From Verrucomicrobiia bacterium (GTDB lineage Bacteria; Verrucomicrobiota; Verrucomicrobiia; Opitutales; Cerasicoccaceae), in contig JAUIAM010000002.1 of assembly GCA_030425485.1 (NCBI GenBank), positions 62,001 to 126,000 on the forward strand: a stretch of DNA of 64,000 nt, in the 5' to 3' direction. Position 1 is the first letter of the stretch. Each line of letters opens with the position of its first letter. Under the pieces are notes generated by a model. It made no database searches, was not told the DNA's origin, and was given only the letters and a program-made list of their open reading frames with translations. The position numbers and the translations under genes were made by a program. Below, one piece after another: positions 1-64,000 of the stretch.

Positions 1-2543
1 TCTTCATCCGTTAAGGTCGGAAATCCTCGCCACATGACATCACTCGCGCCAGCCGACAAACCTGCACGGGGAAAAGCTACCCGATCTCCAGTATCTTGGG
101 ATGTGTTCCCGCCGACTAATCCAGGCTCATTATAGGGCACGTCAAGCCCTTGCAGGCTGCGCAAAAGCGATGCCCATGCGGGGACCGAAGTCGAGTTGAT
201 ATTAAAAGCTCCGAGAAGAGTCATACTAGCCGCACCCTCATCCCAAACCAAAGCATCCGCATATGAGGCATCAGAGAGCGGTTGCAACCGAGTATTGGGC
301 CATTCACCCGCCACCGGCCAATCAGCCAGGCCATCGCTTAAAGTTGAGAAAAAATAGTTGTCCCAGAGTGCTTCATTCAAGGCATGAGACAAGTCCTGTT
401 CATCGGAACTGTAGTAGGGTGATGCCCAACTATTGGCGAAAGGATACGAGGGCTGCCATGCCCGCGAGGAAAGATTAGCATGCTGCAACTGCCCCAACGA
501 AACCAGCGGTAGCCGGGGCAGGTCATAAAGAGGCACATAGTGCTGACCTTTACTTGGTCCGTTATCGCCTCCCCAATATGCACGGTCATCATCAAACTGG
601 ATGTCAGAAATATTATTTGCCCGATCAAACCCATCATATAGAGGAGGCTCCGTCCACGAACCATCACGGTCACGACCATTGACTGCGGCCCGCGGATTGT
701 ACAATGCCATCCAACGTGCGCCCGGCCCGTCAGGAAGCCCGCTAGCTGTATGTATATGACTCGAATGCCTTAATTGAACTCGGTTGGGCACCGCTCCAAA
801 GCCAATCAATAGTGGGTTTTTCGGGCGCCCAAAGGAGCTCGAGGTCGTGTAAAGCACATCCTCAATGCTTTGAATTTCAGTGAAATTTCCCTCGAACACT
901 TCCGCGCTTAGCACCGCATCGACTCGCTCCCAACGCAACCGAAACGAAAAATTGCCACTCAATTCACTCGGATCGAGATAAGTGGCCGGAGTAAAATCTA
1001 AAACCGCATAGCTGGAAATCGGATTCCATCCGGGCTCCAAGGGCAATGGATCACTCGTACCCGGTTCGTAATGGTGCTGCCCACTCAGGCCGAAAACTCT
1101 AGCTTCACCCGGCGCAAAACCCGCATGCTTTATTTCTAATACGATCCCATCATCGCCATGCACGTCCTGATTGATGTATGGCTGCACATCACCACCGTTA
1201 TGGCTATTGATCGGTTCGGTCCACGATATTAGTAACGCTCCATGAGGCACTTGGGAAGGAACTTCATCTCCGTCCAAAACCATAGACTGAGTTGCGCCCT
1301 TTCGCCAATGGAGCCGTAGCCGATAGGTCGTGGGGGCCAGCTCGACATTATAGGGGTTCACCAAAGTCACTGCAGGTATGATGGTGATCTGGAGCCTGTA
1401 ACGCCCGTCAGCGGCAGGGACAGGGTCGTAGCGCGCCCCCCAGTTCATTTGCCACATGCCCACGACTGGATTGATACCGTGGATATTCTGGTCAAAGGAA
1501 TGAGCTCTCACCTTCACGGGCGCATTAAGATCCCCCCAAGAGGTTCCCAATTCGTCATCATTTCCAGAATTATAAAACGAGCGCAACAACCCCCATGTCG
1601 GGGCATCGGGGAATCCGGCTCCCGAAACGATAGGCTGGCCATCAGCGTAAGCGCCCGTGAAATTTCGCGACAGAATACGCGTCAGATCTTCCTTAAACCC
1701 ACCCTGCGCAGTATTAATTAACAACCCGCTGCTATATGGGGATATATCATGGAAGTGTTCGGCCACGCTTAAATCATCACCCAAGTGGTACAGATCGGTC
1801 ACGGCATTCAAACGGTCATGCACGTCCGGAGTTAAATCAATGTCCTCTCCCAGCATTTTTTCCCAACGAGGCTGGTGCGCCATACTCAGGCGCAATATCT
1901 GATCAGCATAATCAGACTCCCCTGTCGCCCTGTAACTGTCCGGTTCGCGAGCACGGATGTTTGCTTTGATTCCCTCGTCGCCCACCCAATATGCATAATA
2001 ACCGTCCACGTTTCCATCGTTTGTAATGGGGATTTGCTCAGCCTCCACTTCAACCGTGCCGAAACGATCACCAACCAGTACTACTGGATCATTCAAGATT
2101 TCGTTTACTGGGTCCGGAGATTCCGACAGAGTGGACACCAACCAATGCGGCTGACCACGTTCAAAAGGTGAAGCTCCTGCCGGATCAGGCTCGCTATGCC
2201 AGACGCCAGTCCAATAGCGATGGGTGGCATTCTCATCGAGCAAATCAGCCCGTGCGGTGACACGTTGATCAGAACCGCTGTATTTTTGAAGCTCCCCCAG
2301 CGCAACAGAGAGTCCAAGGAGTGCATTTTGCTTCGCGCTAGTATGCTCAACATGCTGCGTAGCCGTTCTAAGCTCTACTTGCAAAACAGAAGTCAGACTA
2401 ACTAACAATAACAGGATAAAAGCCATCAATGACATGGCAAGAATCAGAGCGAATCCACTACAGGCAGACAGCCTCTCCGTCCCGAAAATACAACTATCAA
2501 CCGCATTTTGGTTGCCTGATTTCTTTAACACAAATCTATCCAT
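1..2543 (-). CDS. Verru_Chthon cassette protein A-like membrane-anchored protein, 3' end cut by window edge
   Basis: An uninterrupted minus-strand frame begins with ATG at 2543 and runs off the left edge, giving at least 847 codons with no stop. The N-terminus is a short charged/polar stretch, then SGFALILAMSLMAFILLLLV and a polar segment (about residues 33-60). That is a single type-IV-pilin-like hydrophobic helix with no cleavage-site glutamate. The rest is a long soluble domain rich in Asp, Trp and Pro. This layout (GFALI helix followed by a very large exported domain) matches what I remember of the Verrucomicrobia-restricted Verru_Chthon cassette protein A family. That family normally sits with partner proteins B, C and D, which would lie left of this window. 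The function of the cassette is unknown; a pseudopilus-like envelope structure is an inference. The gene diverges from the GntR gene at 3004. Confidence 0.6.
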   Translation of the reverse strand, partial: MDRFVLKKSGNQNAVDSCIFGTERLSACSGFALILAMSLMAFILLLLVSLTSVLQVELRTATQHVEHTSAKQNALLGLSVALGELQKYSGSDQRVTARADLLDENATHRYWTGVWHSEPDPAGASPFERGQPHWLVSTLSESPDPVNEILNDPVVLVGDRFGTVEVEAEQIPITNDGNVDGYYAYWVGDEGIKANIRAREPDSYRATGESDYADQILRLSMAHQPRWEKMLGEDIDLTPDVHDRLNAVTDLYHLGDDLSVAEHFHDISPYSSGLLINTAQGGFKEDLTRILSRNFTGAYADGQPIVSGAGFPDAPTWGLLRSFYNSGNDDELGTSWGDLNAPVKVRAHSFDQNIHGINPVVGMWQMNWGARYDPVPAADGRYRLQITIIPAVTLVNPYNVELAPTTYRLRLHWRKGATQSMVLDGDEVPSQVPHGALLISWTEPINSHNGGDVQPYINQDVHGDDGIVLEIKHAGFAPGEARVFGLSGQHHYEPGTSDPLPLEPGWNPISSYAVLDFTPATYLDPSELSGNFSFRLRWERVDAVLSAEVFEGNFTEIQSIEDVLYTTSSSFGRPKNPLLIGFGAVPNRVQLRHSSHIHTASGLPDGPGARWMALYNPRAAVNGRDRDGSWTEPPLYDGFDRANNISDIQFDDDRAYWGGDNGPSKGQHYVPLYDLPRLPLVSLGQLQHANLSSRAWQPSYPFANSWASPYYSSDEQDLSHALNEALWDNYFFSTLSDGLADWPVAGEWPNTRLQPLSDASYADALVWDEGAASMTLLGAFNINSTSVPAWASLLRSLQGLDVPYNEPGLVGGNTSQDTGDRVAFPRAGLSAGASDVMWRGFPTLTDE

Positions 2544-3003
2544 ACACGATTAAGAGTTGAAGAATGTAATCCATTCATTCTGCAATGTCATGCGGCCTGG
2601 AATGAGCTTAGCCAATAACGATCCACTTGTTACACAAACCCAATGCACGACACAGATATACCCCTGTATACACAGCAATGGCAAGCTTGAGTTTTACATA
2701 TTAGCTAACCTGCACCAAGGCAGTGAAACCATAACCATTGCTATTCTCTTTACGTTAAAGAAACAACCGTCTTAATGTACTAGCTAGCACATTTCGGTTT
2801 AATAGCAGGTTAATCGAAGCCCATAACAAACGCCGTAAGCCACTTGTATGGACCGCTTCCGCCCTTGCCCTCCTCGGCTTGTGTCGCAACCTCCAACTCA
2901 GGAAATCGGAAAATACTCTTATTGACTTGATTGCCAAGCACAACAGTGCATACAATATTTTTCTGCATTGAAATGAGCCATTTCAAAACCCTACTCTCCA
3001 ACA
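2544..3003. other. Intergenic control region between divergent genes
   Basis: This 460-base stretch separates the divergent genes starting at 2543 (minus) and 3004 (plus). It is AT-richer than its surroundings and short frames in it look non-coding. An imperfect palindrome TCTTTA-CGT-TAAAGA lies at about 2747-2761 and could be a regulator site. I found no convincing sigma-70 promoter. Confidence 0.4.
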
Positions 3004-3732
3004 ATGACCGGTCCTATAACCATAGCGCATAATTATATCCGCGAACGCATACTATCCGGCGAATTTGCGCCCGGCGACGCACTAGCAGGCAAGCACCTCG
3101 CCGAGCAGATTGGAGTCAGTCGCACACCAGTCCGAGATGCCCTTCGCCAATTGGAAACCGAAGGCCTTATCGAGATCAATCCGCGCCAGGAGGCCCGCGT
3201 CAAAAAAGCCAGCTACGAAGACATACGAGACATTTGGGAGTTGCGCATCGCATTAGAAACTCATGCTGCGACACTGGCGGCCGCGCGGCACAGCCAAGAA
3301 GATCTCGATCGGATGGAAGATTTACTCGCCGCGATGCGCACGATCATAGACAAAATGGATGTAGCTGAAGCCGAAGAACATTGGGAGCTATACCAGCAAC
3401 TGGGTCAAAGCGACCTGCGCTTCCACCTCGCAATCCTAGATGCCTCGCGTAACAAGTTGATAAAGGCTGAAGTGGACCGTTTTCGCATAATCCACGACAT
3501 CGTATTGCCAATCCGTAGGAGTTCCACCCGCCCTCAGAACTCTAAATCAAAAGCAGAGAATATGGTGATTTGGGAAAGCCACCAGGCCATCTTTAAAGCT
3601 ATTCGTCGACGCGACGAAATGGCCACCTACCTCGCCATGAAGGAACACCTCATATCCCCGATGCAACGCCGCATGCGAATTCTCAGGCAAGAAATGGAGA
3701 TACAATCAGTGCGAGTGCCGGAGCAAGTCTAG
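3004..3732 (+). CDS. GntR-family transcriptional regulator, FadR/FCD subfamily
   Basis: This is a 242-residue DNA-binding regulator. Residues about 5-70 form the GntR winged helix (AEQIGVSRTPVRDALRQLE, then the wing around INPRQEARV). Residues about 75-220 form an all-helical FCD effector domain. The FCD metal ligands are visible as D137, H141, H193 and H215, so a metal-assisted carboxylate effector is likely; this family typically senses small organic acids. The gene stands alone, divergent from the Verru_Chthon-like gene. It is separated by about 680 bases from the aldehyde dehydrogenase operon, whose acid-catabolic enzymes make it a plausible target. That link is inference only. The family call is secure; target and ligand are unknown. 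Confidence 0.9.
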   Translation: MTGPITIAHNYIRERILSGEFAPGDALAGKHLAEQIGVSRTPVRDALRQLETEGLIEINPRQEARVKKASYEDIRDIWELRIALETHAATLAAARHSQEDLDRMEDLLAAMRTIIDKMDVAEAEEHWELYQQLGQSDLRFHLAILDASRNKLIKAEVDRFRIIHDIVLPIRRSSTRPQNSKSKAENMVIWESHQAIFKAIRRRDEMATYLAMKEHLISPMQRRMRILRQEMEIQSVRVPEQV

Positions 3733-4409
3733 GTCGTGTCTTCAAATTAAGAAACGAGGGAAAAAGAGGTAATTTTGAGGATTTTTTTGGCTTTCGAAGT
3801 GGTGTGAATCCAGATTCATGAACTGAGAAAACGGAAAAAGACGCGAAAAGACCCTTTTCTACCGACCTTGATGAATTTGAAAACACCGCCTAGGATTTCT
3901 GCAAACAATACGTTTAATTCTCTACCTAAGATTTTATAAAGTTCACGGCGCATGTTACGCAGGCAATCAAGTGTAACATATATTTGTTTCAGTGACTTAA
4001 AAAGTCACGGACGGCTTGAATACCCGCCTTTTGTCGAGCGTAGTGATAATAGCGAATAGCGTCATCCCATGATGATTACCCTGCCTGTTACACGACGGAG
4101 CAATTTGATAAAAACAAACGGATGCTCGGTTAAACCAGGGTGTATTTGAAGAATAGAAGTGTGTGGTGGCGTGAGCTCTCTTCGTTTTCCTGGAAAGCAA
4201 ACGGACTCTCATCGATGATATCAATACCCCTACATGTGCTCAGCACGCACTGGCATCGCGCAAAAACCGAGGGAATATTGACAAAACGGCCTCGTCCCCT
4301 ACCTGAGAGGCGAATACATACCGCTATTGCATCGACCTCGACCAGACGCGAAAACAGGGAGGCTAACCACACCAACTATCTTAACGATATTTGGGTGCTC
4401 GCTCCATGA
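3733..4409. other. Long gene-free interval
   Basis: About 680 bases lie between the GntR stop and the aldehyde dehydrogenase stop. Frames up to about 90 codons exist on both strands but resemble no family I recognise. An inverted repeat ATGTTAC(N14)GTAACAT occupies 3952-3979, and the octamer TGTTACAC recurs at 4086-4093. The stretch could be a decayed gene or mobile-element remnant, but I cannot show it. Confidence 0.4.
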
Positions 4410-5891
4410 TTAGAGTGGACGCGCTATGGTCTGGTTTCTCAGGTAGTCGTTAAACGTCTCGGGTGAATTCACGCCGCCCCCGACACCGCTTAAGTTGATA
4501 CCGCCATAGGGGAGACCGTAAGCAAATACATTGTGGGCGTTGATCCAGCTATTTCCGGCGACGACGCTTTCAGCCGCCTTGGATGCCCGCGCCAGGTCGA
4601 GACTCCAAATGCTGTTAGCCAGCCCGTAGCGAACACGGTTGATACGCTCGATTGCATCGGCTTCGTCCTTGTATTTGACCAAAAAGGCCGTGGGCCCAAA
4701 AATCTCTTCGCGGCAGCAGATATTACTCTCATCACCGGTGAGCAGGTGCGGGCTCAAGAAGAACCCATTTGCCCCACCCTGCACTTCCGGCCGCTTCAGT
4801 TCCACGACGGGAGTTGCTCCCTCGGCAATACCTTTGTGGTAATACTCTTCGACGCGGGTCTTCTGCACCTTGGACACCAAAGGCCCCATTTGCACACCTT
4901 CGCAAATACCCGAGCCGATGCTTGTTGCCTCCAGAATGCCACGCACTTTATCCACAAATGTGTCGAAGATATTTTCATGCAAATACCAGCGCGTAGCGGT
5001 GCAGCAAACCTGTCCGGTATTCAGGGTAATCGCCCCTGCCAGTCCCTCTGCCGCAGCAGATACATCGGCATCTTCCAGCACCAGCGCAGCCCCCTTACCA
5101 CCAAGCTCGAGCTTGCAGGGGATCACGCGCTCACCGCAAATGCGGCCGATTAGCTTACCCACAGCAGAGGAGCCCGTAAAGGACATGCGCCGCACCAGTG
5201 GGTGCTCGGCCAGCGGCTGGCCAGACTCAGGCCCGGTACCTGTATAGATATTAATCACTCCTGCCGGGATGCCCACTTGCTCGGCCAGATGGCCGAGGTA
5301 CAAAGTCGAAAGCGGTGTGACTTCGGATGCTTTAATGACGACGGTGTTACCCGCAGCAAGAGCGGGTCCGATCCCCCAACAGCAAATGGTGAAAGGGAAG
5401 TTCCACGGAAAAATAAATCCGCACACGCCGTAGGGAACGCGGTGCACCCTGGCCTCAATGTTCTTAATGGCCAAGGGCACATCGTAAGAGGCCTGTGTGC
5501 TGAGATCGGCAAAGTAGCGTACACACTCAGCACCGAAGGGGATATCAAAGCCACGGGCGTTATCAATCGGCTTCCCCACATCCAGTGTTTCCAGTTGCGC
5601 GAGCACTTCCTGATTTGCCTCGATGGCATCGGCCAGCCGCTGTAGCAGCACGGCGCGCTGGCCAGGAGAAAGCGACGACCAGTGAGGAAAAGCCGCATGC
5701 GCCGCCTCAACCGCCTTGTCTACATCGGAGGCATTTGCAGCCGAGACAGTGGCGAGGGTATTGCCCGTCGCCGGGTCAGTCACATCAAGCGTACCCGATG
5801 CAGTGTCTGACCATGTACCGTTGATAAACGCACGGATGACGGGTTGTTCGAGAAAAGTTTTGGTCTGAGGAAGCAGTTCAACTGGGGTCAT
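4410..5891 (-). CDS. NAD(P)-dependent aldehyde dehydrogenase
   Basis: This 493-residue protein is full length for the ALDH superfamily (betaine/lactaldehyde dehydrogenase-like). It should oxidise an aldehyde to the acid in the cytosol. The active-site parts are all present: the substrate-anchoring Asn in FPWNFP (N164), the nucleotide-binding loop FTGSSAVG (about 238-245), the general base Glu in LELGGKG (E262), the catalytic Cys in NTGQVCC (C296), and the C-terminal EEIFGP motif. It is the last gene of the minus-strand operon RraA - DapA-type - SMP-30 - ALDH. The preceding gene ends 57 bases upstream. In that setting it probably oxidises a semialdehyde released by the aldolases. The actual substrate cannot be read from the sequence. 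Confidence 0.93.
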   Translation of the reverse strand: MTPVELLPQTKTFLEQPVIRAFINGTWSDTASGTLDVTDPATGNTLATVSAANASDVDKAVEAAHAAFPHWSSLSPGQRAVLLQRLADAIEANQEVLAQLETLDVGKPIDNARGFDIPFGAECVRYFADLSTQASYDVPLAIKNIEARVHRVPYGVCGFIFPWNFPFTICCWGIGPALAAGNTVVIKASEVTPLSTLYLGHLAEQVGIPAGVINIYTGTGPESGQPLAEHPLVRRMSFTGSSAVGKLIGRICGERVIPCKLELGGKGAALVLEDADVSAAAEGLAGAITLNTGQVCCTATRWYLHENIFDTFVDKVRGILEATSIGSGICEGVQMGPLVSKVQKTRVEEYYHKGIAEGATPVVELKRPEVQGGANGFFLSPHLLTGDESNICCREEIFGPTAFLVKYKDEADAIERINRVRYGLANSIWSLDLARASKAAESVVAGNSWINAHNVFAYGLPYGGINLSGVGGGVNSPETFNDYLRNQTIARPL

Positions 5892-5948
5892 ATTTATAGG
5901 GGTTATCGTTATATCTGATGACTACGGGTCAAATGAAAATACGCGATT

Positions 5949-6836
5949 TTATTCTGCGACAAACGAATGGACTCTGCCGCCGCTCACCTCAACAGGAGCA
6001 CAAAAGAGCCTGCCACCCACAGCGGTGCCGGACGACAGCTCGGGTTCACCTCCTGCGCTGGTGATAAAAAGTCTGGAAGGCCCTGAGCCCACGAAGCAGC
6101 ATGAGGTGCTGTTTGCCGCATCGACACGGATCTGGGTCAAAAGGTTTCCCGTACGCGGGCTCCAACAGCGCACGCATCCATCCCCCCAGTGTGCGATCCA
6201 CAGGTTGTCGTGCTCATCGATAGCCATACCATCCGGCAAGCCCTGGGAGGCCGCAACCTTTATAACCGTGCGGCGATTCGATAGCGCACCGGTGCACACA
6301 TCGTAATCAAATGCCCAAATCGCACGCTCACGTGAATCGACAAAAAAGAAAGTACGCGCATCCGCACTCCATGCCATTCCATTGGGAATACTTAACCCAT
6401 CGAAAATGGCTTCAGGAAGTGCCTGGCCGTATTGATAGCGATAGAGCACACCCGACTCAGCCCGCCCCTCATCGCTCATCGTACCAAACCACAAACGGCC
6501 TGCCGGGTCGCACTTGGCGTCATTCGTGCGATTCCCGGGCACAGCCTCTTCGATCGGGCACAGGGTTTCAATCAACTCTGCCCGGGCAGATACCCGCACC
6601 AGACGCTTCTCCAGCACGACCAATAAATCCGTTGAGCCCTCAATGAATGTAAGTGCCGTGGGACGCTCGGGCATGGGATAAGTCAGGCAGCGCTGATTGT
6701 GCAGATCGAGGGAGCGAAGCGAGCCTGAGGTGATATCCACCCACCAGAGGATATTCCGCTGACTGTCCCATACGGGGCCCTCCCCCAGCCGAGAGGCAGG
6801 GGCCGACAGGCATTCAGCTTGGGTAATAGGAATCAT
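5949..6836 (-). CDS. SMP-30/gluconolactonase/LRE family protein (sugar lactone lactonase)
   Basis: This 295-residue six-bladed beta-propeller lactonase has the family's metal-binding landmarks: RLGEGPVWD with the N-terminal Glu (about residue 18), NDAKCDPAGRLWFGTM (Asn/Asp ligand region), IPNGMAWS, and GLPDGMAIDEHDNLWIAHW with the catalytic Asp. Such enzymes open aldonolactones or related lactones using a divalent cation in the cytosol. The start ATG at 6834-6836 overlaps the stop of the DapA-family gene by four bases (ATGA), so the two are translationally coupled. In the operon it would hydrolyse a lactone intermediate ahead of the dehydratase/aldolase steps. The family is clear; the substrate is not. 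Confidence 0.92.
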   Translation of the reverse strand: MIPITQAECLSAPASRLGEGPVWDSQRNILWWVDITSGSLRSLDLHNQRCLTYPMPERPTALTFIEGSTDLLVVLEKRLVRVSARAELIETLCPIEEAVPGNRTNDAKCDPAGRLWFGTMSDEGRAESGVLYRYQYGQALPEAIFDGLSIPNGMAWSADARTFFFVDSRERAIWAFDYDVCTGALSNRRTVIKVAASQGLPDGMAIDEHDNLWIAHWGDGCVRCWSPRTGNLLTQIRVDAANSTSCCFVGSGPSRLFITSAGGEPELSSGTAVGGRLFCAPVEVSGGRVHSFVAE

Positions 6837-7780
6837 GCGCTGTCAGCTCGGCTTGTTGCCAGTTCCTCAACGCAATCAAACGCGTTAATCATGGCCGCGA
6901 GGCGCTCCTTTAGCCTGTCAATTTCAAGCATCTGGCTTGCCAGGTGCGGATGGCGACTACCCCCGATTGGGTGCCCCCTCAACTCGACCCCAGCGCGGAA
7001 TCCGTCGGGAAAATCTACCGCGTGCAGCATGGTGTGAAACAGCTCGGTCAAGCCATACTGGTCAGCCATAGCCCCGTCCATGTCGCCCGCCCGGAAGCGA
7101 TCAAAAATCTTTCGAGTAAGCTCAGGGACAACTCCGCTACAGGCATTGGTCCCACCATCCGCGCCTACGGCAAGCATTGGCACCAGAACGGCATCCCAGC
7201 CCGTCATGAATGTGAACTCGGGGCGCTGAGGCCGAATGCGGCTAATCAGACGCGCCATCATGGCCACGTCGCCACTGGAGTCTTTGATCCCGATCACCTT
7301 CTCCAGTTCAGCCAGCCGCTGCACGGTTTCTACCTCGATCGAACTCGCCAGCATGGGGATGTTGTAGACCGTCACGTCAATAACCGAGTACTTGGCAATT
7401 TCTTCGAAATAGGCGAAGATGCTATCCTGCGAGAGCTTGTAGAAGATAGGAGAAATGATGGCAACGGCACGGGCTCCGTATCCTGCATAGGCTTCACAGG
7501 CCAGCAGGGTTTCCCGTGCGTTTGCCTCTGCGGCACCGGCCAAAACCGGCACACGACCATCGGCCGCTTCACACACAACCTTTACGATCCGCTGTCGCTC
7601 TGCGGCGGTGAAGCGCGTAAACTCCCCCGTAGAACCATTGGGATACAAGCCGTGAACCCCGGACCGGATCAACCAGTCAACGTACTTGGCCAACCCATCC
7701 TCATTGATGCGACCAGACTTATCCAGCGGCACAACGTTGGGGGTGAAGATACCCGATAACGCACCTGTGGGCTTGTTCAT
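6833..7780 (-). CDS. Dihydrodipicolinate synthase/N-acetylneuraminate lyase family protein
   Basis: This 315-residue class I aldolase (beta/alpha)8 barrel has the DapA superfamily marks: YPNGSTGEF for the pyruvate carboxylate loop (48-54), catalytic Tyr in VYNIP (Y139) and Schiff-base Lys in IGIKDSSG (K166). Family members make or break C-C bonds with pyruvate or dehydrate sugar acids (KDG aldolase, KDG dehydratase, NAL, HypD). I chose ATG at 7780, one base after the RraA stop codon, because the barrel begins immediately (GALSGIFTPNVVPLD). A start at 7810 would add ten unconserved residues and overlap RraA. It sits in an operon with a lactonase and an aldehyde dehydrogenase, which favours a 2-keto-3-deoxy acid substrate over lysine biosynthesis. 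That is inference. Confidence 0.9.
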   Translation of the reverse strand: MNKPTGALSGIFTPNVVPLDKSGRINEDGLAKYVDWLIRSGVHGLYPNGSTGEFTRFTAAERQRIVKVVCEAADGRVPVLAGAAEANARETLLACEAYAGYGARAVAIISPIFYKLSQDSIFAYFEEIAKYSVIDVTVYNIPMLASSIEVETVQRLAELEKVIGIKDSSGDVAMMARLISRIRPQRPEFTFMTGWDAVLVPMLAVGADGGTNACSGVVPELTRKIFDRFRAGDMDGAMADQYGLTELFHTMLHAVDFPDGFRAGVELRGHPIGGSRHPHLASQMLEIDRLKERLAAMINAFDCVEELATSRADSA

Positions 7781-7781
7781 C

Positions 7782-8444
7782 CTACAAGATTCCGTACTTG
7801 GCGAACGCATCCGTGATCGGCATGCCGTTCGCTAATTCATCACGCACGGTATTCTCACCAGAGACCTTCTCATGACTCAGGCGAAGCGTCTCTTCGACGA
7901 CCTCCTGCGGGATGATAACGACGCCGTCTTCGTCGCCCAAAACATAGTCACCACTGCGGGTGCTGACGCCCCCGATCTCGATAGTCGCATTGAGTTCCAC
8001 AATGTCGGTGCGGCCCTTCGAATCGCTCGGGTGATAGCCGATACCAAAAACCGGAAAATCAACATCCTTGAGCTTCCATGCATCACGCGTACAAGCCGTC
8101 ATGACAACCCCGCGTACCCCCTTGTAGCAGCAGGCAGTCGTCAACAATTCACCCCAAAAGCCACAGCTACGGTCAAAGTCGACATCGCACACCAATACAT
8201 CACCGGGGCCCATCGAGTCCACCGCTTGCATCTCCAGTTTATAAGGCTCAGCGGGTACTTCCTCAACGGTCTCGGCCCGGGCGCTAAAGACACGCCCAGC
8301 CACGCGGCCAGCAGCAGTCAAAGCCCGGATCGAACTATCCAGGCACTGATTTCGGTACCCGAGCGTGTCCAGTACATCGGCCACGACCGCGGAATAGAGC
8401 CCCTCAAGGCTGAGGGCATGTTTTTCTTTCTGAGATGCTTCCAT
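7782..8444 (-). CDS. RraA family protein (4-hydroxy-4-methyl-2-oxoglutarate aldolase-like)
   Basis: This 220-residue RraA/MenG-fold protein is the first gene of the minus-strand operon. The fold's active-site residues are visible: FWGELLTTA (98-103) and the Arg-Asp pair in ACTRDAWKL (R120, D121), which bind pyruvate enolate and the divalent metal in HMG/CHA aldolases. The C-terminal GDEDGVVIIP segment is also typical. The intact Arg-Asp pair favours a catalytic aldolase or oxaloacetate decarboxylase over the RNase E inhibitor role. Translation couples to the next gene with a one-base gap. A second RraA family gene lies at 37226 in a different operon, also with a DapA-type gene. The exact substrate is unknown. 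Confidence 0.88.
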   Translation of the reverse strand: MEASQKEKHALSLEGLYSAVVADVLDTLGYRNQCLDSSIRALTAAGRVAGRVFSARAETVEEVPAEPYKLEMQAVDSMGPGDVLVCDVDFDRSCGFWGELLTTACCYKGVRGVVMTACTRDAWKLKDVDFPVFGIGYHPSDSKGRTDIVELNATIEIGGVSTRSGDYVLGDEDGVVIIPQEVVEETLRLSHEKVSGENTVRDELANGMPITDAFAKYGIL

Positions 8445-8581
8445 AAAATCAATAGGTTAGGGTTCGAAAAATGCACACTGGCATTGTATAAGCAGATCGA
8501 CAGGCGACCCAGGCACAGGCCAATGCAAACGATGCCCAAGAACTAGCAGACACATTCCAGAGAGCAAGCACAAAATTTCAT

Positions 8582-8610
8582 TTGACAGAATTTATATTCC
8601 ATATTACGAA
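8582..8610 (+). promoter_or_regulatory. Candidate sigma-70 promoter of the amidohydrolase operon
   Basis: A perfect TTGACA at 8582-8587 is followed after 17 bases by TACGAA at 8605-8610, twelve bases before the ATG at 8623. The -35 is consensus and the -10 is weak. The position in the 178-base divergent control region fits. Confidence 0.4.
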
Positions 8611-8622
8611 ACTCACTGAAAG

Positions 8623-9609
8623 ATGCGAATAGACAACCACAACCACATCGGGGTCGAAATCCTGGCCCACCTCCAGGGCAGCTACCCTTACGCGCAGGCT
8701 CTTGAAGATTTAAAATCAAAAGCAGCCGCGACTGGTGTCACCCACTGGGTCGTCTTTCCCTTCGTCAGCTATCTATTCCCCCCGCATGTCGAGCACCTCT
8801 GCCCCAGGCCGGAAGCCGATGCCCCCATCTTTGACCAGGCCGCGCTCAAAGCTCCCTATGCCTATGCGAACCGCCTGCTTCTTCAGGAGACCGAGGAGTT
8901 TTTCCCCGAAAGCCCCCGACGCTTCCTGCCCTTTGTCATGCTCGACCCCGAGCGTGAGCCACAAGCCCAAGTCGCGGCCTTGAGAACCCTGCGCGAGCAG
9001 CATCGCTTCTTTGGCTTTAAAATCCAGAGCACGATCATCCAATCCAAGATCCGCTCACTGCTCGACAAGGGAAGCGTCCTCGTTGACCTGGCCGCAGAGT
9101 GGGACCTTCCTTTTCTAATCCACAGCAGTATCAATCCGGCGGACACGTGGGCGCAGGCCGCGGACGTCCTGGCCGTGGCCGAGGCGAGGCCTGATGTGCG
9201 CTTTCTCCTGGCTCATTCTTGCCGCTTCGACCGCCCCAGCCTCGACCGTGTCGCCGCCTTGGAAAACACATGGTTCGACTGCTCGGCCCACCGCATACAC
9301 TGCGACCTGGCACTTAAAGATTCGCCCGCAGTTGCCACGCCCAAGAATCGCTTTCCGGCCAACTATAGCGATCCCGCCGAAGTCCTCTATAGGCTCTGGG
9401 AGTCCTATCCTGACAAACTCATCTGGGGCAGTGATTCTCCCTACTACTCCTGGGTTGCAAAGTCTGGCGCTCTCCCCACCCGCTGCCTATCATCCTACGA
9501 CGAAGAATGGAACTGCGTCTCGGCGCTGCCCGAGCCCGCACAGGAACAAATCTGCAAAACCAACACCCTAAACTGGCTGAAGCTTGATGAAAACGACCTT
9601 CTCTCTTAA
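8623..9609 (+). CDS. Amidohydrolase family protein (metal-dependent, TIM barrel)
   Basis: This 328-residue protein has the amidohydrolase-2 (ACMSD/PDC hydrolase-like) pattern: HxH near the N-terminus (H6, H8), IHSS with H167 after strand 5, LLAHS with H198, and a late Asp in IWGSDSPYYSW. Such proteins hydrolyse C-O or C-N bonds or decarboxylate acids through a divalent metal in the cytosol. It opens the plus-strand arm of the divergent cluster, and the next gene (SDR) starts inside its last 23 bases. In this context it may hydrolyse a lactone or decarboxylate an intermediate; the substrate is undetermined. The start ATG directly precedes the conserved first strand (RIDNHNHIG), which supports it. 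Confidence 0.87.
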   Translation: MRIDNHNHIGVEILAHLQGSYPYAQALEDLKSKAAATGVTHWVVFPFVSYLFPPHVEHLCPRPEADAPIFDQAALKAPYAYANRLLLQETEEFFPESPRRFLPFVMLDPEREPQAQVAALRTLREQHRFFGFKIQSTIIQSKIRSLLDKGSVLVDLAAEWDLPFLIHSSINPADTWAQAADVLAVAEARPDVRFLLAHSCRFDRPSLDRVAALENTWFDCSAHRIHCDLALKDSPAVATPKNRFPANYSDPAEVLYRLWESYPDKLIWGSDSPYYSWVAKSGALPTRCLSSYDEEWNCVSALPEPAQEQICKTNTLNWLKLDENDLLS

Positions 9610-10354
9610 ATCGCACACAGCGCTTATCACCGGCTCTTCGAAAGGCATTGGCCTGGCCATCGCCCGCGCATTCGAGTCCGCAGAAGCTGACGTCCTCTAC
9701 CACGGACGCCAACCCGATAGCGCTCCAGAGGGCATCTCCACGGAGCAGTTTATCGCGGCAGACTTAATGAGCACAGAGGGGCCGATTTCCCTCATCGAAG
9801 AAGCCTTCAAGCGCCGTCCTGCACTGGACACGCTCGTTGCCAATGCGGGCAGCTTCTTCGATCGACCTCTACTGGAGATGGAACTGGCGGACTGGCGGAA
9901 AACCATGCAGCTCAACGTAGATGCCGTGTTTCTGGCCTGCCAGGCTTTTGCCAAGCATCTCATCAAGTCAGAGCGCAAAGGCTCCATCATCATCATCTCC
10001 TCAACCAATGCCTTTCAGTCCGAGGACAATAGCGTCGCCTATGACACCTCAAAGGGTGCGCTGAAAATGCTCACCCGGAGCATGGCGCATTCGCTCGCGC
10101 CCTACGGGATTCGCGTCAATGGCGTTGCCCCGGGGTTAATCCAAACGCCACTGACTGCCCCTGGCTTCGAGCGCAACCCAGAGAAGCGAGCACACTACGA
10201 GCGCAAGATTCTGCTCAAGCGCATCGGCGCTCCGGAGGAATGCGCGGGGCCCTGTGCGTTTCTGGCCTCTGACGCCGCCGCTTACGTTACCGGCCATATC
10301 CTCGTCGTCGATGGCGGCCTCACCGTCGGCCAGATCGGCGACATGCCTGGCTAA
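9587..10354 (+). CDS. SDR family oxidoreductase
   Basis: This 255-residue classical short-chain dehydrogenase/reductase has the Rossmann motif TGSSKGIG (15-22), NAG (86-88), the catalytic Ser in ISSTNAF (138-139), and YDTSK (Y152, K156), followed by PGLIQTPL and the C-terminal GHILVVDGG. I start at ATG 9587; a TTG just upstream (9584) is less likely. The gene overlaps the amidohydrolase stop by 23 bases, implying coupling. It would oxidise a secondary alcohol (or reduce a ketone) with NAD(P) in the cytosol, feeding the following PLP enzyme or the aldolases of the opposite arm. The acidic residue usually selecting NAD after strand 2 is not obvious (LYHGRQP), so NADP preference is possible. Confidence 0.93.
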   Translation: MKTTFSLKSHTALITGSSKGIGLAIARAFESAEADVLYHGRQPDSAPEGISTEQFIAADLMSTEGPISLIEEAFKRRPALDTLVANAGSFFDRPLLEMELADWRKTMQLNVDAVFLACQAFAKHLIKSERKGSIIIISSTNAFQSEDNSVAYDTSKGALKMLTRSMAHSLAPYGIRVNGVAPGLIQTPLTAPGFERNPEKRAHYERKILLKRIGAPEECAGPCAFLASDAAAYVTGHILVVDGGLTVGQIGDMPG

Positions 10355-10393
10355 AAAAACTCACTCCTGAAACGGCAACATTGACCCATACTC

Positions 10394-11488
10394 ATGCGCA
10401 ACCCGACACAAGAATTCCTACGTAAACTGGAGACACCCGGCATCCTGCTCGATGTGCCTGCGCTGGACGCTAACATCGACAGCATGGCCTCAGTGTGTCG
10501 CCAAAACGGCGTGGCACTCCGCCCCCATATAAAAACCCACAAATCGGTAGAGATCGCCAGACGTCAACTCGCTGCGGGCGCAGTCGGACTGACCTGCGCC
10601 AAGCTATCCGAAGCGCTCGCCCTCCTGCCCAGTGGAGTACGGAGCATCTTCCTGGCGCACTCACTCGTCTCGCCCCACAAGGCCGACAAGCTGCGCCAGC
10701 TTGCCAGCCAGCTAGACGAGTTAATCGTGGCCGTGACCAGCCTGGGCCAGGCTGAAGCGCTGGAGAAAATCCTCATTTCCATCGACCTCAAGCTCCCATG
10801 CCTGATCGCTATCGACACCGGGCTGGGTAGAGAAGGCGTCCGCAATGACAGCGATTTCTCCCGTGTATTTCAGTTTGTCGAAGACTCGGATTACTTTACC
10901 TATCGGGGCCTTTACACCCACGAAGGGTTTAACTATGCCAACACGCGCCCGGAGATCGAATCCGGGATCGCAGATACAGCCGGCAAGCTGCGGCACTATC
11001 GCAGTCTGGCCGGCAAGGGTGAACTCTGGCCGGGCAGCAGCCCCACTGCCGAGCTCATGGCAGCGCAGCCCGATATTACGGGAATCCGACCTGGCGCATA
11101 CGTGTTTGGCGACCTCTCGCTGACCCTTCAAACCGAGGCGATGGACTGGAATTCACTGGCTACCGCCGTCATTACCACCGTGGTAGACCGCCCCGAACCT
11201 TCCATCGCGCTGATTGATGCCGGAAGCAAAGTTTTCGCCATGGACCGACGTCCCCCCAGGCCCCATGCCATTCCACTCGATGGGCGCGACTTTGGCGTGA
11301 CCAAACTGAGCGAGGAGCACGGCATCATCACAGGTCCCGACGTCGACTCCCTTCAGATCGGCGACGTGCTGGTCATGGTGCCATCGCACATTTGCCCGGT
11401 CATCAACCTGAGCTCCAACCTCTACTGGTGGGAGGCAGACGATACCGTCACCACTCGCCCGATTGAAGGCAGAGGATGCGTTACCTAG
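10394..11488 (+). CDS. Fold-III PLP enzyme, D-serine dehydratase / D-threonine aldolase (DSD1) family
   Basis: This 364-residue alanine-racemase-fold PLP enzyme carries RPHIKTHKS near the N-terminus, with K47 as the likely PLP lysine. The C-terminal metal site reads SHICPV, giving H332 and C334. In this family a His-x-Cys pair is the zinc site of eukaryotic-type D-serine dehydratases (and D-threo-3-hydroxyaspartate dehydratases), while D-threonine aldolases carry His-x-Asp. The sequence therefore favours a dehydratase that converts a D-beta-hydroxy amino acid to a 2-oxo acid plus ammonia via an enamine. The next gene encodes RidA, which removes such enamines, and this supports the assignment. 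Substrate choice among D-Ser, D-Thr and hydroxyaspartate is open. Confidence 0.85.
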   Translation: MRNPTQEFLRKLETPGILLDVPALDANIDSMASVCRQNGVALRPHIKTHKSVEIARRQLAAGAVGLTCAKLSEALALLPSGVRSIFLAHSLVSPHKADKLRQLASQLDELIVAVTSLGQAEALEKILISIDLKLPCLIAIDTGLGREGVRNDSDFSRVFQFVEDSDYFTYRGLYTHEGFNYANTRPEIESGIADTAGKLRHYRSLAGKGELWPGSSPTAELMAAQPDITGIRPGAYVFGDLSLTLQTEAMDWNSLATAVITTVVDRPEPSIALIDAGSKVFAMDRRPPRPHAIPLDGRDFGVTKLSEEHGIITGPDVDSLQIGDVLVMVPSHICPVINLSSNLYWWEADDTVTTRPIEGRGCVT

Positions 11489-11554
11489 GGGGGGCCAACC
11501 CAAAAGAAACAGTCAATTTTTAATCAAATATTAGAACATCGTACTCACAAGACT

Positions 11555-11929
11555 ATGCCAGAAATCAGCTATCCTCAGCACGCCGACATACCGGTATCCC
11601 ACCTCCCATTCAGTCCGGTCGTACGCCTGGACAACATGCTCTTCGTCTCGGGCCAAGCCTCGGTTGACGACACGGGTAAATTCATCCCCGGAACGTTCAA
11701 GGAGGAGTTTGACCGCTCCATGGACAACCTGAACCGAATCCTGAAGGGTGCTGGCTCAGACCCCTCTAAGATCGTTCAGGTCCGCTGCTATGTGAACGAT
11801 CCCGATGATATCGTCGAATTCAACCGGCTCTATGCGGAACACATGAAGGCACCCTATCCGGCACGCACAACCATCACGCGATGCTTCGGGCAACTGAAGT
11901 TTGAAATCGACTGCATCGCGGCCGTCTAA
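11555..11929 (+). CDS. ridA: RidA family enamine/imine deaminase
   Basis: This 124-residue protein covers the whole YjgF/YER057c/UK114 fold. The catalytic Arg is in YPARTTI (R104) and the conserved Glu in KFEIDCIA (E117), so the RidA-type active site is intact. Archetypal RidA hydrolyses 2-aminoacrylate and related enamines released by PLP dehydratases, protecting other PLP enzymes. It lies 66 bases behind the D-serine-dehydratase-like gene and 92 bases before the M81 gene, on the same strand. That arrangement strongly suggests it works on the product of the PLP enzyme. Confidence 0.92.
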   Translation: MPEISYPQHADIPVSHLPFSPVVRLDNMLFVSGQASVDDTGKFIPGTFKEEFDRSMDNLNRILKGAGSDPSKIVQVRCYVNDPDDIVEFNRLYAEHMKAPYPARTTITRCFGQLKFEIDCIAAV

Positions 11930-12021
11930 CACCACCTCGCAAGCCTGTTGCAATGCGCCCTCAGGCGCATTTCCATCGGGCATAACCCCAGCATTCATCC
12001 TAAGCTTCCTTCTCCCGGAAA

Positions 12022-13518
12022 ATGACAAAAGCACCGAAACGAGTCGGCATCATCGCCATTCAACATGAGTCGAATACGTTCTCTCCACAAGAGACGGCAC
12101 TCCACCATTTCGAGGAAAAGTGGCTGCTCCGCGGCAACGCGATTCGCCCGGTCCTCATTCATGCACACCATGAAGTCTCCGGGTTTATAGAAGGACTGGA
12201 CACGACAGGAATTGAGGCGGTCCCTCTCCTCGTCGCGAAGGCAAACCCGCACGGCACTGTAGCAGCAGGAGTTCTCGAGCAACTGCTCGAAATGGCCTTG
12301 GAGGAACTGGCTGGTGCCGGACATCTTGACGGACTTCTCGTCGCCCCCCATGGTGCCGGGGTCAGCCAGTCCCAAACAGACATGGATGGCTACTGGCTCA
12401 CTGCTATACGCGACAAAGTGGGCCCTGAGCTTCCGATTATTTGTACCCTGGACCCTCATGCCAATATCTCCCCGGCCATGATCGCAGCATGCAATGCGAC
12501 CATAGCCTACCGGACGAATCCACACCTGGACCAGAAACAGCGTGGGCTGGAAGCAGCCTCCCTGATGGCACGCACGCTCCATGGCGAAATCTCACCCGTG
12601 CAGTTCGCCGTTTGGCCAAACGTCGCGATCAACATCGAGCGCCAACTCACGAGCAGCGAGCCATGCGCAACCCTATACCGCTACGCCGAAGAAATCGCCC
12701 AGCACCCGGAAGTCCTTTCAACCAGTATTATACTCGGCTTCCCCTATGCGGACGTTCCCAAGATGGGCTCGGCGCTCATCGTCGTCACCGACAATAACCC
12801 GGAGCTGGCAAAGGAGCAGGCAACGCTGCTGGGCGAGGAACTGTGGAACCGACGCGAAGTATTTCGCGGACAGATGATTTCCTGCGATGAAGCCGTAGCC
12901 AGGGCCGCAGAATCTCCCAAACCCGTCTGCCTGCTGGACATGGGGGACAACGTCGGAGGCGGTTCACCTGGAGACGGGACCTTCCTCGCCCAAGCACTCA
13001 TCTCACGCCCGCAGCTACGCGGTCTGGTCGCGCTTTGCGACCCGGAATCTGTCCAACAAGCCAAGCAGGCAGGCATTGGAGCAGAAGTCAACCTGCGCGT
13101 GGGGGGCAAGATTGATCATCAGCATGGTACCCCCATTGCGCTAACGGGCATCGTCAAAAACCTGACCGACGGGAAATTCCATGACTCTGAGGCGCGACAC
13201 GGCGGCGCGGTCGATTATAACGTCGGACCAACGGCTGTTATCGAAACCAGTCATCACGGCACGACCTTCATCCTGACAACGGACAAGCCTTGCACCTTCA
13301 GCCTGGGGCAGGTTCTCTCCTGCGGGCTATACCCCAAGGGATTCGATGTTATCGCGGTAAAAGGTGTACACGCACCGGTAGCCGCATATGCTCCGGTGTG
13401 CCCTGCTTTCATCCGGGTCAACACGCCCGGCATCACATGCGCAGACATGGAGCAACTCACCTACCATCACCGAAGCAAGCCCCTTTATCCATTTGAAGAA
13501 GGCAAGCAGGACGCATAA
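12022..13518 (+). CDS. M81 family metallopeptidase (microcystinase C-like)
   Basis: This 498-residue protein has the MlrC/M81 two-domain layout. The N-terminal half has IAIQHESNTFSP (residues about 11-22), LLVAPHGAGVS, CTLDPHANIS and AYRTNPHLDQ, which together hold the His/Asp zinc ligands. The C-terminal half has LLDMGDNVGGGSPGDGT and the ending typical of the MlrC C-terminal domain. MlrC itself cleaves linearised microcystin fragments, but most relatives have unknown substrates and often sit with catabolic genes. Here it follows RidA in an operon with a D-amino-acid enzyme, so it may liberate a non-proteinogenic or D-configured amino acid from an amide. This is inference. No signal peptide is visible, so it is cytosolic. 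Confidence 0.88.
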   Translation: MTKAPKRVGIIAIQHESNTFSPQETALHHFEEKWLLRGNAIRPVLIHAHHEVSGFIEGLDTTGIEAVPLLVAKANPHGTVAAGVLEQLLEMALEELAGAGHLDGLLVAPHGAGVSQSQTDMDGYWLTAIRDKVGPELPIICTLDPHANISPAMIAACNATIAYRTNPHLDQKQRGLEAASLMARTLHGEISPVQFAVWPNVAINIERQLTSSEPCATLYRYAEEIAQHPEVLSTSIILGFPYADVPKMGSALIVVTDNNPELAKEQATLLGEELWNRREVFRGQMISCDEAVARAAESPKPVCLLDMGDNVGGGSPGDGTFLAQALISRPQLRGLVALCDPESVQQAKQAGIGAEVNLRVGGKIDHQHGTPIALTGIVKNLTDGKFHDSEARHGGAVDYNVGPTAVIETSHHGTTFILTTDKPCTFSLGQVLSCGLYPKGFDVIAVKGVHAPVAAYAPVCPAFIRVNTPGITCADMEQLTYHHRSKPLYPFEEGKQDA

Positions 13519-13662
13519 AGGCTATAGCACGACTTGCGGCCAGCTCCCTGGGGGCAATGCTTTCACCGTCACCCATACACCCACATTCAGCTCACAAAAC
13601 TGCATGTGCAACAGGGTGCTCTATTGGCATTTGACTCAGGTAATGTTTGGGCACTAGGTAGG

Positions 13663-14403
13663 ATGATGAGAGTTTCCAGCGATAGTTTTATAAGCCGAGT
13701 CTTTCGCGTACTCCGTGTCTTAGGACAATCCGAGAAGCCGCTATCGCTGCACGAAGCCTCTGAAAGCCTGGAGCTCCCCAAGCCTACCGTCCTTAGGCTT
13801 ATTCGTACCCTGTGTGACTTGGGCTACGTGAATCCGGTTGGCGACGGCATGACCTATCGCATCAGCAACAAAATCTACGACCTTATCCCCGTCGATAGGC
13901 ATGCATGGCTGCGGGATCGCATCCTGCCCGAGATGAAGAAGCTGCACGAGCAAGTGAACGAAACGACCAATCTGGCCTGTATCGAAGGCGACAAAGTGCG
14001 TTACGTCCACATCATCGAGTCTACCCAGTCATTGCGCTGTATCCCCGATGATCGCGTCCACGATGAGTTGTTGCGAACCGCGCTGGGCCGCGCATTCGTG
14101 GCAAACTGGCCTGAAGAAGATATCGACAACAGCATCGAGGAGCTTTGCGAGATAGCCGAGTACGAGGATGTACCGGCCATGCGCGAGGAGCTTAGCAAAA
14201 CGAAGAAACGTGGCTGGGCGTTTGAGTCTGAGCAAGGCTGCCTGGGTGTAGATTGCATCGCCGTCGCCCTGACAGAAAACGGACTGCCCTATGCCGGGGT
14301 AAGTCTGTCTGTCCCCTCCGTCCGCATGAGTAAAGACTACCGCGAAAAGCTACTGCACCACCTCCATACCCTGGTTGACCGCCTGCAGGGCGAAAAGACT
14401 TAG
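13663..14403 (+). CDS. IclR family transcriptional regulator
   Basis: This is a 246-residue regulator. The N-terminal winged helix spans about residues 8-70 (VFRVLRVLGQSEKPLSLHEA, then LPKPTVLRLIRTL). The IclR ligand-binding domain follows, with typical elements (LNVR-like ALGRAFVANW, KTKKRGWAFESEQGCLGVDC, and the C-terminal YAGVSLSVPSVRM). I chose the ATG at 13663, which directly precedes the HTH; a TTG far upstream (13534) adds an unlikely leader. It is the last gene of the plus-strand operon and probably controls the divergent cluster from the 8445-8622 region. IclR proteins usually bind small aromatic or aliphatic acids. The ligand is unknown. Confidence 0.9.
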   Translation: MMRVSSDSFISRVFRVLRVLGQSEKPLSLHEASESLELPKPTVLRLIRTLCDLGYVNPVGDGMTYRISNKIYDLIPVDRHAWLRDRILPEMKKLHEQVNETTNLACIEGDKVRYVHIIESTQSLRCIPDDRVHDELLRTALGRAFVANWPEEDIDNSIEELCEIAEYEDVPAMREELSKTKKRGWAFESEQGCLGVDCIAVALTENGLPYAGVSLSVPSVRMSKDYREKLLHHLHTLVDRLQGEKT

Positions 14404-14538
14404 TAGCATTCGAAATAACCCGGGTGGATCGCACCATAGGACTTGGGCGAGCACTTTCCATCGAGGTTCTAGCGTTATGGACTTACAAGTGCGGCTTGTT
14501 TTGCTGTAATGGTTACCTCAATACAACGCAGTAAAAGG

Positions 14539-15843
14539 TTAGCGCGTCTTCAGGCAGTCGAGCAGAGCTAGCCCAGTATGGTAGCAAGGGTCGGCATCCG
14601 GTACTGCCGGGATTGCCGTCGAGGTCTGTCCATCCTCCTGCAGGCACTGTCGCGCCAAATATCCCCTATCGGGCAGGACGAAATATTGCTGAAAGGCATC
14701 CCAACATTCCGCAAAAATCCTCTCCAGATCAGGACAAAATCCCCCATGCTGCATCCCGAAGTGAGCGGCGCGCATAGTCTCTGGCAAAGACCACCACGGC
14801 ATGTCGGTATTGATCGCACACCTCGACTTGAGGTCGAAAGCTTTGACGATACCTTTGCCCGTAAAACCATTGGCATAGTTGCGTATTAGCATTTGCCTTA
14901 GCATATGCACACGCTTGGCATCCCACCGCCCCGTTGCCTTCAAGTGCGCCAATGCCAGCCCGACAAACTCCGTCGCATGTCCCGGATCGGAAATCAATTC
15001 TCCCTCAGGAGTCATCCAGGGCTGACCCGCCTCATCAACAAACTCCCAGAAGTCTCCCTCTTCTAAACCGAGCTCATAGTGTCTCCTCTCCTTGGCCACA
15101 TGCCGTGAAATGATATCATCAATAAAAGCGTTCCCCAGTTCGCCGTAAGCCACATTTCCCGTGCACTCATAGAACAGCGTTGCTGCGCCTATGCCGATCA
15201 TGCGCGCGGCATGGGACTTCCGCCCAGCCATGTCTCCGGCCCGATTCTTAGGGTCCAGGCAAACCTGCCCTGAGCGAAATCGATCAGCGTGAACATCTTC
15301 GATTATCTGACGAAACAACGACTCGGCTTTCTGGCATAGGTCACGCCTGTCCACATAGTGAGCGGCGGCCATCAGCCCTTTGGCATAAAAAAGATCGCTT
15401 AAAGAAGTCGCCGCGGCAGGCTCGATCGATACCTCTTCAACCTTTCGATTGGCATCGAGATTTAAGGGCACGCCGGTGCTCCGCATCATAAAGGGAAGTC
15501 GCCCAGCATTCACATCACGAAGCTGCTCCATCAACACGGGCAAGTGATGGAGAAAGCCTTCCATTCGCTCAATGGCAAGGGCCCCCACACCGTGATCATT
15601 ACCGCCAAACTGCTTCAGCCATCTTGCATGCGCAGTCATGGACTCCAACGCCCGCCCCTGGACCCACGTATAGATGATAGAATGGCTACGAATCGCATCA
15701 TCGTCAGAGAATCGCTCACCTGAGACGAGGTCGAATTTTGTATCGAAAAATGGATACGCGTCATCCATCCGGCCCAGCACATAGTTGAGAGACTCTCGCA
15801 ACTGCACACTGATCGTGTCGCGTATCGACTCCATATCACTCAT
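14539..15843 (-). CDS. AGE-superfamily protein (N-acylglucosamine 2-epimerase-like)
   Basis: This 434-residue protein appears to be an (alpha/alpha)6 barrel. Its pattern is that of the AGE/cellobiose-2-epimerase superfamily: SDPGHATEFVGLAL (the conserved His of the PGH motif), DMPWWSLPETMRAA and a final DPCYHTGLALLDCL. These His, Trp and Glu residues line the sugar site in known epimerases. It has no signal peptide and is probably cytosolic. It is the last gene of the long operon that begins at 27800, following two secreted glycan proteins, and would interconvert a released sugar at C2 or isomerise it. Overall similarity to the textbook renin-binding proteins looks low, so an isomerase or a related hydrolytic toroid remains possible. 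Confidence 0.7.
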   Translation of the reverse strand: MSDMESIRDTISVQLRESLNYVLGRMDDAYPFFDTKFDLVSGERFSDDDAIRSHSIIYTWVQGRALESMTAHARWLKQFGGNDHGVGALAIERMEGFLHHLPVLMEQLRDVNAGRLPFMMRSTGVPLNLDANRKVEEVSIEPAAATSLSDLFYAKGLMAAAHYVDRRDLCQKAESLFRQIIEDVHADRFRSGQVCLDPKNRAGDMAGRKSHAARMIGIGAATLFYECTGNVAYGELGNAFIDDIISRHVAKERRHYELGLEEGDFWEFVDEAGQPWMTPEGELISDPGHATEFVGLALAHLKATGRWDAKRVHMLRQMLIRNYANGFTGKGIVKAFDLKSRCAINTDMPWWSLPETMRAAHFGMQHGGFCPDLERIFAECWDAFQQYFVLPDRGYLARQCLQEDGQTSTAIPAVPDADPCYHTGLALLDCLKTR

Positions 15844-15884
15844 AGCAACAGACAGCTAAAACCGACAAATCACAGTCAAAAAAA

Positions 15885-18377
15885 TCAGTTTGAGGTATTC
15901 AGGCGGTAGCGCACCTTGCTTTCAAACACTTCCCCAGCCTTGGTTATGTAGCCTCCTCCGGTAAAATCGAAGTAGAACTTGTTGTAGATCTTAGCCGGGC
16001 TGATATTAAACTGACGACCAGCCTTATCCCAGCCATCCATCGCCTCCACCTCTGCCTGGTAACCGTATTCACTCCAGGCAATCGCGTGATCGCTTGTTGA
16101 ATACTTCACCACAAAGCCAGGCTCAGCAATATCCTCGATACCCCAGTCTGGTGAGCGTGCACCGTAGCGGCTAATCAAACTCTCCTTACCGACTCTTTCG
16201 AGCGGCAGCATTGCCAGATAGGTATCTACCAACTCAACCTCCGCATCCCAGGTAATGCGCTGAGATACCACAACCTCACCATTCTCGAATGTCCATTGCC
16301 GATCAGCCTGGGCCAAGCGAACAGCCTCACTCCTATCGACTTCGAACAGGGTCGAAGTTTGTTGAAAGACCACACGTCGTGCGGTAAACTCACCGCTTTG
16401 ATCAAGTGCTTGGGGAGCACCATCGACAAGCATACTCATACTCGTCTGCATCTCATTTCCGTGGATGCTCCCGCCCATGAAATCAGACTTACCCTTCTGC
16501 CGGATTGCCATTTCAATTTCACCATCAGTACTGAGGCGCTGGATCGCCTTAAATGTATAGGGCGCCGTGCGCTCGACTTCCCAAACCTCACTCCATCGCC
16601 AGACGTCTGAGCGCTTGTCCGGATTAGGACGGTTTTGCATACGATAGCGCAACCAACGATTTGATGCTGCGGACGAGCCCTTTATGTACAAGTCGATCGT
16701 ACCGGGACTTTGCACAACAACGATATCCTGGCTCGAGCTGGGCGCAATGGCGGGAACCCCACGGAGATAGTCCTCACCCGTTAGCAATGAACCCACCTGC
16801 CCAACAGCACGGAAGCCGAAGTCATCAAAAAGGGAAAGACCCGAGCTCTTGGCCTGAAGGACAAACACACGCGCGTTTACGGCCGTAGCCGGAGCCTTCG
16901 CACCGAGTGTAGCAAGGCTCCAGGGAAGCATGCCTGATAGCGGCCCAGAGGTGGTCAACGCAAGCGTGTTACCGTCTTCGCCATACCATTCTATACCCGC
17001 GTAAACGTTATAGGCATCCTCCAGGCGCACCTTAAAGTGGTACACGTACTCCGTCCCCCCGCTAACCTGAAAAGTATCACTGATCCAGCCAGCCGCACTA
17101 CCGTGCGAATCCCTTATCTCCAAGGAAGATTCTCCAGAGAACTGTGCATCATTCTGCGAGTGCTCCAGCACGGCCTGCTCACCAAAAACCTGATGCCATC
17201 CCACAGGCTGCTCGTTCCCCTGCATTTCCTGCTCCACAGAGGCGTTGAGCAGCAGCGAATCCACCGGAGTGTAGGCATAGGGCACCTCTCTTATTGAAAT
17301 CTCCTGACAGACACTCCAGCCGCTCCCGTAGACCGGACCCTCATGCGTTCGATGAACAAAGGCCAATCGAGCCTGACTGGCCGCAGCAGGGGCAACACCA
17401 CGCACGCTCAAAAGGTCGACCTTCGACGTACCATTCACGCTTTCACTATAGACACGCGAGATCACCCTACCACTTTCGTCCTCCCAAATAATCGCAATAG
17501 CAGAGGCACCCAGTGCGTTCTTGTAGCTGACAAGCGCTTCTGCTTCATAGCGACGCCCAGCGTGAACAGGGAATGACTCTCGCGTGATCCATCCGCTGCC
17601 CGATTTGGATGGCAACACAAGCATGGGTAAGCCGCCTTCGGATAGCGCCTGCTGCTCACTGCCCAGCGCGCGCCAGGCATCGGGCTCCATCGCTAAGACC
17701 CACTGCATTGCCTCCTTTTCCGCCTTGGGCGTTGGCTCGACACGCAGCACGCGCCAGAATGCAGGAGCAAGCCTGGGTGCGCTCCAGTCGATTTCACTGA
17801 CAGACAATCCGTCCTCATCTGTCGCGAGCTCTCCACTGATCAGCTCCAGCTCGATGTCATCAAACCATGAATATCCACTTGTAGTTTGATGTCGCCTACC
17901 CACGACAACCCGGCCAGATGCCGCACCGTCAGGAGCAACTGCGTCCAAGCTTGCTCTCATCCAGTCCCTTGTTCCATTCAAGGGTGCTGAACGATCAGTC
18001 TTCAGCCACTTGCCCTTATGGTCATACCAGGCAATGCGCAGTTGGTTATCTCCCCATGCATCATCTAGCTTTACCCAGCCATTCAGTCGCCACTCTTGCC
18101 CAGGACTGGCCTGGAATCGCTCTTCCTGCATCCACGCGCATCCCTTCTCACCCGCACCATCAATTCTCACCGCATATTTCCCGCTATGGCTAACGTCTGA
18201 CACCCACGCACCCGCGGACGCAGATGGATGCTTCACCCAGCCCGCCGGGGCATCTGTGCGGATGCTGTCGGCAACTTCAAACGAGCTGTTCGCCACATGG
18301 TTTACGCTCTCCTCCTGCGCCTTTGCCACACAGCCAATCCATGTGCAGGCACACAAAATGTATAATAATTTCATCAT
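15885..18377 (-). CDS. Large secreted protein with repeated carbohydrate-binding-like modules
   Basis: This 830-residue protein has a signal peptide (MMKLLYILCACTWIGCVAKA, then QEE). Three jelly-roll-like modules are recognisable by internal similarity, at about residues 25-185, 255-370 and 375-520. Two begin with an N-S/ASFE or NASVE motif, and all end in a strand such as SWFDDIEL or LSLFDDFGF, as in CBM4/9/22-type carbohydrate-binding domains. The last 300 residues form a different beta-rich domain (around YRMQNRPNPDKRSDVWRW) that I do not recognise. No catalytic signature is visible. It lies nine bases behind the glycosidase at 18387-20483, so it is probably a periplasmic or surface polysaccharide-binding partner of that enzyme. 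Confidence 0.7.
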   Translation of the reverse strand: MMKLLYILCACTWIGCVAKAQEESVNHVANSSFEVADSIRTDAPAGWVKHPSASAGAWVSDVSHSGKYAVRIDGAGEKGCAWMQEERFQASPGQEWRLNGWVKLDDAWGDNQLRIAWYDHKGKWLKTDRSAPLNGTRDWMRASLDAVAPDGAASGRVVVGRRHQTTSGYSWFDDIELELISGELATDEDGLSVSEIDWSAPRLAPAFWRVLRVEPTPKAEKEAMQWVLAMEPDAWRALGSEQQALSEGGLPMLVLPSKSGSGWITRESFPVHAGRRYEAEALVSYKNALGASAIAIIWEDESGRVISRVYSESVNGTSKVDLLSVRGVAPAAASQARLAFVHRTHEGPVYGSGWSVCQEISIREVPYAYTPVDSLLLNASVEQEMQGNEQPVGWHQVFGEQAVLEHSQNDAQFSGESSLEIRDSHGSAAGWISDTFQVSGGTEYVYHFKVRLEDAYNVYAGIEWYGEDGNTLALTTSGPLSGMLPWSLATLGAKAPATAVNARVFVLQAKSSGLSLFDDFGFRAVGQVGSLLTGEDYLRGVPAIAPSSSQDIVVVQSPGTIDLYIKGSSAASNRWLRYRMQNRPNPDKRSDVWRWSEVWEVERTAPYTFKAIQRLSTDGEIEMAIRQKGKSDFMGGSIHGNEMQTSMSMLVDGAPQALDQSGEFTARRVVFQQTSTLFEVDRSEAVRLAQADRQWTFENGEVVVSQRITWDAEVELVDTYLAMLPLERVGKESLISRYGARSPDWGIEDIAEPGFVVKYSTSDHAIAWSEYGYQAEVEAMDGWDKAGRQFNISPAKIYNKFYFDFTGGGYITKAGEVFESKVRYRLNTSN

Positions 18378-18386
18378 CGAAGATGC

Positions 18387-20483
18387 TTAATCGAAGGTAA
18401 CGACACGTACTTCAAACGGCTCCATTTTGTAAGCCAGTTGACCGCCATCCCACTTACTTGGAGTAAGCTCGAGAGTCTCCACGCCGCTTTCAACAGATGG
18501 GTCAACCTTGCGCACACGAGCATAGGTTTGAGCATTTAATGCCAGCGTAGAAACACTCGTCTTCTTTTGACCGATCCCGGTATCGGCAAGGCTCAAGGTA
18601 ACATCCACGGCGTGATGGTTTTTGTTTATCAAAATAGCCCGAATTTGTCCTTCGCTCGTGCTCGCGTAAACTTCGACCGTACTGGCATCCGAAGTCGCTC
18701 CCACCATTTCACCGGTAAAGAATTTGCGATAAATCCACAGCGTATGCCAGGCAGGAAAAACAGCGGCCTGCCCGTTATCGGACCAGATCGACCCGAAGCC
18801 GCCGTTGAGTGTAAAATAGCAGAATACGTCCCCCCCGCCGGTGACAAAGCGCCCCAGCACGCTGGCTGTCCACGCCGCCCCAAACATGGAGCGTATGCGC
18901 GGGTCCGTCCCTTCGTGATAACGCCAGCTGGTATTGGCCTCGGTAATCACGATTGGGAGTTTCCGGTGAGGAGACAGTTCATCGATCACCTCCTGATATC
19001 GACGCGCCGATGACTCAAAGTTCGCGGTCCGCCCCATCACATATGCATCCGGCGACTCAAAGGGCTCAGAGTATCCATACTGATGGTAAGATACAAAATC
19101 AACTTGCTCGGGCACCGCTCGAATCAATTCCGCCGCCCAACCGGAGTTAGGTCCCGCCGTCACGGGACCTCCTAACTGAATACGCGGCTCTACCTCACGC
19201 AGGCGCTGGGCCACCGCAGCGTAAACTTTGATGTAGTATGCATACGACCAGTCATGCAGTTCGACTTCGTTGCCAATCTCCCACCAGAGGACAGGCGGCC
19301 CCTCTCTCTCTTGGGTGTAGTGCCGCACGATTTGCGCGCAATGTTCTGCATATGCCTCGATGTCGTAGGGCTTGCGCAAGCGCTTTGCCTCTTCAAAAGT
19401 CGCCTCCTCGCCATAGAACCACTTTGGCGGAAATGACAGGCAGATCATGGGCTCGGCACCATACGAAATCGCAGCGTCAATGACGCGGTCAAGCTGTGTA
19501 AAGTCCCAGACACCTCGCGCCTTGGAGGGCTCAACGGCATGCGTCTGGATGCGAAAGAAAGGCCGTCCAGGCAATGCCGGTGGGCTAGGCTCCGATACGT
19601 TTTCATGTCCAGTCCCCAACAGCACGCGCGCCGGTCCGGCGTATGCGGGAGATGTCGAAGAACCATTCCCCACGGAAACAAGGGCGGTAGGAATCGTCCG
19701 TATACGCTGCTTGGGGTTAAGGGAAATATGCGCCTCCTGAGTGGCCGCAGCACCCACGACGACGGCCTCCTCCCGAGCGCGTATATCCTCGACGATAGCC
19801 TGCGTCTCGGGACTTTTCCCCAGCAGGGTTGCGGCAACGATAATTGGCACCGCATCGGTATTGGCAGAGATGAACTTGATGTCCTCAATCGTTTTCTCGG
19901 GATAGGGATTGATCCAGCCAAAGCAGTATATGCCGACCCGGGCCGCGCCGTTGAAGCTCTCCCAGGCGACCTCCCCCAGCGGCAACGACTCAGGCCTCCA
20001 CCACGCAGCAAAGTGCTTGTTATAGAGAAACGCGGACTCGCTGTAACTGGTATCTTCCCGGTAGGTCACGACCATGCGCAGGACTTCTTCATCCGGTGTC
20101 GCACTCCAGGCGCATGTACCGGCGAATATGATAGCCTCTCCCTTCTGACCGACTGAGATAGCCGGTGACTCAAGGGGCATTGCACTGCGCGGCTTACCGC
20201 GCAGTACAATACATGATGTCCCATTGTTTTCCTCTGGGTCTATAATATCAAAAGGCACCTCGCACCAGACCTGCCGTCCCGTCGGCAGTGCTTTCATATC
20301 ATTTGAAGGGCCTTGATCAGTCCACCCCCCTCTGCCGTCTCCACTCACCTCATCGGCAAAGCCCATGTTCGTGGCATCTCGCAAGTCTATGTACAGATAG
20401 TCGCCCGAGTCCCCCCGGAGGCTGATAGTCGCTACGAAGATACACACGAGCATAGCGCTCGCCAGCTTTCCAAATGTTGGCAT
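18387..20483 (-). CDS. Secreted clan GH-A glycoside hydrolase (GH39/GH51-like) with N-terminal beta domain
   Basis: This 698-residue protein has a signal peptide (residues 1-24) and an N-terminal beta-sandwich-like region to about 220. A (beta/alpha)8 catalytic region (about 280-600) follows, then a C-terminal beta domain. The retaining clan-A pair is visible: acid/base Glu in WWEIGNE (E406, preceded by Asn405) and nucleophile Glu in IVITEANTSW (E515), about 109 residues apart. The loop VSYHQYG between them is also common in GH39/GH51-type enzymes. It should cleave a beta-xyloside, arabinofuranoside or related linkage outside the cytoplasm; the exact family cannot be fixed by eye. It is flanked by a PEP-CTERM gene upstream and the CBM-repeat gene downstream in one operon. 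Confidence 0.82.
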   Translation of the reverse strand: MPTFGKLASAMLVCIFVATISLRGDSGDYLYIDLRDATNMGFADEVSGDGRGGWTDQGPSNDMKALPTGRQVWCEVPFDIIDPEENNGTSCIVLRGKPRSAMPLESPAISVGQKGEAIIFAGTCAWSATPDEEVLRMVVTYREDTSYSESAFLYNKHFAAWWRPESLPLGEVAWESFNGAARVGIYCFGWINPYPEKTIEDIKFISANTDAVPIIVAATLLGKSPETQAIVEDIRAREEAVVVGAAATQEAHISLNPKQRIRTIPTALVSVGNGSSTSPAYAGPARVLLGTGHENVSEPSPPALPGRPFFRIQTHAVEPSKARGVWDFTQLDRVIDAAISYGAEPMICLSFPPKWFYGEEATFEEAKRLRKPYDIEAYAEHCAQIVRHYTQEREGPPVLWWEIGNEVELHDWSYAYYIKVYAAVAQRLREVEPRIQLGGPVTAGPNSGWAAELIRAVPEQVDFVSYHQYGYSEPFESPDAYVMGRTANFESSARRYQEVIDELSPHRKLPIVITEANTSWRYHEGTDPRIRSMFGAAWTASVLGRFVTGGGDVFCYFTLNGGFGSIWSDNGQAAVFPAWHTLWIYRKFFTGEMVGATSDASTVEVYASTSEGQIRAILINKNHHAVDVTLSLADTGIGQKKTSVSTLALNAQTYARVRKVDPSVESGVETLELTPSKWDGGQLAYKMEPFEVRVVTFD

Positions 20484-20522
20484 GAGTCTGGATACAGCGT
20501 TAGGGCTAAGTTTTTTATCTGA

Positions 20523-21452
20523 TCACGAGCGCTTGCGGCGCAAAACCAGGCAGACCAGCAGCACACCCATCCCGAGAGCCATAGAGGTCGTCGTCGGCTC
20601 AGGTATGGTGTATAATTCATTCACCTCTGTCTGCGTCAGCACCTGGTCAAAGACAAGCACGTCATCCATGACACCATTCAGTGCGCGATCATTATTGGAC
20701 CTCGCGCCGAGAATGATGCTGGCATCCTCGCCCAGAACAACCGACCCCTTATTAAACGTTTGGGAGGCCACAGTGCCCCAACGGACACCGGTACGAGTTA
20801 ACTCATCTCCAGAGCCGATATAGACCTGCATGTTGTACGCGCCCGATCCGCTCTCGCCGGTAGCCGCTTCCTGCACGGCAGACTCAGCAGTCAGCTCAGA
20901 AGTGCCATCATAGGTAAGCGTAATGAAGGTCATCTCACCGGCGGTAATGGGCGATACGGGAGTGACCGAGGCATAGGACGAGCCATTGCTGGTGCCAACA
21001 CGTACCTCTAAGCCAGAAGAGCTGAAGCGAAGCGCGATGGCATTGTTGGCACCGAAGTTATCCGTGCTGGAAGAGCCCAAAACGAAGAACTCCTGATAGC
21101 CGGAGATAAGAGTCGGGTCTACGCGCATCGAGATGGAGAATTGAGACAGCGTCCCGACATTGCCCAAACTTGAAAATGCGTGGCCGGAAACGCTTGCGTT
21201 CGAGCGATTGTTACCCGTCAAGTCCAGCACGCCGCCGCTAAATGAGACGGTACCGCCAACGCCATTGTTAATCGACAGGTTACCGCCACTGGCCGTGCCC
21301 GTGTTAGTTCCTCCGTTCTCGAAATCCCACTGATACAGAGCATCTGGAACGGCACCCATTGCAAGCCCGGTACTACCAATCATGAAAGCGCAGAACGCTG
21401 CTATACGGACGCCCATCAAGCCGGGGCGATTCACATTCCTCTTATTGTTCAT
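20523..21452 (-). CDS. LamG-like PEP-CTERM sorting domain protein
   Basis: This 309-residue secreted protein has an N-terminal signal region (about 1-34, AAFCAFMIGSTGLAMGA), then a concanavalin/LamG-type beta-sandwich (about 38-275, ending LNGVMDDVLVFDQVLTQTEV). The C-terminal sorting tag is IPEPTTTSMALGMG, a hydrophobic helix and RRKRS. The PEP motif, helix and basic tail are the exosortase recognition signal, so the mature protein is processed at the inner membrane and displayed outside. A ribosome binding site AGGAAAAG precedes the ATG. It lies between a prepilin and a secreted glycosidase and probably binds glycan or anchors the surface complex; that role is inference. Confidence 0.88.
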   Translation of the reverse strand: MNNKRNVNRPGLMGVRIAAFCAFMIGSTGLAMGAVPDALYQWDFENGGTNTGTASGGNLSINNGVGGTVSFSGGVLDLTGNNRSNASVSGHAFSSLGNVGTLSQFSISMRVDPTLISGYQEFFVLGSSSTDNFGANNAIALRFSSSGLEVRVGTSNGSSYASVTPVSPITAGEMTFITLTYDGTSELTAESAVQEAATGESGSGAYNMQVYIGSGDELTRTGVRWGTVASQTFNKGSVVLGEDASIILGARSNNDRALNGVMDDVLVFDQVLTQTEVNELYTIPEPTTTSMALGMGVLLVCLVLRRKRS

Positions 21453-21508
21453 ATCTTTTCCTGTTAGTGGTTACATATTATAATTGATGGCAAACGGCAG
21501 ACTGGCCC

Positions 21509-22216
21509 CTAGCGGCCAGTCCAGAAAAGGTATCGCGCAGAGCCGGGTGCCCCTACACCGCGGGGGAAGCCCGCATCGGAGTTCTCGTCATCACGCCCAC
21601 CAACATGGCCATCGGCATACAGGCAATGTATAGATTCACCGGTAACGTTATGCGTCGGCGTTGGGATGAAGGCTGTAGACAGTGCGATATTAAACGGCAC
21701 GGTGGCCCCTTCTGTATAATGGCCGTCTGCCATGAGAAGGGTGCGACTCGGGTCAACCAAAGATGTCATACGCCGCCGGGTAGTGCTGCTCCCGACACTG
21801 CGGTTGTATCCGTAAGTGCGCGCGAGAGGGTCGTCCACCCAGTCTTGCTGAACAGGGCACCCAAGAATACTGTTTCGGCTGTCTCCTTCCGCAATCCTGA
21901 TGCGCTCAATATATCCACCATCCATCAGCGCACTGGCCCATGTTTCACCTGTGGATGCGTCATACGCCGGCGGGAGCTCCCCGTTGTTCTCCTGCACATA
22001 AAGCATGATCGCGGAGTGAAGCTGCTGCAGGTTGGATCGGCAGGTAACGCCGTGGGCCTTTGAGCGTACAACCCCAACCACCACAACGAGAACAGAAGCG
22101 AGTATAGCCACCACCGCTATCGCCAAAAGTGTTTCTAGCAAGGTCACCCCTTTCCGCCCGATCGGATGAAATGAAGCTACTTGAGCCCAATACCTCTGCT
22201 GCGTGTACTTATTCAT
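21509..22216 (-). CDS. Prepilin-like protein with N-terminal cleavage/methylation motif and DGHV tail
   Basis: This 235-residue protein has the type II secretion/type IV pilin-type N-terminus RKGVTLLETLLAIAVVAILA: a basic residue, Gly, then the hydrophobic helix with Glu at +5. A prepilin peptidase would cut after that Gly. A polar globular domain follows. The C-terminal CLYADGHVGG motif is shared with the large DUF1559/H-X9-DG pseudopilin families of Planctomycetes and Verrucomicrobia. I use ATG 22216 because GAGGAGT stands five bases before it; the longer frame from 22318 lacks support. It is one of three such single genes in the window, each near a PEP-CTERM gene and glycan enzymes, with no secretion-ATPase or secretin genes nearby. 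Confidence 0.88.
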   Translation of the reverse strand: MNKYTQQRYWAQVASFHPIGRKGVTLLETLLAIAVVAILASVLVVVVGVVRSKAHGVTCRSNLQQLHSAIMLYVQENNGELPPAYDASTGETWASALMDGGYIERIRIAEGDSRNSILGCPVQQDWVDDPLARTYGYNRSVGSSTTRRRMTSLVDPSRTLLMADGHYTEGATVPFNIALSTAFIPTPTHNVTGESIHCLYADGHVGGRDDENSDAGFPRGVGAPGSARYLFWTGR

Positions 22217-22221
22217 GGCTA

Positions 22222-22228
22222 ACTCCTC
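22222..22228 (-). promoter_or_regulatory. Shine-Dalgarno sequence deciding the prepilin start
   Basis: On the minus strand GAGGAGT lies five bases before the ATG at 22216. This supports the short N-terminus beginning MNKYTQQ over the upstream alternatives. Confidence 0.7.
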
Positions 22229-22235
22229 AGTTCGA

Positions 22236-24503
22236 TTAGTTATCTGGTTCGGTATACTCGAGGCAGACGATAGCGAGCGGTGCTGCGCAAGCATCATGCA
22301 ACTCCACCGGCTTGTCATGCAGCTCTACCGCATTGCCGTCATGTTGTGAAATTTCCAGAGGTTCAGCCTTATCCGGCAGCCCCAAGCGGTAGATATGGGC
22401 CCTGGCAACGCTCCGGCCACGCGTATCGAACCAAACACTCCAACGACCGCTATCAGATGCGTCGGCGATGACGAGCAGATCACTCTTCTCGTTCAGTGCA
22501 AAATGTTTGGCGGATGTCCCTTTCGGAGTAAGCCATGTAAAAGCGACATCATCACGGAATTCACCCAGCCCCCAAGTCTTCAGCCAATGACGGCGTAAGG
22601 CTATCACATCCTTCAGGTAAGCCATCATCTGCGGGTCATCGCGAAATGAGTTTTCATCCTCAAGATCATAGGCCCACAGGTAGCACCCTGTCATAAATGC
22701 CCGGTCAATCATTTCACGCGATGCCTGCGATATATGCACCGGGCGCATAGCCTGCCCACGCTCGGGATAGACCATATCAATCAGGCGTTGAGCCGGGAAA
22801 GTGTAGCGGTATAGCTCCGGAAATGCCCCTGTATAATGATAGAAGAAGGTTGAGATGAGCTGCCCATTTGCCTGCGGACCGTGGATGTCCGAAACCCCTT
22901 CGTAGAACACCGCGATATCCAACTCATGGCGAATTTTCTCCAAAAGCTTGCGGTAGCCCGCGTTCCACCAATCGATACCTTGCTGGCTTCCACGCTCTCG
23001 GCAGAGTTGAGGCGGAGACATGGCCAGTTGGTCGAGGTAAACAAAGTCTGCCCCCGCCTCCTGCGCAAGGAAACGCACCGCGTCAAAAACACGCTCACGC
23101 CATTCCTCTTCATTGGGAGACATGACCGCAAACTCAATATCATCATCGCCATAGCACTCCGTCTTCAGTTCGCCAGCCAGATTATGCACTCCCGCGCGCT
23201 CGACCAGCTCACTTAGCTCGTTGTACTTTCGATTAACAAGACGTGAATTGATGTAGAACCCGACTCGGCCACCATGCTCATGGACAGCGGCAATCTGCGC
23301 GCAAAGTTCATCCGTTGTGCCGAGGTCAGGATCAGGGCGGTATTGCGGGAAGCCATGGTCGAAACCATCAATGTGCCAGCCCGATAATAAAAGGTCGTTT
23401 AGCCCCATTTCTTGAGCTTCAGCATACAGACGCCCTAAATCACTGAAGCGATGAACAATATCTCCACTTTGATACTTGAAGTCATAGTGCGCCACCAGGC
23501 CACTGCTGCACTGCAGCCAGTCAGGGTCAGGTGCGGTATCAGCTGAGCCCGTACTGGCATGGTGCCAGCCCCGGTAGCGGTCTGCTCCCCAATGCCAATC
23601 CCCAGGGTGCACCGCTACACCAGCTGGAGCCGACGACCAGGAATCGCCAGGGCGCAGATCCGGGTATTTTGCGATGTAGAACCCCATGCCCGGCTTATCC
23701 GGACCAAAGGTTTCCGCATGCAGGGCACTGACGGGCATAGCGGGATCGTAAGAGGCCAAATAAAAACCCTGCTCCTGCTCGTAGTAATCCAGCCACATCA
23801 TGGACAACGGGCCAGAGTACCGATACTCCCGGAAGTGTGCCCCGTCATCGTCAATCGTCGTTGCAATACCATCACGGTAGTAACGGTATTTATACTGCTG
23901 CCACTTCCAACCGACTTCTGCGGGTGTACGCGCGTACGTCTCAACCGGGTTCACGATTTTCTCACCGGAGTTAAAGGGGTAAACCAGCGTGTCATCCTTC
24001 CAGGAGCGCCCATGATACAAACCAAAGACACACGGGAAGCGCACTTCGTGGATGCGCGCTCCGTCCAAGACTTCATTGAAAGATTCACCGCACGTCAGCT
24101 GCATTTCCCAGATCGACTCCTCATCATTCTGCGGCAGAGATACAGTTATCTCGACCTGAATGTCCACGGCCCCCTTCTCCGTGTAAAGCCTGGGATAAGT
24201 AATCGTCAGTGAGTTCTGCGCAGCCCCGTCCCCAGCCTCTTGAAAGGCAGGAGAAAGGCCTGGATCACTAAGCACCTGATGGTAGGTCGGCGCGACCAGC
24301 TTCAGCGTTTCACCGGCTGCATTAGCCAGCAGCAGGCAAAACGGCATACTGCGATGAGCCGACCAGTTTTTGAGCAAATTCTCTCCCGTGCGGTTGTTAC
24401 AGAGTTCAACCAACTCACCCGTTCTCCGGTCAAAAGCCAATGCGATGTGCTCATTCTTCAGGCGCACGCGACGTCCGGAGTTTGCCTTTGTGCTAGTCAT
24501 CAT
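22236..24503 (-). CDS. DUF6259-type glycoside hydrolase-like protein
   Basis: This 755-residue protein without a signal peptide begins with a beta-sandwich containing IALAFDRRTGELVELCNN, typical of DUF6259 and related alpha-galactosidase-like enzymes. It continues into a TIM-barrel-like region. Candidate catalytic acids lie in GWHIDGFDHGF (about residues 385-395), DFVYLDQLA (about 480) and AVFYEGVSD (about 525). It most likely hydrolyses a glycoside in the cytosol or is exported by an unusual route. I use ATG 24503, which overlaps the MurQ-fusion stop by four bases (ATGA). Translational coupling to a MurNAc-6-P etherase/kinase suggests that the product is an amino-sugar or lactyl-sugar, which is inference. 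The precise family is uncertain. Confidence 0.7.
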   Translation of the reverse strand: MMTSTKANSGRRVRLKNEHIALAFDRRTGELVELCNNRTGENLLKNWSAHRSMPFCLLLANAAGETLKLVAPTYHQVLSDPGLSPAFQEAGDGAAQNSLTITYPRLYTEKGAVDIQVEITVSLPQNDEESIWEMQLTCGESFNEVLDGARIHEVRFPCVFGLYHGRSWKDDTLVYPFNSGEKIVNPVETYARTPAEVGWKWQQYKYRYYRDGIATTIDDDGAHFREYRYSGPLSMMWLDYYEQEQGFYLASYDPAMPVSALHAETFGPDKPGMGFYIAKYPDLRPGDSWSSAPAGVAVHPGDWHWGADRYRGWHHASTGSADTAPDPDWLQCSSGLVAHYDFKYQSGDIVHRFSDLGRLYAEAQEMGLNDLLLSGWHIDGFDHGFPQYRPDPDLGTTDELCAQIAAVHEHGGRVGFYINSRLVNRKYNELSELVERAGVHNLAGELKTECYGDDDIEFAVMSPNEEEWRERVFDAVRFLAQEAGADFVYLDQLAMSPPQLCRERGSQQGIDWWNAGYRKLLEKIRHELDIAVFYEGVSDIHGPQANGQLISTFFYHYTGAFPELYRYTFPAQRLIDMVYPERGQAMRPVHISQASREMIDRAFMTGCYLWAYDLEDENSFRDDPQMMAYLKDVIALRRHWLKTWGLGEFRDDVAFTWLTPKGTSAKHFALNEKSDLLVIADASDSGRWSVWFDTRGRSVARAHIYRLGLPDKAEPLEISQHDGNAVELHDKPVELHDACAAPLAIVCLEYTEPDN

Positions 24504-26515
24504 AAGTCCGTTCCCCAATCTGCATTGTAAGCCTCTAAGGCGCGGCGAATATGCCCCTGGCTCTCCTCAAGTAATTGTCTTGCCTGAGTGGCGTCCACAC
24601 CGATGCGGGCCATTATAATCGCGGTTTTCATTTCCCCATTTGCCTGCGCTAGCAGTTCTGTCGCGGCAGACTCGCTAGCAACCCCGCCAGCATGCATAAC
24701 GATTCCGCGCGCACGTATCTTGAGTTTTTCATTTGATGGAACCATATCCACCATGCGCCCGTGAAAAACCTTGCCCATATGAATCATGGCAATGGTAGAG
24801 AACATATTCAGAACAACCTTCTGCGCCGTCCCAGCCTTCATACGGGTCGAACCCGCGATGATCTCCGCCCCGGTAGAAACCTCGATTGGGTGGTCCGCAT
24901 AAGCGCTGAAAGCCGCCCCTTTGTTGCAGGCCAGAGAGACGGTCAGTGCCCCACAGGAGCGAGCCTCCTTCAAGGCACCCATGCAATACGGTGTGCGCCC
25001 GCTGGCCGCAATAGCTACCACCACATCGCCAGGAGCAACCCCACGGCTCTTTAAATCCAATCCACCCTGCGCTTCATTATCCTCCGCGCCCTCGGAGGGA
25101 TGAAGCAGTGCTGACTCGCCCCCGGCGATTATGCCCTGCACTTTCTCAGGTGATACGCCAAAGGTCGGTGGACACTCTGCCGCATCGAGCACCCCTAAGC
25201 GTCCGCTGGTACCTGCCCCCACGTAATAAAGTTTGCCGCCAGCGGATAATCTAGCACTGATAGCATCAATCGCGTCAGCGATGCTGGTGGCCTCGCGCTT
25301 CACCGCGCTGACAGCGTGCTGGTTGGAATCCGCAATCAGCTTAACGATGGAGAGCGTATCGCGCGCATCCAAATCATATAAAGCCGGGTCACTCGACTCG
25401 GTGCCTAGCCCGGACAGCGGATTCGCATGCCTATCGACGCCCGCTTCTTGTATCGCATCCGCGCTTGTGCAAGCAACCTCCTCGCAACGGGAGAACGTCT
25501 GCTCAAGCCGCGCCTTCGTGTTTGTTTCCGTATCCAGGCCAAGCTGATCCAAGAGGTAAATCGCACCCCCCAGAACAGGCGGCATGGACGGAGCCGTGAG
25601 CATCACGCGCGTAGCCACTCCACTCTCTTCAAGCACGCTTTTGAATTTCTTGAGAAACCATGCCGATCCCCATAAGCCACCCGTTAAGATAACTTCTACC
25701 GATTTGGCGGCGCCCTCCGCTGCTCTGTCCGAAACCTTTATCGCATCCACAAGCAACGCCACCAAGTCATTAGCAGCACCATCAATCAGACGCTTCGCTA
25801 CGGCATCTCCGCCAGCAGCCGCCTCGCACACCAAGCTGGACAGGGATGCGATGCGCGTACGCCCGCCCTCATAAGCCAGAGGAATGAGCGCCTTCACATC
25901 AGGGACGGACCAGCAGTCCATAATGGCCTGTGTGAGACCAGTGGGCTCACCGCTACCGTCATGCTCGGCCATGATCGCTTTTAGCGCTCGGCGCCCGAGG
26001 TCATAGCCGCCGCCTTCATCTGCAATCAGGTAACCCCAGCCGCCAACGCGGAATTCCCGCCCCTCGCCATCCAGCCCATAGGCTACCGTTCCCGTGCCCG
26101 CTATCAAGGACAGGCGCGGCAGCGTGCCGCCACCACACCACAAGGCAGAGATAGCATCATGCGTGGTGATCACTTGCTTTAGCGCAGGGAAAAGGCGTCG
26201 CACCTGAGCGGACAGTTTATCTTGAACACTTGATGCGGAGCCACCGGCAACCCCAATAAAAACGTGCTCGATTGCTTCCAGACCAAGGACAGTCCTTAAG
26301 CGACGGGCCACTTCATCCATGGCATTCACGGACTCCTCCGGCGCGCCGTTGGGGTTCAGTGGCATGCCTACCCTTACTCTGGCCAGCACACAGCCATCTG
26401 CCCGAAATGCCACTGCCTCGGTCTTAGACCCGCCACCATCGATGGCAACCAATACACCTTGCGCTTCGCGCGGAGCGGAGCAGTGGCTGTCATTAACTGA
26501 TTGAGCAGTACTCAT
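24500..26515 (-). CDS. murQ: Fusion of BadF/GlcNAc-kinase-type ATPase and N-acetylmuramic acid 6-phosphate etherase (MurQ)
   Basis: This 671-residue protein has two enzymes in one chain. Residues about 20-325 are a BadF/BadG/N-acetylglucosamine-kinase-type ASKHA ATPase: phosphate loop IDGGGSKT (25-32), LIAGTGTVAYG (137-147) and ADEGGGYDLG. Residues about 365-668 are a full MurQ: YYVGAGTSGRLGVLDAAECP (430-449; E447 matches the essential Glu), EGAEDNEA (475-482), VVVAIAASGRTPY for the SIS phosphate site, and STRMKAGTAQK. MurQ cleaves D-lactate from MurNAc-6-P to give GlcNAc-6-P. The kinase half could phosphorylate MurNAc or GlcNAc, so the fusion would channel the phosphorylated sugar. No frameshift separates the halves. 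It sits second in the 27800 operon. Confidence 0.93.
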   Translation of the reverse strand: MSTAQSVNDSHCSAPREAQGVLVAIDGGGSKTEAVAFRADGCVLARVRVGMPLNPNGAPEESVNAMDEVARRLRTVLGLEAIEHVFIGVAGGSASSVQDKLSAQVRRLFPALKQVITTHDAISALWCGGGTLPRLSLIAGTGTVAYGLDGEGREFRVGGWGYLIADEGGGYDLGRRALKAIMAEHDGSGEPTGLTQAIMDCWSVPDVKALIPLAYEGGRTRIASLSSLVCEAAAGGDAVAKRLIDGAANDLVALLVDAIKVSDRAAEGAAKSVEVILTGGLWGSAWFLKKFKSVLEESGVATRVMLTAPSMPPVLGGAIYLLDQLGLDTETNTKARLEQTFSRCEEVACTSADAIQEAGVDRHANPLSGLGTESSDPALYDLDARDTLSIVKLIADSNQHAVSAVKREATSIADAIDAISARLSAGGKLYYVGAGTSGRLGVLDAAECPPTFGVSPEKVQGIIAGGESALLHPSEGAEDNEAQGGLDLKSRGVAPGDVVVAIAASGRTPYCMGALKEARSCGALTVSLACNKGAAFSAYADHPIEVSTGAEIIAGSTRMKAGTAQKVVLNMFSTIAMIHMGKVFHGRMVDMVPSNEKLKIRARGIVMHAGGVASESAATELLAQANGEMKTAIIMARIGVDATQARQLLEESQGHIRRALEAYNADWGTDL

Positions 26516-26522
26516 TACGTCA

Positions 26523-27800
26523 TTACCTATTTAGACTCGTTCCGAGAAGTCGATCGACTTGCTGTGAATTCTTATCGGTTGCTTCATATGATGGGAAATA
26601 AATCGGTCCCGTCGCCCCGGCATAACGAAGCAAGGCCATAATAGCGTATCCGCCCGTCCGGATATTCGCAATCGCTGGATCCAAAGTATAGCTATCGGTA
26701 TAGCCGCGGAATGCACCATCGGCAACCCCATCAGGACGCATAACCTGCAAGCCAAGGATGTAATCAACGGTCGCCTCGATGGCCGTATCGACAGGCAAGC
26801 TCGACCCTAGTGCGCGTGCGGCCAGCAGTTCCAGCAGCACACTTCCGCCAGCCGGTGGCACAGAAAAGCCATCCACTCCATGCGGGCCATAGCCACCATC
26901 TTCACGCTGCATAGATAGCATATGAGACAGGAAGCGCTCAGCCGCACGCATGTATTGCACATCCCCGGTAATTTGCCACGCCATCATGTTGGCCAGAGCT
27001 CCGAAATCATCATTATACTCGTGCATCCGAATCCAGCCCACAGGAGCGATGGTTTGACTCACTTCGCTATCAGCCAGAATAGAGCGACTCCGTATATCCG
27101 CAATCACATGCACCCTGCCCGCGTCATCCAGCAGCAGGTCGTTATAAAGCCTCAAGATAGTTTGCATCATTTCGCGGTATGCATCCGTGCCGAGTACCGT
27201 ATATAGCCGTGCCATAAATGCAGCACTACCACTATGAAACGAGCCATACCAGCGCGGAGCCACATCAAATCCATCAAACCCCACCGTCCAGCGGGGATAG
27301 CCACCATCCAGAGAGGATGCGACAAACCAGTCGGCGTAGCGAATCGCCCTTTCCCGCGCCTCGGCATCCTCCATCAGTTCCGCCCAGTCCCACAGAGCCC
27401 AGGCGGCTGTAAGCGCATCGCGAGGATGGAAGGTGCGCGACTGCGGCGTCTCCTCGTGAAACGCACCCGACACCCGGGGTCGCATGGGGGAAAACTCCTG
27501 CAACGAATAAATGTAAGCCACTGCACGACGCGCAGCGTCCAGATAGCTCTCGCTACCAAAAAAACGATACCCCATCAGCATCGCCTCAATCCCCACCGCT
27601 GTCGTCCAGTTCGTAGTCAACGTGAGTGTGCGATCCTGCTCGCAATCATAGATGAAGGTGAATCGGCCATGATCGGCACTGCCCTCATCCTTAACTTGAG
27701 TGCGTACCAGAAAATCAAGTCCGCGCCGGGCAGCCTCTGCGGCTAGCTTTACCCGGTCAGTCTTCCCACTCAAATCCGCCGATTTGTACATATATGACAT
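26523..27800 (-). CDS. (alpha/alpha)6-toroid protein, glycoside hydrolase or lyase-like, first gene of operon
   Basis: This 425-residue cytosolic protein has repeated helical hairpins with aromatic motifs, as in six-hairpin glycosidases, AGE epimerases and GH88/GH105 unsaturated-uronyl hydrolases: RGLDFLVRTQ, LTTNWTTAVGIEAML, HPRDALTAAWALWDWAEL, APRWYGSFHSGSAAFMARLY, VGWIRMHEYNDDFGALANMM and REDGGYGPHGVDG. I cannot place it in one family or identify catalytic residues with certainty. It is the first gene of the long minus operon and starts only seven bases from a predicted -10 box that overlaps an AraR-like operator. It ends seven bases before the MurQ fusion. It probably acts on an oligosaccharide imported before phosphorylation. 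Confidence 0.65.
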   Translation of the reverse strand: MSYMYKSADLSGKTDRVKLAAEAARRGLDFLVRTQVKDEGSADHGRFTFIYDCEQDRTLTLTTNWTTAVGIEAMLMGYRFFGSESYLDAARRAVAYIYSLQEFSPMRPRVSGAFHEETPQSRTFHPRDALTAAWALWDWAELMEDAEARERAIRYADWFVASSLDGGYPRWTVGFDGFDVAPRWYGSFHSGSAAFMARLYTVLGTDAYREMMQTILRLYNDLLLDDAGRVHVIADIRSRSILADSEVSQTIAPVGWIRMHEYNDDFGALANMMAWQITGDVQYMRAAERFLSHMLSMQREDGGYGPHGVDGFSVPPAGGSVLLELLAARALGSSLPVDTAIEATVDYILGLQVMRPDGVADGAFRGYTDSYTLDPAIANIRTGGYAIMALLRYAGATGPIYFPSYEATDKNSQQVDRLLGTSLNR

Positions 27801-27802
27801 TG

Positions 27803-27818
27803 ATATATATCTACAAGT
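27803..27818 (-). promoter_or_regulatory. Degenerate AraR-like operator at the operon start
   Basis: The plus-strand sequence ATATATATCTACAAGT matches 13 of 16 positions of the palindrome in front of the regulator gene (29197-29212). The right half TATCTACAAGT is identical. It overlaps the predicted -10 box and ends three bases from the start codon, so binding would block initiation. Confidence 0.6.
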
Positions 27819-27837
27819 TTTCCACCCTTCATGTCAA
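27808..27837 (-). promoter_or_regulatory. Sigma-70-type promoter, possibly giving a leaderless transcript
   Basis: Reading the minus strand, a perfect TTGACA (27837-27832), an 18-base spacer and TAGATA (27813-27808) lie directly before ATG 27800. A transcription start about seven bases beyond the -10 falls on or beside the ATG, so the mRNA would have almost no 5' leader. The operator overlaps the -10. Confidence 0.55.
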
Positions 27838-28052
27838 CCGCTTATTTTCATCAAAGATATCCTTCCTTAGACACATCACCAACCCCACCCAACAATAACT
27901 TAAGTCTATTATGTGGAATAAGTTAAAGACTATAAAGTCCAATCACCCGGTCGGCCACCATTTGTTCATATGAATCATGAACATCCCTCAATAGAACCTC
28001 CCGCCTGGATGAGCCATACTTACGCGCAGCCCTGCTGGACGGCAGATAGCCG

Positions 28053-29189
28053 CTACTGCGAGACGGGACGGCAGGAATCGCGAATAATCAACTCGGGTCG
28101 CACCGGTACAGACTCCAGACTACTATCAGTCGCCCCTCCAATAATGCGTCCCATCAGTAGTTTTAGCGCACCTCGCGCTACTTTATCAGCACACTGGCTT
28201 ACGATGGTCAGCGGTGGGGCGTGAAACTTAGCCTGTTCGGAATCATCAAATGCAACGATCGAAATATCATCCGGCACGCGCAAGCCGAGCTCACGCAGCG
28301 CGACAATAACCGGATTAAGCAGCATGATGCCACCAATCATGAGTGCGGTTGGGCGATTAGGCATGCTGAGCAAACGGCTGACCACTTCACCCACAACATC
28401 CATTGACCAACTCGACTCCACGATCATGGATTCATCCACCTTCAGGCCCATGCCAGCATAGGCACTGCGATAGCCATTGATACGATGAGCGGCGTCATAG
28501 CGCATGCGCCCGTCCTCTCCGCGGGCAGTAATCAAGCCGATTCGGCGATGACCATAGCAGAGCAAATACTCCGTCGCCCTCAGCGACCCTTCGTCCTGAT
28601 CGATGTATACCTGCGGAATATTCGCACCCTCTACGCGACGAAAACACCCCACGACCGGCACACGGCGGGCATCAATCTGCCGAGTCAGCTCCATATCGGA
28701 TTCGCTCACCGGCAATACAAGCAGGCCATCGCACTCCGCATGAACAGAGGCCGGAGAGGCTTTACAGAAACGATCAAAGTTATCGAACCCAAACTCGAAG
28801 GAGAGCAAAGCCCGTTCGGCCACTTCCTTACGCGCACGATTGAGCCAGTTGATAAGCTCAGCACCCACGCCCACAACCTCTCCCTCAAACCCCAATACAA
28901 CAGTGATGCGCCTGCGCCGGGCGGTAGGGTCTTCACTTACCCCCTCCGAGACAAAACTCCCCGCCCCCTGGATGCGGTAAATCAACCCCTCGCGTTCAAG
29001 CGTAGCCAGCCCCTGGCGAACCGGGCCACGACTGGCCTCGAAACGCTCGCACAACTCCCCCTCGGAGGCCAGTTGCTCACTGGGCCGTATCCTGCCTTCA
29101 AGTATATCTCGGCGAAGGGCTGCAGCCACCAGTTCATGCTTGGGCAGCATCGTTGAACGCCTCTGTCCACGCTTTGCGGAAGTATCCAT
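28053..29189 (-). CDS. GntR-LacI chimeric transcriptional regulator (AraR-type)
   Basis: This 378-residue regulator fuses an N-terminal GntR winged helix (about residues 15-75: HELVAAALRRDILEGRI, then CERFEASRGPVRQGLATLER) to a periplasmic-binding/LacI-type sugar-binding domain (about 90-375, from RRITVVLGF, with CYGHRRIGLI, PTALMIGGI and PDDISIVAFDD). This architecture is that of Bacillus AraR and relatives, which bind sugars and dimerise on ATTTGTAC-type palindromes. I start at ATG 29189; a GTG nine bases upstream is an alternative. A palindrome of matching type lies just before the gene and again at the downstream operon, so it probably represses itself and the 27800 operon until a sugar binds. 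Confidence 0.9.
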   Translation of the reverse strand: MDTSAKRGQRRSTMLPKHELVAAALRRDILEGRIRPSEQLASEGELCERFEASRGPVRQGLATLEREGLIYRIQGAGSFVSEGVSEDPTARRRRITVVLGFEGEVVGVGAELINWLNRARKEVAERALLSFEFGFDNFDRFCKASPASVHAECDGLLVLPVSESDMELTRQIDARRVPVVGCFRRVEGANIPQVYIDQDEGSLRATEYLLCYGHRRIGLITARGEDGRMRYDAAHRINGYRSAYAGMGLKVDESMIVESSWSMDVVGEVVSRLLSMPNRPTALMIGGIMLLNPVIVALRELGLRVPDDISIVAFDDSEQAKFHAPPLTIVSQCADKVARGALKLLMGRIIGGATDSSLESVPVRPELIIRDSCRPVSQ

Positions 29190-29196
29190 CTCGAAC

Positions 29197-29212
29197 ACTT
29201 GTATCTACAAGT
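29197..29212 (-). promoter_or_regulatory. Perfect 16-bp operator palindrome ACTTGTA-TC-TACAAGT
   Basis: The plus-strand arms ACTTGTA (29197-29203) and TACAAGT (29206-29212) are perfect inverted repeats around TC, seven bases upstream of the regulator's ATG. The form resembles AraR operators (TTGTNNNNACAA core). The position implies autorepression. Confidence 0.7.
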
Positions 29213-29304
29213 TAGCCCGATTCAAGAAGAATCCCCGCTCTATGAACTTTATGCAGCATACGAATGGATTGCTCGGCCCTACTGCTTATCCCTTCACGCC
29301 AGGA

Positions 29305-31272
29305 CTAGTCTAAGCGACTTAGCATCGCTCCCCGCCGGGTAAGCAGTTCACAAAAATCTCCAAGGTCCATATGCTCCAAGATTCCAGGAATGGATATAGT
29401 CTTCATGCGGTCAAACGGGTAGAAACGCTTTGAGACAAAGTTCCCAAACCTGAAGCCATGAAGTTCCCGGTCCACCTGGACCCGATCTATGCCCTCCGAC
29501 AGACAGGCAGCGCATAGCCCGGGCATGGCATACGCACCGAGCAGAAAGTAATCTACCTTCGGCCAACGGATACCAAAATCTTTTAGTGCGATAAAGACGC
29601 TCAGTATCTCTCGTGCATTTAACGCTGCAAGGCAGTCGCCCAGGCGGACCAAATCGTCGCAGTACTTATGAATCGTACCATAAAAACCACCCGGCATTCT
29701 GGCATTGACCGGGTCCGGCGCCATGACGCCATGACCGTTTAAGTCCATGATAAAGAGGTAACGGTACTGTTCCTTTAAGTCTGGATAAGCCTGAAGCACT
29801 TGGCCCAAGCGATCGGCCCCTCCCTCCCACAGGGCAATACACAGCTTATCGCTTTGAGCGGCAGGCGCCTCCCAGAGCACTCCCTGGCTGAAAAATGCCT
29901 CGTGGCTATACCATAAGAACTGCCTCCACTTAGCCCCGAGGCTCTCCCCCTCTCCCGTCATACGTATATGATGACGAACACCGCCGACCTCACCCACCAT
30001 TCGCCTCAACCATGCATCCTTCTGGCCTAAGCTCACTACCTCGCCGCACCTTTTATTCAGGCTGCGATATCGCCTCATGTTCTCTTCAAACACCGTGACC
30101 GCACCCGCGAACTCCGCAAGCACCTGGCCACTGTCCGTGACTCGAAGCGGCGAGGCACACACATGCCCGGAGCTTTCATGGACCTTCCCTCGCAGGTGCT
30201 TTTGAAAAAACGTAACGGCTTTATTCGCATGAGATGCCGTATAGGCATGAGGGGCCGCGTCGATATACAACTCCACGGACTCTTCAGCTTGAAATACAGA
30301 CCAGATACGCTTTGCCCGCTCAAACGTACGCATGGTGCCTTCTATTGGAAACGTGTCCCATTGGCTCGCTAGAACCAGAAAGGGACGCGGGGCGACAGCC
30401 GCCATCAAGCTTTCGTGATCGTGTCCCTCACCAGCAAACCCAGGCCAGAGTTGCTCGGCATCCTGAGCCTGTCCGCTCTTCTCCATGCACTCCAGGTTGG
30501 TAATGAAAGTTCCCGGACAACAAACGGTGACGCGATGATCGAGAGCACTCAATACAGAGGTGAGTAGGCCGCCGCCGGAATTGCCCGTAACGCCGAGTTT
30601 CGCCCCATCTACCTCAGGCAGTTGCTGAAGCAAATCCAGCCCACGCACGGCGTCACGAAGAAAGTAATAGCCCAGCGGCCGTCCGGTAAGCAACGCCTGT
30701 CGACCAGCATATTCATGCTCACAAATCCCCCACCGAACTGTTGATTCCTCCATCGATGGATCCCAATAACTCAGCCGCTCCCCCTGCCCAATCGGGTCGA
30801 TGGAGAGCACCACAAAGCCTGCATGCGCCAACTCGGAGCACACGGACAGGTACATTGGGCTGTTCTTCCCCTCTTCCTCGTGCCCAGGCAAAAAGAGAAT
30901 CCCCGGCCTGGGCCGTACCATCCCTTCAGGTACCCATAGCAGGGCTGTCACCGGGACTCCAGGCGAAGACCGATAGACCAGCTTACGCACGCTAAAGCCC
31001 GCATATTTCACCTCGCCACGCTCCCCATAGCGCACCCTGCTTTCCGGCAGTGGCAATCCGCCCAAGGAATCGGCCAGCGTCTTACGAAATGCCTGCTGCC
31101 ACGATATGACCGACTCCGGACTCATCAACCGATCTCTCTCCTCTTCGCCACGCTTGAGGCACGCGCGCATCTGTCGTCTTATATGATCGCGTAGCTGTCC
31201 ACCTGTACTGTGGAACGAGTGCCTGTTGAGAAAAACCGGCATGGCATGCCTACCCGATGCAGGCGAGGTCAT
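29305..31272 (-). CDS. Alpha/beta hydrolase family protein (acetyl-xylan esterase/dienelactone hydrolase-like)
   Basis: This 655-residue protein has an alpha/beta-hydrolase domain at about 90-350: oxyanion loop FLPGHEEEG (127-135), IDPIGQGER, nucleophile elbow GVTGNSGGGLL (S232), Asp in ASQWDTFPIEG (D306) and His in DAAPHAYT (H342). The layout matches large deacetylase-type esterases of polysaccharide loci. The C-terminal 290 residues form a further domain that seems to carry a second, degenerate hydrolase-like fold (WEGGADRLGQVLQAYPDLKE). No signal peptide is evident. Its ATG overlaps the upstream stop by four bases, so it is the last gene of the SSS transporter operon. A role removing acyl groups from imported sugars is inference. 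Confidence 0.8.
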   Translation of the reverse strand: MTSPASGRHAMPVFLNRHSFHSTGGQLRDHIRRQMRACLKRGEEERDRLMSPESVISWQQAFRKTLADSLGGLPLPESRVRYGERGEVKYAGFSVRKLVYRSSPGVPVTALLWVPEGMVRPRPGILFLPGHEEEGKNSPMYLSVCSELAHAGFVVLSIDPIGQGERLSYWDPSMEESTVRWGICEHEYAGRQALLTGRPLGYYFLRDAVRGLDLLQQLPEVDGAKLGVTGNSGGGLLTSVLSALDHRVTVCCPGTFITNLECMEKSGQAQDAEQLWPGFAGEGHDHESLMAAVAPRPFLVLASQWDTFPIEGTMRTFERAKRIWSVFQAEESVELYIDAAPHAYTASHANKAVTFFQKHLRGKVHESSGHVCASPLRVTDSGQVLAEFAGAVTVFEENMRRYRSLNKRCGEVVSLGQKDAWLRRMVGEVGGVRHHIRMTGEGESLGAKWRQFLWYSHEAFFSQGVLWEAPAAQSDKLCIALWEGGADRLGQVLQAYPDLKEQYRYLFIMDLNGHGVMAPDPVNARMPGGFYGTIHKYCDDLVRLGDCLAALNAREILSVFIALKDFGIRWPKVDYFLLGAYAMPGLCAACLSEGIDRVQVDRELHGFRFGNFVSKRFYPFDRMKTISIPGILEHMDLGDFCELLTRRGAMLSRLD

Positions 31273-32609
31273 TGAGTTTCTTCGTAGAGATGGACACGAA
31301 TATTATCCTCTCCCTTTTCGGCAGGAGCATCATAGTGATATTCAATCCAAACGGGCTGATTCGGACCAGGCGTTTCCCATAGGCGTATCGTCCCACTATC
31401 CGCATCGTAACCAGCGCCCTGCTCGTAATCGACGACCACTTTCCTTCCAGGTAAATGATTCGGCTCCAGCAGAACACAGCCGCTCATCCAATCACCCCCG
31501 TAATAGGCGTGTACGTAGAGATTTGAACGAACAGTTTTGCCAACCCAGGGCTCTAATCGCTCACGATCCGCCTGCGTAATCGTGCCATCTGACTCGAAAT
31601 CAAATTCCGGAAAATAGCCGAAGTTACCCTCAATATGCGCACAGCGATAGCGCGCATCTCCATACCCCACGCAACCGTGCTTGAATGCAGTACCCATTCG
31701 CCGCTCAAGGTGCTCCAAGCGCTCTGGACCGATGGTCACAAAACGTTCTGCGGGCACCTTAACGTTCTGCTCATAAATCTTGCTGGGCACATCCATCAGC
31801 CTGGGCAAAAACAGCGAAACCTTAGGCTCAGAGATGGGGACAAGGTACTCGCCCTCAAGTCGGTCCGAGTCTAGACAATCGCCCGTCGTGGAGTCAAAGA
31901 GCCGGGATGGGTCTTCGTGCTCCTCGAAATGATAGAGGCCATGGCACTGGACAACTGGACAACCATCTATGACCAGATAAACACCATTCGCCATCGGCAG
32001 CCAACGGGTACGGCGACGCGTATAAAGGTTTTCACCTGATTTATCCCGATTGAGCCATACCCCCCGTACCGCACTATTGGGTAAAGGATAATGCACATTC
32101 CCTTCGATGGTGCGACTGATCGGCTTATGCCGAGTCAGCACCGTCCTGCCATCCTTCGCATCCGTAACTGCCTCCTCCAATCGAACATGCTGCCGAAAAT
32201 GCGTCTGCAGGTAGCCGCGCCTGAGATCCCAGGTGTACTCGTGGGTGTAAAGCCCGTGATCCGCGTAAGGATAGTGGTGAAGCGTATGCGAGACAGCCCA
32301 CCGTGGGCGGCCAACCGGGTACTCCACCCGGGGGTCACAAGGGTATATACCACCATCAACGAATGGGTCATCGCTCCCCTCCAGGTGCAAGTCTTCACGC
32401 CACGTACTCTGCCCCGTCGATTTCGAAATCAGAGCCGTCGGGAAATGGGTTGTTTTGCCATCACCGCTCAGATGGACACAGTAACGCCTGGCCTTGCCAA
32501 AGCGCTTGCGGTGGATACGCCAGCCCTGCGGTGTCCAAATCCCCATCCACTTGGAAGGGTTGTGGATAATGTTTGGCTCGTAGATCAGTTCAAAAAGTTC
32601 TGAGTCCAT
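31269..32609 (-). CDS. Conserved hypothetical protein with EF-hand/dockerin-like segment
   Basis: This 446-residue cytosolic-looking protein is not one I recognise. It is rich in Tyr, His and Trp (HTLHHYPYADHGLYTHEYTW), suggesting a beta-sandwich that binds carbohydrate. Near residue 355 is FDFESDGTITQADRERLEPW, which resembles one calcium-binding half of a dockerin or EF-hand (D-x-D-x-DG-x-I-x-x-x-D). The end contains VWIEYHYDAPAEKGEDNIRV, typical of beta-rich domains. It lies between a secreted protein and an esterase in the SSS operon, with four-base overlap to the esterase. The function is unknown; a sugar-processing enzyme or binding protein is likely from context. Confidence 0.6.
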   Translation of the reverse strand: MDSELFELIYEPNIIHNPSKWMGIWTPQGWRIHRKRFGKARRYCVHLSGDGKTTHFPTALISKSTGQSTWREDLHLEGSDDPFVDGGIYPCDPRVEYPVGRPRWAVSHTLHHYPYADHGLYTHEYTWDLRRGYLQTHFRQHVRLEEAVTDAKDGRTVLTRHKPISRTIEGNVHYPLPNSAVRGVWLNRDKSGENLYTRRRTRWLPMANGVYLVIDGCPVVQCHGLYHFEEHEDPSRLFDSTTGDCLDSDRLEGEYLVPISEPKVSLFLPRLMDVPSKIYEQNVKVPAERFVTIGPERLEHLERRMGTAFKHGCVGYGDARYRCAHIEGNFGYFPEFDFESDGTITQADRERLEPWVGKTVRSNLYVHAYYGGDWMSGCVLLEPNHLPGRKVVVDYEQGAGYDADSGTIRLWETPGPNQPVWIEYHYDAPAEKGEDNIRVHLYEETQ

Positions 32610-32627
32610 GGCATCACTCCTTTGCGA

Positions 32628-33554
32628 TCAATCCTGGGGTAGTGCAACCGAGGCAAAAACCGAAAATGCGGTATCCCAGTCTACCTCTGGTCGCTTGTTC
32701 GTTCCCCAATGACCGCCCGGATACGGATTGCGCCAGTTTTGCAGGATTAACAAATCACTGTAGTAAGCATTGCTCCCCTCAAGGTCAGTTGACACGCGAA
32801 AAGTGTACGATCTACCCTTCCGCTCTTGAGGCGACAGGAAGAACACGGCATGCGAAGCAAAATCCAGAGGCAAGGCCACCACGGGGAAGCTGTCTTGCGC
32901 AAGCATGCTTGAATCAGCAAAGAGGCCGCACGTTATCGAGCTCTGATTTGATTTGGGCAGCTGGACCATTCTGGTCATAGGCATGGCAATGCCAAATATC
33001 CTCGAATCCTCGGAAACAGTAAAGCTCTGATACATTTCGAGGTCGCAATCAAAGTTGTATTCCCGCTCAACCGCGTCATTCCACGCCAGCCGCTTAACCG
33101 GATACAGCCGCACATACGACAAGCCAGATACGCCACTCGTGGTATCCGCTACCAAGCTGACGCGAAGCTTATCCGCAGTCCCTTCGAAATGGGCATATTC
33201 CCGCTGCTTTGCTCCGCCGACTAAGCTCGAATCCAAAACAAATGCGGCAATAGTCCGCTCGCCCGCCCCTGCTGCCTCTAAGACCAGAGTCGCCCGACCC
33301 GATGGCCCGTCTGTATAACCAAACTCAACCACCAAGGCATCCGCTTCCGCAGACCAGGGCACCTCTATCGCTTGCGCCATACGACTCAGATCGAGCTGCA
33401 ACCCAATGGCCGGCTCCTCATTTAGCGTAGCCTGGGCACCATCAACATCCGACGCCCCCGCCAGAACGTATGACCACTCATTGGCCGATAACGTTCCAGC
33501 ACCCACAAAGATTAACAAAAACACTAGCTGCCGAATCGAAAGTAGAAGACGCAT
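32628..33554 (-). CDS. Secreted protein of unknown function
   Basis: This 308-residue protein starts with a clear signal peptide if ATG 33554 is used (MRLLLSIRQLVFLLIFVGAG, then TLSANE). A longer frame begins at 33674 but would put 40 charged residues before the signal, so I prefer the shorter one. The mature part is beta-rich (about residues 25-300) with a jelly-roll-like N-terminal half (VVEFGYTDGPSGRATLVLEA) and a C-terminal half containing LILQNWRNPYPGGHWG. It resembles an accessory carbohydrate-binding module, but I cannot name a family. It lies 147 bases behind the SSS symporter and 18 bases ahead of the 31269 gene in one operon. Confidence 0.6.
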   Translation of the reverse strand: MRLLLSIRQLVFLLIFVGAGTLSANEWSYVLAGASDVDGAQATLNEEPAIGLQLDLSRMAQAIEVPWSAEADALVVEFGYTDGPSGRATLVLEAAGAGERTIAAFVLDSSLVGGAKQREYAHFEGTADKLRVSLVADTTSGVSGLSYVRLYPVKRLAWNDAVEREYNFDCDLEMYQSFTVSEDSRIFGIAMPMTRMVQLPKSNQSSITCGLFADSSMLAQDSFPVVALPLDFASHAVFFLSPQERKGRSYTFRVSTDLEGSNAYYSDLLILQNWRNPYPGGHWGTNKRPEVDWDTAFSVFASVALPQD

Positions 33555-33701
33555 GCTTAGAAACGCACGCCGTCTCGTGCTCTTAGCCTCACAAAGGCTT
33601 GCTTTAGCAAGAGGAGAAGACGCTGACGTTTTCTTCAGATCGTAATTAGTGCGATTTAGGAGTAGGTATTTCATATAATAGCATTCAATTTAGTTAGCCT
33701 T

Positions 33702-35624
33702 TTATTGAGAAGTAAGCGGGTCAACATGCCCGTCATCATCCTTATCCCGCTCACCACTTCTGAGCCTCCGAATCAGGGAGCGTACATCCATGCTCCCTCC
33801 GATCAGGAACCATACGGTAACGATCAGTGCGAGGGTGATTTTGAACCCGATAAACAATGTCCAAAAGCGAATCCACCATGACTGATCGGCGTTCCCGGTA
33901 AAATGCCAGATAAGCCCAACAAAAAAAGAGAGCATGAAGGTAGCCGCCAGCAGCATGGTCAGAAAGTACACGAGCCTGTCTCGCTTGGTAAATTCTTCGC
34001 TGATGCCCAATCGACTCAGCAACCCTTTCGACTTCTTCGGCGCATCGAGCGTGGCCTGGGCCGCCTGCGCTTCTCCTGCCATCAGCGTTTTCAAATCAAA
34101 CCGCTGCTTCCCAAGCATTGAAACGATGAAATAACTTACACTGGAGCAGACCATTGACATGAAGTATATCTGCGCACCGTTTAAAAAGAAGTCCGGGTCT
34201 ACCTGGCGCACGATCAGTCCCCCAACACCAATAGTTGAACCGACAATCAATGCTGCGTAGGCGCCCTGCGTCGTCCCCCTGCTCCAATACAACCCTCCGA
34301 TTACAACGGCTCCCGCGCCCCCCAGATAGATTGCCCCTGAGAGCATCCAGAATAAAAGGATGTTCTGCGACTGCTGAAAAAGCAGACTGAATGTAAAGGC
34401 AAATGCCGCTACAGAGAAGATAGCAATACGCAGCACCAGCAGGTGCATCTTCGGGCTTAGCGGCTTTCCCCTGAGCGGGAGGATGATATCTTGAATCAAA
34501 ATACTCCCCCACGAATGCATGTACGAGCTGTCCGTAGATATGGATGCCGTAAACATGACCGCAGCAAACAGGCCCAACAAGCCCACGGGCAAAATCTCGG
34601 CCAGGACTGCCGTCGTTGTCTGTTGCGTCCTCAACTGTTCACTGGGCATCGCATCCAACACCGTCATCACCTGCTCGGCTACTGCAACCTCGGACGCGTG
34701 CGTCAAAACAACCAAGGCGCAAATTGGCAGCAAGACAGGCGCAAAATGAGAAACGGCCAGCCGCCAGTTACTCAGTACCTTTCCCATCCTGGCTTCGTGC
34801 GGGGACAACGCCGCCGCATTATAACCCTGCGTCCCCTGCCAGGCCATGTGCGTATAAAACGCACTGTAGATACCAATCAGGTAGTACCAGATATTAAAAT
34901 CCGGCATGTCACCAATATCGAATGGATCAAGGAATGACTTACCACCCTCAGACACCTTGAGCGTATCAACAACGGTAATCCAGTCGAAGCGAATGAAGAA
35001 CCAGAAGATGATGGCCAGCAAGGCGATGTTAATGAATTGGCCCTGAATGAAATCGGTAATCATGACCGCGGTCTGCCCGCCCCTTAAAGTCACAACAAGC
35101 GCCGAGCCCAGAATCGCCATCATAACCAGCGGATAAACAGGTAACGTCAGTGAGAACACCCCGATATGGGAAGGCATCTGGCAAAACGACATGAAGAAGC
35201 GCGCCGTTACCGCGGGAAAAATCCCGTAATTGATCAGACCCGCCAGAAATGCAAGGGAGCCGGCAAATATCCTCAGCCTTTTGCTGTATCGCATCTCCAG
35301 CATTTGCGCCAGCGTCAGGGCACGGGTAGCACGAAAGCGATATATGACCCACCCGGACAGGGTCAAAACGAGGACGACCGGCAGGTTGACCAACTGCCAA
35401 AACGCAGGTGTAAACCCACCCTGATAGTATAGCTCAAACTGGGAGACTATCGAGATTGCCCCCAAGCCCGCAGACCCCTCCGCCACCGTTAGCAAATAGC
35501 GCCCACCGCAGCGATTTGCAGCCAGAAAGTCCGCCACCCCACGCGTCAATCCCTTCAGCAGAAACGATACGACGATCAGCATAACCGGCACCAGCGCTAT
35601 GATGAGATAATCGATAAGATTCAT
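33702..35624 (-). CDS. Sodium:solute symporter (SSS family)
   Basis: This 640-residue integral membrane protein has about 13-15 hydrophobic helices. It begins MNLIDYLIIALVPVMLIVVS and continues with the SSS hallmarks FLAANRCGGRYLL, the G-rich region VAEGSAGLGAISIV, and repeated TM helices to the C-terminus. It should import a sugar, sugar acid or related solute with sodium across the inner membrane. The C-terminal tail is charged (RRLRSGERDKDDDGHVDPL). The ATG has an AAGGA ribosome site. It is the first gene of the minus operon and diverges from the ROK regulator across a region holding a perfect palindrome, so ROK control is likely. It is the only clear transporter in the window and probably serves several of the catabolic modules. 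Confidence 0.92.
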   Translation of the reverse strand: MNLIDYLIIALVPVMLIVVSFLLKGLTRGVADFLAANRCGGRYLLTVAEGSAGLGAISIVSQFELYYQGGFTPAFWQLVNLPVVLVLTLSGWVIYRFRATRALTLAQMLEMRYSKRLRIFAGSLAFLAGLINYGIFPAVTARFFMSFCQMPSHIGVFSLTLPVYPLVMMAILGSALVVTLRGGQTAVMITDFIQGQFINIALLAIIFWFFIRFDWITVVDTLKVSEGGKSFLDPFDIGDMPDFNIWYYLIGIYSAFYTHMAWQGTQGYNAAALSPHEARMGKVLSNWRLAVSHFAPVLLPICALVVLTHASEVAVAEQVMTVLDAMPSEQLRTQQTTTAVLAEILPVGLLGLFAAVMFTASISTDSSYMHSWGSILIQDIILPLRGKPLSPKMHLLVLRIAIFSVAAFAFTFSLLFQQSQNILLFWMLSGAIYLGGAGAVVIGGLYWSRGTTQGAYAALIVGSTIGVGGLIVRQVDPDFFLNGAQIYFMSMVCSSVSYFIVSMLGKQRFDLKTLMAGEAQAAQATLDAPKKSKGLLSRLGISEEFTKRDRLVYFLTMLLAATFMLSFFVGLIWHFTGNADQSWWIRFWTLFIGFKITLALIVTVWFLIGGSMDVRSLIRRLRSGERDKDDDGHVDPLTSQ

Positions 35625-35824
35625 GTAATCCTTTTTGGCGCTTACGCCTCTTAAAAAATGTTACTTCACACAGACCATACACCTGCTTTAGCAGGCCATT
35701 TCGAGATCCCGACCAGACCCCACAACACGAAGAAAGCACATGCCCCTGGCCCCATCGGCATGGGTCAATCCGAGCGCATAATGCACCATGAAATCAATCT
35801 TCATGGCGTGAGTTATAGCCGGGG
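35625..35824. other. 5' control region of the symporter operon
   Basis: These 200 bases lie between the SSS start and the palindrome. The minus strand has the symporter's AAGGA ribosome site near 35630. I see a weak CATGCC/GGCATG inverted repeat near 35740-35760 and no recognisable riboswitch or RNA gene. Confidence 0.4.
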
Positions 35825-35857
35825 AAATATTTAATTCAAGACTTGAATTAAATATTT
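35825..35857. promoter_or_regulatory. Perfect 33-bp palindrome, probable ROK repressor operator
   Basis: The arm AAATATTTAATTCAAG (35825-35840) is followed by one A and then its exact reverse complement CTTGAATTAAATATTT (35842-35857). It lies 98 bases before the ROK gene and 200 bases before the symporter gene, in their shared divergent control region. ROK-family repressors such as XylR and NagC bind long AT-rich palindromes of this kind. Confidence 0.75.
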
Positions 35858-35955
35858 ACATTCGAACAATTACACGCTTATATATCGATCAATTCATTAT
35901 TTTTTAAATCGTCTTTTCCCATCATCATGACTACTGTACATCAAATAAACTTCGT

Positions 35956-37215
35956 ATGATGAATTCCGCCACCCACCAATCCCTGCAATACTCAGTCAGC
36001 AAGAATCACCAGAAGACAGATTCCAGTCTTCTTGCGCGCATTAACATGACCCGCGTGCTTGGCATTGTCCGCAAGTCTTCCCCGATTTCACGCGCTGAAC
36101 TCGCACGTATCACCTCACTGCAACCCTCTACCCTCACCGGCATTGTCTCCCGCTTACTCGATGCCGGGCTGCTGCTCGAAGGCAGCAACTCAAAACTGAG
36201 CAAAGGCGGCGGACGCCCCTCTAAACAACTGCTCCTGAACTCAAGCGCAAGCAAGGTCCTCGCGCTTGATATCGAAGCTGACCACTTGCGCGTTGCGCTA
36301 ACCGACATAGCCGGATCAGTGCTCAATTATCGGCACATTGCGGTCGACAGGCACAGCGACCCCAAACACACCATCGCAACACTTCTCAACATGGCCGATG
36401 AGGTCAGCAGTGCCAGCTCTCCTCCCGAGATTGTTTCAGTTAGCTGCGCTGGGCTACTCGATGAAGATAACGGCATAATGATCTCCTCTACGAACATGCC
36501 CAAATGGAAGCAGGTTCCCCTAGTGCAGACCCTTGAGCAACACTTTGGCATACCCGTCCTAATGGGACGCTCACTCAGGATGGCTGCTGCTGCGGAAACG
36601 TGGTTCCACCCCAACCCTGCCCCCCAGAAGATGGTCGTTGTCACATTAAGAACAGGCATTGGCTTCTCCTTGGTAAACAACGGAGAGATCTACCGGGGCA
36701 TCAACGGATTCGAAGGCGAACTTGGGCACACCTTCTTTCACTCGTCAGACAAAAAGCATAAACGCCTGGAGGATTTCATCTCCCCCAAGGCCATCACAGG
36801 CTACGCAAAGAAGGCACTCGAAAAAGAGTATGGCAGCACGTTGAAGCCACTTCTCAGCAACAAAGCGGAAATCGACCCAGAATCACTCTATTTCTACGCC
36901 CGAGGAGGCGACCGGGCCAGTCAGGAAATTGTTGATACGCTCACAGAGTACATCGCTGTCGGTATGGCCAACCTGGTTAACATGCTCAATCCAGACGACC
37001 TCGTGCTCTGCGGAGCCATCGACATCATCAATGAGCGCCTGCTCGATAAATTAAAGAAGAACATAAAGCCTCTAGTGCTTCCACAGTCCTGGGAGGGGCT
37101 CAATATCCGGCTCTCAAGACATGCGGAGCAATCCGCCCTCCTTGGCGCGGCAGCCATCGGCGCAGAAAAAATCCTCAGCATCCGCACCGAAGCCATTGGC
37201 AATAGCATGTCCTAA
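35956..37215 (+). CDS. ROK family transcriptional regulator without kinase residues
   Basis: This 419-residue protein has an N-terminal winged HTH (about residues 30-90: ILGIVRKS-like start, ISRAELARITSLQPSTLTGI, GGGRPSKQLLLN) and a C-terminal ROK sugar-binding fold. The ROK His is present in GFEGELGHTFF, but the CxCGxxGCxE zinc motif that usually follows is replaced by SSDKKHKRLEDF. The Asp of the kinase motif ENDANAA is missing too (MGRSLRMAAAAE). The protein is therefore a regulator that should not phosphorylate sugar and lacks the structural zinc. It is the first gene of the plus operon and has a 33-bp palindrome just upstream, the likely operator for both directions. Confidence 0.9.
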   Translation: MMNSATHQSLQYSVSKNHQKTDSSLLARINMTRVLGIVRKSSPISRAELARITSLQPSTLTGIVSRLLDAGLLLEGSNSKLSKGGGRPSKQLLLNSSASKVLALDIEADHLRVALTDIAGSVLNYRHIAVDRHSDPKHTIATLLNMADEVSSASSPPEIVSVSCAGLLDEDNGIMISSTNMPKWKQVPLVQTLEQHFGIPVLMGRSLRMAAAAETWFHPNPAPQKMVVVTLRTGIGFSLVNNGEIYRGINGFEGELGHTFFHSSDKKHKRLEDFISPKAITGYAKKALEKEYGSTLKPLLSNKAEIDPESLYFYARGGDRASQEIVDTLTEYIAVGMANLVNMLNPDDLVLCGAIDIINERLLDKLKKNIKPLVLPQSWEGLNIRLSRHAEQSALLGAAAIGAEKILSIRTEAIGNSMS

Positions 37216-37225
37216 GTTGATTTCC

Positions 37226-37867
37226 ATGAACACCCAACTGAATAACACAAAGGAGGCACCGACCGCTCGCGAGGCCCTTCCCACCGTTGCCAGCATCAGC
37301 GACGCGATGTCGAAAATGAAGCTCAAGTTTCAAACTTTTGACTCGTACTTACAGGCAAGGTATACGCCCATCGCCCTGTCCGGCCCGGCATTTACAGTCA
37401 GGGCCTACCCCGGAGCCACATGGGCGGTAGAGATGGCAATAGAGAGAGCAAAGCCAGGCGATGTCCTCGTCATCGACGGTGAAAGCTATCGCGACTCCGT
37501 GCTCATGGGCGGGCTTATGTCCACGCGCGCCAGCCAGCGGGGCATTGCCGGGGCCATTGTAGACGGTGCCGTCCGTGATCTTGATGCGATCAAGTCACTT
37601 CAGTTCCCCGTGTATTCTACGGCAGTGACGCCCAGAAACGGCACCACCGACGAGTTAGGTGATTGGGGTACCCCCGTCTCATGCGGCAACATCGTCGTCA
37701 ACCCAGGTGATTTTATCGTCGGCGATAACGACGGGATCGTCTGTATCCCCGCAGACTTAAAATCGACAATACTCCAGGCCGCACATCAGATTGATAAAAA
37801 CGAGAAGCGAGTCGAAGCGCTGCTTCTGTGCGGGCACACCCTAAATGAATCCTGGGGACTCATCTAG
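37226..37867 (+). CDS. RraA family protein (HMG aldolase/oxaloacetate decarboxylase-like)
   Basis: This 213-residue RraA-fold protein has KPGDVLVIDGESYRDSVLMG, GGLMSTRASQRGIAGAIVDG, the Arg-Asp pair in GAVRDLDA and VGDNDGIVCIP. The Arg-Asp pair supports a metal-dependent aldolase or decarboxylase acting on 2-oxo acids. I use ATG 37226, ten bases after the ROK stop; a longer frame from 37121 overlaps ROK and adds an unrelated N-terminus. It is the second RraA of the window; this copy and that at 7782 each share an operon with a DapA-type lyase. Here the partners are Gfo/Idh/MocA and a formamidase. The substrate is unknown. Confidence 0.87.
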   Translation: MNTQLNNTKEAPTAREALPTVASISDAMSKMKLKFQTFDSYLQARYTPIALSGPAFTVRAYPGATWAVEMAIERAKPGDVLVIDGESYRDSVLMGGLMSTRASQRGIAGAIVDGAVRDLDAIKSLQFPVYSTAVTPRNGTTDELGDWGTPVSCGNIVVNPGDFIVGDNDGIVCIPADLKSTILQAAHQIDKNEKRVEALLLCGHTLNESWGLI

Positions 37868-37908
37868 GGAACATGAGTTCCAGGCCACAGGCAAATCGGT
37901 AGCACAGC

Positions 37909-38940
37909 ATGACACGCCAGACAAATAATCGCGTGAAGGTAGGCATCATTGGCTCGGGAGCCATTGCCCAAAACCGTGTCCTCCCCTCCTTTCCAGCAAC
38001 AAGGGATTGCGAGCTATGGAGCATTCACAATCGCAATAAATCCATAGCGGATGATCTCGCCCAAAAATTTGGCGCACATCATGGCACGGACTCGATTGAA
38101 GACCTGCTAGCAGATAAGCATCTCGATGCGGTCTACGTCGCCTCGCCGGTCGATTGCCACCTTGATCATGCCTTATCCATATGCCAGGCGAATAAACATC
38201 TTCTGCTTGAAAAACCACTGGCAAGGAATAGCGCGGAAGCCGCCCAAATTATCGAAGCTTGCGAACGGGCGGGTATCGTGGCGATGGAAGCCTACATGAT
38301 GAAATTTCACCCCGCGCATGAAAAGCTTCGCGAGCTCGTGGCCAGCAATGCTCTGGGAAAAGTCGTCACCGCACGGGCCAGACTTGGCTGCTGGCATCCT
38401 CCGATGAAAAACTCCTGGAGGCAGGACCCTGCACGCAGCGGAGGTGGCGTCCTCTTTGACATTGGTTGCCATTTGCTGGATTTACTCCGTTGGCTTCTCG
38501 GACCCATAAAATCAGTTACCGGGAAAGCCGCCAATATGATTTTCGACTATCCCGCTGACGACACGGCCGTGGGCATGGTTGAGTTTGAGCATGGAGGCAT
38601 TGGAATCATCGAATGCTACTTCTGCCTGCCCGATGAATTCGTAGGGGGCGAGCTCGAGATCAGCGGCACCGAAGCCAAAGTCACCTGCCAGGGCACGCTC
38701 GGCCAGTGTGGCAGCGGTACCATGCGAATCGAGCGAAGTGCAAGCCGCCATGCCGCTGAGATGCCTGTTGAGCAGGACACGCACACATATTCAGCCGATG
38801 CCAATCTCTATGCCCGGCAACTCGACCGCTTCGCCGAGTACATTCTCACTGGCACCAAACCCACAATGAGCACCCTGCCAGAAGGCGCCGAAATCATTGC
38901 CTTACTAGCAGACATTTACGCACACCGACATACAGGATGA
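37909..38940 (+). CDS. Gfo/Idh/MocA family oxidoreductase
   Basis: This 343-residue protein has the Rossmann fingerprint VGIIGSGAIAQNRV (residues 11-24), the EKPLA motif with K102 and the C-terminal alpha/beta domain with DIGCHLLDLLRW (His of the catalytic region). It should oxidise or reduce a sugar or cyclitol hydroxyl with NAD(P) in the cytosol. It lies 41 bases behind RraA, and the formamidase gene overlaps its stop by four bases (ATGA). In a sugar-acid operon this is probably the first oxidation step. The substrate is not evident, and the family includes many inositol, glucose and N-acetylhexosamine-type dehydrogenases. Confidence 0.92.
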   Translation: MTRQTNNRVKVGIIGSGAIAQNRVLPSFPATRDCELWSIHNRNKSIADDLAQKFGAHHGTDSIEDLLADKHLDAVYVASPVDCHLDHALSICQANKHLLLEKPLARNSAEAAQIIEACERAGIVAMEAYMMKFHPAHEKLRELVASNALGKVVTARARLGCWHPPMKNSWRQDPARSGGGVLFDIGCHLLDLLRWLLGPIKSVTGKAANMIFDYPADDTAVGMVEFEHGGIGIIECYFCLPDEFVGGELEISGTEAKVTCQGTLGQCGSGTMRIERSASRHAAEMPVEQDTHTYSADANLYARQLDRFAEYILTGTKPTMSTLPEGAEIIALLADIYAHRHTG

Positions 38941-39893
38941 AACGCCACATTCCCCCGACCCCAAGTTATCGATTTTCTACAGGCAAGCATCCTGCGATCG
39001 AGACCATCCACGACGGGGCAACCATAGAACCCAGTATGGTCGATGCAGATGGCTTGGGCAAGGATCTCAAACGGCTACCCGCTCGGCATTTCGACTGGGC
39101 ACAAGGCCAACCCTTTCCGGGCAACCCACTACTGGGCCCCTACTTCGTCCAGAGTGCCTCGAAAGGCGACGCCGTAGTCGTCGATATCATTTCACTTCGC
39201 GCGGACCGGGAGATTGCCCGCACCCTGATTAAGGACGGCCATGGCTACTGGGAAGCTCCCGCGCTCCCTCATAAACGCAGAAAGTGCAGGACACGCCTGA
39301 TAAAATGGAAAACGACCCCCAAAAGCGCCACTCCCCTTAATCCATTCGGCAAGACATTCCCACCAGTGAGCTGCCGACCCTTCCTCGGCTGTATCGCTAC
39401 GGCCACGGCGGGAAAAGGGAAATCATCCCTTCTCGCCTCAGACCACGGAGGCAACTTGGACCTACCCATCCTCACTGCCGGAACCTCCCTGGCGCTACCG
39501 GTGTATTGCGAAGGGGCGCTTGTGTACTTTGGTGACATGCACGCCGCCCAAGGCGCAGGCGAGATCGTCGGCGGTGGACTGGAAATTTCGGGCAGCGCAA
39601 AACTACGCTGCCGCATCCGCCAAGGTGAGGCTCAATACGGCTTGCGCTTTAAGCATAAAACCGCTGCCGGCACCATCGCAGTAAAGCGAAACATGGAAGC
39701 CGCCGTAAAGCAATCCTTCAGCAACCTGGTCGCCTGGCTCGTCACACTGGGAATGGAAATGGAGGATGCGGTCATGCTCCTTTCCCAAACGTGCGCATTT
39801 GAGATGGGCGGACTTTCAAGTCGATACTCAGTCGTCGCCTGCACCCTGGCGAAACCGTATTGGCCAACCTCAGACTTCAACCACTTACTTTAG
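38937..39893 (+). CDS. Acetamidase/formamidase family protein
   Basis: This 318-residue protein belongs to the FmdA/AmdA family. It has the GDMHAAQGAGEIVGGG motif (around residues 199-214) that forms the active-site core, LDLPILTAGTSLALPVYCEG and ASDHGGN. Family members hydrolyse formamide, acetamide or N-substituted amides to ammonia and the acid with a metal centre. Finding it inside a sugar-dehydrogenase/aldolase operon is unusual. It could deacylate or deamidate a sugar-derived intermediate, which is inference. No signal peptide is visible. ATG overlaps the Gfo stop by four bases. Confidence 0.85.
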   Translation: MKRHIPPTPSYRFSTGKHPAIETIHDGATIEPSMVDADGLGKDLKRLPARHFDWAQGQPFPGNPLLGPYFVQSASKGDAVVVDIISLRADREIARTLIKDGHGYWEAPALPHKRRKCRTRLIKWKTTPKSATPLNPFGKTFPPVSCRPFLGCIATATAGKGKSSLLASDHGGNLDLPILTAGTSLALPVYCEGALVYFGDMHAAQGAGEIVGGGLEISGSAKLRCRIRQGEAQYGLRFKHKTAAGTIAVKRNMEAAVKQSFSNLVAWLVTLGMEMEDAVMLLSQTCAFEMGGLSSRYSVVACTLAKPYWPTSDFNHLL

Positions 39894-39905
39894 CACTTCA
39901 CCATT

Positions 39906-40844
39906 ATGAGCAACTACATCTCTGGACTCTGGTCGGCAGCCCCGACACCGCTAACCACCAATGGCGACATCGACACGCAATCCCTGCGCCGAATGCTGGA
40001 ACTGCATGTACAGTACCGTACCGAAGGCATCTTCCTGGGGGGCACATGCGGTGAGGGCGCCTGGCTCAACAATGAAAATAAAACGACACTCCTGCGCACC
40101 GCTTCCACCATTGTCAAAGGACGTCTGAAGATCGCATTTCAAGCCTCCGACAACTCCCCTCAGCGCGTCGCGCAAAACATTAAACTGGCTTCTGATAATG
40201 GCGCAGACATAGCAATCATCAGCCATCCGCCTCAATTTCTGTATAGCACACCCGACGCGATTCGCGATTTTTACCTGAGCGCATTTGAAGCAAGCACGCT
40301 GCCGGTCGGCTATTACGACCTCGGCTCCATACGCCCCAACTCAGCCGACATAACACACCTGGAGGAACTCGCCCTGCACCCCAAGGTCGTACTCGTTAAA
40401 GATAGCTCATCCAACCCCCAACGCCGGGACAGACTCCTGCAGGCAAAGGCACGCAAGCCGGAGTTGAAGCTGTATTGTGGAGACGAATTTAACAGCTGCG
40501 ACTACATCGCAAAGGGCTACGACGGAATCATGCTGGGCGGGCTGGCCCTACACGGTGTACTCTCCGGACAAATGCTACAGGCAGCACAGGCCGGGAGGAG
40601 CCAGGAGGCTCTGGATATCCAGGATGCCCTGGGATATTTCCTTAAGCGGATTTATGGGCCACAGCTCGCAAGCTGGCTCAACGGCATGAAGTACTCGCTT
40701 ACTCAGCTCGGTATTTTTGCGACCGCCACAACCGTATCCGGGTTCCCGGCGATACCCGAAAGCCACAAGGCAATCGAATCGCTATTGCGCCCCATAGACT
40801 CTCCGCTCCAACTCAGCTCTGTAGTATTGTCTGCTACCGCCTAG
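39906..40844 (+). CDS. Dihydrodipicolinate synthase/N-acetylneuraminate lyase family protein
   Basis: This 312-residue class I aldolase barrel has the pyruvate-carboxylate loop GGTCGEG (45-51), catalytic Tyr in VGYYDLG (Y137) and Schiff-base Lys in VVLVKDSSS (K165). GGTCGEG in place of GSTGE, and the aromatic YYDL in place of YNIP, set it apart from the copy at 6833. It probably cleaves a different keto acid. With a dehydrogenase, RraA and formamidase in the operon it is more likely a sugar-acid or N-acyl-keto-acid lyase than DapA. An N-acetylneuraminate-lyase role would fit the AGE-type epimerase at 46159 and the sialate O-acetylesterase at 53892, but this is speculative. Confidence 0.87.
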   Translation: MSNYISGLWSAAPTPLTTNGDIDTQSLRRMLELHVQYRTEGIFLGGTCGEGAWLNNENKTTLLRTASTIVKGRLKIAFQASDNSPQRVAQNIKLASDNGADIAIISHPPQFLYSTPDAIRDFYLSAFEASTLPVGYYDLGSIRPNSADITHLEELALHPKVVLVKDSSSNPQRRDRLLQAKARKPELKLYCGDEFNSCDYIAKGYDGIMLGGLALHGVLSGQMLQAAQAGRSQEALDIQDALGYFLKRIYGPQLASWLNGMKYSLTQLGIFATATTVSGFPAIPESHKAIESLLRPIDSPLQLSSVVLSATA

Positions 40845-40870
40845 ACATCGCCCAGAAAGCTACCCATCGA

Positions 40871-41632
40871 ATGTACATGCACGTAAGGCCCGGCCCATTC
40901 CTGCTAATACTTACCCTCATGCTTACAAATCACGCAAACAACCTCTGGGCCGAAACAGCCGATAGAGGCAAGCACGACTACGTAGCCCATGAAATACCCG
41001 GCTTAAGCACACTGGATATAGCGCGGCTTACTAGCGAATTTAAAGCCCATCCCCCACTCCAATTCGGACAGCCTTGGAATGAAAGCAAGGAACAGGGTTT
41101 CCGGGGCGGAGAAGTAAAGGTTGGCTACTCCGCGACACACCTCTTTATCTCCGCCACACTGGAGGATGACTATATTTTCAATCAGGCAGAGAAACTAAAT
41201 GACAAGGCATGGATGCTGGGTGATATCTTTGAAATCCTTCTCATCAACCCCGAAAACCAATTTTACTGGGAAATCCAAATCACACCTGACAACCAGAAGT
41301 TGCAGATCAAATGGCCCATGTCGGGCCCAAAGAGTATAAACGACGAGCACCCCCTAGAGAGTTTCTTTGTATACAGTGAGGCAATCATCGCCACGAAGAC
41401 CATGACGCTCAAGGGCCAGTGGCAAATTTTCGCAGCAATTCCCTTTATAAACATCGGCAAGCCTCTGACAGGCTCAACCAACAGCCCTTTGCTCCGCGCC
41501 TCCTTCTGTCGTTACGATTACTCAAGCTTGGATAACCCGCCAATCCTCTCCTCGACCTCGCCCTATCAGGAGCCGCGCTTTCATCGGCTTGATGAATTCA
41601 CGACGATTCACTTTTCCAGCACAAGGGAATAG
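40871..41632 (+). CDS. Secreted CBM9-like carbohydrate-binding protein
   Basis: This 253-residue protein has a signal peptide (about residues 1-27, FLLILTLMLTNHANNLWA). A beta-sandwich of the CBM9/DOMON type follows: VKVGYSATHLFISATLED near the start, GDIFEILLINPENQFYWEIQ, and a C-terminal RFHRLDEFTTIHF strand. CBM9-like domains bind reducing ends of glycans; here the protein has no catalytic domain. It is the last gene of the ROK operon, 26 bases after the DapA-type lyase. It probably captures glycan outside the cell for the symporter. A related CBM9-like lipoprotein is encoded at 55510. The fold call is likely; the ligand is unknown. Confidence 0.75.
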   Translation: MYMHVRPGPFLLILTLMLTNHANNLWAETADRGKHDYVAHEIPGLSTLDIARLTSEFKAHPPLQFGQPWNESKEQGFRGGEVKVGYSATHLFISATLEDDYIFNQAEKLNDKAWMLGDIFEILLINPENQFYWEIQITPDNQKLQIKWPMSGPKSINDEHPLESFFVYSEAIIATKTMTLKGQWQIFAAIPFINIGKPLTGSTNSPLLRASFCRYDYSSLDNPPILSSTSPYQEPRFHRLDEFTTIHFSSTRE

Positions 41633-41686
41633 CAGCTCCGGCACGCCTCGGCTGTGTTGGCCATCCCCGAGACTCGCAGCCCAGGT

Positions 41687-42247
41687 CTAACCTTGCTTAT
41701 CCTGCACCGCGTTCGCATTGCAGAATACATCGATAGCGTTCACACCTTCATCAGCCTCCCAGGCTGACATCAACTCCCGTTTCCACTTCTCCAGACCCGC
41801 CTGATCATCGTCCTTGCCTGCGCCTTTCGGCACAAACTCCCAGTAGCACTGACCGCAATGATTATGGGCATGGTTAATTTTGTAGCCAGCCTGCTTCATC
41901 AGCGGTCCAATCCACCCGATGCAGTGGTCGCAATAATCCCTTGAGTACTCGATTCCGTTCATCAACAGAAATCCCCTTGATGGGCATTGTTTCATCTCCA
42001 TCAAGTATCGATCACCCTCGATGCGGGCTGAATAACCACCGCCGGGTGCTTCATCATGCAGGGTGTGCCCCCAGTATTTTTCCATCCCCTGCAAGCCAGA
42101 CGCAATGATTTCCCGGGTAGCATGATCCTGCGAGTCCTGAAAAATAGCCTGGTCCCAATATTCAACCAAGGTGGACGCCGTCCCATGCTTCTCAAGCCAC
42201 ATGAACGTCCAATCATAGTGACCACAGAAATCGTAACTCCCCAGCAT
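41687..42247 (-). CDS. Small Cys-rich protein, ATC-hydrolase-like, paralogue of neighbour
   Basis: This 186-residue cytosolic protein has a CP...CDHC...C..C pattern (C88, C106, C109, C131, C134). The same spacing type appears in the preceding gene product: a CP motif, a Cys/His cluster, a Gly-rich turn and a final Cys. The arrangement resembles the pfam ATC hydrolase (L-2-amino-thiazoline-4-carboxylate hydrolase) fold, but I am not sure of it. I use ATG 42247, directly overlapping the upstream stop (TAATG), because AAAGGAGG stands seven bases ahead; the longer start at 42316 would lie inside the neighbour. Function is unknown, perhaps a metal- or iron-sulfur-binding or thiol-hydrolysing pair. 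Confidence 0.55.
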   Translation of the reverse strand: MLGSYDFCGHYDWTFMWLEKHGTASTLVEYWDQAIFQDSQDHATREIIASGLQGMEKYWGHTLHDEAPGGGYSARIEGDRYLMEMKQCPSRGFLLMNGIEYSRDYCDHCIGWIGPLMKQAGYKINHAHNHCGQCYWEFVPKGAGKDDDQAGLEKWKRELMSAWEADEGVNAIDVFCNANAVQDKQG

Positions 42248-42735
42248 TAGCTTGCCTCCTTTATGCTGCCCAAGTCCTGCACTAAAACATCCCCCAGTGC
42301 ATAGGTATGAACGCAACTGCCATTACCGCCCTCAACCACCATGCTCATCCCCGCTGCCCGGGCACGCGCCTGGCTCAGGTAGTAGCAATGCTGACAGTAA
42401 CAGGATACAATGTCGCGCTTGCCCAGCCGTAGATGCGAAATAGCCGGGCACGACCTGACTACGACCTCAACCTCGGTTGCAGTCTCATTTACAATGACAT
42501 CTGCCTCCGGCTCGGCAGCAAAGAAGGCCCTCCAGTAGTCTGCAACGGCAGACAGGCCGCCCGCCCGCCACTGTTTGTTGATAGGTTCGAAGTAATCCGC
42601 TCCCATCTCCCTCAGCCATCGAATGAAACCGTCCTGTCCAAACTTTCTGAGGATGAAGCGGAAAGTCGCATTGATGGCAAAATAGAAGTCAGGCGCTCCC
42701 TGAGGCTTCGTATCCTTATAGTATAACTCGCTCAT
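42247..42735 (-). CDS. Small Cys-rich protein, ATC-hydrolase-like, first of a paralogous pair
   Basis: This 162-residue protein has no signal peptide. Its conserved core is VRSCPAISHLRLGKRDIVSC followed by CQHCYYLSQA (C96, C112, C114, C117) and a C-terminal GSCVH (C141). The pattern of a CP motif, a Cys-x-x-Cys cluster and a terminal Cys matches its downstream partner and is reminiscent of L-2-amino-thiazoline-4-carboxylic acid hydrolases. It lies between the CBM9 gene (convergent) and a secreted glycosidase, and its stop overlaps the next start by one base. I do not recognise a known function in polysaccharide breakdown; the two may form a heteromer. Confidence 0.55.
   Translation of the reverse strand: MSELYYKDTKPQGAPDFYFAINATFRFILRKFGQDGFIRWLREMGADYFEPINKQWRAGGLSAVADYWRAFFAAEPEADVIVNETATEVEVVVRSCPAISHLRLGKRDIVSCYCQHCYYLSQARARAAGMSMVVEGGNGSCVHTYALGDVLVQDLGSIKEAS
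42255..42262 (-). promoter_or_regulatory. Strong Shine-Dalgarno sequence AAAGGAGG
   Basis: The minus-strand octamer AAAGGAGG lies seven bases before ATG 42247, inside the last codons of the upstream gene. It decides the start of the 41687-42247 gene in favour of TAATG coupling. Confidence 0.75.
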
Positions 42736-42829
42736 AACGTGGCGTTGCTAAGTAGAAAAACTCGATACTGCGGTTTAGCCGCCACACAGTTCAAGTCGCT
42801 GGGACTCTACCCCGTATTTTTGCAAAAAG

Positions 42830-44320
42830 CTATGCTCCCGAAGGCCGGATTTTTAACAGGACCGGATGCGCAGAGACCGGGCACTCAAAGGTAATATCAT
42901 CTCCGTCCCAGCGCGCACCAATCTCCAATGCCGTACCGGTCACACTGTCGACAGCAATCAAGTCAGCCGGCACAAACCCATCGGGCAGCATGGCACCGTC
43001 CAGACGCAATTCACCCCGAAACTTTAGAGCTGAGCTGTAGGGTGTTAACTGAACAATACCGATACTCTTCTCGGCTCCCGCACTCCAGAGCACCTCGAAT
43101 GTCGCATTGACCAGATCCCCGGGCCGGAAGCGCACATCACCAACAGATAACCAGTCCAGCGTTAAGCACTCGCTGTCATCGTAGGGTTTTTCTGACAAAG
43201 ACTCCGACAGGATTCGAAATGGCACACTCGCCTCCCGATAGTCCACCGTGCGCTGAGCGGAATTAACGACCCACATCCCACTGGACCATGGCTTTGGAAT
43301 GCTCGCAGGGAGGTAATAAGGGCTATAGCTCCAATTGGCCTGCCACATGGCTACCATCAATTGCGCAAGCCTTACAGCCTGCGCGGGCTGCGATATCTCA
43401 TCAGACACATATCCAAAGCCGTTGGCAAACAGCTCAAAATCCGGAGACATGTCCGTAATGGCCGACGCAAAGGCACGTAAATAATCCGGATTATAGGCGT
43501 AGCCATACGGAACATTTACGGCTACGCCACTTGCATAGTCATCGAGGCCCCAGTCCGTCATCGTAGCCATCGAGTCTAGCGTCACATTAGGCCCCCACGC
43601 GAAGGCATAGACGACGACCTTGGCCTCGGGGTCAATCTCGCGAATCAGAGTAGATACTTTACAGAAAAAGTCATAATACTGCCGAAGAATATGCGGATGC
43701 TGATCCGTCGCGTGGTAGATCATATCGTACTCATCCCCGAGCACATAGAACCCCACCCGCCCCTTCAGGCGCGAAACCAGATTTTTCAGGTAATGGAAGT
43801 AGGCCTCATCCGTATCAAGCTCTGCAGGATATGCATCCACATTTCGGGCCTCCAGATGACTGTAGTCCTCGCGCGGCGATGTTGGCCAAACATTGAACCC
43901 CGGCCGGGCATCCCCCAAGCGGACTGCAGATGCAATACCCGCTTGCCTCAATTCCGACACCTGACTATCCAGCTTATCGAGGAAAGCTTCATTGTACTGT
44001 CCAGCCTGTGGCTCGTAGTTCTTCCAGTACACGAGGTGGAGCATGAAGTTTATCCCCTTAGACGAAAGCTCCTCCAGTGATAACGTGCCACCCCCGTAGC
44101 TATAGGAGGGAGTGCCCCACCATACACTTCGCTCGCTGCCCACACGCTCTCCAGCCTGAGCATCCCCCGCTGGCATGGTCGGCAAACCACGAGCCTGGCC
44201 GGAAGGCAGTTGCTCATTGGCTGACGCAATGGCCAAGCCCAGCAAAAGGCATGAAAGCGGACCTCGCACGCAAGGCAGCAGTTGACGCATACAGGTGAAG
44301 ATGTGCTCTAGTCTGTTCAT
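42830..44320 (-). CDS. Secreted TIM-barrel glycoside hydrolase-like protein
   Basis: This 496-residue protein has a signal peptide (about 1-35, SCLLLGLAIASANE), then a (beta/alpha)8 region from about 68 to 390 and a C-terminal beta domain. Clan GH-A features are suggestive: HLVYWKNYEPQAGQYNEAFL (strand and loop 1), FYVLGDEYDMIYH (possible acid/base Glu in the GDE motif), VVYAFAWGP and a late ANGFGYVSDE (possible nucleophile region). The usual NEP and TE motifs are not present, so it may be a distant GH5/GH39-type enzyme or an inactive relative. It lies next to a prepilin and a divergent PEP-CTERM gene, echoing the layout of the operon at 18-22 kb. Confidence 0.6.
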   Translation of the reverse strand: MNRLEHIFTCMRQLLPCVRGPLSCLLLGLAIASANEQLPSGQARGLPTMPAGDAQAGERVGSERSVWWGTPSYSYGGGTLSLEELSSKGINFMLHLVYWKNYEPQAGQYNEAFLDKLDSQVSELRQAGIASAVRLGDARPGFNVWPTSPREDYSHLEARNVDAYPAELDTDEAYFHYLKNLVSRLKGRVGFYVLGDEYDMIYHATDQHPHILRQYYDFFCKVSTLIREIDPEAKVVVYAFAWGPNVTLDSMATMTDWGLDDYASGVAVNVPYGYAYNPDYLRAFASAITDMSPDFELFANGFGYVSDEISQPAQAVRLAQLMVAMWQANWSYSPYYLPASIPKPWSSGMWVVNSAQRTVDYREASVPFRILSESLSEKPYDDSECLTLDWLSVGDVRFRPGDLVNATFEVLWSAGAEKSIGIVQLTPYSSALKFRGELRLDGAMLPDGFVPADLIAVDSVTGTALEIGARWDGDDITFECPVSAHPVLLKIRPSGA

Positions 44321-44328
44321 TAAAATAC

Positions 44329-45066
44329 TTAGCGGTTATATAGATAGTAGTCGAAGCCCCAAACGCCGCGATTCTCTCGCATGGTACTCTCGGGATTACC
44401 CCAACCCAAATAGTATAAATCCGAGCGCACGCTTCCATCTGCCATGGCACCAACCATGTTTTTCTCTCCCTGAGGAGCATTCCCATGCACACGAATGGTG
44501 GATGAAACGGGCGAGCCCGTAACCGTATGCCTTGGAGGACTACCAGAAATCGCGTTATTGGGCAGTCCCTCGTATATCAATAGCGCCTCACCGCTGTTGC
44601 TCAGAAAGGCGGGGTTTTGCTCATAAAAGAACGGGCTTAGCTGGTAATGGGAGTTGATCCGCCCATCATACAGCCACTGGTGAGCCTCCCTGACCTTCTC
44701 ACTGCTCTCCAGACCAGGCGAACGAAACACATCCGGCTCCATACCCATAGACAGCAAATGCGCCAATAAATAATCCGACGACAAGGTCCCGAGTCGCTCG
44801 TCATTCTCATATCCCGGCGGAATCGAATGGCCGGGAAATCGGCCACGCTCTGCAACGTACGATAGCGTGCACAGGGCAATCTGCCGTGCATTTGAAACCG
44901 ATTGCGTAGTATCGGTCCGGGCCCGCATCTTGCTGAGGCCAACAACGAGTATACCTACCAGCACTGCCACCAAGGCCACGGTCGCCAGGAGCTCCAGCAA
45001 AGTAAAAGCCAACAGTGGTTTTCTTTGCCAAGATAAATCACTCGTCATAGGAGATATTTTTTTCAT
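44329..45066 (-). CDS. Prepilin-like protein with N-terminal cleavage/methylation motif
   Basis: This 245-residue protein carries KPLLAFTLLELLATVALVAVLVG: a basic stretch, a small residue (Ala in place of Gly at the cut), then the pilin helix with Glu at +5. A prepilin peptidase could cleave before Phe. The mature domain has the VGAMADGSVRSDLYY motif, the local form of the ADGHV-like tail of the DUF1559 pseudopilins, and ends DYYLYNR. I start at ATG 45066; MTSDLS at 45048 is also possible. It lies nine bases behind the TIM-barrel glycosidase (its downstream neighbour on this strand) and 143 bases from a divergent PEP-CTERM gene. No pilus assembly genes are nearby. Confidence 0.83.
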   Translation of the reverse strand: MKKISPMTSDLSWQRKPLLAFTLLELLATVALVAVLVGILVVGLSKMRARTDTTQSVSNARQIALCTLSYVAERGRFPGHSIPPGYENDERLGTLSSDYLLAHLLSMGMEPDVFRSPGLESSEKVREAHQWLYDGRINSHYQLSPFFYEQNPAFLSNSGEALLIYEGLPNNAISGSPPRHTVTGSPVSSTIRVHGNAPQGEKNMVGAMADGSVRSDLYYLGWGNPESTMRENRGVWGFDYYLYNR

Positions 45067-45133
45067 ATCGTGAATTATTGCAATAAAAAAAATGCAATTC
45101 CCTCGCATCATTTCCGACGAAAGCAACAAAACC

Positions 45134-45162
45134 TTGACTAAATGAACCAAAACGGGTAATCA
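45134..45162 (+). promoter_or_regulatory. Candidate sigma-70 promoter of PEP-CTERM gene
   Basis: TTGACT (45134-45139), a 17-base spacer and TAATCA (45157-45162) lie 48 bases before the ATG at 45210, in the 143-base divergent region shared with the prepilin. Confidence 0.4.
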
Positions 45163-45209
45163 ATTCTAGAAATTCCATTTACTTCACGAATCGTATTAAC
45201 ATAAAAGTC

Positions 45210-45911
45210 ATGAAAAAAATCAGCATACTACCTACCATCATCACACTCGTACTATGCCTGGCCAGCGCCACAATGCAGGCAGCAACCTGGGAATACGAAT
45301 GGGATGCCATCAACACACTCCCAGGTGATGCCGGATGGACAGTCGTCGGAGACAACTCATCCGGCGGCCAAGGCCCCCAAGGCTACACGATTTCCGCCAA
45401 TGTCTTTATAAACCAATCGTGGGCGGCAGATGCAGACACAGGCTGGACCGTTGCATTTCGCGTAAAGAGAGATGACTCCAATGCCGGCTTCGCAAGCCTT
45501 TCATTTATCGGTGATGACCAATACGGCAATGACTTCAACTACTTCGCCAGTGACCGCTATCGCATCAGCACAGACAGTGGCTTGATTTATCCTACAGCCC
45601 CCGACTCCAGCAACATGATCTTCCAGGATGTGCAAATCGCCCGCAGCGGCAACATCGTCAATGTTTACATGAATGGAGACGACACTCCATTTGCCAGCTA
45701 CGAGTACACCGCAGCCGCTGGCGGCAATGCCAACATCGTGCGCTTTGGCGACTTCACCTCAGGCGACCCCGTTTCAACCATTCAGTACGTTAAATATACG
45801 ACAGAAGGCGCCTTCACCCCCTCACAAATACCCGAGCCGAGTAACTACGCAACCATGCTTAGTCTCTTTGCCGTATGCCTTTTTGGCTACCAACTACGGA
45901 AACGTCAATAA
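45210..45911 (+). CDS. PEP-CTERM sorting domain protein with beta-sandwich domain
   Basis: This 233-residue secreted protein has a signal peptide (about 1-24, ILPTIITLVLCLASATMQA), a jelly-roll-like domain (about 27-200, with VAFRVKRDDSNAGFASLSFI and VQIARSGNIVNVYMNGDD), and an exosortase tag: IPEPSNYATMLSLFAVCLF and the basic end RKRQ. It resembles other concanavalin-type PEP-CTERM proteins and probably binds or covers surface polysaccharide. A rho-independent terminator follows about 65 bases after the stop. It diverges from the prepilin at 45066 and may be co-regulated with it. Confidence 0.87.
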   Translation: MKKISILPTIITLVLCLASATMQAATWEYEWDAINTLPGDAGWTVVGDNSSGGQGPQGYTISANVFINQSWAADADTGWTVAFRVKRDDSNAGFASLSFIGDDQYGNDFNYFASDRYRISTDSGLIYPTAPDSSNMIFQDVQIARSGNIVNVYMNGDDTPFASYEYTAAAGGNANIVRFGDFTSGDPVSTIQYVKYTTEGAFTPSQIPEPSNYATMLSLFAVCLFGYQLRKRQ

Positions 45912-45975
45912 GCACTGCCCCAGGCGCTCTGTGGGCTGAAAATAACCATAGCGCGAGGGCTTCACACCCTTCTCC

Positions 45976-46005
45976 TAAACCCGTGGCAAGTATGTTGCGG
46001 GTTTA
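45976..46005 (+). terminator. Probable rho-independent terminator
   Basis: The arms TAAACCCG (45976-45983) and CGGGTTTA (45998-46005) form an eight-pair stem with a 14-base loop, followed by GTGTTTCT. It lies 65 bases after the PEP-CTERM stop codon and before the AGE gene. The T-tract is interrupted. Confidence 0.55.
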
Positions 46006-46158
46006 GTGTTTCTATTGACCCGATAGCATCAAACAGCAGGCCGCCATGAGCGCGGCAAGGCGGCAAAAAGAGCCTGTCGCTATCCGCAAACAGGCCAAAA
46101 ACACCCATGCCATTGTGCACATAATATACTGCCCAACGGCCCTAAAAGAAACTCACCT

Positions 46159-47352
46159 ATGAATCCGCTTCTAGATCGCATCTCTCAGGAAAACCGTAAA
46201 AGCCTGCTGGAAGATACCCTTCCGTTCTGGTTAGAAAACTCCATCGACCATGAATACGGCGGCTACCAATTTCACTTGGACCGCGAAGGATCTGTCTATG
46301 ACAGTGATAAGCCGGTTTGGCTTCATGGTCGTTTTGTCTGGCTACTGGCGACACTCTACCAAAATCTTGAGCATCGCGAAGAGTGGCTGAACGCAGCCCT
46401 TCACGGGGCCGACTTCTTGACCAAGCACGGCTTTGACACCGACGGCAGGATGTTCTTCCTGCTCGACCAATCCGGTAATCCTCTGCGCAAAAGGCGCTAT
46501 GTCTTTAGCGAAGTGTTCGCAGTCATGGGCTACTCCGCCCTAGCCGAGATAACCCATGCCCCTGCCCATACCAAAGCCGCATCACAGGCATTCGCCACGC
46601 TATTCCAGCATGCCATGGGGCACACCCGTACCGACGCAAAATGGATTGAGGATACGCGCCCCATGAAGGGACTGGCGCTTCCCATGGCCGCCCTCAAAGC
46701 AGCTCAGGAGTTTCGAAGAATCAACCAGAGCGAAATGGCAGATGAACTGACCAAATGGTGCATCGATGAAATCGGCCAGCACTTTTACAAGCCGGAATTG
46801 AGCGCGGTACTTGAAACGGTATCCACGAGCGGAAGCTTCATCGACAGCCAGGAAGGCCGCCTGCTGTGCCCGGGACATACGTTTGAGGCGGGATGGTTCA
46901 TCCTGGAAGAAGCAATACAACAGGGCTTTCGCAAAGATTTGATCAAGCTGGGGTGCGAGATCATAGATAGCAGTTGGCACTGGGGCTGGGACGAAGCATA
47001 CGGAGGCATCCTCTACTACCGCGATGTCCTCAACAGACCATGCACAGAATACTGGCATGACATGAAATTCTGGTGGCCACACAACGAAGCAATGATCGCA
47101 ACCTATCTTGCCGCCCGACTAACAGGCGAGAAACGATACTTTGAGCAATTAGAGCTCGTCCATGACTGGGCCATGGCGCACTTTCCAGATCCAGCGCATG
47201 GGGAATGGTATGGCTACCTGCATAGAGACGGTCGCCTATCTACCCCTGTCAAGGGGAGCAGATGGAAGGGCCCTTTCCACTTTCCACGCATGCAGTACTA
47301 TCTGGGATGGAGAATCGAGGCCCTGATGAAAACAGAAGAACCTCAACTCTGA
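46159..47352 (+). CDS. AGE family epimerase/isomerase (N-acylglucosamine 2-epimerase)
   Basis: This 397-residue protein is the length expected for AGE. It shows the family's signatures: WLHGRFVWLLA (about 54-64), LLCPGHTFEAGWFILE with the catalytic His (about 235-250), DMKFWWPHNEAMIATYLA with the Trp-Trp-x-x-x-Glu region, and a final FHFPRMQYYLGWRIEAL. Such enzymes epimerise GlcNAc and ManNAc or related sugars at C2, linking sialic acid and amino-sugar pathways. It stands between two unrelated minus-strand units and has no operon partner. Together with the DapA-type lyase at 39906 and the MurQ fusion it supports amino-sugar use; that pathway link is inference. No signal peptide is visible. 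Confidence 0.88.
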   Translation: MNPLLDRISQENRKSLLEDTLPFWLENSIDHEYGGYQFHLDREGSVYDSDKPVWLHGRFVWLLATLYQNLEHREEWLNAALHGADFLTKHGFDTDGRMFFLLDQSGNPLRKRRYVFSEVFAVMGYSALAEITHAPAHTKAASQAFATLFQHAMGHTRTDAKWIEDTRPMKGLALPMAALKAAQEFRRINQSEMADELTKWCIDEIGQHFYKPELSAVLETVSTSGSFIDSQEGRLLCPGHTFEAGWFILEEAIQQGFRKDLIKLGCEIIDSSWHWGWDEAYGGILYYRDVLNRPCTEYWHDMKFWWPHNEAMIATYLAARLTGEKRYFEQLELVHDWAMAHFPDPAHGEWYGYLHRDGRLSTPVKGSRWKGPFHFPRMQYYLGWRIEALMKTEEPQL

Positions 47353-47504
47353 GATAAGCCACGCTCTGATGCGGACCAGGCAACGCACAGGAAGCCTCCT
47401 TAAACAAGCAGGTTCATTACTCCCCATTCATTCCATGTTACAGAGGATGATCCGTACTATTCGCGGATAGAGTTGGGAATCCGCTTTGGGCCCTTCCTGC
47501 CAGT

Positions 47505-48956
47505 TTACCAGCGACCACCGGGCAGGTCGGCCCATAGGTCAGCCCATGATGCTTCAGACTTAGCCAGCGGGTCATCATGCTCGCGCATTTGCTTCATAAG
47601 CTGGCTCGCCATCTGCGAAATGACGTGACGAATCTCCTCACGGGCAACAGGCGACAGCCCACCCCCGCCGATTAAGTTCTTCGTCTCGCCCGGGTCATTG
47701 GTCATGTCGTAAAACTCACTCCGCCAGGGAGCGTGGAAGTCCGCCACCAGTTTCCAGCGATCCGTCCGCAAGGAGCGCAGGCGCGCGCGCTCATAGACAC
47801 ACATGTCGTACTCAGCATACACCGCAGTACGCCAGGGCAGATCTGCTTCACCCAGCACGAGCCGGGCAAAGCTTTCCCCGCGCCCAAGGACTTGGTCCTG
47901 CATTTCACAACCCGCAAGCTCAAGCACCGTCGGAAACCAGTCAACATCCGAAACCAGTTGGCTAAGCCGCAAGCCTGCCGGAATCTTCGCAGGCCAGCGG
48001 AGAATAGCCGGAACACGCAAGGAGTTATCGTAAAGGTTGGGGCGATAGCGCGGTGGTGGGTTTTCGCCCTCCTGTCGAGTGCCCCATATGCCGTTACCTT
48101 TATGATGAATGCCATTATGGCCCATGTTAAATCCGTGATCAGAGCTGAAGATGACGAGTGTGTCCTGTCCCATCTCGCAGCTCTCCAGCGTACTGAGCAC
48201 GCGACCCACCATGCGATCAACTCCCGCCACACCACAGAGGTAGCCGCGCATTTTCTCCTTCAAGCTCTCGGCATCCAGATTGGGGTGATCGGTCTCGGGC
48301 AACTCAATCTCTACGTCCTCAAACAATTCACGCTCCGAGTCAGGCACGGGCTCCCACGGGTGATGCGGCTGCCGCAGGTGGAGCGACAAGAGGAATGGCC
48401 GATCGCTACCCGCCCGCTCTTGCAGAAATGCTTCCGCCCGATCGGTCAAAATATCGTCGCAGTAGCCCTCAAACGTACGCAACTCCCCGTCTTCCTCAAA
48501 CTCTGGGTCACGCGCGCTGACCCCACCTGAAGTCATACCAAAGAAGCTCTGGTACCCATGCTTGGTCGGGTGGAACTTCTGCTCGGCGTCATCGCTCCAA
48601 TCACCGATATGCCATTTTCCGATCAAGGCCGTCTCGTAACCCTTGGATGCCAACACAGCAGGAAAGGTTACCGTGCCAAGTGGCAGTCCTACATCGTCCC
48701 AACCGTTCTGATACGCCGGGTGATGGCGGTGCGGAATAAAGTCCGGTATGCCCAGCTCACTGCTGTAACGCCCCGTCATCATAGCCGCCCGAGCCGGGCT
48801 GCATACGGGGCTTGAGCAGAAGGCATTCTCCAGCAACGCCCCCTCACTGGCCAGTCGATCCAGATTCGGCGTGTGCGACTGTTTATTACCGTAGGCGCCA
48901 ACCGTCCAGGCGGCCTGGTCATCTACATAGACAAAGACAATATTCGGGTGCTTCAT
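47505..48956 (-). CDS. S1 sulfatase (arylsulfatase/polysaccharide sulfatase)
   Basis: This 483-residue S1 sulfatase carries the formylglycine motif CSPARAAMMTGR (C52 to be oxidised) and the N-terminal metal loop VYVDDQAAW (D12, D13). SSDHGFNMGHNG supplies the late Asp/His, and HHKGN with the following region completes the site. It should remove sulfate esters from a sugar. I use ATG 48956, which overlaps the upstream sulfatase stop by four bases (ATGA); an earlier start would add a basic stretch. No signal peptide is visible, so this and the two neighbouring sulfatases may act in the cytoplasm on imported oligosaccharide, or the signals lie outside the frames. It is the last of the sialidase-sulfatase operon. 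Confidence 0.92.
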   Translation of the reverse strand: MKHPNIVFVYVDDQAAWTVGAYGNKQSHTPNLDRLASEGALLENAFCSSPVCSPARAAMMTGRYSSELGIPDFIPHRHHPAYQNGWDDVGLPLGTVTFPAVLASKGYETALIGKWHIGDWSDDAEQKFHPTKHGYQSFFGMTSGGVSARDPEFEEDGELRTFEGYCDDILTDRAEAFLQERAGSDRPFLLSLHLRQPHHPWEPVPDSERELFEDVEIELPETDHPNLDAESLKEKMRGYLCGVAGVDRMVGRVLSTLESCEMGQDTLVIFSSDHGFNMGHNGIHHKGNGIWGTRQEGENPPPRYRPNLYDNSLRVPAILRWPAKIPAGLRLSQLVSDVDWFPTVLELAGCEMQDQVLGRGESFARLVLGEADLPWRTAVYAEYDMCVYERARLRSLRTDRWKLVADFHAPWRSEFYDMTNDPGETKNLIGGGGLSPVAREEIRHVISQMASQLMKQMREHDDPLAKSEASWADLWADLPGGRW

Positions 48957-50332
48957 GATGATGAGTTGCGAAATCTTGATACTTGCGCCTCTAGCTGCTC
49001 CCTGCACTTTCTGTACTCGGGATCGAACCAAAGGTTGTTCACCTCGTGGGGGTCGTGGCTGAGATGGTATAACTCACCGTATTCACGATTTGGATACGCG
49101 ACAAGTTTCCACTCCTTGCTGCGCACCATTGCCATCGACTCGATGTCGGGAAGCTGGGCACACTTTCCATGTTCGGAAAAAACATAATCACGCCCCGGAT
49201 GCCCACCGATTGCCACCTCCAGTGCGGAGATAGCACTCCCCTGCTCCTCCAACTCCAGACCAGCCAAAGCAAAGAGCATGGGAACGAGGTCAAACTGGGC
49301 AATCAACTCCTGAGAGCGCAACCCCGCAGGCAATTTCCCCGGTGCCCAAACAATCGCCGGAACACGGGTAATGCCATCGTACATGGTCCATTTCTGGATC
49401 TGCCCGTGATCGCCGAGATTATCTCCGTGATCAGAGGTAAAGATGATGATCGTATTATCAAGTCGACCCCGGGCCTCAAGCTTCTTGATGATTTGCCCGA
49501 CTTGCTCATCGATCAAGGCGACATTTGCCGCGTAGTATTTTCGGAGCCGGAGCAACTGCTCATCACTGGGGCCGGCATTCCACATCATGCCATCGTGATT
49601 ACCCGTAATCATGATCTCCCGATAGGTGCTCAGGGGAGGGATATCGCAGCCTGCATCATAGTTTGGCGGCAAAGGGATGCTGCTCTCATCGATACGATCA
49701 AGGTACTCCTCCGGGGGATCGTAGGGCGTATGGGGGCCAGGGAAACCGATCTGCATAAACAGCGGTTTATCGTCCATGTCCTCGATCAGCCATTTTGCCA
49801 CATCCGGCACGTAGTGATCCCAGTGCAGCGTTTTGTCCAGCGGCCAAACATAGGCCCCGAGACAGGTTGCGTAGTCGGGCTCAAGCGGGGTTGTAAGGCG
49901 CGTGGGCGGCTGGACACCCAATTGCTTCAAGTACTTATCCCAGTCATCGTAAAAGCGCGGAGTATTAAAGCGGTCCTTGTTTTCTACGATAAATCGCTGA
50001 TCAAAGCCGCAGGGGACATCAAAGGGCTGGGTATGCATTTTCCCGACGTTATACGTACGGTAGCCCGAGGTTTGCAGTCGCTCCACCCATGAGTGTTCCC
50101 AGCGATCACCATTTCGCATCGGCCCCACCCGCGATGGCCAGTCCAGGTTGAAAAAACTGGCCCGCGAAGGCACACACGAAGGTGCGGTGCAGTAGCACTG
50201 CTCAAAGTAAACACCCTCTCGCGCCAGGCGATCGATATTAGGCGTATTGCCCCAACCATTCGTCGCGCAGGATAGGCTATCCCAGCGCTGCTGGTCGGTC
50301 ATGATAAGTATAATGTCAGGTAGTTGGGACAT
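48953..50332 (-). CDS. S1 sulfatase with altered formylglycine region
   Basis: This 459-residue sulfatase begins LPDIILIMTDQQRWDSLS, placing the metal-binding Asp early (D13). The core CVPSR with C53 is intact. The following TGR that completes the usual CxPSRxxxxTGR motif is replaced by ASFFNLDWPSRVG, so recognition by the maturation enzyme may be weakened or altered. FTSDHGDNLGDHGQIQKW supplies the second metal site. It lies between two other sulfatases, with a nine-base gap upstream and a four-base overlap downstream. It probably removes a sulfate from one position of the same glycan. Whether it is fully active is uncertain. Confidence 0.88.
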   Translation of the reverse strand: MSQLPDIILIMTDQQRWDSLSCATNGWGNTPNIDRLAREGVYFEQCYCTAPSCVPSRASFFNLDWPSRVGPMRNGDRWEHSWVERLQTSGYRTYNVGKMHTQPFDVPCGFDQRFIVENKDRFNTPRFYDDWDKYLKQLGVQPPTRLTTPLEPDYATCLGAYVWPLDKTLHWDHYVPDVAKWLIEDMDDKPLFMQIGFPGPHTPYDPPEEYLDRIDESSIPLPPNYDAGCDIPPLSTYREIMITGNHDGMMWNAGPSDEQLLRLRKYYAANVALIDEQVGQIIKKLEARGRLDNTIIIFTSDHGDNLGDHGQIQKWTMYDGITRVPAIVWAPGKLPAGLRSQELIAQFDLVPMLFALAGLELEEQGSAISALEVAIGGHPGRDYVFSEHGKCAQLPDIESMAMVRSKEWKLVAYPNREYGELYHLSHDPHEVNNLWFDPEYRKCREQLEAQVSRFRNSSS

Positions 50333-50341
50333 TGTGTTGGC

Positions 50342-51805
50342 TTAGTCAGGAATCATGTCTGTGGCAAAGCGGGTCAATCCTCTCTCTCGGCTCTCGATCC
50401 AGTTCAGGATTCGCTGGCTTAAGGCTTCACGCCTATCCGTATATGCTGGATCAGCCCAGAGATTACAAATTTCATCCGGATCGTTCCGCAGGTCAAATAG
50501 CTGTCCTTCGGCGGCCAGGTTTCCGCCCTGTTCATCATGGTAAAGGATGAGCTTGAAATCACCTGAACGCACCATCGTGCTCGATACAGGCACATACTGG
50601 TTTCCGACTTCGCCGCGACTGTATCCAGTATGTCGATACGCACAGACAGCTTCTTCACGCGGCGGCCTTGCCTTGCCCACCAACCACGGAAGCAGGCTTT
50701 TTGATGCAGGCATGGCATCACCAAGCGCGCACCCAGTCATCCCCGCCGCATCACAGATCGTAGCAGCCAGGTCATTAAGCTGGGTCGGCGCGGAGAGGTT
50801 TAGGCCACCTTGAATCTTCCCTGGCCAGCGCATGATAAGCGGAACGCGCACACAGGGCTCGTAGAGCGCGGCACCCTTTCCCATCAGATCATGGTCACCT
50901 AGCATATCACCATGATCTGAGGTAAAGATAACCAGGGTATTCTCCGCCAGACCCGTTGCTTCCAAGCAATCCAGGATGCGGCCAAACTCCTGGTCCATGA
51001 GTGCGATAGATGCATGGTAGCCTCTCCTCATCGACTCGACCTCTTCAGCACAACCCGGAACTGGTGCGAGCGGGTTCATGGCGCGCTCGGTCCGCACATG
51101 AGCAGGGTCTCCACAGCCATCATCAGGCCCGCGTATGGGCGCCCTGATGCGCGACCGTGTAATTCTGTCCGCAAATGCCTCGGGGTAATCATCGTAGGGA
51201 TCATGCGGATCAAAGATGCTGGCATAGCAGAAAAAAGGCTGTTCTCCATCTTGCTCACGCAAAAAATCCATCACCGCATCTGCCGTCCAGCGGGTCGCAT
51301 GGTTCTCATAGGGGAAATGCCCAACACCGCGGCCATTCTCCCTCAGCCTTTGCAGAAACTCCGGGTCTCTTTGGGCCAACCATTGCGCATAGGCGTTGTA
51401 GGGACTATCGACGTGAATGGCTGGCTCGTGGCACCAAGCGTATACATCAAAACCGTCATGCGGGTGCCGTGTGACCGCCTCGTGCCGATGACGACTCACA
51501 TGCAGCTTGCCACACAAAGCCGTTCGATAACCGAGTCCGCGCAGATGCTCTGGTAGTAGCACCTGATCGTCCGGGAGGATATCCTCAAGCCGCATGACAC
51601 CATGATCGGGCAGCTCACCCCCCGTCATGATACTCGCCCGCGAGGGCGTACAAATGGGATTATTACAATAGGCAGCATCAAAGCGAACGCCCGCTGCCGC
51701 CAACTGATCGAGATGGGGTGTCGACGCCTCGGGTGCCCCGTATGCCCCCAGACTGTCCCAACGCTGCTGGTCAGTCATAAGCAAGAGTATGTTAGGGCGG
51801 GGCAC
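50342..51805 (-). CDS. S1 sulfatase
   Basis: This 487-residue sulfatase has the metal-binding start RPNILLLMTDQQRWDSLG and the formylglycine motif CTPSRASIMTGG (C52). Its second site is FTSDHGDMLGDHDLMGKG. The motif is normal, unlike its downstream neighbour. I choose the GTG at 51805 because it gives the usual short N-terminus before the first strand and leaves seven bases after the sialidase-like gene; a TTG at 51820 is the alternative. It is first of the three sulfatases. Sequence differences among the three suggest different sulfate positions or sugars. The exact sulfatase subfamily cannot be assigned by eye. Confidence 0.92.
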   Translation of the reverse strand: MPRPNILLLMTDQQRWDSLGAYGAPEASTPHLDQLAAAGVRFDAAYCNNPICTPSRASIMTGGELPDHGVMRLEDILPDDQVLLPEHLRGLGYRTALCGKLHVSRHRHEAVTRHPHDGFDVYAWCHEPAIHVDSPYNAYAQWLAQRDPEFLQRLRENGRGVGHFPYENHATRWTADAVMDFLREQDGEQPFFCYASIFDPHDPYDDYPEAFADRITRSRIRAPIRGPDDGCGDPAHVRTERAMNPLAPVPGCAEEVESMRRGYHASIALMDQEFGRILDCLEATGLAENTLVIFTSDHGDMLGDHDLMGKGAALYEPCVRVPLIMRWPGKIQGGLNLSAPTQLNDLAATICDAAGMTGCALGDAMPASKSLLPWLVGKARPPREEAVCAYRHTGYSRGEVGNQYVPVSSTMVRSGDFKLILYHDEQGGNLAAEGQLFDLRNDPDEICNLWADPAYTDRREALSQRILNWIESRERGLTRFATDMIPD

Positions 51806-51812
51806 GTTTCGT

Positions 51813-52979
51813 TTAGGCAAAGGGATTGGTAGCCGAGTCCGCCAAGGTTAATTCGCGAAAGGCCTGAACCCGGTGGAAAGTCATAAAGTTTGCATCGTGG
51901 TGATTGGGGGCGTCACCGTCTTCATCCTCCCAGCAAGTACGTGAAAGTACCAGCAAGTCGTCACCGTCAAATATCCAGTCAGGGTACTGAAAGGCATGCT
52001 TCCTGGGGTCGGGATGATGCAGTAAGGTGTAGCGTATGTCCCAATCAACGGCATTGCTGGAATGCATCAGCGCGAGCGTATTGCGGATGGAAGACTGCTC
52101 CTTGCGAGACCCGATAAAGGCAGGTGGGACAGCATTCGCGAGTGCCCAGTAACCTCCACCTTGCGGGTCTTCCCGGATCAAAAACTTGGTTGTTCCGCCC
52201 GGAAGATCAATGAAGTCCGTATCCGGATTAAAGCACAACTGCTGCCCGTCTTCAGCCAGCGTTACCACGGCCGCAACGCCCCGCGTCGAGTGCTGTACGC
52301 GAAGAACATCTGCCAAGCGCCCATCGGGAAGGCGCACAAGGTTTCCCTCCAGCCAACCGCCGAACTCTCCCTTCAGCCAGCGCTTATCACTACGCAAGAG
52401 TGTACTAAACTGCCAGGAGTCACGTCGCAACAGGTCAGCACCGAGAGGCGCCGAAATCATGAGCGGATTGTAGCGTATGCCCCACTCCGTACTTGAGGTG
52501 GCGTCCTCTATCGCCCGCCAGATGCGTCCGCGCGCCACGACCATGGGCATAGGAGCCGTGTGGTATTGCCCATAAGGGGTAATCAATCCACACATACCAT
52601 TCTCCGGCGAGGTCCAGGTACGCCCGCCATCATCACTACGACGGATAACCAGCAAGCCGTGGTGATGCGTCACCCCCATAAGGTAGAGCGCACCGTCGTG
52701 GACAAAGAGGTTAGACCAAAAGGCACCCTTGATAGCAGTAACCTGCTCCCAGGTTTCACCAGCATCTTCACTGCGAAAGACCAGCGTGGTCGCGCACTCA
52801 TGCTCGCCCGACTGAGGACCAAAGGTGTCGTGGACGGCAACCAGCGCCCCGTTCTCAAGGAGGGCCAGACTGGGCGAACCCACAAAGATTTTTCCGGGCT
52901 GCGACAGATGGCTGACCACGACGCCCGGCGGAGGTGTCAGCGTACTCGACTTTTTAGTTTCTGGGGAAAGGCTGGCCAT
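51813..52979 (-). CDS. Sialidase-superfamily (BNR/Asp-box) protein
   Basis: This 388-residue protein looks like a six-bladed propeller of the sialidase superfamily. Asp boxes RSEDAGETW and RSDDGGRTW are visible, with further beta strands and GSPSLALLENGALVAVHD near the start, a pattern common in exo-alpha-sialidase-like proteins. The FRIP motif of canonical sialidases is not evident, and the three catalytic Arg/Tyr/Glu cannot be assigned. It may act on another glycoside or only bind. I use ATG 52979; the frame extends upstream to a TTG but adds unconserved residues. No signal peptide is visible. It heads the sulfatase operon and lies seven bases before the first sulfatase. Confidence 0.75.
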   Translation of the reverse strand: MASLSPETKKSSTLTPPPGVVVSHLSQPGKIFVGSPSLALLENGALVAVHDTFGPQSGEHECATTLVFRSEDAGETWEQVTAIKGAFWSNLFVHDGALYLMGVTHHHGLLVIRRSDDGGRTWTSPENGMCGLITPYGQYHTAPMPMVVARGRIWRAIEDATSSTEWGIRYNPLMISAPLGADLLRRDSWQFSTLLRSDKRWLKGEFGGWLEGNLVRLPDGRLADVLRVQHSTRGVAAVVTLAEDGQQLCFNPDTDFIDLPGGTTKFLIREDPQGGGYWALANAVPPAFIGSRKEQSSIRNTLALMHSSNAVDWDIRYTLLHHPDPRKHAFQYPDWIFDGDDLLVLSRTCWEDEDGDAPNHHDANFMTFHRVQAFRELTLADSATNPFA

Positions 52980-53086
52980 AAGGTTAGATTGAAAATTTGA
53001 CTGAAGAAAAATCGTGCCGCGCTGCATAACCCCAGCGCTGGCCAAAACATGTAATGCGCTTTAGCGGGACGAGATCCACCGCCACA

Positions 53087-53812
53087 CTAGTCACTCGAGG
53101 ACAAACCCTCCCTTGTCTTGCTGACGTTGTCGAGTGCAGCCCAATTCCAGCCGGGAAAACCAATCGTTTCCTCAGTGGAAATCCACTCGACACTGCCGTT
53201 CATCCGCAGCACGAAGAGGCCTTTACCCTCATTATTATGCATGGGGAGCGGATCCCACCACTTGACCAAGTCAACAATGGCCGCACGCTCACCCGGCAAG
53301 CTAGCTGGGCGAATATCCGACGCCCTCCCGCTGTAGCTCACCTCGGGATTCATCCAGTAGTTTGTTTCCACCCCACCGGGTCCACCCACTCTGGCCAATC
53401 GCTCCTCGGTGGAAACCGGGCTCAGAAACAGCCGTGGGGTTTCATCCGGAACGGGCGAAGTCTCGATGTCCAGATAGGGCAGCAAGGGACCAAAGACAAC
53501 GAGACGGTTCCCCAGGAGCCACTTCCCGATACCATTACTTCCGCGGTCTTGCGCATCGTATGGTCCCAGGCCGTTGTGCTCGACCATGTGCAGGTTGAGC
53601 GCATTGCCCAACTGACGCAGGTTCGACGCGTTCTCCGACCGGGCAGCCTCCCCCCGCAACCCGCCAACGACCGGAATCAGAATCGCCGTCAAGAGGCCAA
53701 GCACGGCAATAACCGCCAGCAGCTCAATCAGGCTGAAGGCTTGCTGCTTGTTAGCTATCGGGAAACAATGGGAGGAACGCGAAGATAGGGTATTCATCAC
53801 AAGGGTATGCAT
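53087..53812 (-). CDS. Prepilin-like protein (pseudopilin/DUF1559-type)
   Basis: This 241-residue protein has the prepilin N-terminus QQAFSLIELLAVIAVLGLLT: an Ala before Phe in place of Gly, then Glu at +5 and the pilin helix. The globular domain begins RSENASNLRQLGNALNLHMV, as in other DUF1559-like pseudopilins, and its tail has FVLRMNGSVEWI in place of ADGHV. ATG is at 53812, with 53797 as alternative. It diverges from the sialate O-acetylesterase across a LacI-type operator and stands 107 bases ahead of the sialidase-sulfatase operon, so it may be co-transcribed with it. It is the third such prepilin in the window. Confidence 0.85.
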   Translation of the reverse strand: MHTLVMNTLSSRSSHCFPIANKQQAFSLIELLAVIAVLGLLTAILIPVVGGLRGEAARSENASNLRQLGNALNLHMVEHNGLGPYDAQDRGSNGIGKWLLGNRLVVFGPLLPYLDIETSPVPDETPRLFLSPVSTEERLARVGGPGGVETNYWMNPEVSYSGRASDIRPASLPGERAAIVDLVKWWDPLPMHNNEGKGLFVLRMNGSVEWISTEETIGFPGWNWAALDNVSKTREGLSSSD

Positions 53813-53830
53813 TATAGGCTATACATAACA

Positions 53831-53860
53831 TTGACAGAGGCAAGAAAATAAATCTATGTT
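53831..53860 (+). promoter_or_regulatory. Candidate sigma-70 promoter of the O-acetylesterase gene
   Basis: TTGACA (53831-53836), an 18-base spacer and TATGTT (53855-53860) are followed immediately by the 17-bp operator-like repeat (53863-53879) and then the ATG at 53892. The operator would cover the transcription start, a usual place for LacI-type repression. Confidence 0.55.
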
Positions 53861-53862
53861 TT

Positions 53863-53879
53863 GTAAAACTGTTTAACAA
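53863..53879 (+). promoter_or_regulatory. LacI-type operator copy A
   Basis: GTAAAACTGTTTAACAA, whose first 15 bases form a palindrome with one mismatch. Copies lie at 63472 (15 of 17 identical) and 60120 (14 of 17). It sits between the prepilin/sulfatase operon and the O-acetylesterase gene. Confidence 0.65.
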
Positions 53880-53891
53880 CACCCTTCCATC

Positions 53892-55505
53892 ATGGAGCTA
53901 TCCCCCATCGCTAGATATTTCGCCGGTGCCGGCACACTCCTCCTTCTTATCGTCACGGCCAGGGCCGAATTAACCCTGCCGCGGATATTCGGCGACCACA
54001 TGGTCCTCCCCTCCGGCCAAGAGACCCCTGTCTGGGGCACGGCCAGCGGAGATGAGCGCGTTACTGCGCGCTTCATCACCGACAGCGGCATCGTCAGATC
54101 CGCCCAGACCACCGTACAGCCCGACGGGACATGGCAGGTACAGTTGGGCAGCCTGCTCACGGGCGAGAGCGGAAAGCTGGAGATTGAGGGTAACCGCTCG
54201 GGCAAGTTAAGTTTCGACGATGTGGTTGTCGGCCAGGTCTGGTTTGCTGCTGGCCAATCAAACATGCGCTACGGCATCGGCAATCGCGAAGCCCCGGCCG
54301 AACTCCAGGAAGCCGCCGCTGAGCAGGCCGCACGTACCGCGCCGGAGATTCGCTTCTTTACCGTGGGCTCGAGCAAACCTCATCAGCCCGGTGATAACGT
54401 GAAGGGCGCGTGGAAGGTCATCGACGCAGACAACGTCCGCTCGGTCTCGGCCGTAGCCTGGCATTTCGCCGTCACACTGCAGGAGGAGCTTGGCTCTCCG
54501 GTCGGGATGATCGTATCGGCCTGGGGCGGCACCCCTGTCGAATCATGGACGCCCATGAGTAACTTAGAATCCGACCCGGCTGGCCGTGAAGTTATCCTCC
54601 GACACGAGGCAAAGATGGCGGCCTATCCTGAGTTAAAGAAGCAGTACGACCTGGACCTTGCCGCCTGGGAGGAAGCCAACCCCACCGCAGCTCTCCAGAA
54701 GCAAAACAAACGCACGAAGCCCAAGCCGCCCTACGACCTGCATAGTTCCCACGTCCCGAGCCGTATTTTCAACGGGATGGTTTACCCGCTGGCACCATTT
54801 GCCATCAAAGGCGTCATCTGGTATCAAGGTGAAAATAACGCCTATCGCCCCAGCGAGTACGACGCGTTAATCCAACTGCTGATTACTGGCTGGCGGGAGC
54901 GCTGGGGAATCGAACTCCCCTTCTACTACGTTGAGCTGGCAAACCTGTATCCGCTTCAGGCGGCCCCGGTGGAGATCGAGCGACAGCCCGGGCACGAAGT
55001 GCCGAGCTGGGCCTACATTCGTGAAGCCCAGGAAGGCGCCCTCGCGTTACCCTCCACGGGCGTAGTCACCGCGGCTGACGTCGGCCTGCACAACAACATC
55101 CATCCGCCCGACAAGAAGACCGTAGGGCAGCGCCTGGGTAATCTCGCTCTGGTCGAAGTCTATAACATCGACCTCCCGACGCCCTACAGCCCAAGCCTCG
55201 ACCGCATCCTTTCTGAGGGCAAGCAACTGCGCATCAAACTGCACGATGCGGAAGGTCTTCGCCTGCGCGGCGATAAACTGGAGGGCTTTGCCATCAAGGG
55301 CAACGGCACAGACTGGATGTGGGCCGAGGGACGCATCGACGGCGAGGACATCCTGCTCTGGAACAGCGATATCGACCAGCCCAATGCGGTCCGCTATGGC
55401 TGGGCCACGAATCCCATCCTTTCCGTGGAAAATGCCTCGGGCCTGCCGCTGCGGCCTTTCCGCTCCGACAGGGACAACGGCGAGTGGGACGGGTTCGTTA
55501 AATAG
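53892..55505 (+). CDS. Sialate O-acetylesterase family protein (SGNH/SASA), secreted
   Basis: This 537-residue secreted esterase has an N-terminal signal (about 1-25, GAGTLLLLIVTARA). A beta domain follows (DHMVLPSGQETPVWGTA), then an SGNH hydrolase core with VWFAAGQSNM (S123, nucleophile), VSAWGGTPVESW (Gly oxyanion) and GVIWYQGENN (Asn block). The Asp/His block is near HNNIHPPDKKTVGQRL. The family removes O-acetyl groups from sialic acid or other acetylated sugars. The gene diverges from the prepilin/sialidase-sulfatase operon. It has a perfect TTGACA promoter with a LacI-type operator on it, so it belongs to the LacI regulon. Its partners suggest an acetylated, sulfated glycan. Confidence 0.92.
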   Translation: MELSPIARYFAGAGTLLLLIVTARAELTLPRIFGDHMVLPSGQETPVWGTASGDERVTARFITDSGIVRSAQTTVQPDGTWQVQLGSLLTGESGKLEIEGNRSGKLSFDDVVVGQVWFAAGQSNMRYGIGNREAPAELQEAAAEQAARTAPEIRFFTVGSSKPHQPGDNVKGAWKVIDADNVRSVSAVAWHFAVTLQEELGSPVGMIVSAWGGTPVESWTPMSNLESDPAGREVILRHEAKMAAYPELKKQYDLDLAAWEEANPTAALQKQNKRTKPKPPYDLHSSHVPSRIFNGMVYPLAPFAIKGVIWYQGENNAYRPSEYDALIQLLITGWRERWGIELPFYYVELANLYPLQAAPVEIERQPGHEVPSWAYIREAQEGALALPSTGVVTAADVGLHNNIHPPDKKTVGQRLGNLALVEVYNIDLPTPYSPSLDRILSEGKQLRIKLHDAEGLRLRGDKLEGFAIKGNGTDWMWAEGRIDGEDILLWNSDIDQPNAVRYGWATNPILSVENASGLPLRPFRSDRDNGEWDGFVK

Positions 55506-55509
55506 CTAG

Positions 55510-56226
55510 CTACTCCGCGCCCTCTAGCAACACCCAGCCGTATCGCTCGGGGTTATGCGGATGTTGGCGTGGCAATCGAGGGTCTGACCAGATAGTGAGG
55601 ACTCGCTCCTCCCCCGCAGGGTGATCCCAACGCGCGAAATTCATGCGCCACTGGTGCGGCACACTCTCGCTTCCGAGCAGCTTTGCCACTTCGGCCAAAG
55701 ACACCGTCAATGTGGCCTGATAACCCGGCCCGGAAAACGAAGCCCCCGCAGGGGCTTCCTCAAAAAAGGTAAATGCGGCAGTAACACGGATTAAGTCAGG
55801 CGAGGTATCGATACGGTTTACATGTCGATAGACGTAGTCGGTAATCGTGCCGAGCGTATTGACCTCGATCCCCACTGCTTTACCAGGGGTGTTTTCTGGC
55901 AGGCTGAGGAACAGCTCCACGCAGTCATCTCGAAAGGTCTCGCTGTCGCGTCCGGTTCGCGTAGCGCGGATATCTGCATCGCTGACGACATAGACCACAC
56001 GCAACACATCTCCTTCGCAGGAGACGTAGACATCCGTCGGCGTCGCCCGCGGGCTCGCATCCTCCCAATACGAATGCAACTGCAGGTGGGCCGGAGCCGC
56101 TGACGCATCAGGCCCGAGCTTCAGCACAGGCACATCCGGCCCACCCGGAAGTGACTCGCTCCCCTGCATTGCCAGGCAACCCGTCATCAACAGGCTGGCC
56201 GTGGCTAGAATCGAATGCGCAATCAC
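55510..56226 (-). CDS. CBM9-like lipoprotein
   Basis: This 238-residue protein has a short hydrophobic leader ending LLMTGC, a lipobox with Cys for lipidation, so it is probably anchored to a membrane. The rest is a CBM9/DOMON-type beta-sandwich: LQLHSYWEDASP, SCEGDVLRVVYVVSDADI, DDCVELFLSLPEN and MNFARWDH with the conserved aromatic strands. I start at GTG 56226 because no ATG precedes the lipobox; TTG 56232 is the alternative. It is the last gene of the operon starting at 60067 and ends four bases from the convergent O-acetylesterase. It probably binds released glycan at the surface. A paralogue-like CBM9 protein is at 40871. Confidence 0.75.
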   Translation of the reverse strand: MIAHSILATASLLMTGCLAMQGSESLPGGPDVPVLKLGPDASAAPAHLQLHSYWEDASPRATPTDVYVSCEGDVLRVVYVVSDADIRATRTGRDSETFRDDCVELFLSLPENTPGKAVGIEVNTLGTITDYVYRHVNRIDTSPDLIRVTAAFTFFEEAPAGASFSGPGYQATLTVSLAEVAKLLGSESVPHQWRMNFARWDHPAGEERVLTIWSDPRLPRQHPHNPERYGWVLLEGAE

Positions 56227-56239
56227 AAGCAAGAGGATC

Positions 56240-57067
56240 TTAGGACTTCGGCATCAGGGCAATGGCGGAGTTCTCACCACTCCCATAGGTCACGGTGAAT
56301 GCCTGCTCGCCCACCTTGAGCGTAGCGCCCTCGACCAAGCCTTCAAAGGTGCCCTCCAGGGTGCCGTATTCGATCAATATTACGGGCCCGGAGAAACGCG
56401 CCTTCTTGGGGAGCGCAGTCGGGCTGACCACAAGTTCCGCACCCGGCAGCAGGCTCAAGACCTCGGCTCGGGCGCTCGCCTCAGCACTGCCGAGGTAGTC
56501 GTCGATGAAGTAGAGGAATCCATTACCGGAGATCACCAGTTTGCCCTGCCAGTCAAGTTTCGTCCCCGGCGTTCCGCTCAGGTAGAGCCGCCCTTTGCGA
56601 GGACCAGCCCCCAGAGCCAGCACGCCACCCATGCCCGACTTGGCCGTGCCGATCAGTGCACCGCCATTCAGGCGCAGCGCCCCGTTGCCGTAATTTGGAC
56701 CCTTGCCATGACGGGCAATCTGGGTCGCAAAGCCCGACTGCCCGGTAATGTTGATCGAGCCGCCCTTGAGCACAGTGACGTCCCCAAACTCGCGCATGTC
56801 GCCGATGGCCAATCCACCAATCGTAACCGAGGCCTGGAGCGTTGCCTTACCCCGGTTGCCTATGACGGCTGAGTCTTTGGGCGCGTAGAGGGGAACGGCC
56901 TTGTCCTCCCAGTGGGCCGCATCCGCCCAATTGCCCACGGCGGCCTCGACCCATCGGTGAAAAGTAACAGCCTCCTCCTGTCCGTTCGACAGAACGGGCA
57001 GGCATGAGAGCGCCAGAATGACAAGGGCACACAGCTTCTTTGGCCTGTATTGAAATAGTGAATACAT
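56240..57067 (-). CDS. Secreted beta-helix/autotransporter-like protein
   Basis: This 275-residue protein has a signal peptide (about 1-29, ALVILALSCLPVLSNG) and a repeated Gly/Ala/Ile pattern typical of a right-handed beta-helix or autotransporter-type passenger: GNRGKATLQASVTIGGLAIG, ITGQSGFATQIARHGKG, ALRLNGGALIG and LYLSGTPG. The first part, HRWVEAAVGNWADAAHWEDK, matches the start of many PEP-CTERM/autotransporter adhesins (G-x-W-x-x-x-x-W). A short beta domain closes it. No catalytic residues are visible. It lies 18 bases behind the BNR protein, so it is probably a surface-structure component of the same operon. Confidence 0.65.
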   Translation of the reverse strand: MYSLFQYRPKKLCALVILALSCLPVLSNGQEEAVTFHRWVEAAVGNWADAAHWEDKAVPLYAPKDSAVIGNRGKATLQASVTIGGLAIGDMREFGDVTVLKGGSINITGQSGFATQIARHGKGPNYGNGALRLNGGALIGTAKSGMGGVLALGAGPRKGRLYLSGTPGTKLDWQGKLVISGNGFLYFIDDYLGSAEASARAEVLSLLPGAELVVSPTALPKKARFSGPVILIEYGTLEGTFEGLVEGATLKVGEQAFTVTYGSGENSAIALMPKS

Positions 57068-57085
57068 GATGAGCTAACCTCCGCA

Positions 57086-59353
57086 CTACTGGCATGCACA
57101 TTGAGCAACGGCAGCGGAAGGCAGCACAGCGGTGTATACACCTCCCCCAAAATTCGTCACATAGATGCGATTGGAGTTCTCCGGGTGAAACGTGATTTCC
57201 AGCGGACGCCAGAAAGGATAGTTTTCCAACTGGGACCAAGTAGCACCGCCGTCCAGGCTGGTGAATACACCATCACCCATGTGCTCCCATGAACTCAGAA
57301 ACAGACAATCCGGGTCCTCAGGGTGAACGGCCAGCGCGTAGCAAGGCCCGTCGTAAATCCTGGTCCAGCTCTCCCCGTAGTCTTCCGACTTCCAGGCCCC
57401 GCCATTGCGGGACTTTAGGTCCTGCGTCTTCTGCAGTGCGGTAACGTAGATCGTACCGGGTCGCTCAGGCACGAGCTCGAAGTTCACCAGATGCGGGACC
57501 TCGGGACGGGTGAAAAGCTCTTCCCATGTCTGACCATCATCCACACTTACGTAAAGCGAACCGGCCTCACGTCCATCGTCCGAAACCCGAATCATACTCA
57601 GCGCGTAGAGATTTCCCTCTCCGTCACCTCGCACACGGATAACGTTCAGGTTCGCTGTATCCAAACCGGCATTCCGCTTTTCCCAGGTAGCCCCGCCATC
57701 CTGGCTGAGGTATAGCCCGTGTCCTGGCACTGCGGCCCAGAGCACTTCAGCGCCTGCCACTGAGCGCTCGGGGTCGAGCCAGATATCCGTGACAGCGCGG
57801 TTGGGCAGGCTACGGCTTTGCGTTGCGTTTCGCCAGGTCAGGCCGCCGTCATCGGAGCGGGCTACGCCACCAAAATACTTGCCGAGGTCCTTGTGGTACT
57901 TCCACGAAAAGATGTCATGCGTCCGGGACGAGGCCGCCCACAGGCGCCCCTCCACCTCAGGAGAGAAGGCCAGCGCATAGATGTTGTTATGCCAGGGGTT
58001 GCCCTCGTAACTATAGGTCCAGTTCTCACCCGCATCGGCACTGGACCAACCACCAAAGTCGGTCGAGGCGATGTATTGGCGATCGCTGTTGAGCGGGGAA
58101 AAGTAATAGTTCCAGCAAGAGAGCATCATCATGCCACCGGCGGGCTGATCGGCGGTAACGCCCGTTGGCCCCTGAACCTGACGCCAGGTCAGGCCGCCGT
58201 CATTGGTCATATAAACCGCGGTAATGGTGGAGACGATGACATGGTCGGGATCGTTCGGATCGACGTTGATGCAGAAGGGCTTCACTTGCCAGCCCCAGAT
58301 ACCGGTCAACCACGTCGTGTTGGTGATGTTATACCGCTCCATCAGCGGATGCTGAAAGAGCGTGGGCGTCCAGCTCAGGCCACCGTCGCTGCTGCGAAAA
58401 ACATTGGAAATGCCCTGAGCCAACGGGTCGTTGTCGCGGATTCCCTGGTAGGTTACATAGAGCACCTTCGGGTCCGCTGAACTGACCGCCATACGCTGAT
58501 ACTGTTCGCGGTCACTCTGTGGCTGGATCAAGCCCTCGGTTGCAACCCGTTCCCAAGTAGTGCCGTTGTCACCCGAGGCATAAATGCCGATAGATAAGTC
58601 TTCCTCGTGCCGTGTGAGCAGGAGCTTTCCATCAGCCGCAATCAGGTCATAAACCTTGCGCGGCTGCTCCACAGGCAGAAGCTCGAGAGCGGTCTGCTCC
58701 CACGTCATGCCCTGATCCGTGCTTTTCCACAAGTATGTGTCTGTGGCCACAAGCAGCGCGGACTCGCCCGAGGCATCCGTGTTGAACCACACGTTGGCTA
58801 CTTCCCTCGCCTCCTCATTGATTTCCGAGGCATAGGTCCAAGTCTGCCCGGCGTCGCGGGTGATATAGACCGTCACGACATCAAAAGGTGGCAGAGCCCG
58901 GAATACAGCCACGCCGTACTCCGGGTCCTGCGGTGAAAAACGAACGTGGCGCGGGCCGCGCTCGTTGCGCTCCAAAATCCCGGGGATACGTTTCCAGTTC
59001 AGCCCCTTGTCGTCGGAAATCAGAAACCCATCATTAGTTCCGACAAGTACGCGGCTCTCAATCGTGGGGTGAAAGGACCATGCCGCCTGTGGGTAGTTGC
59101 CACTGGTCAACACCGAGTGAATCTGCGCAAACGGCATGAGCGTCCAAGTCTCTCCACCATCCTCACTGCGAAAGGCACCACCCATATCGTTGTTGCAAAA
59201 GATGAGATCCGAATCGTGTGGCGAGATAGCCACACCCCGGAAACACCCACCTCCTCCAGGGCTGGTTGCCACCCACTGAACGGGGTCATTGGCGATAGCG
59301 ACATGAGAGACGAAAACCTGAGTCAACAGGCACAGCACACCCATGCGCAGCAT
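57086..59353 (-). CDS. Large secreted BNR/Asp-box beta-propeller protein (GH74/sialidase-superfamily-like)
   Basis: This 755-residue protein has a signal peptide (MLRMGVLCLLTQVFVSHVAI, then AND). It contains about 13 Asp boxes (S/T-x-D-x-G-x-T/S/N-W), for example RSEDGGETW, TNDGGLTW, SQDGGATW and SLDGGATW, distributed along the whole chain. That number suggests two seven-bladed propellers as in GH74 xyloglucanases and VPS10-like proteins. The catalytic Asp pair of GH74 cannot be confirmed. I use ATG 59353 because it gives a compact signal; a GTG lies at 59371. It is in the operon behind a PEP-CTERM gene. Role: probably an exo-acting or binding glycanase outside the cell. Confidence 0.75.
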   Translation of the reverse strand: MLRMGVLCLLTQVFVSHVAIANDPVQWVATSPGGGGCFRGVAISPHDSDLIFCNNDMGGAFRSEDGGETWTLMPFAQIHSVLTSGNYPQAAWSFHPTIESRVLVGTNDGFLISDDKGLNWKRIPGILERNERGPRHVRFSPQDPEYGVAVFRALPPFDVVTVYITRDAGQTWTYASEINEEAREVANVWFNTDASGESALLVATDTYLWKSTDQGMTWEQTALELLPVEQPRKVYDLIAADGKLLLTRHEEDLSIGIYASGDNGTTWERVATEGLIQPQSDREQYQRMAVSSADPKVLYVTYQGIRDNDPLAQGISNVFRSSDGGLSWTPTLFQHPLMERYNITNTTWLTGIWGWQVKPFCINVDPNDPDHVIVSTITAVYMTNDGGLTWRQVQGPTGVTADQPAGGMMMLSCWNYYFSPLNSDRQYIASTDFGGWSSADAGENWTYSYEGNPWHNNIYALAFSPEVEGRLWAASSRTHDIFSWKYHKDLGKYFGGVARSDDGGLTWRNATQSRSLPNRAVTDIWLDPERSVAGAEVLWAAVPGHGLYLSQDGGATWEKRNAGLDTANLNVIRVRGDGEGNLYALSMIRVSDDGREAGSLYVSVDDGQTWEELFTRPEVPHLVNFELVPERPGTIYVTALQKTQDLKSRNGGAWKSEDYGESWTRIYDGPCYALAVHPEDPDCLFLSSWEHMGDGVFTSLDGGATWSQLENYPFWRPLEITFHPENSNRIYVTNFGGGVYTAVLPSAAVAQCACQ

Positions 59354-59407
59354 TTGAGACAATATCTGCACGAGATTAAGTTGGGAAACGGTAAATGATT
59401 GATGAAA

Positions 59408-60067
59408 CTAGGCGCGGCGGCTCAGACGGCGACGCAGCGTAACCCCGCAAAGGGCGAGCAGGCCGGCCATTGCGGCAAAGGCGCTCGGCTCGGGAATCGC
59501 GGTCGAATTGATGTCGAGTGCATCAAAGGCGTAGCCGGCACCATTCAGGTTTGAGGCCAGGGCGTAGAAACCAATATCGTGCCCCAGGACAAGTTCGCTT
59601 CCCTCTGTCTCGGTCGTACCGGTAATGGTCCAGGTAACAGTCCAGGTCTCCCACTCACCGCTGGCAGGAGTCGGATCAGAGACGATGACGCGGCTGTCGA
59701 GGATACGCTCGGAGTACTGGTAGTTGCCATCGTCATTGGTGTCGGCCATCAGCAGAAAGGAGATACCACTAGCAAAGTCCCTCGCGTCAAGCTTACCCAC
59801 GGAGAAGGTCGCCGTGTAGTTACCCTCGATGAATTCCACATCGGTAAAGTACTTCCAGGCACCACGGTTTTGGCTGCTGGTCGTGGTCGCAAAAAAGAAG
59901 GTGTCGCCTTCAACAGGCGTCAGACCAAATGTAGCGGGAGAAAAGCCACCGCTGGTGATATAGGTCCAGCCGTCATCCGTGTCGACGGGATCGCTGATCG
60001 TAACTTGAGCATTGAGACTGAGGCTGGCAAGCAGAGCTACGAGTGAGCTGAGGAGTATGTTTTTCAT
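59408..60067 (-). CDS. PEP-CTERM sorting domain protein
   Basis: This 219-residue secreted protein has a signal peptide (1-20, LLSSLVALLASLSLNA), a beta-sandwich domain (about 22-185, with ISFLLMADTNDDGNYQYSER) and the exosortase tag IPEPSAFAAMAGLLALCG followed by the basic LRRRLSRRA end. It is the first gene of the four-gene operon 60067-55510. It probably displays or anchors the beta-propeller and beta-helix proteins on the surface, or acts as a glycan-binding protein. A LacI-type operator copy lies 53 bases upstream. Confidence 0.88.
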   Translation of the reverse strand: MKNILLSSLVALLASLSLNAQVTISDPVDTDDGWTYITSGGFSPATFGLTPVEGDTFFFATTTSSQNRGAWKYFTDVEFIEGNYTATFSVGKLDARDFASGISFLLMADTNDDGNYQYSERILDSRVIVSDPTPASGEWETWTVTWTITGTTETEGSELVLGHDIGFYALASNLNGAGYAFDALDINSTAIPEPSAFAAMAGLLALCGVTLRRRLSRRA

Positions 60068-60119
60068 AACTTAGTCTATTGGGGTTGATGGGTTACAGAA
60101 TAGAATCGTTACACATGAT

Positions 60120-60136
60120 GTTAAACTATTTCACAA
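60120..60136 (-). promoter_or_regulatory. LacI-type operator copy C
   Basis: Plus-strand GTTAAACTATTTCACAA, matching 14 of 17 bases of copy A (53863). It lies 53 bases before the PEP-CTERM start at 60067. Confidence 0.55.
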
Positions 60137-60169
60137 ATTGCAAGAGAATTTCCCAACCAAGCCAACACA

Positions 60170-60189
60170 ACTCAATAACACTATTGAGT
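60170..60189. promoter_or_regulatory. Perfect 20-bp inverted repeat
   Basis: ACTCAATA (60170-60177), loop ACAC, TATTGAGT (60182-60189). It lies between the LacI stop (60294) and the PEP-CTERM start (60067). It could terminate the LacI transcript or be another regulator site. No clear T-run follows on the minus strand. Confidence 0.4.
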
Positions 60190-60293
60190 GCTCAACCAGC
60201 AACAAGCCCCGGCGGCATTAAATAGCCCGGAATGTTCCTTTACGTACAGTGTGCTGATTCATGCTTGGGGTAGCCTGGTTAGCTCTATCGAGC

Positions 60294-61283
60294 TTAATGC
60301 GACTCTCGCTGGAGCAGGCGCACGGGCATCGTCTCGACATTCGGCTTAATGGATGGGTCAGCAATCAAGCTGGCTAAGATTGTCACGGCGCGCTCTGCGA
60401 TGTCGCGCAGGGGCTCTTCAATCGTCGTCATCGGAGGGCTCAGGAACTCTGAAACACCGTGAACCTCTCCACCGATTAAAGCAATTTCCTGGGGAATTTT
60501 CTTACCCAAAACGTTGTTGATAACGCTCAAGGCCTCAAGTGCCTCGTAGCTTGATCCGGGGACATAGATTGCATCTGCTCCGAGCCGGATGACGCGGCTG
60601 ACAGCAGCGTAGAGCGACACCTCGTCGCCGCGCAGGACAAAGAGCTCGGGCTCAACTTCGAGCCCTGCCTGCGTGATACCTGCCTTGTACCCTTCCATGC
60701 GGATGAGCTCATGGCTATTGGGATCGCCGACAAAGGCCAGGCGCTTCCTGCCCTTTTTGGCAAAACACTCCGCAGCCAGCAGCCCGCTCGCCTTACAGTC
60801 GCTGCGCAGGACATGATAATTTTCGTTCCCCGAGAAATCATCAATCATGACGATCGGCGTGTGCTTGAGCAGTTCGTTGGCCGTAGGGTAAAAATCCGGG
60901 TACTCGCCCAGCACGATCACACCGTCGAGGTAAACATTCTTCAGGTCTTCAAGCGGGTTCTCCGGCGTCATCATGGCCATGCCGTTGCGACACAAGGCGA
61001 AAGCGATTCGCGCGGCCAGGGCTTGGCTGTATGTCCCATCGTGCCGCGTATGCCATTGGGGCTCGGCCACGACCGCCACTTGGTGCGTGCGGACCTGAGC
61101 CTGCGGCTTGAAACCGATTGAGCGGGCGATGTCCAACACCTTGGTACGTGTGTCGTCATGCACACGGCCGCGATTGTTCAACACGCGGCTGACTGTGCCC
61201 GGGGATACCCCGGCCAGCGTGGCTACGCGATAGACACTCGGGCGCTTGCCGGACTTGCCACTCTCTTGGGTCGTTTTGCTCAT
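60294..61283 (-). CDS. LacI family transcriptional regulator
   Basis: This 329-residue regulator has an N-terminal LacI HTH (about 17-62: YRVATLAGVSPGTVSRVLNN with RVHDDTRTKVLDIARSIGF) and a periplasmic-binding-type sugar domain. I start at ATG 61283, 16 bases behind the GH42 stop; the longer frame to 61355 would overlap the GH42 gene by 56 bases. The gene is the second of the GH42 operon, so it probably represses its own operon. The near-palindromes at 53863, 60120 and 63472 are its best candidate operators. The effector is likely a galactose- or glycan-derived sugar. Confidence 0.92.
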   Translation of the reverse strand: MSKTTQESGKSGKRPSVYRVATLAGVSPGTVSRVLNNRGRVHDDTRTKVLDIARSIGFKPQAQVRTHQVAVVAEPQWHTRHDGTYSQALAARIAFALCRNGMAMMTPENPLEDLKNVYLDGVIVLGEYPDFYPTANELLKHTPIVMIDDFSGNENYHVLRSDCKASGLLAAECFAKKGRKRLAFVGDPNSHELIRMEGYKAGITQAGLEVEPELFVLRGDEVSLYAAVSRVIRLGADAIYVPGSSYEALEALSVINNVLGKKIPQEIALIGGEVHGVSEFLSPPMTTIEEPLRDIAERAVTILASLIADPSIKPNVETMPVRLLQRESH

Positions 61284-61299
61284 ATGCTGCGGGATAGGG

Positions 61300-63417
61300 T
61301 CATGATTTTGTAGAAACCAAGGGCCTCGGCATGGCAGCCGCTGGCTTAGGCTCACCGGTGTGCCCCACCTTAACTACTGTCACACCCAAGGGTTTCAAGC
61401 TAAGACTTTCGTCACTGACCGAAACGCCATCCAGACTGGCGACCTCCTGCCCGGCAAGCGGTATAGCCTGCGTATGGTGGGTAAAGTTCATCAGAAAAAC
61501 ATAACGGTGGTCGCCATTCACGCGCTGACGGGCATGCACTCCTTCGGGCAACGCACAGGGCCAGCAAGTGGCCAACCCCAGGGATTCACTCAAGTCGGCT
61601 ACGAGGTCATTCACAAACGCTGCCTCCGCGCGGCAGCCGGAGTACATCGCAGCGCCGCGACCAACACGGTTTCGGGTCAGACAAGGGGTGCCCGAAAAAT
61701 ACTGGCTGCCATATCGCGCCAATACCTCGGCCCCTTCCACCTCGATCAACTCGCTCAAGTCAACCGAAGCATAATCGCCCGAAAGCGCGCTCAGCGCACG
61801 TTCCGGCACGATGGCCACGCGCTCATGATCACGATGTACAAAGGTCTCCAACACCCGAATGCCCAGCAACTCACGCAGCGGTGCCAGCTGCCCGCCCTCG
61901 AAGATCAAATCGCTGTCGTTGACCCAACCAGAGCCATAGGTGAAAAGCAGGCACCCGCCCCCCTCCACGAAGCGGGTCATGCGCTCGGCCACCCCGTCCT
62001 TCAGCATGTAAAGCAGCGGCGCGATCACCAGCTTGTACCCATCGATCGGCGCTTCTTCCACGATCAGATCCGTGGCGATAGACTGGCGCCAAAGGGCATG
62101 GTACCAAGTTTCGATTTCCTCGATGTAGCCCTTACGGTCATTGCGCAGGCTCTGGTTGTCTTCGTAGGCCCAGCGGTTATCCCAGTCGAAATATATGGCT
62201 GCTTCCACTGGAGTCGTCGCGCCGGAAAGCTCCCCCAGCCCGGCCAAGGTCTGCCCCAGCTCTGCAACTTCGCGAAACACGCGCGAGTTGGCCGTATGCC
62301 CATGATTAACCACCGCACCGTGAAACTTCTCCGGTCCGCCGCGACTGGCACGCCACTGGAAGTACTGGACCGAATCCGCCCCGTGCGCCACGGCCTGCAG
62401 CGAAGACAAGCGATGCATGCCCGGTTGCTTCGGGCGGTTCACTTCTTGCCAGTTTAATATGCTGGGCGTCGATTCCATAAGCAGGAACGGCTTGCCCCCG
62501 CCAAGCGAGCGGTTCAGGTCGTGCCAAAAACCGGTTCGGCTGGCGACAAGGACTTCGTCTTTGGCGTCGTCGTGCCAGCGGGGATAGGCATCCCAGGACA
62601 CCACGTCGAGCTCTGCGCATATTTTGGAGCTATCCACCCCATCGAAGATCCCCATCGTGTTGGTGGTCACAGGTGTTGTCTGGTCGCACAGGCGCAGGGC
62701 CGCAATCTCAGCCTGCATAAAATCAACCGTCTGGGCGGTCGTGAAACGCTTCCAGTCCAGATTAAGCCCATGCAGTTGCGGCTCGCCATGGGGTGTCGGA
62801 GGCTCTACCTGCGACCAGTCGGTATAAACATGGCTCCAGAAAGCCGTCCACCAGGCTTTGTTCAGTGCCTCCAGGCTGCCGTAACGCCGCTGCAACCATT
62901 CACGGAACGCCGCTTTGCACAGGTCACAGAAGCACTCGCCGCAGTACTCATTGGAGACATGCCAGAGGAGCACCTGATCCAGATGTCCATATCGACGCGC
63001 CAACTGCTCGTTGATCGCCGCAACCTTTCGACGGTACTGGGGCGAGGTCATGCAATGGTTGTGACGGAAACCAAAGCCGTTGCGCTGGCCGTTCTTGTTG
63101 ACGCGCAAAACCTCCGGGTAACGCTGGGCCAGCCATGCCGGACGCGCCCCACTGGGCGTGGCCATAAAGATGCTTATCTCCGCACGGGTCAGTAATCCCA
63201 CCACTTCATCAAACCAACCAAAATCGTACTTCTCGTCATCTGTTTCCAGAAAAGACCAGGCAAACATCCCGATAGAGACGACATTTACGCCGCACTGCTG
63301 CATGAGGGCAATATCCTCACGCCAGACATCAGGCGACCACTGTTCCGGACAGTAGTCAGCACCATGCAAGATGCGCCCTTGCGGACTCCAAAGGGTACGG
63401 GTGATATCTATAGGCAT
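61300..63417 (-). CDS. GH42 beta-galactosidase
   Basis: This 705-residue protein has the GH42 three-domain layout. The first 380 residues form the catalytic barrel: LHGADYCPEQWSPDVWREDI, the acid/base Glu in LWHVSNEYCGE (N156, E157), a cysteine cluster (C122, C159, C162, C164, C167) that likely binds zinc as in GH42 trimers, and the nucleophile Glu in LLMESTPS (E315). A trimerisation domain and a C-terminal beta domain follow (VNGDHRYVFLMNFTHHTQAI). It hydrolyses beta-galactosides, probably in the cytosol since no signal peptide is visible. I use ATG 63417; TTG 63429 is the alternative. A LacI-type operator lies 54 bases upstream. Confidence 0.93.
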   Translation of the reverse strand: MPIDITRTLWSPQGRILHGADYCPEQWSPDVWREDIALMQQCGVNVVSIGMFAWSFLETDDEKYDFGWFDEVVGLLTRAEISIFMATPSGARPAWLAQRYPEVLRVNKNGQRNGFGFRHNHCMTSPQYRRKVAAINEQLARRYGHLDQVLLWHVSNEYCGECFCDLCKAAFREWLQRRYGSLEALNKAWWTAFWSHVYTDWSQVEPPTPHGEPQLHGLNLDWKRFTTAQTVDFMQAEIAALRLCDQTTPVTTNTMGIFDGVDSSKICAELDVVSWDAYPRWHDDAKDEVLVASRTGFWHDLNRSLGGGKPFLLMESTPSILNWQEVNRPKQPGMHRLSSLQAVAHGADSVQYFQWRASRGGPEKFHGAVVNHGHTANSRVFREVAELGQTLAGLGELSGATTPVEAAIYFDWDNRWAYEDNQSLRNDRKGYIEEIETWYHALWRQSIATDLIVEEAPIDGYKLVIAPLLYMLKDGVAERMTRFVEGGGCLLFTYGSGWVNDSDLIFEGGQLAPLRELLGIRVLETFVHRDHERVAIVPERALSALSGDYASVDLSELIEVEGAEVLARYGSQYFSGTPCLTRNRVGRGAAMYSGCRAEAAFVNDLVADLSESLGLATCWPCALPEGVHARQRVNGDHRYVFLMNFTHHTQAIPLAGQEVASLDGVSVSDESLSLKPLGVTVVKVGHTGEPKPAAAMPRPLVSTKS

Positions 63418-63471
63418 CGACGAGATCAAATGGGTAAAGAAGACAGGCTAAGATAAAATCTATCCATATGC

Positions 63472-63488
63472 GTAAAACATTTTAACAA
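63472..63488 (-). promoter_or_regulatory. LacI-type operator copy B
   Basis: Plus-strand GTAAAACATTTTAACAA, identical to copy A (53863) except at the two central positions. It lies 54 bases before the GH42 start (63417), the operon that also encodes the LacI regulator. Confidence 0.65.
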
Positions 63489-63628
63489 TCAGGGCAAACA
63501 AAAACCTGAGTGTTGCGCAAATATCTGTCACATAGACCTCCAGAGCCTCTCTGCTTCTCAAGGCATGGAGGCGGATGGAGCGCAGGAAGCCCCAAGCAGA
63601 GGCATCCGAGCAGGCTTGCCGGCGCAGA

Positions 63629-64000
63629 CTATAGGTATCTGCCCAGAAATTGTAAGACGATGGGGCGCAAGTCGATCTGCTCGGGTTGAAGATCGAAGCT
63701 GTGCGGAGCCCCGGCGATTTCCAAATACCAGTAGCTCACACCCAGCGAAGCAAGATGATCCGCCAGCGCGCGGGAGTGCTCGATCGCGATGGTTTTATCC
63801 TCGGTCCCATGCAGGATCAACATAGGGGGCAGGTCAGCGTCGAAATAACTCTTGGGCGAGGACGCCTTGCCCCAGCGTTCCTTAACATCAGGAGCCGAGC
63901 CCATGAGCGGCGAAAGCGCCTGCCCTTCCGTATCGAAAATACCATACAGGTTTATAACGCAGGCAACAGCATTGGACTGCTCCAGATAGAGGCCATGGCG
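63629..64000 (-). CDS. Alpha/beta-hydrolase (esterase/lipase), N-terminus beyond window
   Basis: The minus-strand frame is open to the right edge and ends at 63629, giving the last 123 residues. It contains LPPMLILHGTEDKTIAIEHS (Asp of the catalytic triad after the strand) and EIAGAPHSFDL (catalytic His), as in BD-FAE/xylanase-associated esterases of polysaccharide loci. The nucleophile and start lie outside the window. It probably belongs to the same glycan locus as the GH42 gene, being transcribed toward it with a gap of about 210 bases. An internal ATG at 63904 would give a fragment lacking the nucleophile, so the true start is farther right. Confidence 0.8.
   Translation of the reverse strand, partial: RHGLYLEQSNAVACVINLYGIFDTEGQALSPLMGSAPDVKERWGKASSPKSYFDADLPPMLILHGTEDKTIAIEHSRALADHLASLGVSYWYLEIAGAPHSFDLQPEQIDLRPIVLQFLGRYL

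Follow-up and report, generated by a model that had tools for sequence, protein, structure and literature searches.

The window (the whole stretch of DNA that was analysed, 64,000 nucleotides) contains, at positions 24500-26515 of the reverse strand, a single open frame of 671 amino acids with an ATG start and zero internal stops. This gene, its domains and its principal neighbours are as follows:

24500..26515 (-): fused MurNAc/GlcNAc-type kinase and MurNAc-6-P etherase, 671 aa, assigned from profiles, PDB matches and a structure model
25529..26458 (-): kinase half, residues about 20-329, BadF/MurK type, with phosphate loop 26-32 and Asp120
25418..25471 (-): linker, residues about 349-366, pLDDT below 50 at 349-363
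24533..25420 (-): MurQ half, residues 366-661, with Glu447 and Glu478
26523..27800 (-): 425-aa gene upstream of the fusion, possibly an alpha/alpha-toroid sugar-acting protein, from weak Pec_lyase and C5-epim_C matches
22236..24503 (-): DUF6259 protein downstream of the fusion, likely glycosidase-like, its ATG overlapping the TGA of the fusion (ATGA)
28053..29198 (-): GntR-LacI type regulator (Pfam)
29305..31272 (-): esterase, AXE1 or glucuronyl-esterase-like (Pfam)
33702..35624 (-): sodium:solute symporter, SSF (Pfam)
18387..20483 (-): GH39-like glycosidase (Pfam)
14539..15843 (-): N-acylglucosamine 2-epimerase (AGE) family protein (Pfam)

The fusion is part of a run of same-strand genes spanning 35624 to 14539, in which it is separated by 7 bases from the end of the 425-aa gene and joined to the next gene by the ATGA overlap. 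A prepilin-like protein and a Laminin_G_3/PEP-CTERM protein are also encoded in this run; an 830-aa and two other proteins of the run gave no Pfam match, and comparison with solved structures gave no useful match for the neighbours of 425, 446, 348 and 830 aa or for the symporter. The toroid label of the 425-aa protein is an interpretation of the names Pec_lyase and C5-epim_C. A gap of 252 bases precedes the 425-aa gene and could leave room for a second promoter. Judged from this arrangement, the fusion probably sits, coupled to its neighbours, in a glycan-use operon; the operon evidence comes from one genome, because the three closest fusions (those of the window, G041 and G056) have no common neighbours.

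Homologues of the 425-aa protein were found in four other genomes of 372 (G003, G004, G005 and G022), from all of which the fusion is absent; G022 has a separate MurQ on a different contig. A set consisting of an AGE-type epimerase, the 425-aa homologue and a CBM_4_9 protein of about 880 aa, with the homologue between the other two, is common to G005 (L175:7432-12785) and G004 (L177:7524-12904). A GH20 gene lies near the homologue in G005, polysaccharide-deacetylase-like genes occur in both regions, and a NagA-like gene is situated about 10 kb from the homologue in G004. The homologue is adjoined by an AGE-type epimerase in G022 and by an SSF symporter in G003. By their gene content, these neighbourhoods would fit an amino-sugar glycan.

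Pfam BcrAD_BadFG (PF01869) matched residues 25-317 of the fusion (E 1.2e-27; 97.6 bits, cut-off 31.5), with SIS/GKRP_SIS_N domains C-terminal to it, and the NCBIfam MurQ equivalog TIGR00274 matched residues 371-661 (356.4 bits, cut-off 302). In PDB sequence comparisons, the MurNAc/GlcNAc kinase 8zo3 matched residues 22-261 (E 2e-31) and the MurQ HI0754 residues 366-661 (E 1.2e-74). The initial annotation, a one-chain BadF-type kinase plus MurQ at 24500-26515, was correct in description and coordinates on the evidence of the open frame and of the Pfam, NCBIfam and PDB matches. Its statement that both halves are complete, with phosphate loop and MurQ glutamates intact, also holds: the loop DGGGSKT occupies residues 26-32, and the kinase Asp120 and the MurQ Glu447 and Glu478 are present (the catalytic glutamates of MurQ are presumably Glu83 and Glu114 in E. 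coli numbering). Across 33 aligned fused proteins, the window protein included, these three acidic residues are kept in 33/33, the phosphate loop carries its Thr in 30 proteins, has Ser instead in 2 and lacks the residue in 1, and 18-64 residues separate the kinase and MurQ profile matches. Because other genomes carry full-length relatives (G041, 55% identity; G056, 53%), the fusion is no assembly accident, and an assembly error was ruled out. Assignment of the kinase half as AnmK was rejected, the AnmK domain (PF03702) being absent from the Pfam matches of the fusion, as was assignment to the curated NagK equivalog NagK_SO3507 (NF046058; 70.8 bits versus a cut-off of 370).

A structure model of the fusion was built from a 47-row alignment, in which the kinase-only rows are imperfectly aligned in their C-terminal part, and folds were compared by VIA-align; the fold match of the kinase half spans model residues 19-326. 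The model has a mean pLDDT of 90.4 and a pTM of 0.60, with residues 1-16 and the linker segment below 50. Because of the low values at 349-363, the halves look, in the model, like two firm domains with a loose linker between them. The best fold matches of the MurQ half were Yersinia MurQ 4s12 (Z 37.7) and Haemophilus MurQ 4lzj (Z 36.8). These Y. enterocolitica and H. influenzae enzymes resemble the MurQ half over its whole length and in both glutamates, and the half scores above the TIGR00274 cut-off, but in the window MurQ forms the C-terminal part of a longer protein. The best fold match of the kinase half was C. acetobutylicum MurK 8zo3 (Z 32.1, 298/306 residues aligned, rmsd 2.2), which is like it in fold, in the phosphate-loop and GGWG motifs and at 30% identity, and unlike the fusion in being a separate 306-residue protein. 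Further matches of this half were S. tokodaii hexokinase 2e2q (Z 29.8), human NagK 2ch5 (Z 29.7) and, more distantly, T. forsythia MurK 8oqw (Z 23.4, 16% identity). MurR with MurNAc-6-P (PDB 7en7) was among the listed fold matches of the model. Vertebrate glucokinase regulatory protein (GKRP) has a SIS fold related to MurQ and matched the model with Z 22.3. GKRP is a regulatory protein whose chain contains two SIS domains and lacks a kinase domain; the fusion, with one MurQ unit and a kinase domain and not two SIS domains plus a lid, was not assigned to it.

Relatives of the kinase half were collected by scanning species genomes with patterns from three fusions, and the best 80 of at least 530 confirmed stretches were kept. 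A murQ gene lies directly beside the kinase on the same strand (MurQ domain at most 400 bases from the kinase domain) in 44 of these best 80 of at least 530, downstream in 37 and upstream in 7; the 44 loci are not independent, since close relatives recur, for example four of Thalassobacillus. One further locus of the 80 is fused (the contig of G056 itself), two have MurQ elsewhere in the locus, and MurQ was not found in the locus of the remaining 33; flanks of at least 1 kb on both sides were available in 69 of the 80. As a control, MurQ was found within about 1.5 kb in 0/11 loci of more distant BadF kinases from the order of the window genome. On a Thermomicrobium roseum plasmid, murQ overlaps a BadF-family gene, adjoined on the opposite strand by beta-N-acetylhexosaminidase, AnmK and nagA genes; on a Bradyrhizobium plasmid, a BadF-family gene is followed by murQ and then by a SIS gene, with a divergent nagA. 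Two further plasmid records are unannotated in the stretch concerned. Since 44 of the best 80 kinase relatives lie beside murQ, the fusion unites a known gene pair.

According to excerpts of PMC5790795, C. acetobutylicum MurK accepts both MurNAc and GlcNAc, with GlcNAc slightly preferred, and excerpts of PMC5790795 and PMC10465942 place a BadF-type MurNAc kinase, MurK, in the murTKQ operon of T. forsythia. The initial annotation, in which MurNAc-6-P is normally supplied by a PTS or AnmK, was incomplete in omitting these BadF-type enzymes. The fold matches, the murQ adjacency, the murTKQ operon and the dual specificity of the C. acetobutylicum enzyme make a MurNAc/GlcNAc 6-kinase the most likely identity of the kinase half. 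In T. forsythia MurK, the small residues S133-P134-L135 and T94 are linked to MurNAc preference and leave room for the lactyl group, which a His at the T94 position would strain (excerpts of PMC10465942). The window kinase, mapped by motif without superposition, has G158-G159-W160 and His119 at these positions, and because the Tannerella specificity residues differ here, preference for MurNAc over GlcNAc is not readable from the sequence. The similarity of the kinase half extends to GlcNAc kinases and hexokinases. It is possible, though rather doubtful, that this half has GlcNAc or another hexosamine of the glycan as its main substrate while the MurQ half handles MurNAc-6-P from elsewhere, the two reactions running in parallel and not consecutively. 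Such a division would agree with the resemblance to GlcNAc kinases (NagK_SO3507 at 70.8 bits under its cut-off of 370; human NagK at Z 29.7), with the slight GlcNAc preference of the C. acetobutylicum enzyme in the same excerpts of PMC5790795, and with the GH20 and deacetylase-like genes near the homologous neighbour cassette in G005. A shared intermediate is favoured, however, by at least two separate fusions to MurQ and by the frequent murQ adjacency, and the search, which was for AnmK, revealed no further source of MurNAc-6-P.

The reading we consider likely is that the fusion is a bifunctional MurK-MurQ that would turn MurNAc into GlcNAc-6-P and serve the glycan-use operon. The N-terminal BadF/MurK-type domain would phosphorylate MurNAc, and probably GlcNAc as well, at O6 at the expense of ATP, and the C-terminal MurQ domain would then act on MurNAc-6-P, eliminating its lactyl ether with GlcNAc-6-P and D-lactate as products, so that the MurNAc and GlcNAc routes would meet at GlcNAc-6-P. 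The initial proposal that one chain makes MurNAc-6-P and converts it into GlcNAc-6-P and lactate thereby stands as an inference from the folds and from the 44 of the best 80 relatives beside murQ. In the window genome, the operon would be served probably through salvage of amino sugars released outside the cell and imported as monosaccharides. An SSF gene is present in the window run as it is in T. forsythia murTKQ, where a sodium symporter, a BadF-family kinase and MurQ form one set (excerpts of PMC5790795), but in that organism as three separate genes and with the more distant kinase; the window symporter might carry MurNAc.

Genes similar to nagB and nagA are adjacent in the window genome and would carry GlcNAc-6-P into glycolysis; their proteins score under the curated NCBIfam cut-offs (NagA-like 177.5 versus 225.65 bits; NagB-like 129.6 versus 236.9 bits). 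A Glucosamine_iso match on contig C57 of the same genome was rejected as NagB, being 6-phosphogluconolactonase. With the NagA-like protein as query, matches were obtained in 11/15 genomes, its own included, and none in G041, G056, G094 and G161, all of family f11; the NagA family model likewise gave no match in G041 and G056. Because NagA was found with neither query in these two genomes, which hold the closest fusions, GlcNAc-6-P may go elsewhere there. AnmK was not found in the window genome; the search returned it in 0/14 genomes tested, with 5/14 controls positive.

Cell-wall salvage is the known role of MurQ and MurK, and some other fusions of the phylum have unrelated conserved genes as neighbours, for example ligA in families f30/f31. 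Both points would suit a housekeeping role in recycling the murein of the cell itself, the operon position being incidental. This explanation appears unlikely, since nine other genomes of the window's family have neither the fusion nor a full MurQ match, the 7-base gap and the ATGA overlap couple the gene to those of the glycan operon, and AnmK is missing from the genome. The initial annotation had further suggested a lactyl-ether sugar of an external polysaccharide, in place of MurNAc from murein, as the substrate. The surrounding SSF transporter, esterase, GH39-like, DUF6259 and AGE-type epimerase genes provide a setting for such a sugar, but within the MurQ equivalog the MurQ half is unremarkable, and no operon gene specific for a lactyl sugar was found; a non-murein lactyl sugar is only possible, and we regard it as improbable. 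A location of the fusion solely beside cell-wall recycling genes had been named as evidence against the initial reading; other neighbours were found in the window, in G041, in two f20 loci and in two f30/f31 loci.

The architecture is more widespread than the sequence alone could reveal. In the window's order, at least 16/372 genomes carry a kinase-MurQ fusion: the window genome, G041 and G056 (53-55% identity) and 13 of family f20 (33-36%). In the sample of the phylum Verrucomicrobiota, at least 21/387 genomes carry one, a count for which open frames were checked and further candidates were left out (the kinase of G644 is cut by a contig end).

The MurQ tree has 96 rows, 28 of them fused, and its starred branches force two changes for the fused rows. 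One starred set of 3 unites the window, G041 and G056; it is nested in a starred set of 5 that also includes the stand-alone MurQ of G094 and G161. The remaining 25 fusions fall into a starred clade of their own. Descent of all the sampled fusions from one origin was rejected on this tree (p-AU 0.000368) with a thinned set of 76 rows, 19 of them fused (20 rows dropped, 9 of them fused); the fused group was labelled beforehand, and the test was run after the free tree was known. A kinase tree (79 of 119 rows) placed the two fused groups apart in all bootstrap trees, its starred branches not forcing the separation and its deep branches being weak. These sequence comparisons reject a single origin and indicate that the same architecture arose at least twice within one phylum, which is the most striking result of the analysis. 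Within f11, the pair may have been joined in one branch or may have lost its kinase in the other. The 25 fusions of the larger clade have the domain order of the window protein in one chain, but differ from it in identity (33-38%), in their separate origin on the MurQ tree and in their neighbours.

The chemistry is known; what is new is that it comes in one chain and that this form arose repeatedly. A MurK-MurQ fusion was not described in the parts of the open-licence literature that were searched and may already be in print; the view outside Verrucomicrobiota comprised the best 80 of at least 530 kinase loci and one plasmid search. Two consecutive steps of MurNAc salvage in one chain, fused at least twice, would point to selection for coupling, and the protein offers a ready test of MurNAc-6-P channelling. 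It may also be a clue that a polysaccharide degrader of the Opitutia type feeds on murein or on muramic-acid-like sugars; if it serves plain MurNAc salvage, the gain would be modest, namely that proteins in which family matches are dominated by the MurQ half could be annotated better. As a conjecture that we hold to be improbable, the pair might have been fused at least twice because tethering keeps MurNAc-6-P, a signal in E. coli, at a low level, with the window fusion recruited from murein salvage into a polysaccharide operon and opening the way to an external lactyl-bearing amino sugar.

The survey of fusion neighbours comprised 30 loci, with L062, L064, L066 and L184 left out of the neighbour reading. 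In four f20 loci (L065, L067, L068 and L069), the fusion lies beside sialidase-like BNR_2 proteins and a FAD oxidoreductase; the neighbours were scanned in L065 and L068, and the same clusters occur in L067 and L069. In six f30/f31 loci (L187, L190, L191, L195, L196 and L197), it adjoins a conserved gene, cl10, which in the two scanned (L187 and L196) is the NAD-dependent DNA ligase ligA. In G056, genes of the NTP_transferase and APH families adjoin the fusion; they were considered as MurU and AmgK, an assignment that NCBIfam did not give and that was dropped.

The window genome has a single MurQ match, the fusion, and no match to a second type of SIS protein that occurs in the nine other genomes of its family (L013-L019, L021 and L025). 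All nine have such a protein of 508-553 aa with a MurQ-profile (SIS) match, accompanied by a second, weaker MurQ-profile match in 8/9; GKRP_SIS_N was present in the three proteins of this type that were scanned, two from these nine genomes and one from a different family. Outside the fused clades of the phylum, L072 and L074 (G675 and G373) encode kinase and MurQ in adjoining frames of their own, and in L072 the two are in the same reading frame with a single TGA between them.
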